The position numbers and the translations under genes are program-made. A stretch of DNA of 64,000 bases from Sporopachydermia quercuum (lineage: Eukaryota; Ascomycota; Sporopachydermiomycetes; Sporopachydermiales; Sporopachydermiaceae): assembly GCA_001599295.1 (NCBI GenBank), contig BCGN01000005.1, positions 1,054,001 to 1,118,000 on the forward strand, given 5' to 3'. Numbering within the stretch: the first letter of the stretch is position 1; every line of letters begins with the position of its first letter. The notes under the pieces were generated by a model. It ran no database searches. It was not told the origin of the DNA and saw only the letters and a program-made list of their open reading frames with translations. Of the stretch, positions 1-64,000 are shown piece after piece.

Positions 1-1024
1 TAATATGATTATAGAAAGCCAGTTCAAACTCTTCGGATGAATCATCAATCAATCTATCTAATATCAAAGCAAATGATTTCAATGGTGGGTAGAAGTGCGC
101 GCTAAGCAATTCAAATAGTGCAACAAAACACTCTTTATTACTCAGGAGTAGTGATTGAATCGACATTCGAAGATGTTCCTGTGTGCTGTAACCATATGTT
201 GATGAAAAGTTTGCTAATAATATACTTGTTGCTAATTTTGCATTCTTGAGGATTGTGAGTTTGGACTCGCTTGGTGGAGCTTCTATCGCTGGTGATACAT
301 CTTGAGATGTAAGAGGATTAATTGAATTACTTGACCAGCTAGGATCGTATTCCAGCTCCACATCACTGTCATAATTATTAGAAGTGTTCAGACTATCATT
401 GACGGTACCTTCTTTGTGCGCTTTCTCTTCATGTGCATTTTCTTTAAGCCCATTGAATCTATATTCAATTTCGTCATTGTCAATATCCGGCTCTGAGATC
501 CGTTCAAGTCCATTCTCATCTTTTAGTTGAAATATCTTTTCAGAATCACCGTTACTCTCTTCGTTCTCATTTTCATTCTTAAATTCGTCTGGAAATGATT
601 CTAGATGGTTATAAGCATAATGATCGATGTCAAAATCAGCTTTTTTTATAATATTCAACAAGTGCATAATAGTATTTGGATCTGAAATTAACTCTTCTAA
701 TTGAGTCTTTTCATATAAAACTTCTCTGCTTTTAGCTGGCAATTGACTCAAGCTGGAACTAGAGTAATTTTTCTGGCTATTAGTACTAAATGCAGCACCA
801 AAATTAGAGCTTATGTGTTCATTCAATATATTTGGCGATGAAAAATCATAGCTCAGCTCTTCGTCTTCATCATCATAGTTTTCATTTTCAGTTTCTTGAA
901 ACTCCTTGGGACAAGGTAACAACGCCTGTTGTATGTTTAAGAGCTTGCATACTGTTTGAAGATCTACTTCTTGTGAGTCAAACAGCTTTCTTACTCTTGC
1001 TATACTGAATATTCGAGATTGCAT
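1..1024 (-). CDS. Unidentified protein, 5' part (runs off the left edge)
   Basis: An open frame of 341 codons begins at the ATG whose first base is 1024 and is still open at base 1. The protein starts MQSRIFSIARVRKLFDSQEV. It has an acidic, Asp/Glu-rich stretch around residues 53-65 and a longer acidic, Asn/Ser-rich linker (about residues 140-235). It then turns into a helical, Leu-rich region with no obvious membrane segment. I do not recognise the family. The Leu-rich end could be the start of an alpha-solenoid, but that is only a guess from composition. The start is the first ATG after stops in this frame. The gene heads away from the long gene-poor tract on its right. Confidence 0.7.
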   Translation of the reverse strand, partial: MQSRIFSIARVRKLFDSQEVDLQTVCKLLNIQQALLPCPKEFQETENENYDDEDEELSYDFSSPNILNEHISSNFGAAFSTNSQKNYSSSSLSQLPAKSREVLYEKTQLEELISDPNTIMHLLNIIKKADFDIDHYAYNHLESFPDEFKNENENEESNGDSEKIFQLKDENGLERISEPDIDNDEIEYRFNGLKENAHEEKAHKEGTVNDSLNTSNNYDSDVELEYDPSWSSNSINPLTSQDVSPAIEAPPSESKLTILKNAKLATSILLANFSSTYGYSTQEHLRMSIQSLLLSNKECFVALFELLSAHFYPPLKSFALILDRLIDDSSEEFELAFYNHI

Positions 1025-4000
1025 TGTGAGTAGAATATTTTGAGAACGGAAAGATTGTTCGAATGTGCCTTATGATATAGATGTCTATGAAGTTGCAACA
1101 GAGAATACAATTATAATTTGACTGTGAGCTTGAGATCTGAGAAAGCTAATGAAATCATAATACGAGGTTAAACGCTAATCGCCAAACTATCTCCAAGAAA
1201 ATTAACAACAAAGTAATAACTAATTTCTGCTTGATTTCTGATTATGAAAAGCAAAACAAGAATTGCACATAAAAAGTGATACGACGACGGCGGAAGAAAA
1301 TCAGGCGTGAGAGTTGTTGGTTCAGGCGTTAGTTAATTCATTGGCTGGCATCATACTAAACAAATCGATGGTATGAATGAAACAAGATACCTTATGATGA
1401 CTAGTTGATATAACGAACATACAATGTCCTGAACAGTAGAGTTGATTGTCAAACTAGATAAAAATTATAAGTCTTGAGGTGTTTATTTTGATCTGCACGA
1501 CGATCCAGCGTTATGTGAGCGGTAATATGTGGTTATTGTTAGAACTTCCGTTCTTGATTGTACAGCATCGCCTGGTTGTTGGTGTTGGTTGATATGTGCT
1601 GTGACGTTCCCAAAGAAAATTATTGGCTCAAGCAGCTATGAAGCAGGACTAGATATATCTAGATACAATATTAGTAACAAAATCGAATACTGGCCACTAA
1701 AAATAGCGTATCCAAATAACAAATCAACGTATTTATGTGAACCAGTCTAGTACTCGTTGATGAGGTGAGGAGGAAAAATATAGAATGTGAAGAACGAAAA
1801 AATAATATAAAGTTAAAATTGAAAACACCTACATATTTGCGCACATCAATGCATTCCACAGTTGAAGTGGTTCAATGTGATCGGTATTATTTTAGTATGA
1901 TGTCGTTAAAAGTCGTTTTGATTATGAAACACATAACGAGATAAATTGTAGTAGAGCTATCCTTAAAATTTTAATTTAATGTATTGAAAGTCCACTTTTA
2001 TTTTGAAGAATGTGAAGCAAAGAGAGGAATTAGATCAAAGGAAGCTGGCCCAAAATACTGACTATATGATATGAGTCGTGATCACATGATATTAATCATT
2101 ACTTTGGTCATCATGAGAAGCTACCTTAGAATAATCAGCGGACTATTACGTGAATTAATTGCTGATATTATGCCATTGACTAAATCAAGACTGTATCCAA
2201 TTAATAGCTGGTCTTTTTGGTTGTTATAAGGTCCACACAAGCCAATCCCGTTAAACATAATAGAATACAATTTGAGTAACTTTCTAATTTCTCAGATTTG
2301 TCTCAATAGATGTCACAAGACACGAAGATGCATGAGTTTGCATTTCCTCTGTACGTTAAATATTAATAGCCATTCAACGGTTTGTTCTTTACACACTTGA
2401 AAATCTCAGCTATATCAACCTACCATCTAATCTCAACGAGATGTTGAAAGAGTTTGAAACAAGTTCCACAGTTACAATTTTTTGAAACCAATTGCATACG
2501 CTATTATTTATTTATTTAACGTCGTTCCAGTCTACATATGATATCATAAACGGCAATTTTCGGCTGTAAATTCAAGAGAGAGAACGAGTATATTTTGTTG
2601 AAACGGTTGTATTGTACACAGGAATATAATGGCGGAAAACCTTTAGAAGCTGGAAATTAAAATAATGAATCTTTTGCGATGAATGTCTCATTCTGGTGAC
2701 AGATTTATTTGGATTCGGCATTTCTATTCTTTCTTATCGTAGTCCCCTTCCGTCCAGATCGTACAATGGAAACTAACTTAAAAGTTGTATCCTTCCTTAT
2801 TTGCAGATGGAAAGAATCATTTAAACTTGTAGAGTTGAACAATAATACCTGAAGCGGTTTCTTCTTGAAAAGTACAATCATTGTTCAAGATGACTTATTG
2901 ATTCAATAGGTATTTCTTCGCTTTGAGTTGTCGAGTTGCGATGGCTCAAAACTTAAATCCCAAACGTTAATTAACGTTTGGGGAACCTAAAAACTGACCG
3001 AATAATACTTATTTCACCAAATTACTAAGTGATTCGTGAGAAGCTCAAGTAAGATAGATCTTCTTTGTCAGAAACATTCTACCTGCCCTTTTCATAATTG
3101 TTAATTTTATTGAAATAAAGATCGAAAGAAATAGTACTTATTAGGTTCAAAATACTTAAAAATAAATGCCGAAGGACCTATTTCTTCTTATAAATCAATA
3201 AGAATTTTTTCTATTTCTTGTAATGTTTTGATCTGTAGTTCTATTATTCAACTGCTTTATGAATGTAAAAGTTGATTATCATTTAATGGTCCAAAAGTGT
3301 AAATATTTCATATCGTGCTAACAACTAGAAATGAAGAATCATGCTTTTCACTACACAAGCTCTTCTGATCTTATGATAACATTGCTTATTGAGATGAAGC
3401 GTAAGAACAGATCAGTTAGTGTGAAGGCCAAAAGGCAAAACACCAGCCGAATTATTGAGAAGATTTAGCGCCTTATACGTTCTGGAACAGTAACAGTCAT
3501 TCAAACGCGTAACCATCATCAGAGTTTAAAACGAACTTATAATGTAATTCAACAAGGTGTATATTACTTCTGGAGCAGGCTTGGACGCAGCGGTATGCAC
3601 TTCTTCCTTCTCTGAGGAAGGAGAGCACGTGTTTTCGAATTCAAATATATAGGATTTCCAAACTATAAACTGATATTCTGTTCGACAGGATAAAGAAAAT
3701 TTAAGATTATTCTTCTGGTAGATGATACATCAGTAAGTGGTGTTTTATCTGACGACAGTTGAATATGTATCAGCTTCTACACCAATTCCAAAACAGGAAG
3801 TGATACCTAGAAATGTGCCGTGAACGAATCTGACAACAATAGCATTGATGCAACCTCAAGAAAAAAGAAAAAAGAAAAGAAGAAAAATAAAAAGAATGAC
3901 CTTAGACGAAGAAGTGACGGATGCGATATGCCTGAGAACAAAAAGTATCTTCGAAAGATCCTTTAAAATTGATATCTTCATAGGTAGTGTCAAGGGAATG

Positions 4001-4290
4001 CTATATGATACAATTCCACTGAGTGAGAAATTATAGGCTCGCGGTCAGTTTTTTTCAGACGAAGAATTGGTCAGAATCTCCTCAGTAAAGGTTCCAGCCT
4101 GAGAACTGAATATGATAGATTGAAAAACAAAGATACCAACTCCATTTCAAGCAATCAATAAATTTGAATAAGATATTGAAAATAGGATTAAACTTAATTA
4201 GATAGCCCTACTTCTTTTGAATTGCTAATTGGCTTATAGTCTTTCAGTCAATGGCCCTCCACAACAGTATATCCTCCTTATTTCAATGCA
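1025..4290. other. Gene-poor tract, no supported gene
   Basis: No frame longer than about 75 codons exists on either strand. Short coding-like patches occur on the plus strand at about 3,390-3,610 and 3,840-4,090, rich in Lys/Arg and interrupted by stops. They could be debris of a former gene or of the accessory protein of the neighbouring DNA transposon, but I cannot identify them. A perfect 24-bp palindrome lies at 2,959-2,982. Confidence 0.6.
2959..2982. repeat. Perfect 24-bp palindrome
   Basis: The half-site CCCAAACGTTAA at 2959-2970 is followed directly by its exact reverse complement at 2971-2982, with no spacer. The symmetry ends at the flanking bases. It lies in gene-free DNA. It could be a dimeric protein site, a transposon-related scar or chance; the sequence does not tell which. 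Confidence 0.9.
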
Positions 4291-5465
4291 TTACTTCTAT
4301 CTCTTGAAATCATATTGATTTGTGAACCAAGCTCACATTCCCTTACCTCTTTTTCTTATCCATATCATCTCCTTCACCATTATCTTCCTCTTCTTGATAT
4401 TCACATTCACCTATACCACGTCCACAGACATCATGATGTTGTGCAAAGCACATGCTCCGATTGTGATGTCTCTTGTGATACCAGGACCACAGTAGTTCCC
4501 CTTTGTAAACAAAGGAGATTGTATTGTTAAAACTTCTATGGATCTCTGGACGGTCATTCTACATCTGGAATGGATCAAATTGAAGTATTCTCTTCGTTTG
4601 CAGGTTTATCAGATCTTTTCGACCATTAAAGTGATTTTGGTTTCCCGATATGGGGAAAGCTCTTTGGTCGAAAGATCATAACGTGCATCTCTTAACTAAA
4701 AATAGTTGCTAGGAACATGTAATCGCTTACTATATGAATATTCTAGTATACCGTTGTCGTGGGCTGAACCTTCCCAACCAGCATTGACGTACAGAAACCG
4801 TTGAATGAAATCGACAACCACCAGAACATTTGGAGACCCGAATTACCTTCTCTTCCTAAAGGCTTCAATATTGCCTTTGACTGGAACATTGGTTCGTCAA
4901 GTGCACCCCAAATGCACCCCAAACAATTAAGCAGTAAGCATGTTCTTTTTTACCAAACTATTGACACCTGAAACGGATAATCTATTCCATTTTGTTACAA
5001 GTTCTCCAAAACACTTACACACTTCCGGAAAAAGAGGCGAATAGTATCACCACTTCGTATCATTCCTTTAACATCTTATTTGAATACCCAAATAAAATAA
5101 TATAAACAAATAAATAATTAGTTCTCACACTCAGATACAGATTTCGAATCTGGAAGACCGAAATTATATATTCCTTTTCTAAAACATAAATGTTCTCCTC
5201 CTATTCATCTATGCCTCAAGTGACTACCATACGATAGCTTGAAAAAGAAAGTACACCAAGTATTACCAGATATGCAGTTCTAAGATTCCCCTTTTCCCGC
5301 TCGATGGCAAGTTCAATGATTTTAACTATCCTGGCATATGGAATATAGGACTCAATAATGTCGTTGCTATTATGTTGATCAATATCATCCTCCAGACATC
5401 ATCATCCGACGAGGCATCACTTTCCGAACCGCAAATTTCACTCCTTAGATATTGTATTTGCTTTC
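4290..5465 (-). mobile_element. PIF/Harbinger DNA transposon relic (transposase, broken)
   Basis: Read on the minus strand, several pieces match the DDE transposase of the PIF/Harbinger superfamily in the right order. About 5,060-5,000 gives RSGDTI followed by FFRKCVSVLENL, like the region before the catalytic domain. About 4,910-4,890 gives a GALDE stretch, like the family's CIGALDGT. About 4,830-4,741 gives NVLVVVDF and then GWEGSAHDNGIL, the family hallmark. About 4,700-4,640 gives LRDARYDLSTKELSPYRETK, like the GDAGY..LTPYRG segment. About 4,470-4,430 gives ACALHNIM, followed by an acidic tail to about 4,330. The pieces lie in different frames with stops between them, so the gene is dead. 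An acidic N-terminal frame of about 36 codons at 5,460-5,340 may belong to it. I found no convincing terminal inverted repeats or target-site duplication. Confidence 0.8.
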
Positions 5466-7635
5466 AATTTAACAAGTACCTTCTAATATGAATGCAATAA
5501 AAATTATGATGTATTAGACTATATAATAATAAATTGAAATATGTACTGGGTGGCCCCTTTATGCCCTAATATCTAACTTTCGTGAGTGCGTTGATGCTAA
5601 TNTATAAAGATTCCAAATAGATCCTGAATTGAGACTTGATGTAATAATAGTAGTTGCCTGTCCCTTGTAAAAATTGATTAATAAACAGGNAAACTCTGAG
5701 AATAATAAAATGCGCAGTTAGAAAGTAAATGGCATCCTTCTTGTTAAACCAGAAAAAGAGAAGAGTCTCTAAATGCTTTAGTATAGCAATAGTACGATAA
5801 CACTAATGAGTAGGATGGAAAGAAAGCAAACCGATCTTTGCATAGCTTCGGTTTCTTTCTTCTTTTTTGGCTAAAATGTTTGTAATGAGTAAAATCGCAT
5901 TGCTTTGATTTCTAACGAAGGGTATTTTTTGATTTGTTAGAAAAATTGCTAAGACGGAAAAATAGATCTAGGTTGCCCAGATTATACCAAGAGATCCTGC
6001 ATTACGATGAGCTAATTTGGCCCTTTTAAGTGAACAACCTAACTAAATAAATCGAAAACCACTAAAATGGATATATCCCAAAAGGGATTTAAGAATAAAA
6101 TATATGTTTGTCATGAAATTATTTCTATTGAAATTGTTCATGTCTTAATTGATCACAGAGCCTTCATTTCTTAAAATCCAAAAGGCCGATACTTCGCTGT
6201 GAAGATGTTCTGCTTCTCTTGTTGAATTCATGATTGTTTTTTCCTTCCCATGATCTCTGAAAGTTTTATTGCTATTTCAAGAAAAAAGTATCAGGCAGTA
6301 CAAGCTTTGCCAAGGTTGAAGGGTCCGAGATAGAAGCATTTTGATTGGATCTAGTTTGTTCTGAGGGTAGAAGAAGCAAAACTTACTTGAATCAGAAAAT
6401 ATGAAGTTGAGGTTACTCGTTCATCTTCGTTCGTTGGATCAGAGTATATCCCAACTGAAACATTATCTGATGAAGGAAATCTTTCGTTTTCCTTTTTTGG
6501 TCTACGATTTCCGTTCTGTCGTGGTACATAAAGTTAGTAACTTAGTGTTAAACCTTAAAATCTTTAAGAAGATTTCACCGAGACGATAAAATAGAAAACC
6601 CCGATTTGTTTTGAACTATGAAAGCTTACTTGTTTCAAGTCGATCACTTGTTCGCTATTACATGATTCGTTGACTGCATGGAACAAATCTTAAGAGCAAA
6701 GTGTAATTGTGATTCAACTACTCGCATGCTTGTGTATCTCATGTCTTAGTCCCAGCCTGAACGAAAACTTCTGAAAAAATATTATACTCCAAAAATCTTA
6801 TTTCTCAAACCAAAAGTCAACGGTTTCATGAAGGTATTTAATGATGCCTGCATACATACCTTCATTGTTCTTTTAACACGACGGGTGCTGTTGCATTTGC
6901 TCGTTCACTCCTTAATTCAAAGTTCATTTGATTCCCAGCCTCGAAACCTAAATTGGAGCAAAAAATTCCTTATATGAGATCTTTCCAAGATATACTTTCG
7001 GCTTAAGGTTTAACCTTAAGTTCATATTTAAAGCTTAACGTTAAATCTCTATCCTGAGTTTTTCTTCCTCATTTTTCTGAACCTTAATTACGGATAGATC
7101 ACTGACTTGCTAAGCCTAACTGTTCGTCATATTTTGAGCACCTTCTACGCCTTCTAAATACTTGTTATGTCTTTTCTAGTTCTTTCTCTTACTCATTTTT
7201 TCAAAATGATTCGTCTACAAAGCTGAATGGATGACTTGGAGGGAGAAATTCTCGATTCATTCCTGTTGTACATTTTTTGGATGGTGGTTCGTTCAAGCTT
7301 TATGCCTAATAGCAGGTAAAATCGAAACAATCCAGCCTACTGAGTATTGGGGAAGTCAAGGCAATAAGAAAAGGAGATAACAATTAAATTTAAAAGGGAC
7401 ATTAGGCAGAAGAACGGGAGTCGATTTTGGGAAGAAGAAGAGGTCAGGTTCCAAAAGAAATTAATGGAGAAAATATCAATCTTCTCTCCCAAAGAATAGT
7501 GAAGTTTGAGTATTTGATTTATATTCCATTATTGTACCAATTTCAGAGAAATATCCCCAGAAATTTATCGAAGAAAATAATCAACTTTTACGGAGAGAAA
7601 CTGCATTTGAATTGCGATCTTTCAAAGAACTTATT
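5466..7635. other. Gene-poor tract with broken coding-like patches, minus strand
   Basis: No intact gene is visible. On the minus strand between about 6,960 and 6,120 there are four consecutive patches of roughly 30-60 open codons with protein-like composition, in different frames. One, at 6,506-6,385, is bounded upstream by TACTAAC and CAG and downstream by GTAAGT, like a real exon. This suggests a decayed gene, of host or element origin, which I cannot name. The last part, about 7,150-7,635, is the upstream region of the CRZ1-like gene. Confidence 0.45.
7002..7020. repeat. Perfect 19-bp palindrome
   Basis: CTTAAGGTT, one central T, then AACCTTAAG: a perfect inverted repeat with 9-bp arms, in non-coding DNA about 620 bp upstream of the CRZ1-like start codon. 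Confidence 0.85.
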
Positions 7636-9183
7636 ATGGGAGATGCTAATACAACATTCACAAAAGATGACAATCCAAACGGATATTCAGCCAACGATCA
7701 GTATCGGAGCTCAAAGGTAGGATCAGTACCTGTTGATACCATAAATGTACCTCAGACATTTAGCTATACAATGCCACATGAACCANCTACGGCACATCCT
7801 CCAGTACCAATACTTCAACCAACATTAAACTCTCACAATCATGCGGAGACGACTTATCCAGTGGAAGGGTATGATANCTTTTCTCCGTTACAAGGTCCCT
7901 TGGTAATTAACAATCTGAACAATCACTATGAATTGCAACATCCTTCAATACAGTATGCAGATTCAAATATACCACAACCTTCGACAGCACACCATCAATC
8001 TAACAACTATGAAGATAATATTTCCCCAAACGAATATCATTATCGAGCATCTGACAATCATTATTATCCTTCACAAGAAAATTTAGGGGTCTACTCTGAG
8101 GAACCAATATATCGTCGTAATCAAAGTATTTCTTGCCTAGGTCATCCACATCATACCCACAATCGGGGAGTTTGGAGTGCTGACGGTTATCAACAGCCAA
8201 CTGGCCAAAACCTACAGGCATATCTCTCACCGCATATTAGCCATCAGCAATTTTCAATGAATCACCAAACAGTGGATTTACAAGGACCACATAGAACAAC
8301 AGATGTGCAGCAATCAGTAAGACCAAGTAAGGATATGGCCGAAATACATAACTCTTTAATCGGCCCATCACAGTATGCCGATGTAAACACTGAAACTCTC
8401 TATTTATCGTCTCGAAAGCCTAGAGATCAGGAGGAAGAACAGCATTCATTTATGGATCAAAGCCATTTACAGTCACAACTGCATCCCCAACTGCATCCCC
8501 AACTGCATCCCCAACTGTATCCCCAACTTCATCCTCAACTACCGTTCCAAGCAAAGCCTTCCATAGCATATCCTTCTGATCTGCCAAATTATTCGGAAAG
8601 AGCGTATTCAGATATCTCTGGTTTACATTATGGAGAAACTCCTCAAGAGGAGTTAGTTGTATATAATACTGCTAGGGGGAAATCCAATTCGGATGTCCCG
8701 TTTCTAGAAGCATCTTCTAATTCAATAGAACCAGAATTGAATCGCCTTTTGCTGGAATCCAAAAGACTAAATGCATTAAAAGAGCCCAATCAATATTTGC
8801 AGTGTCCCCAATGCTCTAAAACATTCTCCAGAACATATAATCTCAAATCACATTTGAGAACTCATACAAATGAGAAATATCATAGATGTTTAGTCTGCAA
8901 CAAAGCATTCGCGAGGTTGCACGACAAGCGCCGTCATGAACTATTGCATTCTGGTCAAAAAAAGTTTCAATGTAGTGGATATTTTACTGATAAGTCCAAA
9001 CCAGATACTCCGATTCAATGGGGTTGTAGCAGAAGATTTGCAAGAGCTGATGCACTTGGAAGACATTTTANAACAGAATCAGGTAGATCTTGTTTAAGAC
9101 CTTTATTGATCAGCAAAGGATTACAAGATCTAGAAGTAGAAGAGGCAATTTCGCGATTACGAAAAGAAGGACTCATTGAATAA
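7636..9183 (+). CDS. CRZ1: Crz1-type calcineurin-responsive C2H2 transcription factor
   Basis: The product is a 515-aa transcription factor. Residues about 388-412 and 415-438 form two classical C2H2 fingers ([21 protein letters not shown] and its follower ending RRHELLH). An atypical third module, about 445-485, contains [17 protein letters not shown] then TESGR and a cysteine. This finger arrangement is diagnostic of fungal Crz1, which is dephosphorylated by calcineurin on calcium signalling and then enters the nucleus. The long N-terminal part is rich in Gln, His, Asn, Ser, Pro and Tyr, as expected for the regulatory region; it includes a QLHP repeat. I saw no clear PxIxIT calcineurin-docking motif in this frame. 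The start is the first ATG in frame; the frame is open slightly further upstream without an ATG. Three N bases fall inside, one in the third module where the family has Lys. Confidence 0.88.
8476..8535 (+). repeat. 12-bp tandem repeat in the CRZ1 coding region
   Basis: There are five head-to-tail copies of CAACTGCATCCC. The first three are identical, the fourth has one change and the fifth two. It encodes QLHP repeats in the regulatory part and is likely length-variable between strains. Confidence 0.9.
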
Positions 9184-12175
9184 CACCGACTGGGGATCAT
9201 ATAAAGTAGAATTTTTTATCATTTAACTAATCAACATTTCAATACATAACCTAATTAAAATCTTTCTATCGTTTTTCGAGTTATATTTTACTTCCAATTT
9301 ATGTAGGAAGGACCTATTAACAACAATCCCATTATAAAGAATATTACAAATCAACTTCCTGAAAGAACAAACAATTCAATTTGGTTACTTAAAACATCAA
9401 CGAATAAAGAATGAAGTTATCAATACCTTATCGTTCTATATCACTTTAGAAAATGACAAATAATCACCCTACTGTAAGACCCTCTAGCAAGCGCCTATTG
9501 GCATTCGCAATATTTCAACGCTAGCGTCTACCTCCTCCTATTTTCCAAACTGTACCACCTTCATTCTATGATAAAGTACTTAGGAAGTATCACTAGCCAA
9601 AATTATGAATTTAATTGTCTGGTATAAACTGTATATAAAAGAATGAATGTCATGATTCAAACTTGATATTAAACTTTAAATTTAGTTAGTATTATTCAAG
9701 TATTTAAGATTAACGTTTCGTTTAGTACTTAGCTGGTATAAGAGATGGCCGAGCAATTAAGTATTATTTTCGGGTATCGACAATAACCTTGAGCTTATTA
9801 TTTCCCGATCTTTACCATAATTCCAGTAATTGATATTATATATATATATATATAAATATTTATTAATGTGAAAATAAGAATTTAAAAAACATAAAAATTA
9901 AAAAAAAAATTTAAATTTATAAGTAAGAAAAGTGTTCATAAAAATGTTGAATCAAGGCAAGGAAGGGAACGGAGAGGGTATGGAGAAATTCAAAAGTTTT
10001 ATGAGATAACAGTAATTGGAGTTTATTGCCTTAAAACATTTATAAGCTGCAGGTGCGAATAAGTCTCTTATGTGTTTGATGTGTATGTAGTATGTTCCAT
10101 TGTCATACATTAACAATTTTTGTGGAATCTTCAATTCATCCTTTTTATTAGTTTCGAGAGATCTTGCTTCGGAGTCCCACCATTTTGGTTCGGAAACTCT
10201 CATTAAAACTAGTTTGAAGGTATTAGTGAAACAATGAATAACCAAACCTAATTAACTCAAATGGTCAATATTTAGTGTTTCAGTGTATATATTTTTATAA
10301 CCATGTTCATGGTTTGTTAACCTTTTTCGTTCTTCTCATTACTTTGTTTGGTTTCAAGATATATCCAAACCTTTATTTAGTCTAGATTTGGCAACAATAT
10401 CGTACCAATATATTCAATGAAGTTTAACCTTATATGGAAAGGAATAGAAAAATTCGAATAATAGCTTTGTCTCATTAGTCCTGTGTCCTAAGAGTGTCTG
10501 AAACGACATGCAGGACTACTGGACCTGAATATATTCCCTTTCCTTTTCCCCTTCAACAAATGATACAGCAACCTCATTATCATTGATTCGTTTTTCAATG
10601 GCTATATATCTCTTTTCTTCTTCAAATCCATAAATTTTGTCTCGGTAAAAGCAAGCGAAAATTCAATTTTAGATAAGAAATGTACTTGTCATTCAGGGTA
10701 TAGTATCCTATCTGAAACTTATTTCATCCTGTAATCATCGGTTTGAATATTTACTCCTCTGAAAAATGAAAGGTTTCCCGGTCCCAAATATTATTGAATC
10801 ATTGTTCTCAACTACAAATGGTTCCTGTTATTTTATGTTTATTTACTTACTTTAAGCAATGATCTTAAACTATTCGTTCGACTTACTCATCAAATTACTC
10901 TCCAAGTTGTTTCAAGTATAAGCAGTTCGATTTTCAAACATGTGAGATTCTTCATGATCACTGAAACATTATCGCTCGCATTATGCCGAATGAAAACCAA
11001 TCTTTATGGATAGTATTTATATGTAAAGTAAACCACTGCTTCATCCAACAATATTTTTATGTATATGTACTGTGTTATTTTTTTTCTTCATATAATTGAT
11101 GCATTTTTCCTCGTTCGAATCATTTTCACAGTCTCTCGTTTCATTAGAGTTTGAATAGAACGGTAAAGTTCTGAGTTAAAACTAGTAATCCCAAAATGAA
11201 ACTTAGAAACATTTCAAAGAAATTTTGTAAAATACTTTTACTGATAAAGTAGAACTTGTACAATGTTTGATCCAAACTATTTGATTGTAAGTTATTTGAG
11301 TCTAACACATGAAACAAAAGCTATAGTCTTTTCATGGAAGAAAAAACAAAGAGAAAGCCGTTTCGGTTTACACGACATTATATTCAATCTAGAATCAGAC
11401 TCGAAGGTTATATTAGAAGAGATTAAAAATGGACTCTTGAACCAAAACTTACCAAAATATGTTTGGATAATGCCCGAAAAGAGGCAAAAAAAAAAGGAGA
11501 AGAATAAGTAAAAGTATGAGAGCAAGAGGTGCAATTTTATTTTTAGTACTTCTAATCTGATGGATATACCGAATGTACAGAAGACTATTGAATGGAACTC
11601 TTAATGTTTCGAAGTTTAGGTTTTTTGCAAGATGAACTTCGCATTTGGCATTTCTAGACTTCGTAAACTTCTTGCGTCAATCTTGCATCTAATAGGACAA
11701 CTTTAAAGTATACTCCAATACTCTCACATGTTGAGACATAATGTGAGCACCTTTTTCATTTTTTTTCTTGATTTTTGATTTTCGATTTGATTTCTGACAA
11801 TATTATGATATAATCGACTTTTGAATTTGATGTTTGAACTGATAAAAACAATAAATACTCATCAACAGAAATACCGGAAAAATATCATTAAGAAATAGAT
11901 GAAGTAAGTTATGAAGTATTTTATGGAGACAGCTACTGAACAAATAGCAAAAGCTCCATCAGTAATAACAAGATTTTCTTTGGCTTTCTCGGCGCTGTGA
12001 AGAAAGATAAATTGAGTATTAATGTTGTGTCACATTCATTCATTAGTATTAGAGATATGATTTTATGACAAGAACAACTCTTCGTCAACATAGAGTTATT
12101 CGTGCATCGGAAATGACTTTTGTGGTTATTTGTTGATTAGTTTGAAAGAGAACTTATGAAGTTATAGTGAACAAC
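9184..12175. other. AT-rich spacer, no supported gene
   Basis: Three kilobases between tandem genes. It includes a (TA)9 run at 9,837-9,854 and a poly-A/T tract around 9,890-9,925. Two short frames, about 97 codons at 9,952-10,245 (minus, no ATG at its start) and 82 codons at 11,263-11,511 (plus, ATG), show no recognisable domain. I do not call them genes. Confidence 0.55.
9837..9854. repeat. (TA)9 microsatellite
   Basis: Nine uninterrupted TA units at the centre of a very AT-rich stretch that continues to about 9,925. Confidence 0.9.
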
Positions 12176-13492
12176 ATGTTCAAATCGATAGCTGGATCAA
12201 AACGCACTTTCTCTTCGTTTGTATGTAGGGAAAGCTTTAAGATAGTCAATAATTATCATACTCCAGATTATACAGTAACGCAGCTAAGATTTTTATTGCC
12301 TTTGGATTATCACAAGCCAAAAAGTAGTGAAAGGATTTCACTACCGGGACTTTTAATACGCAGAGGAACATTTAAAGAGGACACTCCAATCAATATTGAC
12401 GCATCAGATCTGTTTCTCTATATTGACACAGGTCCTGGATATAAATCATCCTCATCTTTAGATGATATAAGTCAAATTAGGGATTTATTTTCTGCAAATT
12501 ACGATGTTTTACTTCTGAAGCAAAGAGGATTATATGAAGAATCGCTTTTGAATTTGGAGAATTTGAGCCGCTTACCCTTAGAATCTAGTATCAAACATTT
12601 AAAAGATTTCACACCAAAATCAATTATCAAAGATTGCGAAACAATCAGACAGCTTTTAGTTGGTGATAAACGATGGTCGTTCTATGGAGCGGGGTTTGGC
12701 AGCTTTATTGGCCTTTTATATCTACACTTACACCCGGATAAATTGATAAGAACCATACTTGATGGACATGCACCACATTTTACAGTTCTACCGGAGAAAT
12801 TTTACGAAGCAGCTTTAGAACGTTTATCTGCTCAAAATAAGGAGTATTTCAATAAGTACCCAGGATCAATTCCAAGGGTGAAAGAAATATGCGAATATTT
12901 GGCCCGTAATGAGGTCAAGCTAAGTGATGGGGGTATAATGTCTATTCAAAGGTTTCAAACTATTGGAAGATTACTAGATAAGCAATATGGAGATCAGGTA
13001 TTAGATTTATTTATTGAAAGGATGAAATATGATTTAGAAACTAAAAGGAAGTTAGGTGAAAAAACCCTAGAGAGTATTCGACGCTACACATCAATAGATT
13101 CGTATATGACTGATTTAATAGCAACGGAAGCCATATATGCTGAACTACAAGAGGCTGATCATTTTCTCATGGACAAAGTGAAACGGGAGAATAAGGCATT
13201 CGGTCAGTTCAATTTTAGTTATTTTTCTGAGGGTTTTGAAACGCTTCCCAAAAGACTCCAACCATTATACCTTACAAGAGGAGTTTTGTATGAGGATATG
13301 TTCAAAGATTATGCCGAATTACAGAAAATAAAAGAATTCGCTCAAAGTGAGTTTGGCAGACCAAATTGGTCTTCAATTATGATGTTTTTGCTTTACATGA
13401 TGGAAACAGGAGAAATACAGAAACATAAAATGAGCTTAGGTCGCTTAAACTACAAACGATACGAGTTGAAGAGACGACACAAGAGGTATTAG
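12176..13492 (+). CDS. Proline iminopeptidase-like alpha/beta-hydrolase, probably inactive
   Basis: The 438-aa product resembles fungal prolyl aminopeptidases (peptidase family S33). It has the LPLDY.KP entry segment, YDVLLLKQRG where the family has LLDQRG, and the nucleophile-elbow region WSFYGAGFGSFIGLLYL. A C-terminal LYLTRGVLYEDMFKDY matches the family's AVYVDDMYVDF-like segment. At the elbow the usual G-x-S-x-G serine is Gly (residue 172, codon GGG), so hydrolase activity is unlikely. The first 20 or so residues (MFKSIAGSKRTFSSFVCR) are basic and Ser-rich and look like a mitochondrial presequence. The start is the first ATG; a GTG three codons earlier is ignored. The gene is intact and convergent with IWR1. 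It may have a structural or binding role; this is inferred only from the missing residue. Confidence 0.75.
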   Translation: MFKSIAGSKRTFSSFVCRESFKIVNNYHTPDYTVTQLRFLLPLDYHKPKSSERISLPGLLIRRGTFKEDTPINIDASDLFLYIDTGPGYKSSSSLDDISQIRDLFSANYDVLLLKQRGLYEESLLNLENLSRLPLESSIKHLKDFTPKSIIKDCETIRQLLVGDKRWSFYGAGFGSFIGLLYLHLHPDKLIRTILDGHAPHFTVLPEKFYEAALERLSAQNKEYFNKYPGSIPRVKEICEYLARNEVKLSDGGIMSIQRFQTIGRLLDKQYGDQVLDLFIERMKYDLETKRKLGEKTLESIRRYTSIDSYMTDLIATEAIYAELQEADHFLMDKVKRENKAFGQFNFSYFSEGFETLPKRLQPLYLTRGVLYEDMFKDYAELQKIKEFAQSEFGRPNWSSIMMFLLYMMETGEIQKHKMSLGRLNYKRYELKRRHKRY

Positions 13493-13777
13493 TTTTTAAT
13501 CTAGCAGCTGTTCTTAATTTCATTATATTATTCAGATTCTCCTCTCATCAGATATCAACTGAAGGTGATTTCCGTCCAGAATCACAACAAACATTTCTGC
13601 GATTCTTTGATAGAAAGAAGTCTCAAACGCAGCTTGATTGCACAAACCATTCGAGCGTATCTATTCATCATCGTTTTGAGTGACTGATATTATACTTTTT
13701 GCTCCAGCAAGTAACAATAACGAAGTCTAAACAATACTCGCAAGTACTACCTTGTATATATGTATATAATAAGATCT

Positions 13778-15309
13778 TTATTTTATTTGAAACCCTTCAG
13801 TCATATCATCGAGATCATCATCACTTTCAAAAACAAAATCTTCAGGGTCCAAATCATCATCCATTTCATCACCAGGAATACGAATGACTTGCCCTAATGA
13901 TCTGGATTGTGATAGTATATCGGTTGAACTACCTAATTGTCGTAGTAGATTCTGATTGTACAACTGGAAGTCCTCATCATCAGAATAATATTCAGGTTTC
14001 ACGAATTCTGGATTATTTAATATGTACTTATTTTTAAAAGCTTCGTCATCTCCTTCGTTAGCCTCTTTTACTAGATCCTCTATTTCCTGTTCCAATCCTT
14101 CTAAAATTGAGTCATTGTCCGATACGTCTTCGTTCTCGGGATAATCGTTTTGATAATAATCCTCCGCTATTCAGAAGTTAGTATTTACTGATTGGTTAAC
14201 GGGTTGGCTAATTTTATGTCCCATACAGATGAATTCATTACTTACCGTTTGAGTCATCATTGTCGGTCCCAGTATAATTTTCGTCTTCAATCTCATTCAG
14301 TAAAGGATACTCGTCATCGTTGTCAATTAAGCTATTGATATTGTCTGTTAGTATATTGTCTAAAGTCAATGAACTAATAACTTCCCGAGCATCGTATTCG
14401 CAATACCTGTTTCATGTCTTAACTTACATATAACCAACAGCACCAACAAGGGAACTGGAGGGAGAAAGATTCTGCCGATAATACACATCATAAACATATT
14501 CTGACTCATCAGCAAAGTCCGAAATAGCAGATTCATTTGTTTGATCCAATACTGTCACACTAGATACTGAAATATCATTATTAGAAATATTAGGCCTTGG
14601 AGCTGTTCCTGATGACTTTCTTTTCTTTCTCTTTGTCGGCTCATGTATTTCCGGTGAAACAGGAGTCAATTCGTCCTCATCTATCAATCCAATATCTTGT
14701 AAGCGTCGTAACATCTTGGCATAATCTTCATCAGTAGTCCCCCCGATATAACTTTCAGCTATCGATTGACTACTGCTTTTCACGCCAGGGGCCTCATTCT
14801 TAGTACTAATAAGCTCAATTGGCGGTTGTAGTTTGTCTTTCCTTGATGTTGGAAATTTGAATAATTTTCGGGATGATTCTTCTTCATTTATAGGTTCATT
14901 TATCTTGGCTGCCTCAAGCACCAAACCTTCTGAAGGTGGCAATCGTTGGTCTGTCCTCGCAAGTTTGAATACTATAGAATGTTAGTACAAGAAAGAAAAC
15001 TGCTCGATACTATCCAAAAGACAAATACAACAAATAAATCATTCTTACCAATTCCTGCTATTTTCTGTTTCTTCGCAAGATCATTGCTCCTTTCTAGGTC
15101 TGTTATAACTGTTAGTAGCTAATAACTTTGAGGCTCATTTTGTTCTGTAACAGAAGTGAAGTCCAAAGCTCTGGATTGACAATAATAGTACAACAGCAGT
15201 GAGTACCTAACTATTAATCTTAAAACATACACAGCGCCGTAAGGGGATCCTGCTCCCTCTTTCTTTTAATTCTCAAAACCTCAGGAGGCTCTTTGGTTCT
15301 CGTGTTCAT
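13778..15309 (-). CDS. IWR1: RNA polymerase II nuclear import factor Iwr1
   Basis: Five exons join in frame: 15309-15231, 15099-15049, 14971-14428, 14331-14246 and 14166-13778, giving 382 aa. All four introns have GT..AG ends and a TACTAAC branch site shortly before the acceptor. The N-terminus reads PPEVLRIKRKREQDPLTAL, then VFKLART, both Iwr1 hallmarks. The Iwr1 domain YVYDVYYR..., VGYILIDNDDEYPLL lies at about residues 209-240 and is split by intron 3. The C-terminus is very acidic (DDEDFQLYNQN.., EDFVFESDDDLDD). Iwr1 binds assembled RNA polymerase II in the cytoplasm and carries it into the nucleus through its N-terminal nuclear localisation signal. The length is close to the S. cerevisiae protein (353 aa). 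Without splicing, exon 3 ends in a stop two codons after the conserved VGY, so a single-frame reading misses the gene. Confidence 0.92.
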
Positions 15310-16082
15310 AGCTAGAGTCATTATAATTCAATTGTCTATGTTTTCCGTTTGTATTGATGGTAATGATGTCAATAGACCGACTAACTTAACTTGTCAAGGT
15401 TATCTTCTCAGAGATATCTGCAATCAAAAAACTGGAATTCCTTATCAAACTTGTCCGTCAATTCACACATGAATTTCGTTAAATGTAAAGCCAATTTCAC
15501 CTATAAACAAGCANTCAGTGTCTGTCTTCCAGTGGAAATGTTCCATTTTGCCAACTTGTTGATCCAATTGATTCTCTACATAGACATATTAGAACATGTG
15601 ATGAACACATCAAGTTTCGTTCTAGTATCATTTAGGAAGAAGAAAGATGTGGTTTGTACTGAAATCGGAAATTATGGTTGAATATTAAGGTTGGCGTTCG
15701 TTTCCGTTATAGTATTGTATCACAAATCTTAACTAGCTCATCACAACAGCAAGAAACGGAAGATCACATTGGAAATTCGGATAAACAACAGGTATTGATC
15801 AGTATTTGAAAGAATGGCACCTGTATTCTGAGCCCTATAACTGTAACAGTAAACTGAAAGTACTATCATTCATTTATATAGAAAAGGATTACACGCTAGC
15901 TTGTACTAGAATCAGGTCTCGATTCTAAAAAGCCCGTGAATAAACAGTAGTAGTAGCTATACATAATTCGCTAATTCATTTTGCTAGATAGACTTCTTAC
16001 ACTTTTATTGCTAACAAATGACAATAAAAATAGGTATCCTTAGCATAAAAGCTGGCTTTGAAAACATAGATACTGAGGAAGA
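15310..16082. other. Intergenic, between divergent genes
   Basis: This is the shared upstream region of IWR1 (minus) and the spliced gene at 16,083 (plus). A frame of about 96 codons at 15,391-15,681 starts without ATG and has no recognisable domain. I see nothing else. Confidence 0.55.
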
Positions 16083-17880
16083 ATGACAAAAATGAAATCA
16101 AACACCATATCGCCATATGCCAACTATTTACTTAGCCTGTTCTTTCGAGATCACAGTGATGAACCTGAGCAGAGCCATTCGGAATGGGATACTTCAGCTT
16201 ATCAAGAACAAGTAAGCCAACGTATGACATTGCAAAATTACAGCAGAATGAATAATAGTCGAAATAATGCAAGTAGTTCAAATACAGTCTTTGACCACAG
16301 AAGGCATCGCACAAGACTGATTAGACGTTGTGAGTACATAAAAATACCATCAACAACCTTTAATTACGTAACAGTTGATAGAAATCCTAACTAATATTCA
16401 AAGCATTAGTCAGTCAGCAAGATGGCTCTGATGCACACCCAGTAATTACAGCAACTGAGCAATCTCAATACAACACACCNTTGATGTCAGGTGCACCTTT
16501 CAATTCAGATTCTCATATCAGCACTAAACTTGCCTCGAAACTCAAGAATATGCTTCCAGAAAACTACTGTTTCCTCAGTCAGCGCTCCTTACCATCACCT
16601 AAACAATTTAATGGGAAAAATGATTCTGTTGTAAATGATAACGCTTCTAATTCACCTTCCATTTGGGGTGAGGAGGGATACGGGGAAATAGCGGAAAACA
16701 TGTTAGAATCGAAAATTACGGAAACAAAAAAAAGTAATGATTTCCTAAATTCTCGTTTCCTTTCTAAAACTGCAAAAGCCAAGCAAAAGACCAAAGCGAC
16801 ACTTGAGAAAGGGGAACGATTATCCAGAGTAGAAGCTTTTGAAGTTGCATGCAAGTATATAGCAGAAAATATATTTCTAGAAAGTGAGATGTCATCAGAT
16901 AGTAATAGTATGATTCAAGAGGAAGGTGTGCAAGACGTCCGACGAAGAGAGGATCAGTATCAGAATAATCACAACCAGCAACAGCATCATCAGCGGAATC
17001 TTCATCAGAATCACCGTTATCATCATCGGCAGCAACAACAGAATTCTAATAATCAAATGGTCTACACTAGAAAAAACAATAGCAGATTTCTGGATACCAG
17101 AAAAGATATTCCTGGGTTTTTTAGAGAGGCCATCAAAGAGAAAAACCTAATACGAAAGCCACACGAGGAATCCGTCATAGTATCAATACCAGGCATACCT
17201 CAAGACGAAGTGCATAGGATATCAAAGGCCATCTCAGAAATAGGAGATAAGAAAATAGAAACAAACGCAGCTAATAGTCAGCAAGAACAAAATACTGATC
17301 TAAACAGGGCAGAAAGAGAAAAACGACAGAAATTCTCAAGACCTATCTCGTCCACGTTTAGGAATAAACAAACGGGTCTTTCAATGCTAAACAGGAGGCT
17401 CAACTTTGGCATAAGTAATCTTGGTAGTAAATCTAAAGCCAGCAATAGACTGGATGAAGAGTTGGTGAATAGTGCTACTACAAGGGTTAACAACACTGGT
17501 TATTCGCCAACAAGCTCCAGCAATATGCTGTCGGGCTTGAGCGACAGTGTAGACCTTGGCCATTATAGGTATTATGATGGCTCCCGGCAGGATGGTGAAG
17601 ACAAAACCCAGTTTGACCAACTAAATGCCGAATTAGAGGATAGTTTGAAACAAATAAATGAGAAGCATAGTAAGTACAATCATTTGATGTTTTTTCAATA
17701 TTGGCCTAAGGCATATCGTTTATATGTATTTACTAACGTGAAATTCAAACAGATGAAACACCTTATGGTAGCAACGAACTGATACGAAAAGCATATACTG
17801 ATAAGAAGCTTATGGGAAACGATGGAATAAGAGAAATGGTCCAGGTATCATTGAAGAAGCTTGTTAGAAACTCTACCTGA
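16083..17880 (+). CDS. Unidentified spliced protein, Asn/Gln/His-rich
   Basis: Three exons join in frame: 16083-16329, 16404-17669 and 17753-17880, giving 546 aa. Intron 1 has GTGAGT, CCTAAC and AAAG|C; intron 2 has GTAAGT, TTACTAACG and ACAG. The joined frame stays open across both junctions, which supports the model. The product is largely low-complexity. It has a Ser/Asn-rich N-terminus, a Gln/Asn/His-rich middle with runs such as QQQQ and HHRQQQQ, then a more ordered basic patch (KDIPGFFREAIKEKNLIRKP) and a short charged C-terminus. I do not recognise the family. It could be a nucleic-acid or mRNP factor, but nothing specific in the sequence proves that. One N lies in exon 2 at a third codon position. 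Confidence 0.75.
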
Positions 17881-19058
17881 GCAAAGAAACGCCATCAATA
17901 AGAAGTCGCCGGAACGAGATTTTAAGATAGAACTGTTCATCACGGTGAGGATATGATCTGTGAAGACTAATTACTTTACTCATGAAACAAATATAGGTTG
18001 GAATGCGTGATCTGAGCATTCTTACTTGATCATTTCATGTTATACCATGAAGCATTAGAACCAGCAAATGAGATCATTGACAGTTCTAAATNGACGCTCG
18101 AGGGCTCTCTAGTCAGAAGGCTCTCTCTAGTCAGTTGCCTCTCCATTCTATTTACGACAGAGACTGTGTTATTCACCCTGAAAAACCTAGGAGTCCAAAA
18201 GTAATTCAATAAGAGACATCTTTTCGACTACTCATTTAATGACGTAGTTACCATGTTGATTCTTTAATTTGATTGGGAACGAATATAGGCAATACTGTGA
18301 TGATGATTTCCCTAGTATCGTTCACCTGGAATTATCTTTCTTGTTCCAATATATACATACGTGGCCTTTGTCTCTCGGTTTTCATCAATATTCCATCGAT
18401 CCTTTTCTTTTTATTACTACATCCCACTATTTCTCTACTTTGTACTATGTAGCGCTGTATTTATATAAAATAATCGATATGCAAATATAATATCTCATCC
18501 TTACTCTATTATTTGCCTATCTTATGTGAGCTCATCACTTTTCCTTCTTATCATGATTACCTGATCGATTATTTCAATATCACATGACTAATAAATACCA
18601 AATTGATACAACTCAGTCCCCCTTTATTCAGATAATAACGGAAATGATTCTCCTTTTCTCTCTTATCAGCTCATCCATCCCATCTTTTGATGATTGCCTA
18701 ACTAACCTAAACTATCTCTCCTTGTATTTCTCCTGATGATTTCATTAGCTCAAGTATAAAATATGCCATTATTCTTTGGTCTTCCTTAAAGTTATTAACA
18801 GATTCTGATTATCGTGTCAGTGCTTGTATCGACTGATTGTTTACTTTACCCTAACGTAAAGCTCGACTCTTTGTTGTGTGATTTATGTCCTGGCGATAAG
18901 GATCACGTCAAGCGTTTATTAATACTAACTGCTTTCATTGCATTCTTTCTGGTTTGGAGAGTTGGCTGAAAAGGTCGAAATCTACGGCAGTAACTGTTTT
19001 AAGTTGAGTTATTCATTTCTCTCAATCGATCATAGCGAAACCCGAAAGTACAGTTACA
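17881..19058. other. Intergenic, no supported gene
   Basis: There is a short imperfect tandem repeat of about 16 bp (GGCTCTCT..AGTCAG twice) at 18,102-18,134, and a pyrimidine-rich stretch at 18,340-18,780 upstream of the next gene. TACTAACT at about 18,919 could belong to a leader intron, without proof. Confidence 0.5.
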
Positions 19059-19661
19059 ATGCTCAGCAGAAGAAGTATCTACATGCTTTCTAGCGTCCGA
19101 CTATGTAACAAATCCAGTCGCACATTCTACAATAGTAGTTTTAACATGGCCCAGTTTTCAGACGACAAAATGGTCAAATTATCAGCCCCATTTTTTGCTG
19201 ACCCTTCAAGGACAGTAGATGGAGAAGAAGCTCCATTAACTGCCGGTAAAATCAGAGATGAGCCTACGCCTGTGTTAGACTACTTTGTTCATAGGAACTC
19301 TGGTAACTTGGAATTGGAGCCTGAAGAAAGAGAGACGTACCAGCAATTACCTGATGATAACAGATTTCTGGATCAGCATTATGATGAGCTAATTTATTAT
19401 AAGAAGAAGCTTGGTAATAAGAAGTATGGTGATTTTAAAACTGGTAAACAGTTGCTACAAGCTTTGGAACAGTTCAGACCTGATTCTTCAAAAGAAATAA
19501 CTAGTGAAGGCATCAAGTTCGAATTGTTCCTAAGAGATTTGAAAAAGATGGTGATTCTTAATGGTGGTCATGTATTTATTTTAGATGTTTTGATTCACAG
19601 TAAATCAGTATTCGAATCATTTGAACAATCTAAAAGACAGAAGAAAGAGCAATCCTCATAA
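19059..19661 (+). CDS. Small protein with mitochondrial-type presequence, unknown
   Basis: The product is 200 aa from a clear ATG. The first 30 residues (MLSRRSIYMLSSVRLCNKSS...) are basic and hydroxylated with no acidic residue, a typical mitochondrial targeting signal. A second Met at residue 30 (MAQFSDDKMVK) could start a cytosolic form. The body is hydrophilic with many charged residues (LELEPEERETYQQLPDDNRFLDQHYDEL, then GNKKYGDFKTGKQLLQALEQF), and no membrane segment is obvious. I do not recognise the family with confidence. It is convergent with SEC5, 218 bp apart, and looks intact. Confidence 0.75.
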   Translation: MLSRRSIYMLSSVRLCNKSSRTFYNSSFNMAQFSDDKMVKLSAPFFADPSRTVDGEEAPLTAGKIRDEPTPVLDYFVHRNSGNLELEPEERETYQQLPDDNRFLDQHYDELIYYKKKLGNKKYGDFKTGKQLLQALEQFRPDSSKEITSEGIKFELFLRDLKKMVILNGGHVFILDVLIHSKSVFESFEQSKRQKKEQSS

Positions 19662-19879
19662 AGTTTATTTGGGTAGGTCAGGCTATATACAAGTAGCCAT
19701 AGGTTGATGATATATCGAATATACAATATCACAACGTTTTCACTATATATCACGATCAACGAATAGCTACAGTATTGTATGATGCATTCTCGTATTTATT
19801 CAAGTGGATAATAATTACTCCCCTATTTCCACTGAGCAGCATTCTTTTTTAAATATGTATTTTATTTTATCCAGCAGTC

Positions 19880-22800
19880 TTACTCGTTGGGTAAATCCTT
19901 CAAATCTTCGAAACAGCGGAAATTCACTTGTGAGGAAAAGATTGCCTTTTCCACTGCGTCGCCAATAAAATTTTCCATGTTCTTCTGTTTCCAATTCTCA
20001 CTAATGGTTTTCTCTACTAACCCAATTGTTGACTCTGTAACACTAGGTAGTTCAACCAATCCGCCAGCACTAAGAACACGACTAATAAACTCGACATCAA
20101 TTCTGCTTTGGGCACATGCCAATGGCGTCAGGCGAGGTAAACTGCGCAAACCATCCAAGTATACTTTTGTAAGGTGATCTTCCAGCTCGTAGACAATCTT
20201 ACGTACTAACTGTATAGACAATTGAGACACGAGTCCAAAAGATGATACAATGACCATTAACCCATGATATACGAAGGCTGATACATCTGTTGGTAGTTCT
20301 GCATCGTCAGAGGCGCTGAGCCAAAATGATTTCACTGCTGCTAAACCAGATTTCACAATACGTGTTATGACAGCCTTTGTCTTCTTCGTATAATTTTCAA
20401 ACAATGTCAAATCAATTTGATCCAATACTGCATCGACCCTCAATCGTTGGCCTCTAAAAGAAACATTAAAGCTGGTCTCAACATGATCCAGTAGTTGGGG
20501 ATATATTTTGTTTTTTAGAAGATAGATATTCGACAAGGTAAGCAAAATATAACGATCCAATTGGTCTAATTCGGACTGTCGGGATTCGTACTGCGCAACG
20601 GTTCGGAACGGCACGGAAAGCTCAACTTCTGTTGGTTCGGAGATCTTCTCTTGTTCGCGAGCGACTACCTGCATTAGAGACTCGAGAATGATTTCCAGGG
20701 TTCTAACAAACTGCATCTGCACAGCCACAAGCAATTGTTTAGAAGCCACCGGAATAACGAGTGCCACTGTGTGTTCAGGATTCGCATTCGAACTTGGTTC
20801 CGAGTCTGTTTTGCTCAAAGTTTTTCCATATTGTAGCATTTCACTTAGGGCATCTATAACCATAATTTCATACCTTTGAATAATCTCCACTACTTTAGAA
20901 GATTCATTTTGCACTTTGCCCGCCATACCAAATTCTTCTAAACGACCAAGAAACTGCGAATCATGTAACCAACTAGCACTTATAGCTCCTACGCATCTAT
21001 CAAGTACCATTTGACTTCCTGCTCGAAGAGTATCAACCATTGTGGAATCAACATTTAATATGCCTAAGTTATAAAACATGTTAACGGTTTTAGTATAAAA
21101 CTGAGTAACATATCGGATAGTTCCTAAAGAGTTTGCTCCGATAGGAATAAACCCAAAACTAACTAAATCGGTTCCGTTCCGTTCCGCAGTTTTTTTACGT
21201 TTTACTCCGTCTTCCTGTTGGCCGTATGTTTCGAGTGATTTCTGGGTTAGAGAGAAAAATTCAATTATCCGTGTTGTGAGCATCTCGCTAGTAGATAACA
21301 TTATTTCTCGAATTCGTTTTTTCTCTAGTTCCGAGAACCTCAAATGCACTACTGACTCATCATTATAACCTCTAGGAAGTGTTTCCTGCAGTTTCCCTGG
21401 AAGCATTTCAAAACACTGACGGAGAAACAGAAATACTTGAGGGCCTAGATTTTCAGTCAGCTCTTCCATTAATTTCTTTTCCATGATCCATTGCTCGATA
21501 ATATCAGAGACATCTACCAATGACCCGAACTCTGCCTTGGTTGGATCCTTCAAAGTTGAAATAAACGATCTACCAGCTGCTCCGAAATACCCTGACTCAG
21601 ATTTAGACATAGCAGAAAGTGTCAAATGGAGCACCTGAACTCTTCTCACCAGTTTCTCGTATGTTTCTGAAATGGTGCGTTGTAAATACTTTCCCCGGAA
21701 TTCAACCCATTTCAACAGTGGATTATCATCAACTCCTAGTTCTATTAACCTTGATATTGTTGTAATATGATCTTTTGCTCCTGTTCCCGACTGATTTGTG
21801 GTAGAGATACCTCTGTTGCTAGCACCTGCTTTGCTGAGGTCGTACCACAGTTCTTGTCTGTAGTTATCAATAATGCTTTCTACTTCGTCCCATATACGAT
21901 CAATGAGCATTTGAGTATGAAGAAGGTATTGCTGTTCTTCTCTGCTATTAGCCGTTGAAGTCAATAGTAGTGATTCCCCATCGATAATGCTTCTTCCCTT
22001 TCTATAGTCGTAGACCAAAGAGTCATGGTCTCTGTTCTTTACATGCTTCATAAGTGTACTTGGAAGGTTAAAGAAGTACTGATTGGACTCAATAGCATCA
22101 AGGGTTATTTTCAGTATTTGTTCTTTTATTTTGGCGTCAATTACAGGCTGGGCAATAACTGTTGTTCTGGATGTCACCTCTAAATTCCTCTGTCAGTATC
22201 GTAAGAAACAGAAAACAATAATAATATTAATTAACAGCTTTACTTCTTAGACCATAACCATGTAATGTGGTCCCTTGTAATATGACATTCTTAATCTCAT
22301 ATACGTACCATCAATGTAATTACGTAATTCCGCAATTGCAAAGCCATTCTCTTCATCAAGAAGCCCTAAAGCTTTAAATCTGTTGAAAACAGCGTCGAGG
22401 TAACTTTTGCTTCGTACAAAGTTCATGAATTCTTTTTCAACAAGAGTTTTCAATGCATGGGACTGCTGAACTAATTGAACATCTAGATCTCCTAGAGCAT
22501 TGTTTAATTGGTCAAAACTGTCTTGCGCGTGTAGATTGAGTAAATATGACTGAGGAATGAATTTTCTTGAAGATACAAGATAGTTGGATGCTAGTGATCA
22601 GTAAGTTTTATGTTAGTTGTAGTACTTTGATAAAGAAATATGATGCTATGTATTAACTGAAGAGTAGATTCGCTTTGTTCGCCATTTTTTAAGGCAATTA
22701 CATAATTCACCTTTCAATCAAACTTACCGAGTGACAGCTTTTCGTCTTCACTCATATCATCAGAAATAATTCCGCGAGCTCGTAGCTCATCATATATGCT

Positions 22801-23058
22801 ATTGAATGACCCTAAAGGATCAGCGTCATCGTGGAATTGTTTCCCCAGGTTTGGTCCTAAAGAGCCATATCTATCGTGTTCGTATACTTGTCGTAGAATT
22901 ACATATGATTGATCAATATCATGATGTGCTGAATAATCAATAGATAAAAGGTCCGGTCTCACAGACGACTCTATCCAACTAGTTGGATTGAGTGTATTGA
23001 GATTGTATACATCCAATAGCTCTTGCTGGCTTACTGGTTGAATATTGTTACTTGACAT
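19880..23058 (-). CDS. SEC5: Exocyst complex subunit Sec5
   Basis: Three exons, 23058-22728, 22590-22259 and 22189-19880, join in frame to 990 aa (S. cerevisiae Sec5 has 971). Intron 1 has GTAAGT and ends CACTAG; intron 2 starts GTTATG and ends ATACTGACAG. Exon 3 carries the Sec5 core: FNLPSTLMKHVKNRDHDSLVYDYRKG, then RIWDEVESIIDNYRQELW, and long helical repeats to the C-terminus. The N-terminus (YNLNTLNPTSW, then DPLGSFNSIYDELRARGII) fits fungal Sec5. The exocyst tethers secretory vesicles at the plasma membrane; Sec5 is one of its eight rod-like subunits. Exon 3 has no ATG at its 5' end, which confirms that upstream exons are needed. The weaker intron 2 donor makes that junction the least certain part. 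Confidence 0.9.
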
Positions 23059-23593
23059 TATGATGATGTTTCACCATATAAGTATTATTCAATCGGTAAT
23101 GGCTTTCCTGGGAAAGACTTCAAACCAATTAGTATGTATATATGTTAATAGAAGCAATTATAAATAATAGGGATAAAAGAGTAGTAGTAACAAAGAATAG
23201 GAAAAGCTATTGATTTACTTGGTTGATTTAGGATAGATTTTTAATGAATATACACTATTATTATACCCACTTGATGGTTTGTGTTAAAGAAATGTCTCAT
23301 GTTGGGAGTGGTACAAACACGTGATTCGATATGTTATGGTAACTCTTCGTGTGCAAATATGGATGGCGGATCGGATTGGGCCGGATCGGATCATGTATTC
23401 TTTCAAAGATTTTGGCGGAACGGGGAGAAATTGGAGAATATATTCTCGTTAATAACTATTATAATCATTGTATATACTCTTATGTTTAGTATGGTTCAAT
23501 TAATTCATAAATCCGATTTTATTGGTGATTAGTTGAAAACAGTTAACGCATAGTGAGTACGGAAGTAAAATATAGTACATAAATTGATACAAC
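23059..23593. other. Intergenic, upstream of SEC5
   Basis: About 530 bp between SEC5 and the 3' end of SMD3, both on the minus strand. A short plus-strand frame (about 76 codons from the ATG at 23,302) has one hydrophobic segment but no recognisable match. I do not call it. Confidence 0.5.
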
Positions 23594-24173
23594 CTATCGT
23601 TTATCCTTTCTAATAGGTTTTCCCTTAGTCACACCAGCCCTGGCTCTGACTGTATCAGCTTTTGGTTTAAACATTGGGGCATGTCTATATTGTTTGTATG
23701 TTAGTAAGACCTTCTCTGAGCAGAGCAAAAAACGAACATTAAGAAAGCGGGCAAAAGGATAAATGATAACTTACTTCAGCATATCAGGAACCATAAAAAA
23801 TCTGACATGGGACCCTCGAATGAATACTTGTTCTAAATGTGAAACACGACCTTCTGTAGCTGTAACTGTCACATCACGTAGCTGAACATTCATATTATCT
23901 TCCACTATTGATCAGTTAGTTGGTTGGTCACATTGTATACTAAGTAGTACCAGCTTAATATTTCATTCCCTGAACTCTACAACATACCTTCAATTAGTTT
24001 CCCCCTATACGTTTCTCCCGATGTGAGTTCTACCGTAACATAGTGTCCCTAATTATTACGGTTAGATTTAGCTGAATACACAATCCCTTTTCTTCTCAAA
24101 AAACATCAACAACCCTAAAAGTACTTACCTGTGATTCATTCAACAGTTTCACTGGTATTCCTACTGTAGACAT
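23594..24173 (-). CDS. SMD3: Spliceosomal Sm core protein SmD3
   Basis: Four exons, 24173-24129, 24048-23988, 23904-23775 and 23684-23594, join to 108 aa. The three introns are 80, 83 and 90 nt, with GTAAGT/GTATGT donors and CTAAC-type branch sites. The protein starts [20 protein letters not shown]. It has Sm motif 1 ([21 protein letters not shown]) and Sm motif 2 ([21 protein letters not shown]), then a basic tail ([17 protein letters not shown]). SmD3 is one of seven Sm proteins that form the ring on U1, U2, U4 and U5 snRNAs. The length is near the usual 101-130 aa. No exon exceeds 130 nt, so the gene is invisible to a simple reading-frame scan. A core splicing factor gene is thus itself heavily spliced here. 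Confidence 0.96.
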
Positions 24174-25117
24174 TCTTAGAAAGGTTATTTAGATAAATGT
24201 CCACAGAAAGCCCTTAAATAAACTATTAAATAAAGACTCACTCTTTGTTTAATTGTATTCTCTCCATGAAAAGTCTCATTTCAGTGATTGATCGTACATA
24301 CACTAGTCTACTTCATGTCAATGATTCTATTTGGCATTCCATATTCATTCTGTTATTAACTTTGTGCTTACATGAATGCCTTGTATGTTCTGGTGTTTAT
24401 GCAAGTTCAACATGAAGTTCCCAATTGGGTAATAGTGATTACTTATATATGAAGTATCTGAATCGAGATATTATATTACTTGCTCGGATTAGCTATCATT
24501 TTTCTGGACCTGTTCTGCATCCCAGTCTTCTATCTATTCATAATGGAAGTTTCCATAAATTCCAGGCCTTCCTATTTAGGCAATTATTGACTTCCCACTT
24601 ATTATTTTCATAATGAGAATTCTCGTCTGTATTATTGTCTCTCTTTTGAGGAAGTAATGTATGTAAATATTGCATTTAATTTACTTTGTTATCTAATTGA
24701 ATTCTTTTTTTCAGCATGGAATACTCATATTTATTTATGAGGTTCTTGTATCTGAGAAGGTAGCAGATCTAAATCAAATAATGTTTACCATGTGCTAATT
24801 CTTACTAAGTTGTCTTATCTAGCCTGGAACTGGGATTTCAATATGTATCAAATAGCTCCAGAAGCCGTTCTTTACCCAATACGTACAAGGGAAGGTTCAC
24901 GTTGCGACCCTAGATTCAATTTGAGAACGTATAAATGGAGTATGTTATTATCTACTATTTGGTGAGATATCAGATCGTGTAACATATAAGGAAGAGAAGT
25001 TTCAATTTTATAATTACCAACATAGTCATCGTTCAATAGAAACAGGAGTGAATCCTTTTACTACGGTGTATAAGGAAAACTCATTCTATTTGCTCGGAAA
25101 ATAACTCTCAAGACATA
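24174..25117. other. Intergenic, divergent promoters of SMD3 and the RidA gene
   Basis: About 940 bp. Only short frames under about 65 codons; no RNA gene recognised. Confidence 0.5.
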
Positions 25118-25549
25118 ATGCCCTCTTATTTCACATATCATCAACCCCCAGGACCTTTGGGTGAATTCTGTCAAAACAGAGGATTCTGCAATTCCATCAT
25201 TCTCCCAAAAAATTCCCAAACAGTGGTATTAGCAGGACAAGCTGGCATGGATCCTAAAACCTGTGAAATGGTAACAGAATCAACAGAAGCTCAAATTGAG
25301 CAAGTCTTTGATAATATTGAAGACGAATTGTTGGCAATGGGTGTTAAGGATGGATTAGGTGGGGTATATAAATTTTTGACTTTCATGAAGGAACCAAAAA
25401 AAGAGTATATCATGATGGAAATCTGGAGAAGAAGACAGCCTAATCATACACCTACATGGACTTGTGTTGGTTGTCCGGACTTTGCACTTGATGGTATGAT
25501 TATTGAAATTCAAGCTGAAGCTATTCTGTTAGATCGTTATGAAAACTGA
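25118..25549 (+). CDS. RidA/YjgF/YER057c-family protein
   Basis: A 143-aa protein of the RidA (endoribonuclease L-PSP) family. It carries the strand-helix pattern VVLAGQAGMDPKTCEMV, then TEAQIEQVFDNIEDELLAMGV and a C-terminal strand IIEIQAEAILL. RidA-type enzymes hydrolyse reactive enamine/imine intermediates of amino-acid metabolism. The family arginine that binds the substrate carboxylate normally sits near the end, in a P.R.xV context. Here the corresponding stretch is PTWTCVGCPDFALDGMIIEI, so this is a divergent fungal paralogue and its substrate is unknown. No presequence is seen, so it is probably cytosolic. The start is the first ATG and the gene is intronless. Confidence 0.85.
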   Translation: MPSYFTYHQPPGPLGEFCQNRGFCNSIILPKNSQTVVLAGQAGMDPKTCEMVTESTEAQIEQVFDNIEDELLAMGVKDGLGGVYKFLTFMKEPKKEYIMMEIWRRRQPNHTPTWTCVGCPDFALDGMIIEIQAEAILLDRYEN

Positions 25550-26680
25550 GCTAATACACTGTATGGATTTTGGGGTACCTATGATTAAGAAAAGTTCAAA
25601 GTTCTTCAAGACACTGTACTGAATATTATCAATGTATAAATCAAGTTGCAGTTTTGGAGTAGTAAGTAAGAGTCATATGAGATTAACATACCACAGATTC
25701 GTATAGGAACTTAAATATCTCCTAGTACTTTCACTCAAAGTATGTAGTTTTCATCTGTTAAAGCCCACACTGAACAATTCAATGCAATCATCGACTATCT
25801 TTATTTTGAACTTAGGTTATTGCGATACTACTACAGCTTGCAATGAGCCAATCATGAGAAAGCCAGATGATATAACGCGAAATGAAACGTAAACTCTCAT
25901 TTGACTATCATTATCAATGATAACGTTCTCATCCATGGAGATGATGAGCCTCGACTTGAAGAAAAAGAATAAAGTTGAATGATTGGCAATAAGGTTGAGT
26001 CTTCTTTTAATAGAATAAGAGATTAGATATATTTCAGATAATTAGTGAGCTCTTATTCTGTGCGAATATTTATCTATTAGTTTGTGAGTCAATGAGTTAC
26101 CTAATAATCAACACCAAGTTAAAGTTTAGGCAGTTTTGAGCGCGTAAAGTTAATTGTGGACTACTTCGCGGCGGGGCATTCGAAATATTAGCGGTGTAGT
26201 TAGTAGCTCAAATTACAAGCTATTCGTACCATTCCAAGATCCAACACTAAATCCATCAATTCATTGCAAGAAAATTCAAATTCTGGGAGAGTTTATTGAA
26301 TTCGTACTCATTCAATAAAAGTCAACAACGGTAATTCGAACTGACATATAAGCCCACAAAGTTTGACAGATGGTAGCAAACTGTAAGCAAGTATTCTAAA
26401 ACCTTAATTTCTAGCTCGATTTACAAACGTTAATTCTAACTTTGATAGCTTGATAAAAATTGACGATTACGAATACCTTTCGTAGTGCGCAGACACCAGC
26501 TTCTTTCTTTGTATCTCTTTACTCTTTTTCTTCTTTCTATTACTTACTTTTCTTTATTCACAGACTTAACAAGGATTTTCATATCTCATGAACCCATCAG
26601 ATCATAGAAGCCACTAGTTCTACCAACATCAATAGTCCTTATTGCTTATATCGAAGCACTTTAAACACTAATTGATCGAC
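25550..26680. other. Intergenic, no supported gene
   Basis: About 1.1 kb between two plus-strand genes. I looked here for a Zn2Cys6-coding exon belonging to the downstream factor and found no C-x2-C-x6-C pattern next to a splice donor. Confidence 0.5.
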
Positions 26681-28708
26681 ATGGGAGCTCAAACAGCACC
26701 ATCAACTATCAACAAACTGAAACTAAGATGGCCAGATGGACCAAAAAAAAGGAAAAGAGTATATACAGTTGAAGCAAATGTTCCAAATCGTATGAAAATT
26801 CCCAAGAAGAGACTGAAGAATCTGAGGTTTATCAATAGTTCTAATGGTGATATCAGCAGTCCTGTTAAGACACCTGAATCATCAACAGACACTGAAACAA
26901 TCATTTATGAAATTAATGATGTAATTAATGATGTACAGTCTTTCCCTGCATCAAATAAACAAAATCCATCTATTCTCCTACCCGAGTTAACGGCAAGAAG
27001 TCCTAGTGGGTTACTTTCACCTCCTTTGCCTGCTGCTCACCAGTTATTATCAGTAGAAGACGCTTCAAATGCACTTACGGATGGTATTCCAGACTATTTC
27101 GATTTTGATGTTACACCCAGTGAGCTTCATCAAGCTCAATGTGCTGAATTAGCAAGATCCTCACCTTTAGAGAATATTGGAGTTCAAAATCTACATACGG
27201 AGTTTAATATCAATGATACAGCCAATAATGATGGTAGTACTATAGCTAATTCTCCAAATTCCAGAAGCAATAATATGATTGGCGAGTCTCCTCATGAACC
27301 ATCACCTTCAAGTTCACAGCTTATAAAGCAGATTTTATCATATTCTGTTGATTTCAATATTGTCAGAAACAATAGTAACAATAATGAAGACGTTCTAAGT
27401 AATAATAGCAATAGAATAACAGCATTAGATGAATCTGATTCACTCCCTTCCTCATTGCATAATTCTTTACATGTTCTCAACAACAATTCTCCCCCAAAGA
27501 CTTCCTCTAATTCATTAAGGGCTCCTTATATGACTCCTCAAAATTCTTTAGGTCATACGGACAGATTAGATGAATTAGTAGGGAAACTAGATTTTGCTGT
27601 ATGTGTTGTCTTCGGAACAAACATTTCATCCTGTTGCGATAGATTGGTGGCCAACATTTCTCAAGCTTGTAGAGGAAACAGCAAGCTTATTAATATGGTT
27701 CAAGGGATTGTTGATAAGTTAGTCTTGAAGAAAGAAACAAAAAACTATCCTTTGCCAATTGACCTAGACAAGAATGATTTGAAAATGATGGTAAATCCGA
27801 ACTCCTATCAGTTAAATGTTGTTCTTACAACAGTTTTCCTTAATTATTTCACTCAAATTGTTTCTCCTGGTTTAAGGAGAATTCAACCTATATTAAGGCA
27901 AATGCAACTNTTATACTCAACTATTGGAGATCTCGAATTATATCAGAATAACAGCGATATTATGGCGTGGACAAAATTATTTAGTTGGTATGACTCAATA
28001 TCTTCAATGATGATTGGAAGAAGGCTTCAATTACCTAGAAGATATAAAGAAATGGCATTTAATTATATGCCAAAGACCACTGATAGACATGATAGCGATT
28101 TATACGCGAATATCGGCTGTCCCGATAGTTTAGCATCAATCATTATAGATATGGCATATATTTCTGGCGAAATTGGTTTAGAAGCTTTTGAACATCGATC
28201 GAATATCTCACAGGATACTTGGAAACAAATTGAGCACATAATCTTTTTGATTTATACATGGAATGATAATGCAAGACTCGCAAAAGAACCAGATTATAAA
28301 TATGATTTAAGAATGACTATTCATAATTGTTGGAGATGGGGATCATTGATTTACATTTATACCGTGTTTTATAGAGAGAGATGTGATAGTGAGAAAGTTC
28401 GTTGGTTGAGAGATAAAATATTTGAATCTATACGAGAAAATCAAAAGTTGAAGTCTAAACAGCTATTATGGCCGTTCTTTTTGGCATCATGTCAAATTCC
28501 TAGCAATGACATGGAGATTCAAGCCTTTTGTCTGAATGTGGTTGACTCGTGGTATGTGGTGACTAACTGCGCAGATATTTTTAAGACAACAGTTGATATT
28601 CTGTTAGAAGTTTGGAATGATGATAAAGAAACAAACGGGCTGAACAGATGGTGGAGTTGTCTTCAGCAAAAATATTATTCTCTAGGCCTTGAGGTTATGT
28701 TCACTTAA
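26681..28708 (+). CDS. Fungal-type transcription factor without a visible zinc cluster
   Basis: The product is 675 aa from the first ATG. The C-terminal 330 residues (from GKLDFAVCVVFGTNISSC to the end) form a helical domain resembling the fungal-specific transcription factor domain 2 seen in many Zn2Cys6 regulators. The N-terminal 50 residues are very basic (PKKRKRVYTVEANVPNRMKI, PKKRLKNLR) and suit nuclear localisation. The middle is Asn/Ser-rich with runs of N. No Zn2Cys6 motif is present, and none was found in the preceding 1.1 kb. The segment NKLKLRWP near residue 15 recalls the end of a zinc cluster (RLKLxCxWP) without its cysteines. It may be a regulator that has lost its DNA-binding cluster, or one whose first exon I missed. 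One N at a third codon position. Confidence 0.7.
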   Translation: MGAQTAPSTINKLKLRWPDGPKKRKRVYTVEANVPNRMKIPKKRLKNLRFINSSNGDISSPVKTPESSTDTETIIYEINDVINDVQSFPASNKQNPSILLPELTARSPSGLLSPPLPAAHQLLSVEDASNALTDGIPDYFDFDVTPSELHQAQCAELARSSPLENIGVQNLHTEFNINDTANNDGSTIANSPNSRSNNMIGESPHEPSPSSSQLIKQILSYSVDFNIVRNNSNNNEDVLSNNSNRITALDESDSLPSSLHNSLHVLNNNSPPKTSSNSLRAPYMTPQNSLGHTDRLDELVGKLDFAVCVVFGTNISSCCDRLVANISQACRGNSKLINMVQGIVDKLVLKKETKNYPLPIDLDKNDLKMMVNPNSYQLNVVLTTVFLNYFTQIVSPGLRRIQPILRQMQXLYSTIGDLELYQNNSDIMAWTKLFSWYDSISSMMIGRRLQLPRRYKEMAFNYMPKTTDRHDSDLYANIGCPDSLASIIIDMAYISGEIGLEAFEHRSNISQDTWKQIEHIIFLIYTWNDNARLAKEPDYKYDLRMTIHNCWRWGSLIYIYTVFYRERCDSEKVRWLRDKIFESIRENQKLKSKQLLWPFFLASCQIPSNDMEIQAFCLNVVDSWYVVTNCADIFKTTVDILLEVWNDDKETNGLNRWWSCLQQKYYSLGLEVMFT

Positions 28709-29413
28709 AAATGGGGGTGGTATAGTGTAATGAAAATAGGAAAATAGGATAGGATACATTAGTAGGTTTGGCGGAATGGTAGTAAAATGAAGTTTTTTTC
28801 TCTGGTTCATGCAGCATAACCAACCATATAGGCACATCGCAAGTATTGATTTTCTATCCATTATTAGAGACATACAGATACTGAATAACAGCTAGTTTCA
28901 ATCACATCTATGTCGTGGGCTCTTGAAGCCTCTGATTATGATATTTGTCAAACCTGCCTGTTTGGGAAGGAATTGTTCCAATTGAAAGAACGCCATCAGG
29001 ATTAAGGTTTGACAGTCTGGGTAAGCTTTTATAGAGATCCAAACTTAACCTTAAATACTAAATATAAAACTTAATTTAGACACTATTTCTTTTGCATACG
29101 CCTGCATTATATTATTCAACATCAGATCTCAATCGAGATGAATTCTTATATATGAGATGCGATGTCTGGGTGTTCCTCTTTATCAACATACTTTCACATC
29201 TCCCTCTCTAATCGGTGTATATAATGTTTCCAAAATCACAGCTCCTTCAAGAGGATAAATTAAACCGAGAACTAAAATATTTGTTACATTAGATCCCATA
29301 GAACCCAAGAACCACAGTAAGCCTTCCTGTTTCGTCCAATTGATCCGAGATTCAAGGTTTCCGCTTCCATTGTAGGCTTAACTTTCTAGGCTCAAGCCCT
29401 CCACATAAGAACA
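28709..29413. other. Intergenic upstream of VPS18
   Basis: Contains a 10-bp inverted repeat, TGTCAAACCT at 28,946-28,955 and AGGTTTGACA at 29,005-29,014, with a 49-nt loop. No gene seen. Confidence 0.5.
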
Positions 29414-32400
29414 ATGAAAGCACAACAATCCTTATCGGCCCCAGCAACCGGCTCGGGTATTTTCAGCCTCGAAAATGTCCAATTGCAGTTTGCTCTAGCG
29501 CAAATTACCGATATGGCTGTGAAAAATAACATACTAGTTTTAGCTTGCTCTCCGAATCGGATTATACATATTGATCTGACGAGACCCCAGGATGTTGAGG
29601 AGATTAGGCTCACCAGCGGGAATAAGCAAAGTTCGGGATCTCGGAAGTCAAACTCGGATGTGCCGACCATCTCTCGCATATATCTTGATCCTACAGGTAA
29701 GCATTTGCTAGCTTGTACAATCAGAGGCGATAATTACTATGTATATTTTCATCCTCAATCATCGGAATCCGCTCGGGCCAAACCTCGGCTTCTAACTAAG
29801 TTACGAGGAGCTGTTATCTCGGCNGTTGCCTGGTCACCCGAATCGGCTTTAGATGACTCGACTGGAGAAATTCTTCTTGGAACATCATCCGGATTTATTT
29901 TGGAAACCCGTATTCAGCCCGAAGCGGAGTTATTCAAACGGAATGAGAAATATGTACGCCAAGTATGGAAAGTATCTGGAATAGTTGGGTCAACGGATGT
30001 AGCTCGACCGATTGACGGTATTTATATTGAGAACTCCGAGGCTTTTTCAGAGAAGAACAGAAAATTACAAACCTCGGAAGGCTCGCTTTTACGGAAAGTA
30101 TTAGTTAGTAGTGGGGAATCCATATACTTTTGGCATGCGCCCATTAAACCTTATGACGGAAACGCTCGGTACGGAGAGCTTTTTTCGGGAAAACCACCTG
30201 GGACTGAGTCTTTGGATCCCGCTATCTTTTCTGGTTTAGTTACGTTTCCGCATAGTATAAAAATCAGGACGGATAACGGGAAAACTCGGAAGTCTGTTCC
30301 TGCAGGATTATTCGCTTGGTTAGTAGAATCAGGAATAGTTTACGGAACACTAAAACATCTAACGCCTGAATCTCCGTTTTCGGAAGTATTCAGTCCGATG
30401 AGTTTAACACTCTTCCCTGCTTCGGATGTTTCCGGAACCATCCGTTCCGTTCTCTTATCCGAGTTTCATATACTAATTCTAACTACTAAGAACGAACTTT
30501 ATGCACTAAACAGACTCACCAAAGAACTTGTTTTCCGGACCGAGGTTCGGATCGGATCAGGGGAAGACATCCTCGGAATGACCTGTGATCCCATTAAAAG
30601 CACGTTCTGGATCTTCTGCACAAGCTCGTTGTTTGAAATTGTGATCACTAATGAGAAAAAGGATATGTGGAAAAGCATGGTTTCTGTCGGGGCATTTGAA
30701 GAAGCCCTTGATTTAGTAGAATTGGGAGATATTATAGCTCGGGACACGATTTTATGCTCGCAAGGGAAATGGATGTTCGAAAAGGGAAAATATGCCGAGG
30801 CTGCTTCCGCGTGGGGACAAAGCTCGGAATCATTTGAAGGTTGTGTGCTGCAGTTTATGCAACAAGGACAGGAGGATGCATTGCTTATATATCTGCGGAC
30901 AAAGCTTAAATCAGCATTTGCAATAGAAACTCCTTCCGCTTCAGGACCCGCTTTTGAAATCCAAGGAAAAGCCGGAGAGGAACGGAAACATAGACCCGAT
31001 TTCATGCATAAAGTTATGCTTAGCTCGCTTATCGTTGAACTTTATATGCAGAAACTCGACAAGCTGGAAGACGTGAGCAAAATAAACTCTGTTTCGGGTA
31101 ATAAAGCCGAACAATCTTCCGTCACCGATTGCCGTGCCGAATTCCAAGGCTTTATCTCGCAGTTTGCTTCTACTTTGGATGAAGAAACTATATATCAAGT
31201 GATCACTGCCCATAATAGACAAGACGAATTGTTGTTTTTTGCCCATACAATCAACGATCATGATTTTATTCTNGCGTATTGGGTGAAAATCGGTAAATGG
31301 GAGGACGCATTAAGAGAGCTGCGGAAAAAAAACGACCCGCATACGGTTTATCGATTTGCTACAGTTCTTCTTACAAATTCTCCTACTAATACGGTAGAAA
31401 CATGGAAACGATTAGATAATTTAGACCCTCGGAAGCTTATCCCGGCATTGCTTACGTATCACAGAAGTATGAGAGACCCTTCCACATGGGTATCCATTGG
31501 GGAAAACTCGGCAGTGGATTATCTGCGCTTTGCAATTCACGATCTCGGCAATAGTGATCCTGTTGTCCATAATGCATTATTGGCAATGTACATAACATAC
31601 CCAAAGATTCAAGACGAAACAGAGCTGTTAAGGTATCTAGAACAGTACGAAAATACAGAGTCTGAACCTGAGGATTATATATTTGATCAGGATTTTATTC
31701 TTCGCTTGTGCATTCAGCATAGTAAGGTTCAGTCTGCTGTGCATATCTATGCAGGATTAGGTTCATATGAAGAAGCAGTTAAGCTTGCTTTAAGTTCAGG
31801 CTTGGTGGAACTTGCAGCAGTGATTGCTGATAGACCAGTTGATGATCCCAGTTTACGGAAGCGGCTTTGGTTGGCTGTAGCTGAAGCAATAATTGCCGAA
31901 ACCGATATGAGAGTATTAACTGATACTAAGAGCAAAAAGAACGGAAAAGATAACAAGAAAAAGCTTCAAAGTGTACAGGCCACTCTAAAGTTCCTTAAAA
32001 GGTGCGAATTGTTGACAGTGAAGGATTTGCTTCCGTTGTTCCCCGATTTTGCCATAATTGATGATTTTAAGGACGAGATATGTGGGTTTCTGCGGAACCA
32101 TGCAGGACAGCTGCAACAGCTCCAACTTGAAATGGAGGAATCGGTCGGCACAGCACAGTCGATCAAAAGAGAAATCAATGCCTGTAAAAACGAAAAGAAA
32201 ATATTTGCTTTGGTTGAACCTGGTGAATCCTGTGCATTATGTGATAAGCCTTTAGTATCCAGAAGGTTTTACGTATTCCCATGTCAACATGGGATGCACT
32301 CTGACTGCTTGATCAAAGCTATTCTTGGTTCCTCTAGAGCTGAAGGATTGGATTACAGATTGCGGCAGAAACTACAGGAGATCCAAATCAGTAAAAGAAA

Positions 32401-32542
32401 TGGCAAATTGGTCGATAATGAGGCTATAGACGAGATAATATCTACAAAATGTGTTCTTTGTTCTGAGATCAAGATTGCTAGTATAGAAGATGGGTTTATC
32501 ACAGCGAAAGATCAGAAAGAAATAAGTGAGTGGGAATTATGA
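29414..32542 (+). CDS. VPS18: Vacuolar sorting protein Vps18/Pep3 (HOPS/CORVET core)
   Basis: The product is 1042 aa. The N-terminal half is a Pep3/Vps18/deep-orange-type beta-propeller (for example IIHIDLTRPQDVEEIRL, VISXVAWSPESALDDSTGEILLGTSSG). A helical solenoid of clathrin-repeat type follows (EEALDLVELGDIIARDTILCSQGKWMFEKGKYAEAASAW). A C-terminal RING-H2 finger runs from about residue 938 (CALCDKPLV..., FPCQHGMHSDCLIKAIL) to CVLC at about 1014. Vps18 is a core subunit of the HOPS and CORVET tethering complexes at vacuole and endosome. Length is a little above other fungal Vps18 proteins. The gene is intronless. Its Arg codons include many CGG, unlike its neighbours. Two N bases fall on third codon positions. 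Confidence 0.93.
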   Translation: MKAQQSLSAPATGSGIFSLENVQLQFALAQITDMAVKNNILVLACSPNRIIHIDLTRPQDVEEIRLTSGNKQSSGSRKSNSDVPTISRIYLDPTGKHLLACTIRGDNYYVYFHPQSSESARAKPRLLTKLRGAVISXVAWSPESALDDSTGEILLGTSSGFILETRIQPEAELFKRNEKYVRQVWKVSGIVGSTDVARPIDGIYIENSEAFSEKNRKLQTSEGSLLRKVLVSSGESIYFWHAPIKPYDGNARYGELFSGKPPGTESLDPAIFSGLVTFPHSIKIRTDNGKTRKSVPAGLFAWLVESGIVYGTLKHLTPESPFSEVFSPMSLTLFPASDVSGTIRSVLLSEFHILILTTKNELYALNRLTKELVFRTEVRIGSGEDILGMTCDPIKSTFWIFCTSSLFEIVITNEKKDMWKSMVSVGAFEEALDLVELGDIIARDTILCSQGKWMFEKGKYAEAASAWGQSSESFEGCVLQFMQQGQEDALLIYLRTKLKSAFAIETPSASGPAFEIQGKAGEERKHRPDFMHKVMLSSLIVELYMQKLDKLEDVSKINSVSGNKAEQSSVTDCRAEFQGFISQFASTLDEETIYQVITAHNRQDELLFFAHTINDHDFIXAYWVKIGKWEDALRELRKKNDPHTVYRFATVLLTNSPTNTVETWKRLDNLDPRKLIPALLTYHRSMRDPSTWVSIGENSAVDYLRFAIHDLGNSDPVVHNALLAMYITYPKIQDETELLRYLEQYENTESEPEDYIFDQDFILRLCIQHSKVQSAVHIYAGLGSYEEAVKLALSSGLVELAAVIADRPVDDPSLRKRLWLAVAEAIIAETDMRVLTDTKSKKNGKDNKKKLQSVQATLKFLKRCELLTVKDLLPLFPDFAIIDDFKDEICGFLRNHAGQLQQLQLEMEESVGTAQSIKREINACKNEKKIFALVEPGESCALCDKPLVSRRFYVFPCQHGMHSDCLIKAILGSSRAEGLDYRLRQKLQEIQISKRNGKLVDNEAIDEIISTKCVLCSEIKIASIEDGFITAKDQKEISEWEL

Positions 32543-33475
32543 GAGCGAAGAAACTGATGTTCTTCTGAATGATAGATATGATATGTTGGATGCACTGGAA
32601 GTTTGTTTGCGTGAATTTATTAGTCATTTAATTGAATAAATAAAAGCTAATGTGAAATAATGCATAGTTATGCAGTACAATGTGTCCTTCTGTATCTTGT
32701 GCGTACTTGAACAGCAGAAATATCTTAATGTATTTTGAGTTACGTTGATGTTATCTTGCATGAAACCTGCATATTTTTCTCTGAGATAATGGAGCTTTAC
32801 AGAAGCAAAATTTAACCGCTACCAAATGAAAAATAAATAATTACACTCTAATACTTCAATATATTTATTAAGCTTATATTCCTTTCTTTTATACCTATTT
32901 TCTAACTCATTGGTAAAATGAAACATGCAATGGGATGGCCTCAGAACTTTGAATCGCGACTCAACAATGTCTCTAGAGCCTTTTTATTTCAAGACCCTGG
33001 TTTAAGAATCTGATGTCACATTAAATTAATCATTTGTCGTTAATCACAATATTAATTCACCAACAACACATTGCCACCGAAAAAACACTCATCCATTAGA
33101 TCCAATGGTTTTCATACATTTCCAGGCCCATTCTTATTATAAATATTCATTTAAAATATAACTTCCACCTGAGAAATATACTACAATATCCAACGTTCAT
33201 CCTATACACTCCAATCTTACCTTTCATCCACAAGGTACATCGAGACCCTATTTCCGCTGCTTCGTGCTTTCATAAACCACTTCAGACCCCTTGGCCAGAC
33301 TCTTTCTTCCCTTACTAAGCACTTCTTCCATATAAATATCTAAGAGATCTCCCCAATATGAAACTACTATTTTACAGCCAAATGACGACATAGAATATAG
33401 AACATCTGTCAAGGTAAGGGTAAATATCTAAACTTCTCAATCCGCTGCATCAATCAATCAAAATTGACGGCATAA
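32543..33475. other. Intergenic, GLR1 upstream region
   Basis: Nearly 1 kb, no gene seen. It contains a Yap1-type site (see separate entry) and a GTAAGG at 33,415 that could start a leader intron, without any in-frame upstream ATG to use it. Confidence 0.5.
33312..33318 (+). promoter_or_regulatory. Putative Yap1 response element upstream of GLR1
   Basis: TTACTAA, the consensus for the AP-1-like oxidative-stress factor Yap1, lies about 300 bp before the GLR1 ATG. Yap1 control of glutathione reductase is known in S. cerevisiae. A 7-bp AT-rich match can occur by chance. Confidence 0.4.
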
Positions 33476-33610
33476 AAGGTCCAAGACACTGTTTCCAAAT
33501 TGTACACTTTTGCTAAAACAATCACCTCAGGTACTTCGGCATTGCGGCCTAGACAATCCGAATCCTCGGTTTTAACTCGGCTCACCAATTTCACGCGACA
33601 ACTATCAAAT

Positions 33611-35017
33611 ATGGCACCAACTTCTCATTATAACTACTTGGTAATTGGTGGTGGCTCTGGTGGTGTTGCCTCTGCTAGAAGAGCTGCTTCATACGGGGCA
33701 AAGACTCTTCTCGTTGAAGGTAAAGCGTTAGGCGGCACCTGTGTCAATGTCGGATGCGTTCCTAAGAAAGTTATGTGGTATGCTTCCGATACCGCCAAAA
33801 GAATCTCGGAAGCCAGAGAATACGGATTTGATGTTGATCCTGCCTTAGCCAAAACTTTCAATTGGCCTTTTTTTAAGGAAAAACGTGATGCTTACGTCAA
33901 AAGGCTCAATGGTATCTATGAGAGAAATTTAGCCAAAGAAGGTGTAGATTTTGTCTACGGATGGGCCAAATTCAGTGAAAAGGGCGATAAGTCTGTCGAT
34001 GTTGTTTCTCATGATGGATCCGTGAAGAGTTACACCGCTGATCACATTTTGATTGCTACCGGTGGTAAACCCAAACATTTCACCTCTGAGCTGTTCCCTG
34101 GAGCAGAACTTGGCACAGATTCCGATGGATACTTCAAGCTTGAAACTCAACCAAAGCGGGTAGCCATTATGGGTGCTGGCTATATTGGAGTTGAATTTGC
34201 AGGTGTTTTCAATGGTCTTGGATCCGAAGTTCATGTTTTTATGAGACGCGATAAGGTTCTCCGGGCTTTTGATCCTATGATTCAGGAAACTATTACTCAG
34301 TACTATAAAGACCTTGGAGTTCAATTTCACGTGCCAATGGACAAGATCCAACGCGTAGAGAAGACATCGGATGGTAAATACAAAATGACATACGGAGAAG
34401 ATGCAGAAGAAAGCTGGGTTTTTGATGAAATCATTTGGACTGTTGGACGTCGTTCATACTTGGATTTTGGCCTGGAACACATTGGAATCAAACTTAATGA
34501 AAAGGAACAAATTATTACTGATGAATATCAAAATACGAACGTTCCGTATATTTATTCCTTAGGAGACGTTGTTGGTAAAGTGGAATTGACCCCTGTAGCA
34601 ATTGCTGCAGGTAGAAAGCTTTCCAATCGTGTCTTCGGTCCTGAGAAGTTCAAAGATCAGAAGCAGGATTACGAAAATGTCCCATCGGTAGTATTTGCTC
34701 ACCCAGAAGCAGGTGCAATTGGTTTAACTGAACCTGCTGCCATTAAGAAATATGGCAAGGAAAACATCAAAATCTACAACTCCAAGTTTGTTAGTATGTA
34801 TTACGCCATGCTTGAGCATAAGTCTCCTACTGTGTATAAGCTCATCTGTGCAGGACCTGAAGAGAAAGTTGTTGGTTTGCATATTGTTGGAGATGCCAGC
34901 AGTGAAATTTTGCAGGGTTTTGGTGTTGCTGTGAAGATGGGAGCTACCAAGGCAGACTTCGATGACTGTGTTGCTATCCATCCTACTTCTGCTGAAGAAT
35001 TAGTTACTTTACGTTAG
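33611..35017 (+). CDS. GLR1: Glutathione reductase
   Basis: The product is 468 aa from the ATG at 33,611. It shows the FAD-binding [17 protein letters not shown], the redox-active disulfide [13 protein letters not shown], the NADPH-binding [11 protein letters not shown] with following basic residues, and the C-terminal [12 protein letters not shown] catalytic His-Glu pair. It reduces glutathione disulfide with NADPH in cytosol and mitochondria. The frame stays open upstream to a stop at 33,473 with no ATG. The extension [20 protein letters not shown]..., rich in Arg/Ser/Thr, looks like a mitochondrial presequence, beginning with TTG at 33,500. This suggests a second isoform from a non-AUG start (37 extra residues), as a non-AUG start gives the mitochondrial form of glycyl-tRNA synthetase in S. 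cerevisiae. The ATG product would be cytosolic. Confidence 0.97.
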
Positions 35018-36108
35018 ATATAATTTGCCTAATAGTTTTCTAGATTACAAATATAAATAACTCGCTTTTTGAGCATTACTATAGGAAAAATTAGTAATAT
35101 ATGTAGAGTTCGAGGTAGTACAAAATAGCCGACTGTAGGGCCAAATGTTAGTCTTGGGATATTTCGGAAATAATGGCTCGTGTATCGGAAACGATGCGCT
35201 AGCGCCGAATGAGACGTCATATTGTCCATAGGATCCTGGACAGTTCTTTCGCTTTTTTCTTGGCAGCTCATATGTAGGTCTAACCGTTATTCTTAATATA
35301 CAAAATTCTACCATCAAGTGCAAAATAAGACTGTGTTTCTCCTCAATCTCCTTTTTCCCCAGTAGCACTCTAGATTGATCTCCGTCTAAACTTCTAGGAC
35401 TCTGGCCATATCAACTTTCTACTTTTGTATCACGTAATCCGAAAAACAATTAGGAAAAGCATTTTAAGGTTTATGACTATTTAGGCAACTCTTGGCCAAT
35501 CTGTAGTCCCAATGCTGATGAGGTACAAATCCCCTTCACCATGCCTAAAATGGGACACAAATCTCGTTTCCACCACAGAATACAAACGACTAGCAATCGA
35601 TCAAAGGTGTCTTCGTGGTGCCTCTCATTCTTATTGTAGTGATCTCATCAATAGATAATAATAGATGTCAGTAATCACCAATAAAGCTACTAATTAGTAC
35701 GTAAAGAAGATATTTGCATATATTGGGAGTGTTTTAACGTGGTACGGTGGTTTGCAATTAGGAAACGATTGCTGATGTATTGAACTGTCAAAGTGGTGCC
35801 AACAGAGGACAGTAAATATCGCTAGAATACTATCAGGGTAGATAGATAGGAGAACAAGAGCAGCAACAACAATAGCAACCACAGTAGTAATAGCAATAGC
35901 AGAAACGATAGAATTACAGCATATTGTACGAAAGGAGCAAAATAGGAGCCACACATTAGTAGTTGGTGCACTGTGGACCAGAAATTGTCGATTCAGCCAC
36001 TTAGACTGCTGTGTTCGTTCGGGGACTCATGTTGCGTTGAAGCGCTCTGAAAGAAACCCAGACACAGCCAGAACTTTGGATCAATAAACCTTTCTCCTAT
36101 ATTCAACT
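35018..36108. other. Intergenic, GRR1 upstream region
   Basis: About 1.1 kb; short frames only. A CAA/CAG/AGC-rich stretch at about 35,855-35,910 lies 200 bp before the GRR1 ATG and may be leader sequence. Confidence 0.5.
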
Positions 36109-38664
36109 ATGATGGACAGCCTTATCAGCGATGGCGAACTGGATTCTCCCAGTGACGCTGATACCTGTGTTTCCAACAACATCAACAACCAATCTGAATC
36201 TTCAGCATTGGCCATCACATCTATAATCTCTAAAGACAGAATCTCAGAGCTAGAACAGACGCGATTGAGAAGGAACTCTTTAGAACAATTCAACGGCAAC
36301 TCAGCTTCTAAAAGCCCCATTTCAATTCTTCCAAGCGAAATCTTACTTCATATTTTTTCCTATCTACCAGACAGAAGAGACCAACTAAGACTATTGTCTG
36401 TATGTAGATCCTGGTGCGATTTAGCTGTGGAACTTGTTTGGTTTAGGCCAAACATCACCAGACCTAACACTCTAGAGAAGATTCTACAAGTGCTTAGAAA
36501 CTGTCCTCATAACACCCGTTATAACTATTTTGATTTCATTCGCAGATTGAATCTCAGCAGTGTTGCGAAAATAATCAACGACGAAGGATTCCAGATAGTT
36601 TCTCGTTGTCGAAACCTAGAAAGATTGACGTTATCCAACTGTGTTTTGCTCTCTGATGTCTCGGTAGCAAAAGTTCTAGCCAATAGCTCTAAACTACAGT
36701 CAATTGATATGTCAAACACGACGAAGATCACGGATGGCTCAATACTTCAAATTGCTCAGCATTGCAACAGAATTCAAGGACTTTATGCAACCAATTGCTC
36801 CTCACTGACAGATACTTCCATCATTGCCTTAGCGAAATCAGCACCCATTCTCAAGCGATTGAGACTTTCTGGTTGCGAACTGGTGACGGACGAATCTGTG
36901 ATTGCCCTTGCTAGAAACTGTTCCCTGCTTGTAGAATTTGACGTTCAAAGCTGCGTTTTGGTCACTGACGATGCTATTAGAGAAGTGTTTATGAATTTGC
37001 CAGTATTGAGAGAATTTCGAGCAGGGTTTGTTCCCCAGCTCAGCGATAGGATTTTCTTTGACTCGAATAACGTCAACTTGCTGAGATCACGCGCCATGGG
37101 CATTGAACGACTACGGAACGTGGATTTCTCCGGCTGTGCTGAAATCACAGATAAATCGATTGCTTTACTAGTAGAATACGCCCCAAAGCTTCGTAATGTC
37201 ACCTTATCAAAATGCTCTAACCTCACGGACTCTGCTTTACGATCTCTAGCTAAACTACAAAGGAACCTCCATTATATACATCTAGGCCATTGCCATCTCA
37301 TCACCGACTTCGGTATCAACTATTTGCTGCGTCAATGCTCAAGAATCCACTATATTGATTTGGCATGTTGCATCAACCTTACAGACGCAACGTTGGTAGA
37401 ACTGTCACATCTACCAAAAGTAAGACGAATAGGACTAGTAAAATGCTCCAACATCTCAGACTCGGGTTTNTACTCATTTGTCATGTCAAAGGCAAACTAC
37501 AATACTTGCAATATCCTTGAAAGAGTTCATCTATCTTATTGTTCAGGATTATCACTATTCTCCATATATGTTTTACTACGATACTGCACCAAAATCACAC
37601 ATCTCAGTTTAACAGGAGTACACCAATTTCTGCGGGAGGATATCACGAGATTCTGCCGACCCGCACCTGCCGATTTCACCGTGCATCAGAAATCTGTCTT
37701 CTGCGTTTTCTCCGGCGATGGTGTTCATGAGCTCCGATCCTACCTCAACCATATATTTGAACGAGACAGTACAATGATACACGGAGATATCAGTGAAAGA
37801 CTGCGCCGAGGAGAATTAGACCGAGAAGGCGTGCAAGCTATGTTCGAAGGATCAGAGGATGAACCAGCAGACGAAAGACTAGATGCACTCACCAGCCAGA
37901 TCACCCGAGAACTGGCGTCACAAATCGGTGTCATCACTAATACCAACATTCCATACGTTCAAGGACGTCTTTTCCCAGACCAGAACGAAAACGGAAACAC
38001 CTCAAGACCCGGAATAGTGATACCTGCGCGACGAGTCACGACCCCTATTTTCACGCGAAATGGAGTACCAGTGCCAGTTATCACTGAGCCCTTCCGTCCA
38101 GCGGGAGTAGACCCAGAATTGTATGAAGAGTTTCGATGGAGGGCCAACCAGATTGCAACGATGAATCTAAGTGATGAAGAGCGAAACACCCATTATCTGC
38201 ACTTGATCTACAACACTGTTAGAAGCAATCGGTTAATAAGAAATCCTTTGACAGGATCACCAGGTAATGACCCAACGGGACAACGGCAAATGCTGCGTCG
38301 TTCAAGAGAAGCTCGTGCTGCTGTTGCAGCTGCAACAGCAAACGGCGTTACGATCAATTTGGGCCACACTCTGCAACAGGTGATACGAGATGGACCTGTT
38401 TTCCCTACAAATGAAGGAGTAGTAAACACGGCTTTCAATGCATTGGGTATTGGATTAGGTGGTGTCAATGCAAATGGCAATGGCGATACAAATAATAACG
38501 ATAATGTAAACGGTAACGACAATGGTACTGAATTTAGCGATATCAATGGCACTGAACTTGACAATAATAGTAATGGAGATGTTCTTTTGGGTGATGTTGA
38601 TATAGAAGATGATAATGTGGAGAATGAGACTCTCGAAATTGAAGATGATAGTGAAATGGCATAG
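36109..38664 (+). CDS. GRR1: SCF ubiquitin ligase F-box/LRR protein Grr1
   Basis: The product is 851 aa. An F-box lies at about residues 71-113 (LPSEILLHIFSYLPDRRDQLRLLSVCRSWCDLAVELVWFRP). About twelve leucine-rich repeats of the cysteine-containing type follow to about residue 510 (LERLTLSNCVLLSDVSV, LKRLRLSGCELVTDESV and so on). A C-terminal region of about 330 residues then ends in an Asn/Asp/Gly-rich acidic tail. Grr1 is the substrate receptor of an SCF complex. In S. cerevisiae it targets G1 cyclins and Mth1/Std1, linking glucose and amino-acid sensing to the cell cycle. The conserved segment after the repeats (TRFCRPAPADFTVHQKSVFCVFSG) agrees with fungal Grr1. The gene is intronless. 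One N at a third codon position. Confidence 0.95.
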   Translation: MMDSLISDGELDSPSDADTCVSNNINNQSESSALAITSIISKDRISELEQTRLRRNSLEQFNGNSASKSPISILPSEILLHIFSYLPDRRDQLRLLSVCRSWCDLAVELVWFRPNITRPNTLEKILQVLRNCPHNTRYNYFDFIRRLNLSSVAKIINDEGFQIVSRCRNLERLTLSNCVLLSDVSVAKVLANSSKLQSIDMSNTTKITDGSILQIAQHCNRIQGLYATNCSSLTDTSIIALAKSAPILKRLRLSGCELVTDESVIALARNCSLLVEFDVQSCVLVTDDAIREVFMNLPVLREFRAGFVPQLSDRIFFDSNNVNLLRSRAMGIERLRNVDFSGCAEITDKSIALLVEYAPKLRNVTLSKCSNLTDSALRSLAKLQRNLHYIHLGHCHLITDFGINYLLRQCSRIHYIDLACCINLTDATLVELSHLPKVRRIGLVKCSNISDSGXYSFVMSKANYNTCNILERVHLSYCSGLSLFSIYVLLRYCTKITHLSLTGVHQFLREDITRFCRPAPADFTVHQKSVFCVFSGDGVHELRSYLNHIFERDSTMIHGDISERLRRGELDREGVQAMFEGSEDEPADERLDALTSQITRELASQIGVITNTNIPYVQGRLFPDQNENGNTSRPGIVIPARRVTTPIFTRNGVPVPVITEPFRPAGVDPELYEEFRWRANQIATMNLSDEERNTHYLHLIYNTVRSNRLIRNPLTGSPGNDPTGQRQMLRRSREARAAVAAATANGVTINLGHTLQQVIRDGPVFPTNEGVVNTAFNALGIGLGGVNANGNGDTNNNDNVNGNDNGTEFSDINGTELDNNSNGDVLLGDVDIEDDNVENETLEIEDDSEMA

Positions 38665-40232
38665 TAAGGTAATGTTTTAATAAATAAATGGCAATACGAA
38701 GTACAATGGTACTTCTTTAATCGAGCGAAAGAAGAAGAACAAGAAGAAGTAGATACCCGTAATAATTAAGAGAACAAATAGCAGGAAAGGGAAGAGCAAA
38801 ATAATAGCAACTAGAAGAGTCGCTGTAACGTATAATATCCAGGCTATAATTGGCTATCGATTAAGCAGTAATTTCAAAACTCAGTATAGTTGAATCAAGT
38901 AAAAGGTATTGAGTGTTCATAATCTATGATATTTTAGTAGTAAGAAACGTTCAATTAATGGCTTTTAAAACAGCAACAGCAAGGCCTATTGTAAAACTGT
39001 TGTCTGGTGTCAATAGATACCAATCAATAGTTTTTCATACGGTAAGTCTAATTCATGATTCATGATATACATTAACTAACATGTGTTTTACATTTCAGCT
39101 AGCCATCTATCACTAAAATATGGATTCTGTATGTTCGTTTGTTCCACATTCAAACGGAAAAACTAATATTGGAATACGAAATATCTTCGGATGAAAACGA
39201 GGTTGAAAAGAAGACTAGCAGACTTTCCATATAATATCCAGATGTTTCAGATGTTTCGACAACCCCAATCTTCAATAATAACAATTTTAGTGACAATAAA
39301 GTCAAGGTACTGCCTCCAAGGGAAATTGCGGTTGAAACTTGACTTATTTAGATCTATCAGCTTATTTTGTATGTTAACCGCAGAAGCTTATAGATATGCT
39401 ACTTTCAGATGCCTTCAAGATGTATTGGAAATCACCAATCTGATGGAATTTGCATTTAGCTCTATTTACAATATCGCGAACTATGAATTAGTTATTGATG
39501 GTCAGATAGTTTAATTTTTAGAGATCGTTAAATAAATATGTTCGAACTGCGAGTCGTTGGTTGCCAACTATGGCTTACTACTCCATATTTTACAGTGCTA
39601 CACCATACATCTATAGTATATTATGCTCTAAGATATCAAACACCAAAACTAAACCTATCAGTTGATAATGCTGTTACTCTTTTTATATCATTAGTTACTA
39701 GGTTCCTAGAATTAATCAAAGTCGTACAGCAGTCACAGTGCAGTACATATATATAGGATTAATTATTTATTCTAGTATTGTTTGTAGGTTGAGCATATCT
39801 TTGCAGAGATATAACGGTTTAAGAGGTTTAAGATAATGATACTTTATCCTAATAGCACTGTTGCTGACAGTTCAGTATGTTCGTTCACTATTTTATTGTT
39901 CTTTTCATACAACAAACATCAATTAGCAATTACTTTCAAGTGATAAAAACAACAGCAAGACAAACAATTTATAAAGAGGTAACTCAAATGATCTTCAGAT
40001 TCTAATTTACCAGCTGTCATATTGTTGTCTAAATCAATTATTGTGATATCCCTTAATTCTGATGCATATCAATACAAAATATTTTAATTGGAATCATCCA
40101 CATAGTACAACAGGTATCCTGATTGTCATTCATTATTATTATGGTTTGCACTTTCTCAAGTTATTCAATGATTTTATACTCATGTTTGCTCGTCCGCTTA
40201 TTCTTACATAAAAAATCCACGAATATCCCTAT
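38665..40232. other. Intergenic region with possible small genes
   Basis: Apart from the small spliced frame described separately, there are plus-strand frames of 107 codons (39,191-39,514) and 72 codons (39,538-39,756), both starting with ATG. Neither has a recognisable domain and both may be chance. Confidence 0.45.
38958..39116 (+). CDS. Possible tiny spliced mitochondrial-type protein
   Basis: Exon 38958-39041 (28 codons) ends at GTAAGT. A 57-nt intron with AACTAAC and TTTCAG leads to exon 39099-39116, giving a 33-aa product that starts MAFKTATARPIVKLLSG. The basic, Ser/Thr-containing start fits a mitochondrial protein. The splice signals are the strongest evidence; I do not recognise the family. 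It could equally be the first exon of a longer gene with a different second exon, or a non-coding spliced RNA. Confidence 0.35.
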
Positions 40233-42341
40233 CTATTCCTTTGTCATTATCTCGTTCATAAACTGGTTTGCCTGATCTTTCAATACATCGACAATTCGCC
40301 GACAATCTGCATCCATTTTGGCCTCTACTTTCTCTATTTGTAGATCTATCCATTGGTTCAAAGTTATATCTAATTCCTGTTTAGGAATCAAATGGTGAAG
40401 CCTGGACGGTTCGTTTTCCTGATTTAGTAATGAGTAGATCTTTTGAACTGCCGCTTTGGGGAGCGATTGATGCTTAGCGTGTGGAGATATGGCTAAACTA
40501 GAACCCGAACTTGAATTTAAACTGGAACTTAAACTTGGGAACACTATTCCCTGTGGCTGAAGGTGCAAAGATCCTGGCGATCTGGTGAGCTGCTTCATAG
40601 GAGAAGTCGCTGTAGAAGATTTTAATTTCAGGATTGGTTGTGGAGTTGCTTGTTTGTTTGATGGTTTATTCATGAGGTTGATATGCGTTTTCATTGGTGA
40701 TTTATGAAGTTTTGATGGTGTTTTTGGTATGAAGACACTTTCGTCTGCAGGATGTTCGTCAACCTTTCTCGCGCTATTTTCTGGCTTATTAGCGGAAATA
40801 GCAGCTTTGGAAGGTATTTTAGCTCTAGAAACGGTACTAGTAGTAGTGGTAGCAATAACAGCGGCTGGTTTATGTTTCTCACTGACTGTCTCAACAGTAG
40901 CTGATTCTCCAGCGATTACGTGCTGTTCAGTTTGCTCTGTTGCTGCTTCTGCTTCTGCTGGAATTTGTTGCGGCAGTTTAGATTTAAATGAAGTGGTATT
41001 TTCAAACACTTTGGTGGCTGAAGAGGATTGAATTTGAGGCTTGTTTCCTCTTTCTAGAGATTCTTCTCCTAATTGGTCAGCATCCATGCTACTTTCAGCC
41101 ACAGTTTTCTCTGGTTTCTTCTTTTGGCCTGAACTTTTGTCCTCTTTTCCCTTTTTAGCTGTTGGCTTCCGTTCTGTCCTTGTCATCTCCTCTGTCTCTT
41201 CCGCTACGCTTTCTGTTATAAGTTGCGTTATATTTTCCGCTATAGGCTCACTCTTCTTTTCCTTTTCCTTTTCCTTCTTGCCTACTTGTTGTAACGCATC
41301 AAATAAGTCATCATTTTCATTCTGTCTATTATTGGAATCGTCTTCAGCCATAATGTTAGAGATTCGAGATTTAGGTTTCTTGCTTTTCCGAGGCCGACCT
41401 CTCGTTTTAGGTTTCTCTGGTGTTTCTTCCTTTTCGGGAATTGAAACTGGCTTACCAGACGTGCAATCGGTTGCATCAGTGCTTTGCTCAGCCAAAGTAT
41501 CGGTCTCGTCTTCGATTTCGTCTTCGGTATCAGCAGCAGTTGCAACCGCAATAATTTCATCCCTATTTTTCCCTGCCACCGAACTCTTTTTCCGTTTGAC
41601 GGATCTGGTACTTTTCCCGGCTTTTCCAACCTTGGTGGTTGAGCCCTCCCGAGCCCGTTTAGTGGACATCCTTCGGGAATCCCGCTTTCCCAATTGCTGG
41701 CAGTGTTTCGAGCTTTCCGAGGCCGTGAAAAAATAGCAATCAGGTGCTCTTCTCCGGTGTTCCTCGGTAGGATTATCTTTAACTTCCCATCCTTCTAACG
41801 ACAGTCCACAGTATAAACAACCAGCCAAGTCATCACCTTCTTGCTCGGAAGAGCAATGGAATCCTGCTTGCACAAGCCGTTTTGATGTCGGAATCCAGCC
41901 TTTTTTTCCGTCGTGAGGCCACCAGTTGCCGAAGCTTGCCGTTCGGATATCCATACACTCGAGTGACGTCGGGTCACTGAACACTCTATCCCGGCTCCAA
42001 AATGTTTCGTCCAGGCTGAAATCGGAATCCTGCCTCCGAGCTTTCTCCACTTTTGCAGCTGTGCTGATTAAAAGCGCATATGCACATTCTGGAGCCATTT
42101 TTGCGTGCACCGAGATAGGATCGTCTTCGGGAGTCCATTCATCCAATGATTGAGAGCAGAAATCGCATGTTACGTTATCTTCGGAGAGTTTGTTTGGTGT
42201 GAAATGAAAGCCAGATCTAGCCATTTGAGTGCTGCTTGGAACAGCATGTGGCCAATCAATAAGTTTGATTTTTCTGCCTCTGCCATTTCCTGTTACCTTT
42301 TGCTGACTGAATGTCGCTAGCCTCTGAGCGAATGCTTGCAT
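40233..42341 (-). CDS. BIR1: BIR-domain protein Bir1 (survivin, chromosomal passenger complex)
   Basis: The product is 702 aa from the ATG at 42,341; the frame is open 13 codons further without ATG. There are two BIR domains: about residues 23-90 (ARSGFHFTPNKLSEDNVTC.FC, zinc ligands C-x2-C, H-x6-C) and about 125-200 (QAGFHCSSEQEGDDLAGCLYC, then EEHRRRAPDC). A long basic and acidic low-complexity linker follows (residues about 210-590), rich in Lys, Glu, Ser and Thr, with AT-hook-like RGRPRKSKK. The C-terminal helix (WIDLQIEKVEAKMDADCRRIVDVL) fits the part that binds the INCENP and borealin homologues. Bir1 recruits the Aurora kinase complex to centromeres. The architecture equals fungal Bir1 (S. 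cerevisiae 954 aa, S. pombe 997 aa), with a shorter linker. Confidence 0.93.
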   Translation of the reverse strand: MQAFAQRLATFSQQKVTGNGRGRKIKLIDWPHAVPSSTQMARSGFHFTPNKLSEDNVTCDFCSQSLDEWTPEDDPISVHAKMAPECAYALLISTAAKVEKARRQDSDFSLDETFWSRDRVFSDPTSLECMDIRTASFGNWWPHDGKKGWIPTSKRLVQAGFHCSSEQEGDDLAGCLYCGLSLEGWEVKDNPTEEHRRRAPDCYFFTASESSKHCQQLGKRDSRRMSTKRAREGSTTKVGKAGKSTRSVKRKKSSVAGKNRDEIIAVATAADTEDEIEDETDTLAEQSTDATDCTSGKPVSIPEKEETPEKPKTRGRPRKSKKPKSRISNIMAEDDSNNRQNENDDLFDALQQVGKKEKEKEKKSEPIAENITQLITESVAEETEEMTRTERKPTAKKGKEDKSSGQKKKPEKTVAESSMDADQLGEESLERGNKPQIQSSSATKVFENTTSFKSKLPQQIPAEAEAATEQTEQHVIAGESATVETVSEKHKPAAVIATTTTSTVSRAKIPSKAAISANKPENSARKVDEHPADESVFIPKTPSKLHKSPMKTHINLMNKPSNKQATPQPILKLKSSTATSPMKQLTRSPGSLHLQPQGIVFPSLSSSLNSSSGSSLAISPHAKHQSLPKAAVQKIYSLLNQENEPSRLHHLIPKQELDITLNQWIDLQIEKVEAKMDADCRRIVDVLKDQANQFMNEIMTKE

Positions 42342-44367
42342 TGCTGATAGAGCAATGTGAGTATTTCCCGGTGGTTTCAAAAGTGACTCTTATGCTGAAG
42401 ATGATAGATATGTGAATGATTTAATGATGATGATGATAGTAGGTCTTGTAAATGGTTATAAAATGTAAACGTATGAATAATCGATATAATCGATATATGA
42501 TTAATATGCCTTATTTTATTCAAGGAAAACGTTTAAGATTCCAATCAATGTTACTAGAGCCAAACAGGAAAAACACTATTTACACACTAAGAACAATATC
42601 GACAACACTAATTACAATGGCAATAATAGTAACAAGTAACAATAATAGCAAACAGGTATTAGGAACTAATAAATGGTTGATGGAGCATAGCAATAGGAAG
42701 GAAAGAAAGGAAAACACAATTTGGAAAGAGGTGCTAATGCCTAAAAGAGGAACACATAAATAACTGAAAATGAATTGGGTGATATTTAGTCATGTGATTT
42801 AAGTTTCCAATTTTGGGACTACAAGGGGAAGAGGGAATAGAGTTCAGTGTAAAGCAAATATCTCCAGAGTTTCCCCAGGGTAGGGCTAGCTAGTGGAACG
42901 AACGGCAATGAAGGAAATCGGGAAGGACCGTCCTAGATTAGCTTGTTGATACCAAAATGAGTAGAAAGTTTTAGAAAGCCTGAAGCTGGGTAATTGACTA
43001 GGAGGGAAATCATCAATTAAGCTGAAGATCAATAGCTTCGGTTTTACCTGCCTGCTGCAATAGTACATAGCAAGTGAGCGAGAGGGCGAGGAAAATGGGA
43101 GAACTTCGATATATGTGTCGCTTAATCATCCCATTTCTCATTNCCAAGTTAAGAAGTTTTGACATTGTGTTCGTTTTTTTCTTTCTTGGCAAGAGACGAG
43201 GCTTAATTTAACGTCAATCCTCCGCGGAGTTACATTCTCTTAAAAAAGTGAATTGAGTAAATTAAGGTTTGGAGGCATTGGGTGCAGCTAAGAATTCTAA
43301 ACTAGTTGTGGAGAGCGGTGAGTCTTAGCTGTGGACAAGAGATGATTGAAAAGTGCCGACAATTTGATTATAAAAAAGATAAAAAGTAGATAAATACATC
43401 TGGGCAATGTTGTCTAAACAGACGGGCTTAGTTAGATCTTGCTTAGTTTAAATTTTCAACTCATATAACCAAAAGTCAACTTAAATAAACTTGAAACCAG
43501 AAACTAAAATCAATAAGGTTTTACTAAGAATTAAAACAAATTCTACATCATTCTACATCAAATCAACTTTTAATGAGCAAATACCAGTGGATAATACACA
43601 TTAGGAAGGTTTCATAATCATGAACTGAAAGTTACGAGACAAAGAGTAAGGTTAGAAATTGTAAATCTAATTGGAGGAGATTTGCGTTCGATATGGTGGT
43701 CCTATATGGTGAGATTTGCTTTATCTCGCCTAGAGAGAGCACCCAAGCAAAAAGTATAGTAAGCTACTTCTTGAGAGAGTTTTCTACAATTCACTTCAAA
43801 ATTTTAAAGGGTTATCTTAATAGTCTAGTTTTCATGTAATCACAGCCCTCTAAGAATTAAATCTCTCATTCCCTGCCTCTTATTACTTTTCTTATCGTTC
43901 AATTATTTATTTCCTCAACGGCAATTATCATTTTTAGCTTTTAAAACCAACAAAATTAAGTTTAAAAATGGTTTACACTTTACGTCTATTCTACAACTTT
44001 AAATATACGGGGACTGCTGGTCTATACGCAAGTTTCCCCCGAGGTTCATATTTCACCCAGTTCAGATATTCTTCTCTTTATCCTTTCTACTTTCCTTCTT
44101 TCAATTCTCATCTGAGTTGTAGTAAAAGTCGTTAGATAAGAAAATAAGTGAAAATCTAAATGCAAATTAATATATGTTTACTCTTGACTATGAGGCTGTT
44201 CTAGTTGTATCTTGAGTTGTTTCTTTCTCAGATAAATCAACTGTGGTTAATTCACCTTCTAATATTTGCCTTATTGAAACTATAGTGCGTGTGACATTAG
44301 ACGCATCAATTAACTGTCCTGATAACCAATCTGATTGCGGTTTGAATTTCATCATTTGTAATAAGCA
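42342..44367. other. Intergenic, divergent upstream regions of BIR1 and the Zn2Cys6 gene
   Basis: About 2 kb. A plus-strand frame of 103 codons (42,452-42,763, ATG start) is basic and Asn/Thr-rich with no recognisable domain; I do not call it. An (ATG)n-like microsatellite lies at 42,424-42,437. No RNA gene recognised. Confidence 0.5.
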
Positions 44368-46720
44368 ATGAATAAAGAAGAGAGTGAAAGAACTGGTCAG
44401 AAGAGAAGTAAGAAATTTACAAGATCAAACACTGGTTGTTTATCATGCAGAAGGAGAAAGTATGTTAACTTTGGTCTTTTATTTTACTTATTTTCATTTA
44501 TTTGTGATAATAAATGAATTATCACTATAGCATAGTATTATTCACTAACGGTGGAAATTAAGGAAGAAATGTGATGGAACTAAGCCAAAATGCGGTGCCT
44601 GTATCAGACTCAACAGAGATTGCATTTACCCTTTTGCCAACCTTCAATGGCAGTTTTATAATGCTCAAACTACGTCCTTAAGTGGATTATCAATACATAA
44701 TGATAAACCAGCAATATCTTCAACGATCTCCCAATCAATAGTAGAACATCCAGCTTCAGATAAAAAGGTATCTAAAACGAATCAAAAATCGAAACTTCAA
44801 ATCAGAAGACCTATATTCAAAATTCATTACCCTAATAAACAACCAACTAGAAAATATGTGTCATCATCGCCTACATTATTACCAGTATCTCCTACAACTG
44901 TTTCAGACACTGGTGTATCACCCAAACATAATACCTTCAATAATGTCAGCATCAATGGTACATCAAATCAGGTGAAAGCATTCTTGACAGTTCCTTTCGT
45001 CGAGTCAGGTCATAACGATCGTCCATTCCTTTCTGCCACCCAGTTTCCCGATACTTACAATAATATTCAAACTAGCCACATTAATAGTCAAAACCACATC
45101 AATAATCACCATTTTGATCTAATATCCAGCCGGTCGCACCTTCTTACAAAGAATAGTATTCACCACACTACGCGATTTGAAAAAGAGTTCGAGGCAGTTG
45201 AAAACTGGAAGTCTTCTTTAAGTTTTGCTGCAGATAATGTGTTTCATGACACAGATGACCTAGATGAATATTACTCATCTTCTGGCTCATCTTCTGGTAA
45301 TGAGATGTTTTCATTCATTTTTCCTGGATTTGGAGAAATCCAACAGTTACTTGATAAACAACCACCTATTGAGAGTCTAAGAAAGCAACATCTTAATAAA
45401 AACAAAAAGCAGGAAAAAGTGAATGGAAGAGATATGATAATCTTTGACAAGAGTATTGATAGTAATAATGACAATAGTAAAGAAGTTTATAATGGTTTCG
45501 ATACTGTGTCATGCTTTATACCTTCAGTTATGGATTTTTCACCGAGAAGAAAATCAGAAGAAGTCACTTATTTATTAGATCCTGAAATCATAAACAACTT
45601 ACTAGGGTCGTTTAAAAGCATAGTAACACCGAATATAAGCACATCATATAAAGCAGAAGAGAACTCATTTGTCAATGTGTATCTTCCACTAGCTTTTTCC
45701 AGTAACGTTGTACTGAAAGCTGTACTTGGGTGGACTGCAACATCGTTATCAACTCGCGGTTATCAATCAAATTTTGATCAAAAGCCAATCAGAGAACTAC
45801 TGGATAGTGTTGAAGAGGAATTAGATGAAATGTGTTTTGATACTCAAATAAGCTCAAATGTTGAGAAAACTGAAGTTTTTCTANCTATAATTTTTATTTT
45901 GGTAGCTGTTGATGTGACGCTAACTGGAAATGGGTCATGGAGAAGTTTACAGTCAATGGCAGGGAAAGTAATCGGACGGCTAAATATTGAAGAATTTTGC
46001 TTGAAACCTTCCAGGAAATGGTTGCTTCAAAATTATTTATATCATGAGCTTACAGGAACGTGTACAACCATAAAAAATTTGAACATTAGTGTGGATAATA
46101 TAAAGAAGGTGTTATCCTCCGATGACATACCAGAATCATATATGGGTATTTGCCGACCTATGTTTAGCATAATTAGTGAGATATTAATTTTATCTAATAG
46201 CAGGTTGAACAATTTATCAGAGAAGGACTTAACTGATTTATTCGCAACTGCTGTTGATATAGAATCTGATATTGAGAGAGTGAAACCTTTACCAGTACCT
46301 TCAGAGGTTTCAGAGAGTAATAATACTGTTGTTCCAGCTAGTTTGAAATTATTTGCTATTCTGAAAAAAGTTGCTTTGCTGATGTTGAGACAATTGGTAT
46401 ACCGTGATGTTTCGCATTCATTGAAAACAGTTATTTTGGTGAGACAGATCATCAACCAGTTACAATTGATTTTTGGCAAAGGTGTCGATAACATGATTCT
46501 TCTACCATTGTTTATTGTCGGGGTTGATGCAATTTCAAAGGAAGATAGATTATGGGTTACTGAGAATATTCAATCATTATATGATAGAGTGAAGGTTGGT
46601 AATGTTCAAACAGCAAAAAGATTACTTAAAGAAATATGGAATTTGAATCCATTAGGACAAAATTATGTCTTCTGGCCCGAAATTGCTGAGAAAACCTGTT
46701 TTGATATCAGTTTGGCCTAG
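44368..46720 (+). CDS. Zn2Cys6 transcription factor
   Basis: Exons 44368-44459 and 44563-46720 join in frame to 749 aa. The intron has GTATGT, CACTAACG and TTAAG|G. The intron interrupts the zinc cluster, which reads C-L-S-C-R-R-R-K | K-K-C-D-G-T-K-P-K-C-G-A-C-I-R-L-N-R-D-C across the junction (C-x2-C-x6-C-x6-C-x2-C-x6-C), at about residues 24-50. A Ser/Asn-rich linker of about 280 residues and a helical C-terminal regulatory domain (from about residue 370) follow, resembling the fungal transcription factor domain 2. It lies 1.56 kb upstream of the biotin-dependent lactam/urea carboxylase-like gene, in the same direction, so it is a candidate local regulator; that is inference from position only. 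Its DNA target is unknown. One N inside. Confidence 0.9.
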
Positions 46721-48277
46721 ATTTTATTGTATGGTATAATGATTCGGATAGGAATGTGAATTTTTGGATTGTACAGGGGTTATTTGAAGTATATAGAGAA
46801 AAGCTAGAGTATGAGAATCAGTTCCAGAAATTTGATTAACATAAAAGTCCGTAAAAGCACTCCTCTGAATGCTATGTTTTACATCTACTTCTTCTTGGAA
46901 CATTAAAGGCTATGTAATCAATTTACTTCAAATATTAGTGATGAATGTATTGTTCTCTTCCAATTCAACTGGCACATGATCTAATTTACTTATGTTGATC
47001 TGTTATGCAACTCAATTGTCAATCTGTCCTTACTCTTAACACTCAATTCACTTACTTCAACAAAATCGGATTTGACTATTTTGGTATATCCCTCTCAACA
47101 GACAAGTCTTCTAAAATTAAAGCTTTCGTGAAATCTAAATACTGGAATCATCAAAGCGAAGTCAAATCCCGTAGTTAAACCTTGGGATGGGAGAAAGCAA
47201 ACAGTTTGGTCGAGATGCGTAATCCCCGAACTAAAAATGAATCCATGTTTGACTATCGAAATCAAGCAAGTCTCGGCTTTCGGTAAGTAGTAGTTTTACC
47301 TGACTCATTCGTAGCCAATATGGGGTTGCTATTATTCAGAGTTGGCTTTCCAAGTGATAATAGTATTATAAAAGGTCAATTTCGCTCGTTCTTCAATTCT
47401 GACTTTTCACATACAATAAAAATCGATTGAACGTTGAACAGTATACTGGTAATACAGTACAGGAGAATCTAAACTCCTACAAATTTAAGCTTAAAATTAA
47501 TAATCTGTACATGAGATGTATAACTTTGGTTCTAAAATTCAATTTTATTCTGCGCTTATCTAGGCCAGAAAAGGAAAGCCGCAAATCTTAGTAGGTTCAA
47601 CCGTTTTCTTTAGTATTTGTTACTGGAATTCTTAGGTATAAATCCAATCGTAATAAGTGAGATCATATTACATTTCTGCTAAATCTGCTGAAAGCTGGAG
47701 TATGATTTTGTTGAAGCCAAATATCATTTTATTTGACTTTCACCAGTACTTTTTGGCACAGTTGTCAGATACCAATTAGAATTTTATGTTAATATGAAGT
47801 ATCTATTTCTAAAAGAAATTTCTGAAGTGCAGTGATTAGGTACTAACATAGTTTACTAATATTGTTTAGGTTGGGTATCTAAACTCTAACCTAGATGTTT
47901 GATTAACTTTAATCTTGAAATATTAAGATTTGACTCTTAGATTCGTAATGAGAACTTTATTTTACTATAGACAGAAGTTTTGCAATAGTGAAAACTCAAT
48001 TGAATTGTTAAATCATTTCTTTATCGCATAAACCTTTTTCAGGTAAACTGATAACAGATTATGTACTACGATATGATAGTGATAAAACTAATCAGTTAAT
48101 TGAGTCAACCTGTATGTACCTGGACTTTATATATTGTTCTGATCCCTCTAAATGAACTGCCGTTATCAATTGTCTCCTGGTGAATAGAAAACCATGTTCT
48201 TCCAAAGTGTGGTTATGTCAAACATTGACAAACAAAATTGCCTCGATCTCAATTGATTCATAACTTCTCTTAACATC
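46721..48277. other. Intergenic, upstream of the biotin-dependent carboxylase-like gene
   Basis: No gene seen. A TACTAACATAG...TTTAG stretch at 47,842-47,871 resembles a 3' splice site and may belong to a leader intron. Four GATAA cores cluster in the last 260 bp (separate entry). Confidence 0.5.
48021..48167. promoter_or_regulatory. Cluster of four GATAA cores before the LamA-like gene
   Basis: TTATC at 48,021, GATAA at 48,050 and 48,081, and TTATC at 48,163 lie within 260 bp of the start codon. GATA factors use such sites for nitrogen catabolite control in fungi. About one such core is expected by chance in this length at this base composition, so enrichment is modest. A TATATA lies at about 48,128. 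Confidence 0.4.
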
Positions 48278-51200
48278 ATGACTATTTCTACCAGCCCTTT
48301 CAAGGCCGTTAAGACTGTCCTTATTGCCAATAGAGGTGAAATTGCATGTCGTATCATCAGAACTTGTAAACAGGTATGTCGCTGTTTTTTTACCCACTGA
48401 CTTATATTTCAATTCGAAAGCCTGAATATTAACAAACTGTAATCTTAGCATGGTCTAAAATCTGTGGTTATTTTCTCGAAAGAAGATGCTGAATCATTAC
48501 ATGTTTCAGAAGCTGATGACAGTATCTTACTGACGGGAACTGGTGTAAGTGCTTATACAGATATAGATCAAGTAGTTCAAGCAGCTAAAATCTCAAATGC
48601 AGATGCTGTCATTCCTGGTTACGGTTTCTTAAGTGAAAATAGAGATTTCGTTGCAGCATTGGAAAAAGAAGGAATTATTTTTGTGGGTCCTGATTCTTCT
48701 TCAGTAGAACAATTCGGTTTAAAGCATTTTGCTAGAGATTTGGCGGTCAATGCTGAAGTTCCGGTGGTACCAGGAAGTGGACTTTTGACCAATAGTAAGG
48801 AAGCTATAAAGTTTGCTGAAAATATTGGTTACCCGATAATCTTGAAAGCTACTGCTGGCGGTGGAGGAATGGGTATGAAAGTTTGTCGATCACCTGAAGA
48901 AGTAGAAGAGGGTGTCAAAGAAGTTCGCAGTAGAGGTTCGTCACTATTCAAAAATGACGGCCTCTTCTTAGAACGGTATGTTGAACATGGTCGTCATATC
49001 GAAGTTCAAGTGTTCGGTAATGGTAAAGGAGATGTTATTGCATTAGGTGAACGTGAATGTTCAGTTCAAAGAAGACATCAAAAGGTTATTGAAGAGACCC
49101 CTTCACCTTTCATTTCTTTACCAAATTATGGAAATGTTGATTTAAGAAGAAAGCTATGTGAATGTGCTATAAAACTTGCTTCTTCCGTTAAGTATAAGTC
49201 TGCGGGTACCATTGAATTTTTAGTTGACGACGATGATGTCTCTTTCTATTTCTTAGAAATGAATACAAGACTGCAAGTAGAGCATGGTATTACTGAAATG
49301 GTTTACAATGTTGATCTTGTGTTCTTAATGCTTTTACAAGCTGATTACGAACTTCAAAATAAAACAGGTATCCCTTTTGACTATCTCAAATCTTACGGTA
49401 AATATGAAAGAGATGGTTATGGTATTCCTGAACCAAATGGTCATAGTATCGAAGTTAGATTATATGCAGAAAATCCATTGCAAAACTTTAGACCTTGTCC
49501 TGGTACGCTTACTCATGTTGACTTTCTTAAAGAGTTATCGGTTCCAAATACAAAGCTGAGAATCGATGGTTGGGTTTCTACTGGTTCAAAGATTACTCCA
49601 TATTTTGACCCTTTGNTAGTAAAGTTGATTGTTTGGAGTGAGACAAGAGATGGTGCAATCAATGGTATGATTGAAGTGCTAACGAAAAGTCTTGTTCAAG
49701 GCCCAACAACTAATGCCGAATATCTTTCTCATATTTTGGATGCTAAGAATTTCCGTACTGGTTATACTTTAACAAGTTTCTTGAACGATTTTGAATTCCT
49801 ACCCTCATTAATGGAATTCCAAATTGCCGGCGCCTATACAACTGTTCAAGATTTACCGGGTAGAATCAAATACAATGGTGGTGTTTTGATGGGAGGACCA
49901 ATGGATAGATTTGCTTTCCAAACTGCTAATGTCATTGTTGGAAATGATTCACATACTGAGGCTTTTGAAATTGTTTTAATGGGGCCAGAGATTAAATTTC
50001 ATTCCCCCGCCACTATTTCTTTGTGTGGTGGTAATTTTGCATTCTCAATCAATGGTAAAGAAGCTCCTTTATGGTCAGCGATCAAAGTTCCAGCTGGTTC
50101 CACTGTTAAAATCGGCGATTTATTATCTGGTGTTGCAGGAAAATGTTACTTGGCAGTTAAAGGTGGTTTACCAAGTGTTGCTTACTACCTAGATTCCAAA
50201 GCCACAAGTCCAACCGTTAGTATTGGCGGTCATCAAGGAGGTCCAATTAGAGCTGGTGATTGTTTAGCACTTGCTCAACATGATCCCGTTGATAGCATCG
50301 AGGTTGATTATATTCTACCAAAGCTTGCAAGGCCAGATTACGATTTTGATGACGATACATTTATTTGGACGATTAGATGTCTCAATGGTCCACATAATAC
50401 CCCAGAAATTATGGGAGAAGAAGGACATAAAACACTATTTGAAACAATTTGGAAGATGAATATGAATTCCAATAGAGGTTCCATTACTCTGGACGGTCCA
50501 AAAGTTCCATTTGCTAGACCTGATGGTAGAGATGGTGGTAATCATCCTGCAAATATTATTGAATATGTTTATCCTCCGTATGGGGTTAGTACTGTTGGTG
50601 ATATGAATGTGATTTCCGCTGCTGATGGTATCACCTTAAGTGGATTTTTAAGTCCTATTGTTCCAATTGAAGCAGATTGGTGGAAAGTCGGTCAAGCAAA
50701 GGTAAGCTCTCAAATTAAATTTGAACATATTACTTATCATGATGCTCTTAAATTGAGAAAGAAACGTAAACAATATATTCAATTTTTGGCAACCCGTCCT
50801 TCTGAACTTGAAGCTAGGAAATCACCATTTAATGATGAGCTTGATACTTATGAAGACGTCACTTTTGACACAATTCTTTATCTCCGCGAGGCAAATGATG
50901 AATTACCATATACAATGTTCAGACAAGCCGGTGAGAAGATGATTCAAATCGACTATGATTTAGAAAAATTCAATCTGGCAAGTGTTGCAAGACAATATTT
51001 ACTGAATATTGAACTAGAGAAACTGAAGCAAAGTAATGAAACATTTGCTAAAGGTGTTTATAGAATGGAAACATCAAATGGTTGTTTGGCTATTGCATTC
51101 GAACCGGAGATCATTTCAAGACATGAATTGATAGAGATTGTGAAGCAAGTTGAAGCAACACTCCCACCAACTAATGAAATGAAAGTACCATCAAGAGTCT

Positions 51201-52174
51201 TCAGATTACCATTGTGCATTGAACATCCAGCAGTTATTGATTGCTGGGAAAGATATATGAATTCTATTAGACCAACAGCGGCATATTTGCCAAATAATCG
51301 TGAATATTTGATGAAATCCTCATTGATTGATACATTTGAAGAATTCAAATCAAGAGTTTATGGTCCAATGCAAGTTGTTACTGCAGTTTCTTTTATTTGC
51401 GCAACACCCTTACTGGTTTATAAAGATCCCAGACTTTCATTCAAGAGTGGTAAATATAATCCATCAAGACATTATACACCTGCTGGTGCCGTTGGTACTG
51501 GTAGTATATCTCAAAGTATTCATCCAATTGACACTCCTGGTGGTTACATGATTTGGGGTTTAACATTACCAAGTTTCTTATGGAACACTTTTGCAAGACT
51601 AGATCAATTCAAACAATTCGGAACTAACCCATGGTATCTCCAAACTTTTGATCAAATTCAATGGTACGAGGTAACTGCTGATGAATTAGATGATTTAGAG
51701 AATCAAATGAAAACCAATAAGTTCATTGTGAAACCTGAAGAGGTCACATTTGATTTTACTGAATATTCCCAGTTTATCGAAACAATTGTAGACGAAGTCA
51801 AAGAAATCAGAGCTAAGCAAGATATTATGGGTGCCCAACTGAAAAAGGAAGATGATTTGCTCAAAGCAGAATGGGAAGCCGAAAAGGCAGCGAGAAAAGC
51901 AGCGAAAGGTGCCGCAACTGAAGGATTAGACGATAATTATCTTAAGTGTGAATCAACAATGACAGCAACAGTTTTCAAGATTAATTTAGCAAAAGGTGAT
52001 AAGTTTAGGCCTGATGATCCTGTTATTATTCTCGAAGCCATGAAAACTGAAATTCCAATCAGAATTCAGAACGCTGATCCTGATGGTGAATATGAAGTCA
52101 AAGAGATTCTGGTTGACGAGAAGGATATTGTCAATTCTGGACAACCAATATTTGTTTATGATAAGGTAAATTGA
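48278..52174 (+). CDS. Stand-alone urea-carboxylase-like biotin enzyme (LamA candidate)
   Basis: Exons 48278-48373 and 48449-52174 join in phase to 1273 aa (intron GTATGT...CTTAG). Order: biotin carboxylase (residues about 12-460; ANRGEIACRII, ATP-grasp GGGGMGMKV near 170, NTRLQVEH near 305); a KipA/PxpC-like (AHS2) domain about 489-800 (GAYTTVQDLPGR, GGPMDRFAFQTANVIVGN); a KipI/PxpB-like (AHS1) domain about 850-1123 (FRQAGEKMIQIDYD, RPTAAYLPNNREYL, KYNPSRHYTPAGAVGTG); and a biotinyl domain about 1200-1273 with EAMKTE, biotin-lysine at residue 1231. This is the carboxylase half of fungal urea amidolyase (Dur1,2). The amidase (allophanate hydrolase) half is absent, and the protein starts cleanly at the biotin carboxylase. 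With the convergent LamB-type gene it resembles the lactam-utilisation system rather than ureolysis. The substrate is not proven; a urea carboxylase working with a separate hydrolase remains possible. Confidence 0.85.
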
Positions 52175-53498
52175 TCAATAGTGATAATATATATTAATAA
52201 TAATTAAAGGGTTTTCAGTGAACTGTGTATTTGTTAATTAGTGATAATAGATTGTAGCGGAAGCTGTCTTTCTTTTTCAAGGTAAGTGTTAGGTCAAACT
52301 TCTAATGAGCCACATAACATATTCAGTTGTTCCAATCGTTAGCAATCATTAGCAACTCATTAGAATGATCGCAATAAATACCTGGTTCACATTTTCCTTC
52401 CGTTCAATTGTTTTTCTCCTGTCTTTGAATCATCTTCAACTGGATCTGATCTAAAATGTTGAAAATTCATCATTTTCTCATATGTTCATTCTATTGGAAT
52501 AGGTTCTATTATGGGGTATAAAAATCTATCAGGAGGTTTTCTCCTCTATTATATAATCACAGAGGAATAGATGATAGGATACCTGTTGCATTTATGGGAA
52601 GGATTATTGTTCAGAATTTATTGAAAGATATTCTTTCTATTCAATATTTCAATTGAAGCAAAAGGACTTCGGGTTAGTTCATGACTCAATTTCTACAATA
52701 TAAGAAAGACCTCCCTACATGACTCGCGCTGTTGACAAAGCAATGATTATCCAATCAGTCAATCAATCAAATGATCGAGAAGTCTCAATAGTTATTCAAA
52801 CATCGCGATTCCATTAAATATAATAATAAATAAATATCAAGAATGATTAGACTTTTCTCTCGACAAACTCAAGGAAACAACAAAGAAAAACAATGTTGAC
52901 ACTCTTGTTTTTGCAGTATTATTTTTTTCAGTGCATATGAAAGAGTGAATTTTTCACCTCACCGGTTTTTTCATCTAATAACTAAAAGTTGGAAATCAAG
53001 ATAAATCTTCATGTATTCTCACCGTAAATTCTTTAATAGTAAGTTTGTGATTTAACAATTGTAACCGCGAATCAAATCTTCGAGAAAAATAGTAATAATA
53101 TGGAATTGAAATTGTTGTCTTCTTCAGTTAGAACTAGAAATGAAAGAGGAAAATTGTCCCACTACATGCAATTCACTGGATCTGGTTGTGTTCAGAGTTC
53201 CAATGCTTTGTTTAGAAATGTTTAAAATTATTATCAAAACAATGAAAGTAAACATTCTAGCATAGTTATTTTGATATTGATGTATATAGAGCAATTAGGA
53301 ATAGTTATTGTCAAAAGGTTTTTCTATACCAACTATTCATTTCACATTACATTTCCAAGTGGAATTAATTGCCTTATTCTTGGTACGATGAGTCGGTCAA
53401 CAATAATGATGAATACNGCTGCTACAATTACAACAGAAAGAAATGATTATGATTAAATAACAATTAAATAGCAATTAAAATATTATTTATTTTGATTC
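52175..53498. other. Intergenic between two convergent genes
   Basis: About 1.3 kb of AT-rich DNA, long for a convergent spacer in a yeast. No frame above about 60 codons and no recognisable element. Confidence 0.5.
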
Positions 53499-54260
53499 TT
53501 ATTTCAATCCCTTCATACTATTGACTTCATCAAGTATTTTCCTTGCTGTCTTTATATTATCTAAAGCACCGGGAAGATCTGAATGAATACATAACGAGAA
53601 AGGCTTACCTTTGAAATTGAGAGAAATTTCCTTACCAGTATTACAAATGATTTTATCCTCTAAAGCACATCTTCTTAGTTGCTCTCCAATATCTTCGGGG
53701 GTTTTTGGAGTCCAATTACCAACAGGTGCTAACTCACCATTTTCTGCCCAATCAATGTCTGCATATAATTCTTCCAAGAACTCAACTCCAGCATCATCAC
53801 ATCTCTTCTTATATCTTTCGCTTCTGGCACCTACTAAAGGAACTTTTAAATCCTTTGCTGCTCTAATTGCGGCATCCATTACATCTTGATTTGTCATGAT
53901 GTAGAAGAATAATTGTCCATGAGGTTTTATAAACTCAAGTTTCATTCCTTCAATTTCTAGGAATGCCTTTAGGGCACCTGCTTGGTAGACAATCAAATCA
54001 TAGATTTCTGCCGCTGGAATTGCCATTGCCCTTCTACCAAAACCCTTGATATCAGGTAAACCAGGGTGAGCACCAACTTTCACACCGTGCTTCTTTGCCA
54101 ATTTCACTGTTTGTTTGATAATAGTGTGATCACCTGCATGAAAACCACAAGCAATATTGGCACAGTCAATGTATGGCATAATATCTTCATCAGGACCTGT
54201 CTTCCATCTTCCGAAACCTTCACCCATATCACAGTTTAACTCATACTTTGTGTAACCCAT
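53499..54260 (-). CDS. LamB/YcsF family protein (5-oxoprolinase subunit A type)
   Basis: The product is 253 aa from the ATG at 54,260. It starts YELNCDMGEGFGRWKTGPDEDIMPYIDCANIACGFHAGD, the signature of the LamB/YcsF (PxpA) family, followed by VKVGAHPGLPDIKGFGRR, GALKAFLEIEG and FIKPHGQLFFYIM. Full length (bacterial members are about 250 aa). Bacterial PxpA with PxpB and PxpC forms the ATP-dependent prokaryotic-type 5-oxoprolinase. In Aspergillus nidulans lamB is needed to use 2-pyrrolidinone and similar lactams as nitrogen source. The PxpB and PxpC equivalents are the two middle domains of the convergent gene at 48-52 kb, so the two products probably act together. The true start is the internal ATG; the frame runs 9 codons further without one. 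No targeting signal seen. Confidence 0.92.
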   Translation of the reverse strand: MGYTKYELNCDMGEGFGRWKTGPDEDIMPYIDCANIACGFHAGDHTIIKQTVKLAKKHGVKVGAHPGLPDIKGFGRRAMAIPAAEIYDLIVYQAGALKAFLEIEGMKLEFIKPHGQLFFYIMTNQDVMDAAIRAAKDLKVPLVGARSERYKKRCDDAGVEFLEELYADIDWAENGELAPVGNWTPKTPEDIGEQLRRCALEDKIICNTGKEISLNFKGKPFSLCIHSDLPGALDNIKTARKILDEVNSMKGLK

Positions 54261-55236
54261 TTTGTTTATATTTTTATTAGAGAGCAATAATAGTTCAATT
54301 GATGTATATCAATAATCCCTTCAATGCAAATCTGAAAGCGATAAGATTGAATACTAAGAGAATTTGGTTAGGGTGTAACCAACAAGAACAAGAAGAGGAT
54401 TTAACAGCATTTAAATGTAATACAGTAGTTCTGAAAAGGTTTATCAAAGAAAAAGAGTATTGGTATTTCCGAACCGATAACAATTTCCTTTTGTTATCAA
54501 TCTGTTTGATAATACTGATTGCAGACTAATTTTATCCTTGGTGAGTATTCCATATCCAGTAAGCGATACAACGGCTTACAGAAAAATGAGAAGATAAAGT
54601 AGCATCAGCATTTGTTCATCGGTTCACATTGGTACAAGCTAATCTTAAGTTCCAGGATATTGATAATCTTGAGGGCTTACATTCAGTTGAATAATTTTGT
54701 TTAACAGCTACTAGAACCAAGTATGTAGTTGGTTCTTTCATAGAGCGATCGCTTTATTGTTCTAATATGGAAATTTGGTCTTATCAGAATGTTATTTAAG
54801 GTTTGGTTCCTTAAAGTTAATTGAACTTTATATTACTCTAATAAGGTTGTTACCAAAGAGGAATTATGTAATTACGTACAAAAGTTTATTTGAACATATA
54901 CTTATAAATCAACCACTGCTTTACCAAGCCTTTGATTTATATGGAATGTGTCATCATCATAGTAAGGACATTTGGTTATTCTATATTTTATCTTCCTTTG
55001 GAATTTCCTTGCTTTTATTTTACTAGGATTATGAACATTGAGTTCATGCAAAGAGGCCTTCAATTTTAAAATAAAACGTAAGCAGATGCATTCCAAATGA
55101 GAGGATTAATTCGAAGAGAAAATTCTGATATTTCCTTCCATCTACCTACTTGATGCAAATTATTTAGTAGCAGAACAATTTAGTATTACATATTATATAT
55201 CCAATCAACCCCAAAGCATGTGAGTAACCAAAAGAA
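54261..55236. other. Intergenic, LamB promoter region and spacer
   Basis: About 1 kb. The LamB-proximal 340 bp hold the GATAA cluster described separately. Short frames only. Confidence 0.5.
54340..54597. promoter_or_regulatory. Dense cluster of seven GATAA cores upstream of LamB
   Basis: GATAA or its complement TTATC occurs at 54,340, 54,441, 54,476, 54,494, 54,508, 54,532 and 54,593. All lie 80-340 bp upstream of the LamB-type start. By a rough estimate from base composition, one to two would be expected. Such clusters are typical of promoters under GATA-factor nitrogen control. Confidence 0.6.
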
Positions 55237-55875
55237 CTACCTCCTCTGTAAGTTACGCTTCATTTGTAATTCATTCTTCTTAATCAGCTTCTTTCTTTCA
55301 GCTCTCTTTAATGTCCTAGGATCGATTAACTTCTCATCAACGGCTGCCTTTCGCTTCTTGGTTGACGAAGTTTCCTCATCAACTTCCACAAGCCATTGAT
55401 TATCCAAATCTTTGTTTTTACCATTAAAACCCCATTTGTTAACCCATTCACCTTTTTCTTCATCATAAACCAATTTACCTGTCTTGCCTTTAGCTTTAAT
55501 ACCCTTCTTACGAGCAAACAGCTCCCACTTCGTCGGAGGTTTGGGCTTAGGAATTGGTTTTTCTCTTGGTAGTTCAGTTGTGGGTTCTGGCAACATTATT
55601 AATGACATAGTTGAATTTTGTGTACCGGTACTATTGTTTGAATCAGTAGTCTTCTTGATAGGCAGAGACAAAATTTGATTGATTAACAACTGTGTATTAT
55701 CTCTAGCAACAACACGGAGAGTTTCTTCTTTCTTTTCTTCTTCACTGAACTCCAATGGGTTCGAGTCAAACACAGCTAAGTTTCCCAAATCATATTCGAC
55801 AGGAATAGGCTTCTCAACAGTAACTGACTTTCTACTTTTTGTTAGCGATTTGATCGTTTGAAATCCCTTCAACAT
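55237..55875 (-). CDS. RRS1: Ribosome biogenesis protein Rrs1
   Basis: The product is 212 aa. It carries VTVEKPIPVEYDLGNLAVFDSNPLE, NTQLLINQILSLPIKKTT, LPEPTTELPREKPIPKPKPPTKWELFARKKGIKAK and GEWVNKWGFNGKNKDLDNQWLVEVDEE, followed by LIDPRTLKRAERKKLIKKNE: collinear with S. cerevisiae Rrs1 (203 aa) throughout. Rrs1 with Rpf2 brings 5S RNP into 60S pre-ribosomes in the nucleolus. The chosen ATG at 55,875 gives an extra basic N-terminus (MLKGFQTIKSLTKSRKS) compared with the yeast protein. Intronless. Confidence 0.95.
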   Translation of the reverse strand: MLKGFQTIKSLTKSRKSVTVEKPIPVEYDLGNLAVFDSNPLEFSEEEKKEETLRVVARDNTQLLINQILSLPIKKTTDSNNSTGTQNSTMSLIMLPEPTTELPREKPIPKPKPPTKWELFARKKGIKAKGKTGKLVYDEEKGEWVNKWGFNGKNKDLDNQWLVEVDEETSSTKKRKAAVDEKLIDPRTLKRAERKKLIKKNELQMKRNLQRR

Positions 55876-56411
55876 ACTTTCATATAGCCTATAACGCAAA
55901 CTGCCAATTCAACATACATTTCTGACATCTTGAGTCCTTGAGCATTGGTGCCTTCTTAATTAAAAACCTCAGATCTAAAGCTATCCTTTATAGATCACAA
56001 ATCAATGATGAATTGAACCAAACGTGCCAATAACTGCTACTATTTCAATAAAAGAAGATATCATCAAGTCTCACTAGTTACTATATTTTCACTCCTTACA
56101 AAATTTTTCTTTCTACATAAATGAAATAATTGTCTTATGACCAGGGCTGGAGAACCGAATCAATTAATTAGGTTTCAAGGAAATATTATTTACACCCACA
56201 ACTCAAGTAGAACATATCTCTTGTGTACCCACAACCAATAGTAAAACATCAAGTCTCATTTCAACAGACTTCAAATGGTATAGTTGTCAATCGGGAGAGA
56301 GAATCGGAGATATATATATGTAGTTACCAATTATAAGAAACAGATTAGTGAATTTGGGAAAGATCAATTGAAGCATAAATTTGGTGAGATACATATAGTA
56401 TACAGCATACA
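55876..56411. other. Intergenic between divergent RRS1 and OST2
   Basis: About 530 bp shared promoter region; nothing else seen. Confidence 0.5.
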
Positions 56412-57058
56412 ATGGCAGGATCTACTAAGAATACATCAACTAAAAAACCTGTGCTTAAACAGGGGAAGGATGCTTCTTCCGACAATGGATTTGCCAAAGT
56501 CCTCAGTTCATACTTAAAGACACTTAATACTCATAGCAAGTTGATAGACTTGTATCTGGTGTTTCTGGTTCTCTTAGGAGTTTATCAGTTTGTTGTGTGT
56601 GTATTGATTGGCAATTTCGTAAGTAAATGTCTTGAAATCAAGACGATCAAAGCGGTAGAGGATCAAATAGTACTAACGCGTTCATGACAGCCTTTCAATG
56701 CATTCTTAGGAGGATTTATTTCTACAGTTGGCCAATTTGTTTTGACAGGTATGATAGATTGAGTGATTTTTGCATCCCANCAACCTTTTGGGTCAAAAAA
56801 GCCGTTCAAAGTTCTAACATTTTTGTACATTCAGTCTCACTAAGGCTACAAACGAACAGAAACAACAAAGAGGAATTCAGCACCGTAACAGAAAAAAGGT
56901 ACGTTCAAGAACAACTGGAGAGCAATCAATTTCATGATATTGCATTTTATAACTAGTGATTGGGAATACTAACATCAGATGATCTCTACAGAGCTTTGGG
57001 TGACTATATATTCGCATCACTTATTCTACATTTCATTGTACTTCATTTCATCAATTAG
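56412..57058 (+). CDS. OST2: Oligosaccharyltransferase subunit Ost2 (DAD1)
   Basis: Four exons, 56412-56618, 56691-56748, 56835-56898 and 56992-57058, join to 131 aa (S. cerevisiae Ost2 has 130). Introns are 72, 86 and 93 nt with GTAAGT/GTATGA/GTACGT donors; branch sites are GTACTAAC, TTCTAAC and ATACTAAC. The protein has a short Lys/Ser-rich N-terminus and LIDLYLVFLVLLGVYQFVVCVLIGNF (membrane segment 1). PFNAFLGGFISTVGQFVLTVSLRLQTN (segment 2) follows, and then RALGDYIFASLILHFIVLHFIN (segment 3), the DAD1 signature. Ost2 is an essential subunit of the oligosaccharyltransferase that N-glycosylates nascent proteins in the endoplasmic reticulum. The 3' end is 48 bp from the convergent PHO23 stop. 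One N lies in intron 2. Confidence 0.96.
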
Positions 57059-57106
57059 ACTTAACTTCCTACTAATACAAATTAAAATATCTATTAACCC
57101 CTTGAA

Positions 57107-58456
57107 CTACTTTTTTCCTGTTTTCTTCATTTTAGCTGTACATTCGTCACAATACCATTTGCCCTTTGGTGGTGCTGGTAGCCCAATACAAGGTAGATGA
57201 AACCATTCCCTCTTACAATCAGCTCCATCACATCCAACCATCTCACCATAAGATACTTGTTGACAGTAACAATACACCGGTTCAGATTCCATTTCTTCCT
57301 GAATATGTTTAGGAATTTCCACTTTCTCAATCTTGGTACTTGGAACAGGGGTAGAACTATCCCGACCTGACTCCTTCTTTGGACCTTTTGCTGACTTTGC
57401 TCGTCGACCTCCCGGAGTGCTGCTTCGTTCAATATCAGAACCAGCAACTGAGTTTCCTTCAGTTGATAACAGAACAGCAGCATTAGAATCCGAAGAACCA
57501 CTTCCTGCTGTTCCTGTAGTGGTATTAGTATCATTAGATTTAGTGGTAGACGAATCAGAAGCAGTTTTGTTATTTGTAGTAAATATAGCCAAAGAGCTAC
57601 TTGAGACTGTTTGTTTGGGCCTTCTTCGCTTAACTGACAGACCATTTGCAGGAGTTGATTCCTTTGCACTAGAATTGTTTCCTGTGCCAGCTGAAACTGG
57701 AGGTGTATTAGTAGATGTTGTCAGTTTATGTTTTATAGCTGTAGACGAACCAGCCCGTCCCCCATCCGTCCCAGAATCATCAGGATGGCCACGGCCTCTA
57801 GAAGGTGTTCCAGCCCGTCTAGAAGTAGATCTAGAAATTATTTGAGAGCCTGTTTCCTGTGCAGCTGCCTGGGCAGCTTTCTTTGCTGCCAAAGCTTCTC
57901 GTCTACTTTCACTGCGAGCAGCTTGCGCCGATTTGGTTTCCGGTAGTTTTGCATCCATTATCATGGCTGGGTGGTTCAAAGGACCAATTCTTATTGATTC
58001 AGGAATCTCATTAGCTACAATCAAGTCAAAGTCATGGTTAATTCTATTTAGATGCTTGGTGATCGCATCCGCAGCTACTCCAGCGACATGCATCTTCTCT
58101 TCTAAACATGGCATTAATTCACGAATTAGATCTCTGATATCTCCAAGCATACTTTCCCGAGCTTGATTGTCCTTTTCCGCCTTTTTAATTTGTTCCAGTG
58201 TTGAAGTTCTGGTTAAAGAACGTGCTGGAACCGGTAAACTGAGAAACTGTTTTATCAGGCTCAGTAACACTGGAGTAGTTCCTACACATTTAGAGTCTAT
58301 TTCATGAAGAAGTGTAAAGTATCGTACAAGATCTAAGGGAAGTGCTTCAAAGGCATCAGCTATATCGTTTAGTCCAGGATACAATTCAGCGAGCTGTTGT
58401 TGCTGCTGCTGCTGTTGTTGTTGTTTAGAGATTCTGCCCCTTGGTTTACTTGCCAT
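57107..58456 (-). CDS. PHO23: ING-family PHD finger protein Pho23 (Rpd3L subunit)
   Basis: The product is 449 aa from the ATG at 58,456. The N-terminal ING domain is at about residues 24-165 (YPGLNDIADAFEALPLDLVRYFTLLHEIDSKCV, LMPCLEEKMHVAGVA, then RIGPLNHPAMI). A Ser/Thr/Asn-rich linker follows. A C-terminal PHD finger at about 393-440 reads YCYCQQVSYGEMVGCDGADCKREWFHLPCIGL, then GKWYCDEC. Pho23 binds H3K4me3 and belongs to the Rpd3L histone deacetylase; LFPGLNDI..LTLLHEID agrees with S. cerevisiae Pho23 rather than Yng1 or Yng2. A pure Gln run follows residue 11. The frame is open 69 codons further upstream without ATG; that part is not conserved and is left out. Confidence 0.92.
   Translation of the reverse strand: MASKPRGRISKQQQQQQQQQQLAELYPGLNDIADAFEALPLDLVRYFTLLHEIDSKCVGTTPVLLSLIKQFLSLPVPARSLTRTSTLEQIKKAEKDNQARESMLGDIRDLIRELMPCLEEKMHVAGVAADAITKHLNRINHDFDLIVANEIPESIRIGPLNHPAMIMDAKLPETKSAQAARSESRREALAAKKAAQAAAQETGSQIISRSTSRRAGTPSRGRGHPDDSGTDGGRAGSSTAIKHKLTTSTNTPPVSAGTGNNSSAKESTPANGLSVKRRRPKQTVSSSSLAIFTTNNKTASDSSTTKSNDTNTTTGTAGSGSSDSNAAVLLSTEGNSVAGSDIERSSTPGGRRAKSAKGPKKESGRDSSTPVPSTKIEKVEIPKHIQEEMESEPVYCYCQQVSYGEMVGCDGADCKREWFHLPCIGLPAPPKGKWYCDECTAKMKKTGKK
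58394..58423 (-). repeat. CAG/CAA run encoding polyglutamine in PHO23
   Basis: Ten Gln codons in a row, CAA and CAG mixed, near the N-terminus of Pho23. Likely length-variable. Confidence 0.9.
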
Positions 58457-59207
58457 TGCTATTACTTGGTTGTGATTGAAGTTGTGGTTCCGAGGACAAT
58501 GATAATCGTTCACAATGATACTGGTGAATTGAAATCTTTGAGTCCAAAAAAGAAAAAGATTAATAAAATTGAGCACACTATACCTGATAGAGCAAAACAA
58601 TTGATGTACTTCAAAACTGCCAGTTGCTCTTTTTATGAATTCTAAGAAAAGAAGACAGAGCATTTATTTTATCATTGAAGCATACAAACAGGGAGATAGA
58701 TTCGAGAAAAGCAACAGAACAAAATGAAGTTAGAATCTGAGTGTGATTACATAATCATCATACCTTTCGATAGGGATCAGAAACCACATATGCATGTGGA
58801 CGTATTCTATGCATTACATTGCATAAAGTAAGTTTATGTTGATGATGCTATCAGAATAAAAAATTGATAAGGAAAGCATGAAATTGCGGAGTTTGGAGGA
58901 ATTGTATTAAACTAACGAGGATTGAGAAAAGGTTGTCGGAAGACCTTAGAAGAATCCATATAATTCGTTCAAAAAAGCTTTAACCATTGAAAATGCAAAG
59001 CGGATCTATCTGTATTCATACTTTAACGCGGACTGTTATACCTTACAACTTTTTCCCTGTCGGAGAGAATCTTAGTTTTGTTGCTCTAATGGAGAAGCTA
59101 CCTAGTACCTACATTTGTATAGTCCTTTTTATGAAAATATGATTTTAGCTGTGAAAGCATTGCAAAGTAGTATAAAAAATCTTATTTCAGAAGAATAGGT
59201 ATTTTAT
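58457..59207. other. Intergenic, with one possible small spliced gene
   Basis: About 750 bp between PHO23 and the DUF4259 gene, both on the minus strand. It holds the spliced plus-strand frame described separately; nothing else seen. Confidence 0.5.
58724..58983 (+). CDS. Possible small spliced protein, unknown
   Basis: Exon 58724-58827 (ATG) ends at GTAAGT. A 92-nt intron with AACTAACGAG leads to exon 58920-58983, in frame, giving 55 aa (start MKLESECDYIIIIPFDRDQK, then a charged C-terminus). The acceptor lies unusually close to the branch site; the next AG gives a different end. I do not recognise the family. Open frames on both sides of canonical signals make it a candidate, no more. Confidence 0.35.
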
Positions 59208-59693
59208 TTACTCAGCAGCTTTAATAGCTTCAACCTGAGTAACAAGATAGTCGATATCCTTTCTCCAAAGGATCAAGCCTTCTTCTCCACCTTCCTCCCA
59301 TAATTCATACATCTCAGACTTTTTCGAGAGAACAATCTTCAGTCCACGAAGTAACTTATCTTTAGCTGCATAGACAGTTTTTGCATACTCCTTGTCTGAA
59401 GTTTTAACTTGCTCAATCCAGTCATTCAACTTCGAGTCTGTCCCTCTATAGCTAATTTCCTCTGTGGAAGACTTATCTAATACTGATAAAACCAAAAAAG
59501 GGACCACAGTTAGGTCAGCACAATCATCTAGCTCAAAATACTCCTTTGAATCGGCCGATTGATCTATTATCTTTTCCAATGATACAAACCATCCTTTCTC
59601 CCCTTCAATATCGATTTTGCTTTGGTCAATAAGACTATGAATCGAGTCTAAAGCAGCGTCGTTTTCAAATAATCCATANCCCCAGGCTCCCAT
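59208..59693 (-). CDS. DUF4259-family protein, bacterial-type
   Basis: The product is 161 aa. The first residues MGAW-x-YGLFENDAALDSI match the start that defines DUF4259 (MGAWGYGPFDNDDAADW in bacteria); the x is an N at a third codon position (GGN, Gly). The rest also fits: a central segment (FELDDCADLTVVPFLVLSVL) and a C-terminal helix with ELWEEGGEEGLILWRKDI, where the family has LWxE.....W. No function is established for the family, which is common in bacteria and rare in yeasts. The gene is intronless, with codon use like its neighbours. A horizontal origin is possible, but the sequence alone cannot show it. Confidence 0.8.
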   Translation of the reverse strand: MGAWXYGLFENDAALDSIHSLIDQSKIDIEGEKGWFVSLEKIIDQSADSKEYFELDDCADLTVVPFLVLSVLDKSSTEEISYRGTDSKLNDWIEQVKTSDKEYAKTVYAAKDKLLRGLKIVLSKKSEMYELWEEGGEEGLILWRKDIDYLVTQVEAIKAAE

Positions 59694-60225
59694 GATGAAT
59701 AATATATCGAGTATCGGTATACAACTTTTTTTGCTTTCAAAACTTTAACGTCTTTAATTAATTGTTGCTAAACCAGTATGTCCCACTTGAAGTGCTCCAT
59801 TGAAACAATCCTGTTCCAATTACTCTACAATGGCGTATGAAACAGAAAAGAAGAGGCAAAGTAGGTACAACAGTAAAACTTTTGTGGCCATCAATCAGTT
59901 CAGAATCCCAATTCAATTGATGATTATTTCAATAACCTTTTTAGGTCTTTCCCCTGTTCCTGTTGAACTTTAACTCTAACACCACAACTTTATTTACTTA
60001 GTATCTCATCTCGTGTCTTGAGGATTTTCAGCACCGTTGCCAGACAGTACTCCAGCTACCGGACACCTAGAAGTATTGGTAGGCAAGAAGTGAAAGTATC
60101 AAAGAAGAAACAAAATGGAGACTTAAAAGAGCCAATAGAGAGATACTGATTGATAGAAAGAATGAGGAGCAAACTTGAGAATTATCTATAGAAAGAAAAG
60201 AATATACATAAATTGTGCTTTGAGA
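59694..60225. other. Intergenic, divergent promoters of DUF4259 and SDH7 genes
   Basis: About 530 bp. A 47-codon plus-strand frame from the ATG at 59,830 has one hydrophobic segment and no known match; not called. Confidence 0.45.
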
Positions 60226-60755
60226 ATGAAGGCTACTAGATTGCTATTTGTAAGGCCCAGAAGGCCAGGGCGAGAGACATCACCCTTGCTTCCCCCACTT
60301 CAGCTGTTTCGAAGAATCCTTCGTGCTCATAGGAAATATCTGGATCCCGAGCAAAGGAAACTGGGAGACTTATATGTGAAATCGGAATTCAAGCTTCATA
60401 AAAGTACGGAAAATCCTTTATATATAGTTGGCTTTTTAAGCTCGTGGCAAAAGTATGTGGAGAACGTCGAGGGTAGTAATTGGACAGAGGAGAAGCTGGA
60501 TATGAACACATTGAACAAAATGAGTGATGAACAAATAGTTCAGGTAAGTATATTGTTAGGTTGTTTTGCTTTTTAAAAGTTTACTTTATTAAAGCAGTCA
60601 AATGCTGACATCTATGGATATTATAGTTGTACGAGTTAATGAAGGCCTCCAAGGGATTACCTGAAGATGCGGAGATCGATGATTTAGAAACTTCAGGGCA
60701 ACAGAAAGCAGGAAACAGTGGTAATAATAGTCAAGGGAAAGGCTCGTCAGACTAA
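60226..60755 (+). CDS. SDH7: Succinate dehydrogenase assembly factor 3 (Sdh7/Acn9)
   Basis: Exons 60226-60543 and 60627-60755 join in phase to 148 aa; the intron has GTAAGT, GCTGAC and ATTATAG. The protein has a basic presequence (MKATRLLFVRPRRPGRETSP), then LPPLQLFRRILRAHRKYL, LGDLYVKSEFKLHK and NPLYIVGFLSSWQKYV. After the junction comes QLYELMKASKGLP. This is collinear with S. cerevisiae Sdh7/Acn9 (133 aa). It is an LYR-motif protein of the mitochondrial matrix that protects the iron-sulfur subunit of complex II during assembly; here the motif reads LFR instead of LYR. The start is the ATG at 60,226. The C-terminal Gly/Ser/Asn tail is lineage-specific. Confidence 0.94.
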
Positions 60756-60882
60756 TTCTACTACTGGATCAGACAAAAATTGAGTGTTTGATATCATAAT
60801 TCATCTTGTATAGAACATTAAACATAACATAACATGTCACAACATAAACGTTTTTAGTTAGTTTTCCAGTTAGGCATATAAA

Positions 60883-61719
60883 CTAGAAATAATCCTTCAA
60901 TCCTGACCACGTATCACTATCCACATAAATGAACTTCATTGAATGTTCAAGACTGCTTTGTAGTATACCGGGATGGGTACGATATAGCCACATGACAAGA
61001 CCCCAACTTAAAGAACTAAAGATAGCCCAGGAGGCATTCTCAATGCTCAATTTCTTGTTGTTAATCTTATGGAATATTGATGACCCTTTACTGGGTTTAC
61101 CAATGAAATCCTTAATTTCTACTTGTGAGTGTTTCCTATGTCCAAATTCTCGATATTTTCTCCACCCTTCAACAAATATCCTTGCTATTTTGATTGCCAA
61201 TAGTTTACCAAAAGCAAGGATTACTCGTGAAAACACGTACAACACAACTTGTGATGTAATTCCATTGTATGCTTTCCCTCTATCTCTGCCAAAAACAAGA
61301 TACCCTCCGGCCATCCCTGCCACCAGTGCATCTATACCATTAGATCTGTTATCCACATCTAGTTTGAACTTTGGGGTAAGAATTGCCTCACGATCTATCT
61401 TTATGTCCGGTATATTTCTTTGAAACTGAATATCTATGGCTCTTAGACTTTTCATTATCAATAATACAAGTTTATATATCATAGCAAAGCTAGCCAGAGC
61501 TCCTGCATGTGTTTTTGTAGCTGTTATGACACTTTCCAGTCTACTCATCCATGGTCCAGATTTAAACAGCAAACTCATCACTAGAGCATGCGACAATCTG
61601 ATTTTTCCTCCATAGACCAAGCCATTTCGACCAGCTTTAAAAATTGAAAGAAAATCATGAAGAACTGGCGATTGCACCAATTTATCTAGCGAATTATACA
61701 CCACTTTTCTACTATCCAT
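60883..61719 (-). CDS. Peroxisomal membrane protein PXMP4/PMP24-like
   Basis: The product is 278 aa from the ATG at 61,719. It carries FKAGRNGLVYGGKIRLSHALVMSLLF, then a segment around TKTHAGALASFAMIYKLVLL, and DALVAGMAGGYLVFGRDRGKAYNGITSQVVLYVFSRVI. These match the PXMP4/PMP24 group of Tim17-related peroxisomal membrane proteins. Several hydrophobic segments are visible, including SWAIFSSLSWGLVMWLY near the C-terminus. The transport role of the family is not settled. Longer than the animal protein (about 212 aa), with a Lys/His-rich insert around residues 195-225. Intronless. It lies tail to tail with SDH7, 127 bp apart. Confidence 0.88.
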   Translation of the reverse strand: MDSRKVVYNSLDKLVQSPVLHDFLSIFKAGRNGLVYGGKIRLSHALVMSLLFKSGPWMSRLESVITATKTHAGALASFAMIYKLVLLIMKSLRAIDIQFQRNIPDIKIDREAILTPKFKLDVDNRSNGIDALVAGMAGGYLVFGRDRGKAYNGITSQVVLYVFSRVILAFGKLLAIKIARIFVEGWRKYREFGHRKHSQVEIKDFIGKPSKGSSIFHKINNKKLSIENASWAIFSSLSWGLVMWLYRTHPGILQSSLEHSMKFIYVDSDTWSGLKDYF

Positions 61720-62605
61720 TATAAACAAGCTTGTTGATTGAAATTCGTTTTTTATGTGCCTCTAACAACTGTAATTATAACAAAGTGATGAACGAAAATA
61801 ATGATCATGCTATGCGTGTATATCCTGTTCCTGGAACCCCTCTTAAATCATACACAAAACTGTACTTCATAGACATAAATCAAGAAGATTACTGTAATTT
61901 TGAACTGAACTATTCGTTGTAGAAATATTATTCGTTTTCACTTGCTAATCAACCTTTTATTCAAGTAATTGATTGACAAAAGCTGGGGAGGAACTGCCTG
62001 AATAAACTATTTTTTGTATTGAGAGATAAAATTAAGTTTATGCCGAGGTTTCAGATGCAGGAGGGTATTTAATGATGATGTCATAAAAATATTCGGGGAA
62101 TAAGAATTATGGAGCGGTTCTAGAGATAAGAGCGATACACATAAACTCTGGAATTTTATAACTTTTGAGTTATGTAATATAAGTATACTATTGTTTTAGA
62201 CTACAGATTGACAGTTATACAATTTATTAACTCTCTCGGACACCTTAGGAAAAGTTGTAATTCAAACCATACATTCTGGCTCACTTCCATACTCACCATA
62301 CATAATCGATCCCAATAGCAGGAAAACGTGATTTCCAAAGCACCAGATATTTTCCGAATTCCGGAACCTATTTAGCACCATCTTTTCCGAACATGTTTTC
62401 GTTTCATCTCATCTCATCTTGCTCATACAGCATTTACACCGTTCCTTCTCTGTTGATTATAGTCATTTGAATATAAACTACATGAAGCTAATCAAATTGA
62501 ATCATATCAGGTTGCCAATTTGGCCAATTTGTTATTACAAAAGACTCATGTACAATTTGAACCTTTTGTCGTCTGCATTTGGTAGTTCATATTTTTGTTC
62601 GTATC
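61720..62605. other. Intergenic between divergent PMP24-like gene and ATG22
   Basis: About 890 bp; short frames only. It contains repeated CATCTCATCT near 62,405. Confidence 0.5.
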
Positions 62606-64000
62606 ATGTCTCCAAGTTCTCGAAGTCCTCAAGGGTATGAGCCCTTGCCCGAAACCAACTCAGAAACATCAATTCTACAATACCAAACAACTATTCCTGA
62701 CTTGGAGCTTGAGGAAAATATATCTCCAGAGTCTATTACTTCTAAATGGGAGCTTTTTGGCTGGTACCTTACAAGTTGGGCTTCTGAACCTTTCATAGTT
62801 TCTGCAGTTGGTACGTATGTTCCATTGTTATTAGAACAGTTCGCAAGGGAGAACGGTGTTAAACTTGGTGATCATACTGTCAGATGTATTTTACCACCAT
62901 CGGAAAAACTGCCACCAGGAGATATTGGTGGTGATCCCGGAAGTATACCACCAGGTACTGGTGGAGATCAAGATCCTTCCAGAGAATGTGTGGTAATGAT
63001 TCTAGGGTCCTATATTGACACATCAAGCTTTGCTTTATACACATTCTCATTTTCAGTACTAGTGCAGACAATTGTGGTGATAAGTATGAGTGGAGCTGCT
63101 GATAAAGGTCATTATAGAAAAACTCTATTAATCACTTTTGGTGTGATTGGTGCTTTAACAACGATGATGTTCCTTACGCTTGATACGTCTCACTACTATT
63201 TTGCCTCGTTATTTGCTATACTATCTAATGCTAGCTATGGAGCAGTATCCGTATGTGCAAATTCTTATCTACCTATTTTAACAGGCCATCATCAACAAGT
63301 TTATTTGAATCAGCAACGATTGAGAACCGATTCTTCTTACTCATTATATAAGTACTTGGTTGATTTCAATAACTTAACATCACGCATATCTGGCACGGGT
63401 GCTTCATTAGGTTATTTGTCAGCTCTAATAGTTCAAGTGTCAACCATATACCTAGTAGTAAGATCAGGTAAGCAAGCATCATCTCTCCAGTTGGCAATAT
63501 TTGTTGTAGGCTTCTGGTGGCTAATATTTCAATTACCTCTGCCATGGTTGCTTAAGTCAAGATCTAAAGATCCAAATCTCAATGCAAACGGTATACCGTC
63601 CAACAAGTCTTCAAGGTTTGAGAATTTCATGAACAAAATAACAATGGGAGGTTGGGGCTATATAACCTTTGGCTGGAAGACACTTGAGGCTACTTTTCAT
63701 CAAGCAAGAAACATGAAGGATGTTGGTCTGTTTTTACTTGGCTGGTTTATTATCTCGGATGCTTTTACAACTATTAATTCTGCGGCAGTTTTATTTGCTA
63801 GAACTCAGCTGAAAATGTCAACTCCATCATTAGCTTTTGTGGGCGTACTTGTTGTGTTTTCTGGAATTCTTGGCTCAATTATTACACCAAGAATAATACT
63901 TCCTGGATTGAAACTAGGCCCTGTAGGTGGTATAATCTTTGTTATACTTTGGGCTGCTGTTGTACCTTTGTATGGTATTCTAGGATTCTACACACAAGCT
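62606..64000 (+). CDS. ATG22: Vacuolar amino-acid effluxer Atg22 (5' part)
   Basis: 465 codons from the ATG at 62,606, open to the right edge. After a Ser/Pro/Glu-rich cytosolic start it reads ELFGWYLTSWASEPFIVSAVGTYVPLLLEQFAREN, the Atg22 hallmark, then a Pro/Gly-rich lumenal loop (LPPGDIGGDPGSIPPG). Multiple membrane segments follow (FALYTFSFSVLVQTIVVI, SLFAILSNASYGAVSV, SGTGASLGYLSALIVQVSTIYLVV, VGLFLLGWFIISDAFTTI). Atg22 is a major-facilitator-type protein of the vacuole that exports amino acids released from autophagic bodies. The rest of the gene, probably one to three more membrane segments, lies outside the window. Confidence 0.93.
   Translation, partial: MSPSSRSPQGYEPLPETNSETSILQYQTTIPDLELEENISPESITSKWELFGWYLTSWASEPFIVSAVGTYVPLLLEQFARENGVKLGDHTVRCILPPSEKLPPGDIGGDPGSIPPGTGGDQDPSRECVVMILGSYIDTSSFALYTFSFSVLVQTIVVISMSGAADKGHYRKTLLITFGVIGALTTMMFLTLDTSHYYFASLFAILSNASYGAVSVCANSYLPILTGHHQQVYLNQQRLRTDSSYSLYKYLVDFNNLTSRISGTGASLGYLSALIVQVSTIYLVVRSGKQASSLQLAIFVVGFWWLIFQLPLPWLLKSRSKDPNLNANGIPSNKSSRFENFMNKITMGGWGYITFGWKTLEATFHQARNMKDVGLFLLGWFIISDAFTTINSAAVLFARTQLKMSTPSLAFVGVLVVFSGILGSIITPRIILPGLKLGPVGGIIFVILWAAVVPLYGILGFYTQA

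Follow-up and report, generated by a model that had tools for sequence, protein, structure and literature searches.

Organization of the locus

The window, i.e., the whole 64,000-nucleotide stretch of DNA analyzed here, contains a fused LamA-like carboxylase gene (LamA) and a LamB/YcsF gene (LamB), which are convergent and separated by 1.3 kb. The features discussed below are:

44368..46720, plus strand: Zn2Cys6 transcription-factor gene, 749 aa, with an intron at 44460-44562, immediately upstream of LamA
48278..48373, plus strand: LamA exon 1 (residues 1-32), starting at the ATG at 48278; splicing opens a single 1273-aa frame
48374..48448, plus strand: LamA intron, 75 nt (GTATGT...TTAG), whose removal restores the frame
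48449..52174, plus strand: LamA exon 2, supported by Pfam domains and by residue mapping onto Kluyveromyces lactis urea carboxylase
53499..54260, minus strand: LamB/YcsF gene, 253 aa, convergent with LamA; PF03746 at residues 7-243, E 1.2e-78

The spliced LamA frame (48278-48373 plus 48449-52174) yields exactly 1273 aa with a single terminal stop, and an N at 49616 leaves one residue read as X. LamB scored 264.5 bits against PF03746 (cut-off 22), as a member of the LamB/YcsF family. An earlier note on this DNA had described an amidase-less, 1273-aa carboxylase half of urea amidolyase and a full-length LamB/YcsF gene convergent with it; splicing and Pfam domains confirm the former, and the 253-aa frame with its PF03746 match confirms the latter. 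The domain order within a single spliced frame, together with the E-values, excludes chance as an explanation of the gene pair. No stop-to-stop frame longer than 76 aa lies between the two genes.

After splicing, the transcription-factor gene encodes the pattern CX2CX6CX6CX2CX6C, and its main ORF matches PF11951 Fungal_trans_2 (E 8e-50). By adjacency only, this factor is a possible candidate regulator of LamA; the intergenic regions on either side of LamA and LamB, three in all, contained no CGG-N(0-14)-CCG or CCG-N(0-14)-CGG site. Neither the Rfam nor the tRNA scan gave a match, and a Pfam scan of 16 proteins from the window detected no carboxyguanidine deiminase family. The neighbouring gene RRS1 scored 242 bits against 3jct (which we take to be S. 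cerevisiae), compared with 144 for an Aspergillus protein and 117 for 7ozs (presumably Chaetomium), while VPS18, also in the window, scored 575 bits against 8dit (presumably Chaetomium) and 300 against PEP3 of 7zu0 (which we assume to be S. cerevisiae). On these scores a yeast source is plausible rather than proven.

Domain architecture of the LamA-like carboxylase

Pfam identified in LamA a biotin carboxylase (BC) domain (Biotin_carb_N, residues 11-116; CPSase_L_D2, 126-327; Biotin_carb_C, 367-478), a carboxyltransferase (CT) composed of CT_A_B (KipA; 510-791, E 9e-61) and CT_C_D (KipI; 856-1073, E 6e-9), and a Biotin_lipoyl domain (1205-1268) with an MKT motif at residues 1230-1232. No amidase domain was found by Pfam in the 1273 aa, and LamA thus lacks the fused amidase that distinguishes the urea amidolyase Dur1,2. 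A CTG codon encodes residue 307, inside NTRLQVEH; since the compared relatives have L, V or I there, decoding of CTG as Ser is unlikely.

The closest solved structures were 3va7 (KLLA0E08119p of K. lactis, E 1.9e-225, 38.9% identity) and 5i8i (urea amidolyase). These relatives, together with an identical domain order and the name urea carboxylase given to fungal homologues (PMC3073912), favour the reading of LamA as a true urea carboxylase that passes allophanate to a separate hydrolase elsewhere in the genome, with YcsF an unrelated neighbour. We consider this reading very improbable, and several features of LamA argue against it. LamA scored 1117.3 bits against NCBIfam urea_carbox (TIGR02712), below the curated cut-off of 1303.85, with no known urea carboxylase scored alongside. 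Of the CT columns common to at least 97% of 35 urea/guanidine carboxylases (UC/GC), its two domains keep only 52/89 and 37/79, as against fractions of 0.90 and 0.76 for the K. lactis enzyme when that is itself excluded from the reference set. The biotin-type character of LamB and the YcsF linkage in other fungi, both described below, point the same way.

Diagnostic carboxyltransferase residues

Mapping onto K. lactis urea carboxylase singled out K1034 and F1014 in CT_C_D and S746 in CT_A_B of LamA. The residue counts, like the trees below, cover 34 of 85 prokaryotic UC/GC proteins, with column 1330 read in 80 scanned and five plasmid loci. K1034 corresponds to K. lactis K1605, the most likely general base of the CT according to PMC5770610. 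Lysine occupies this position in 35/35 UC/GC, in 26/26 biotin-type KipI, which come from prokaryotic YcsF loci with biotin genes, and in 3/3 KipI from L134-like operons, whereas ATP-type PxpB has Arg in 39 of 40 cases and a gap in the other.

Position 1584, an Asp needed for guanidine carboxylase according to PMC11410670, is Asp in all 35 UC/GC; Phe stands there in LamA (F1014), in all 26 biotin-type KipI and in 39 of 40 PxpB. Position 1330 is given as Asp in guanidine carboxylase (PMC11410670) and as Asn in urea carboxylase (PMC12186494); LamA has Ser746 at this position, unlike all 42 proteins of the PxpC side and 23 of 24 of the biotin type, which have Gln. With S746 and F1014, LamA has neither the Asn1330-Asp1584 combination of urea carboxylases nor the two Asp residues of guanidine carboxylases. 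Positions 1605 and 1584 together offer a simple rule separating the classes, with three exceptions (L182, K/A; L185 and L186, L/F), in which YcsF adjoins KipI/KipA and no BC is in view.

The same residues bear on a second alternative, a fungal PxpABC-like 5-oxoprolinase that opens 5-oxoproline in an ATP-dependent manner, the biotin module being accessory or vestigial. YcsF, KipI and KipA are indeed the PxpA, PxpB and PxpC families, and BC/BCCP genes accompany PxpABC at some prokaryotic loci (L092, L093, L131). The PxpB proteins at these loci nevertheless all have Arg (3/3) where LamA has Lys, the BC and biotinyl domains of LamA are all present, with 106 of 115 conserved BC columns kept, and LamB falls on the biotin-type side. 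A PxpABC 5-oxoprolinase is therefore an improbable reading, and opening of 5-oxoproline through PxpABC, as raised in the earlier note, found no support.

Phylogenetic placement of LamA and LamB

In a careful 27-row tree, LamA lay outside all UC/GC (support 93/89); forcing LamA together with K. lactis was 12.3 log units worse and was not rejected (AU p 0.163). LamA was nearer to the urea carboxylases than to the split operons (support 100/99) and adjoined the UC/GC clade both here and in CT-domain trees, which included 14 of the 40 PxpB-type loci and three references. This adjacency and the unrejected K. lactis placement count in favour of the urea carboxylase reading. The carboxylase parts of prokaryotic split operons fell outside the branch uniting UC and LamA, and grouping LamA with the L134 operon alone was rejected by the AU test (p 5.5e-5). 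Separation from Dur1,2, which the earlier note proposed to check, is backed by branch support but not by the constraint test; on the sequences compared, it is favoured rather than proven.

LamA was also considered as a Dur1,2 sister in a 59-row quick tree, where the constrained LamA + K. lactis arrangement scored 45.75 higher (p-AU 0.917); this tree was not relied on, because its search had missed a better one.

LamB keeps 22 of the 23 residues invariant across both YcsF types and, at five discriminating positions, has the biotin-type residue at four and the PxpA-type residue at none. All 25 biotin-type YcsF tested grouped with LamB, away from PxpA (support 100/99), in a careful 63-row tree. 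Compared with a 79-row tree, it omits 10 rows that have no KipI next to them and 6 divergent rows of PxpA type. An arrangement with LamB moved to the PxpA side of the biotin-type group was not rejected (AU p 0.514). In the 79-row tree, 6 of the 10 KipI-less rows fell inside the biotin-type group.

Prokaryotic YcsF loci

A collection of 289 genomes gave 72 PF03746 places, five of which (G112 twice, G181 twice, G081) were left out as fragments or weak matches. Loci uniting ycsF, BCCP, BC, KipI and KipA genes do occur; the labels given to their genes are PxpA or LamB, ‘acetyl-CoA carboxylase’ and carboxyltransferase. Alphaproteobacterial YcsF loci with K-type KipI had BC in 16/17 and BCCP in 17/17 cases, the only one without BC (L159) being on a short contig, whereas loci with PxpB had each in 1/40; KipI was missing from 10/67. 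L134's order contributed 51 places in 22 genomes, and 20 further loci were examined: three had the full gene set, three had KipI and KipA without BC, 13 had YcsF alone and the remaining one showed a weak KipI match at the edge. Many bacterial YcsF genes thus stand alone, and the family can occur without these partners.

Around the best 80 of at least 587 prokaryotic LamA relatives, no YcsF was found beside a fused carboxylase in the sequence examined. Allophanate hydrolase was present near 65 of these best 80; it was not in view for the other 15, several of whose loci were short or cut. The two counts, 0 and 65 of 80, speak for the lactam reading set out below.

The neighbourhood of the bacterial loci was also considered as a substrate clue. 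Among seven alphaproteobacterial plasmid loci examined, two had GABA-related neighbours: in L097 a gene for 4-aminobutyrate transaminase, truncated at the end of the stretch, and in L098 a succinate-semialdehyde dehydrogenase gene with a cut carbonic-anhydrase gene. A third, L002, had a hydantoinase/oxoprolinase gene instead. However, GabT/GabD homologues (at least 40% identity) were absent within ~9.5 kb, less at contig ends, from all 67 alphaproteobacterial YcsF loci, and the GABA neighbourhood was therefore not used as evidence. Recurrent neighbours of the biotin-type bacterial loci, judged by eye, were regulator- and transporter-like ORFs.

Proposed mechanism and substrate

Taken together, these results make a lactam N-carboxylase dependent on biotin, partnered by a YcsF hydrolase, the most likely identity of the pair, rather than a urea carboxylase or a PxpABC 5-oxoprolinase of the ordinary type. 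The sequences provide the domain set, a Lys at the predicted catalytic position, Phe in place of the Asp of urea/guanidine carboxylases and a biotin-type LamB, and the pair combines BC and biotinyl parts, a KipI domain with Lys and Phe, and a LamB of the biotin-type group, as biotin-type YcsF systems do. It thus probably belongs with the fungal LamA/LamB systems, as two proteins that would open lactams with the help of biotin and ATP and so make small cyclic amides available as a nitrogen source. Against this stand the fusion of LamA and its greater proximity to UC, Ser instead of Gln at 1330, the AU result for LamB, the bacterial YcsF genes that lack such partners, and the absence of GabT/GabD around the alphaproteobacterial loci. 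The single cyclic-amide-opening system with a carboxylation step proposed in the earlier note remains the most likely interpretation, as the residues and trees favour carboxylating, YcsF-partnered proteins.

We infer lactam N-carboxylation and LamB hydrolysis as follows. The BC domain would use ATP and bicarbonate to form carboxybiotin, and the KipA/KipI carboxyltransferase, with K1034 as general base, would transfer CO2 to the lactam amide nitrogen. LamB would then open the activated ring by hydrolysis, and decarboxylation of the resulting N-carboxylate would leave an omega-amino acid; for 2-pyrrolidinone, the product would be 4-aminobutyrate. LamB may thereby fill the place held by allophanate hydrolase after urea carboxylase.

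As to the substrate, 2-pyrrolidinone is favoured by analogy with A. nidulans genetics: according to PMC8016842, lamA/lamB serve lactam catabolism under AmdR, together with the GABA genes gatA and gabA. This shared control argues against another cyclic amide or imide opened by the same chemistry (caprolactam, valerolactam, a hydantoin-like compound or a pyrimidine breakdown product). Such a substrate is possible though rather unlikely, and is suggested by the absence of GabT/GabD, by the regulator- and transporter-like neighbours and by the hydantoinase/oxoprolinase gene at L002.

More broadly, we propose, with evenly balanced confidence, a third class of N-carboxylating biotin enzymes besides those for urea and guanidine. 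These lactam N-carboxylases would activate the ring for a YcsF hydrolase, bear Lys1605 and Phe1584 as marks, be divided among separate genes in archaea and bacteria but fused into one protein in fungi, and include many fungal ‘urea carboxylases’; YcsF would then work in two modes, with biotin carboxylation or with ATP-type PxpBC. If the proposed reading is true, the lamA/lamB reaction becomes directly testable as carboxylation of the lactam nitrogen followed by hydrolysis, fungal ‘urea carboxylases’ may require re-annotation, and a shared function becomes likely for the prokaryotic genes labelled ‘5-oxoprolinase subunit A’ and ‘acetyl-CoA carboxylase’.

Comparison with known systems

The lamA/lamB system of A. 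nidulans is reportedly known from genetics of 1989. As at the present locus, a fused, amidase-less urea-carboxylase-like protein is accompanied by LamB/YcsF, a likeness of gene make-up rather than sequence; the genes here are convergent, whereas lamA and lamB are presumably divergent. Following UniProt, we take the 1,241-aa urea carboxylase of A. nidulans to be LamA. That length is from PMC3073912, which reported in 2011 that none of the Saccharomycetes examined had the shorter form, a range that the occurrence in a budding yeast would widen. In several Trichoderma, PMC8675399 places urea-carboxylase, LamB and transcription-factor genes in one segment, as here, but MFS and NADPH-dehydrogenase genes occur there as well, together with a C2H2 factor; its authors leave open whether this is a urea cluster. 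The carboxylase-LamB link thus recurs in A. nidulans (PMC8016842), in Trichoderma and in prokaryotic loci. Among the open-licence PMC titles and abstract openings listed, no YcsF with biotin carboxylase, other than in PMC8675399, and no LamA mechanism were found.

The prokaryotic ycsF/BCCP/BC/KipI/KipA loci share with the pair its parts, the diagnostic Lys and Phe, and the grouping of YcsF with LamB; they differ in having separate genes, Gln at 1330 (with the one exception among 24) and carboxylase parts outside the UC + LamA branch. Dur1,2 and K. lactis urea carboxylase (3va7) share with LamA the domain order, the BC and biotinyl domains and the CT lysine, whereas LamA lacks the amidase, has D1584 and N1330 replaced and has a YcsF neighbour. 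Guanidine carboxylase belongs to the same family and has the same CT lysine, but its D1584 and D1330 are missing from LamA. PxpABC 5-oxoprolinase shares the YcsF, KipI and KipA families and Phe at 1584; in contrast, it usually lacks biotin genes, and Arg replaces the CT lysine. The pair is best regarded as a probable further example of the known kind represented by A. nidulans lamA/lamB, to which the present comparison adds evidence on mechanism.

Gene pair and genomic context

The pair consists of genuine genes of the lamA/lamB kind, and their host is probably a budding yeast. An amidase-less 1273-aa carboxylase with a full-length YcsF gene convergent to it had been described in the earlier note; re-derivation of frame, splice and Pfam domains bore out both, and the coordinates proved exact:

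48278-52174, + strand: LamA gene, ATG at 48278, spliced frame of 1273 aa
48374-48448, + strand: intron of the LamA gene, 75 nt, GTATGT...TAG
53499-54260, - strand: LamB/YcsF gene, 253 aa, convergent to the LamA gene, 1.3 kb apart
44368-46720, + strand (as LamA): Zn2Cys6 factor gene, 749 aa, upstream of the LamA gene

A Pfam scan of the 1273-aa LamA revealed biotin carboxylase (BC) N, ATP-grasp and C domains, followed by CT_A_B (KipA), CT_C_D (KipI) and a biotinyl domain (MKT motif at residues 1230-1232), and detected no amidase domain. By position only, the Zn2Cys6 factor is a possible candidate regulator. Its Zn2Cys6 motif is interrupted by an intron (44460-44562) that appears to use AAG as its acceptor, preceded by a branch-like CTAAC sequence; alternative in-frame acceptors are conceivable on paper. 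The window also encodes a 161-aa DUF4259 protein (59208-59693, - strand; Pfam E 1.4e-18) and a second ORF with a Fungal_trans_2 domain (26681-28708, + strand), within which the zinc-cluster family was not reported.

For RRS1, which adjoins LamB, the bit scores are 242 with 3jct (presumably S. cerevisiae), 144 with an Aspergillus protein and 117 with 7ozs (presumably Chaetomium), and VPS18 of the window scores 575 bits against 8dit and 300 against PEP3 of 7zu0, which we take to be Chaetomium and S. cerevisiae, respectively. The window DNA is fungal, likely from a budding yeast. CTG-Ser decoding is disfavoured because LamA residue 307 is encoded by CTG where the relatives compared have L, V or I. 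Passages of Strope et al. 2011 (PMC3073912) report the amidase-less form from many Pezizomycotina and Basidiomycota and from none of the Saccharomycetes that they covered; searching that text for lamA, lamB or lactam gave no match.

LamA residues and phylogenetic placement

K. lactis urea carboxylase numbering was transferred via PDB 3va7. In the relevant passages of published accounts, Asp at 1584 is a requirement set for guanidine carboxylases and Asp at 1330 separates them from urea carboxylases (PMC11410670), in which the deciding site is Asn (PMC12186494), and the general base is most probably the carboxyltransferase (CT) lysine, K1605 (PMC5770610). All 35 urea and guanidine carboxylases (UC/GC) examined have D at position 1584, but F stands there in LamA (F1014), in 26/26 KipI of prokaryotic YcsF loci with biotin genes (biotin-type) and in 39 of 40 PxpB (one Y); in three PxpB encoded next to BC genes the residue is S, S and F. 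K1605 is retained in LamA (K1034), 35/35 UC/GC and 26/26 biotin-type KipI, and is R in 39/40 PxpB (one gap). The combination of K1034 and F1014 therefore suggests that LamA unites a carboxylating site with a YcsF-partner pocket. Position 1330 is Gln in 23/24 biotin-type and 42/42 PxpC-side proteins and Ser in LamA (Ser746), so the LamA pocket differs from theirs.

Among the best 80 of 587 prokaryotic LamA relatives, position 1330 is occupied by N in 52 cases and by D in the other 28; as a check of this position, UAAP1, presumably a carboxyguanidine deiminase subunit, neighboured 25 of the 28 D-type loci versus 1 of the 52 N-type. The stretch around each of these 80 relatives contained YcsF in no case and allophanate hydrolase in 65. 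A plasmid 'urea carboxylase' (locus L010, 4639-8244) with D at 1330 lies beside UAAP1/2 in a stretch without annotated allophanate hydrolase and is, by the published criterion, probably a guanidine carboxylase.

Of the columns common to at least 97% of the 35 UC/GC, LamA keeps 106/115 in BC and, for the two CT domains, 52/89 and 37/79. When the K. lactis enzyme was itself withheld from the reference set, the fractions that it retained were 0.96, 0.90 and 0.76. The NCBIfam urea_carbox score of LamA, 1117, lies below the cut-off of 1304 (LamA alone scored). Judged by its residues, LamA is no urea carboxylase. Its best identity among 58 proteins is 42.5% (locus L023), with 38.9% to K. lactis (rank 30/58) and 34.5% to the best locus with split carboxylase genes, L134. 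A separation of the carboxylase from Dur1,2 is favoured by the careful 27-row tree, which places LamA beside the whole UC/GC clade including K. lactis (93/89) and the split loci outside both (100/99); a LamA-K. lactis grouping was not rejected (AU p 0.163). Grouping LamA with split loci was likewise not rejected in single-domain trees (p 0.472 and 0.271).

LamB and prokaryotic YcsF loci

YcsF proteins found with biotin carboxylase form a distinct group at the sequence level. In a careful tree of 63 YcsF proteins, LamB and all 25 biotin-type proteins fall on one side (support 100/99); a quick tree of 79 rows gives this side 99*, six KipI-less rows included. At five discriminating residues, LamB is biotin-type at four and PxpA-type at none. 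Its branch is long, and a position next to the biotin group but toward PxpA was not rejected (AU p 0.514), which would also fit LamB on the stem. The nearest YcsF is that of L134 (43%).

YcsF was present in 61/289 alphaproteobacterial genomes, from which class 67 loci were taken for neighbour counts. K-type KipI occurred in 17, with BC in 16/17 and biotin carrier (BCCP) in 17/17; PxpB occurred in 40, with BC and BCCP in 1/40; the other 10 had neither. The genes ycsF, BCCP, BC, KipI and KipA occur together in seven alphaproteobacterial plasmid loci (L001, L002, L003, L005, L095, L097, L098; KipI/KipA of L003 on the other strand), and two archaeal plasmid loci (L004, L096) carry most of this set in the stretch. 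L134 and three relatives (L167, L173, L176) share the order ycsF-BC-KipI-KipA-BCCP, and their stretch around the CT lysine is more UC-like; in 13 of 20 loci taken from the taxonomic order to which L134 belongs, YcsF lacks any partner gene. Biotin genes near YcsF need not imply K-type KipI, because three PxpABC-type loci (L092, L093, L131) have R-type PxpB beside BC and BCCP genes.

In L182 (9630-12337), L185 (9627-12340) and L186 (7372-10350), YcsF lies beside KipI and KipA relatives with BC absent from view; their residues at 1605/1584 (K/A, L/F and L/F) match neither class. Downstream of the biotin-type ycsF operon in L002, past a helix-turn-helix gene, is a hydantoinase/oxoprolinase family gene (11669-12714). 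PDB entry 9yx5 lists 'allophanate hydrolase subunit 1 and 2' (PxpB/PxpC relatives) alongside the alpha3 subunit of a biotin-dependent acyl-CoA carboxylase.

Proposed function and relation to known systems

The best reading is a lactam-opening system, in which LamA would N-carboxylate a lactam and LamB would carry out the subsequent hydrolysis. The earlier proposal of one cyclic-amide system with a carboxylation step is most likely right, with K1034 and the biotin-type LamB in its favour; a PxpABC-type reading is disfavoured by K1034. In A. nidulans, the lamA/lamB substrate is 2-pyrrolidinone. GABA genes lay near none of the 67 alphaproteobacterial YcsF loci and are no general feature there. 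By analogy, a lactam would be the substrate of the pair, since AmdR of A. nidulans, in the passage concerned, governs gatA and gabA as well as lamA and lamB (PMC8016842). In Trichoderma, 'urea carboxylase' and LamB genes occur together, and part of that 2021 account leaves a urea role undecided (PMC8675399); our comparison suggests that they may serve lactams rather than urea, provided those proteins share the LamA residues.

The pair thus appears to be a biotin-type YcsF system, with a predicted mechanism that is more sharply drawn than before. F1014 and S746 in LamA set it apart from urea carboxylase, and K1034 sets it apart from PxpABC, the ATP-type 5-oxoprolinase.
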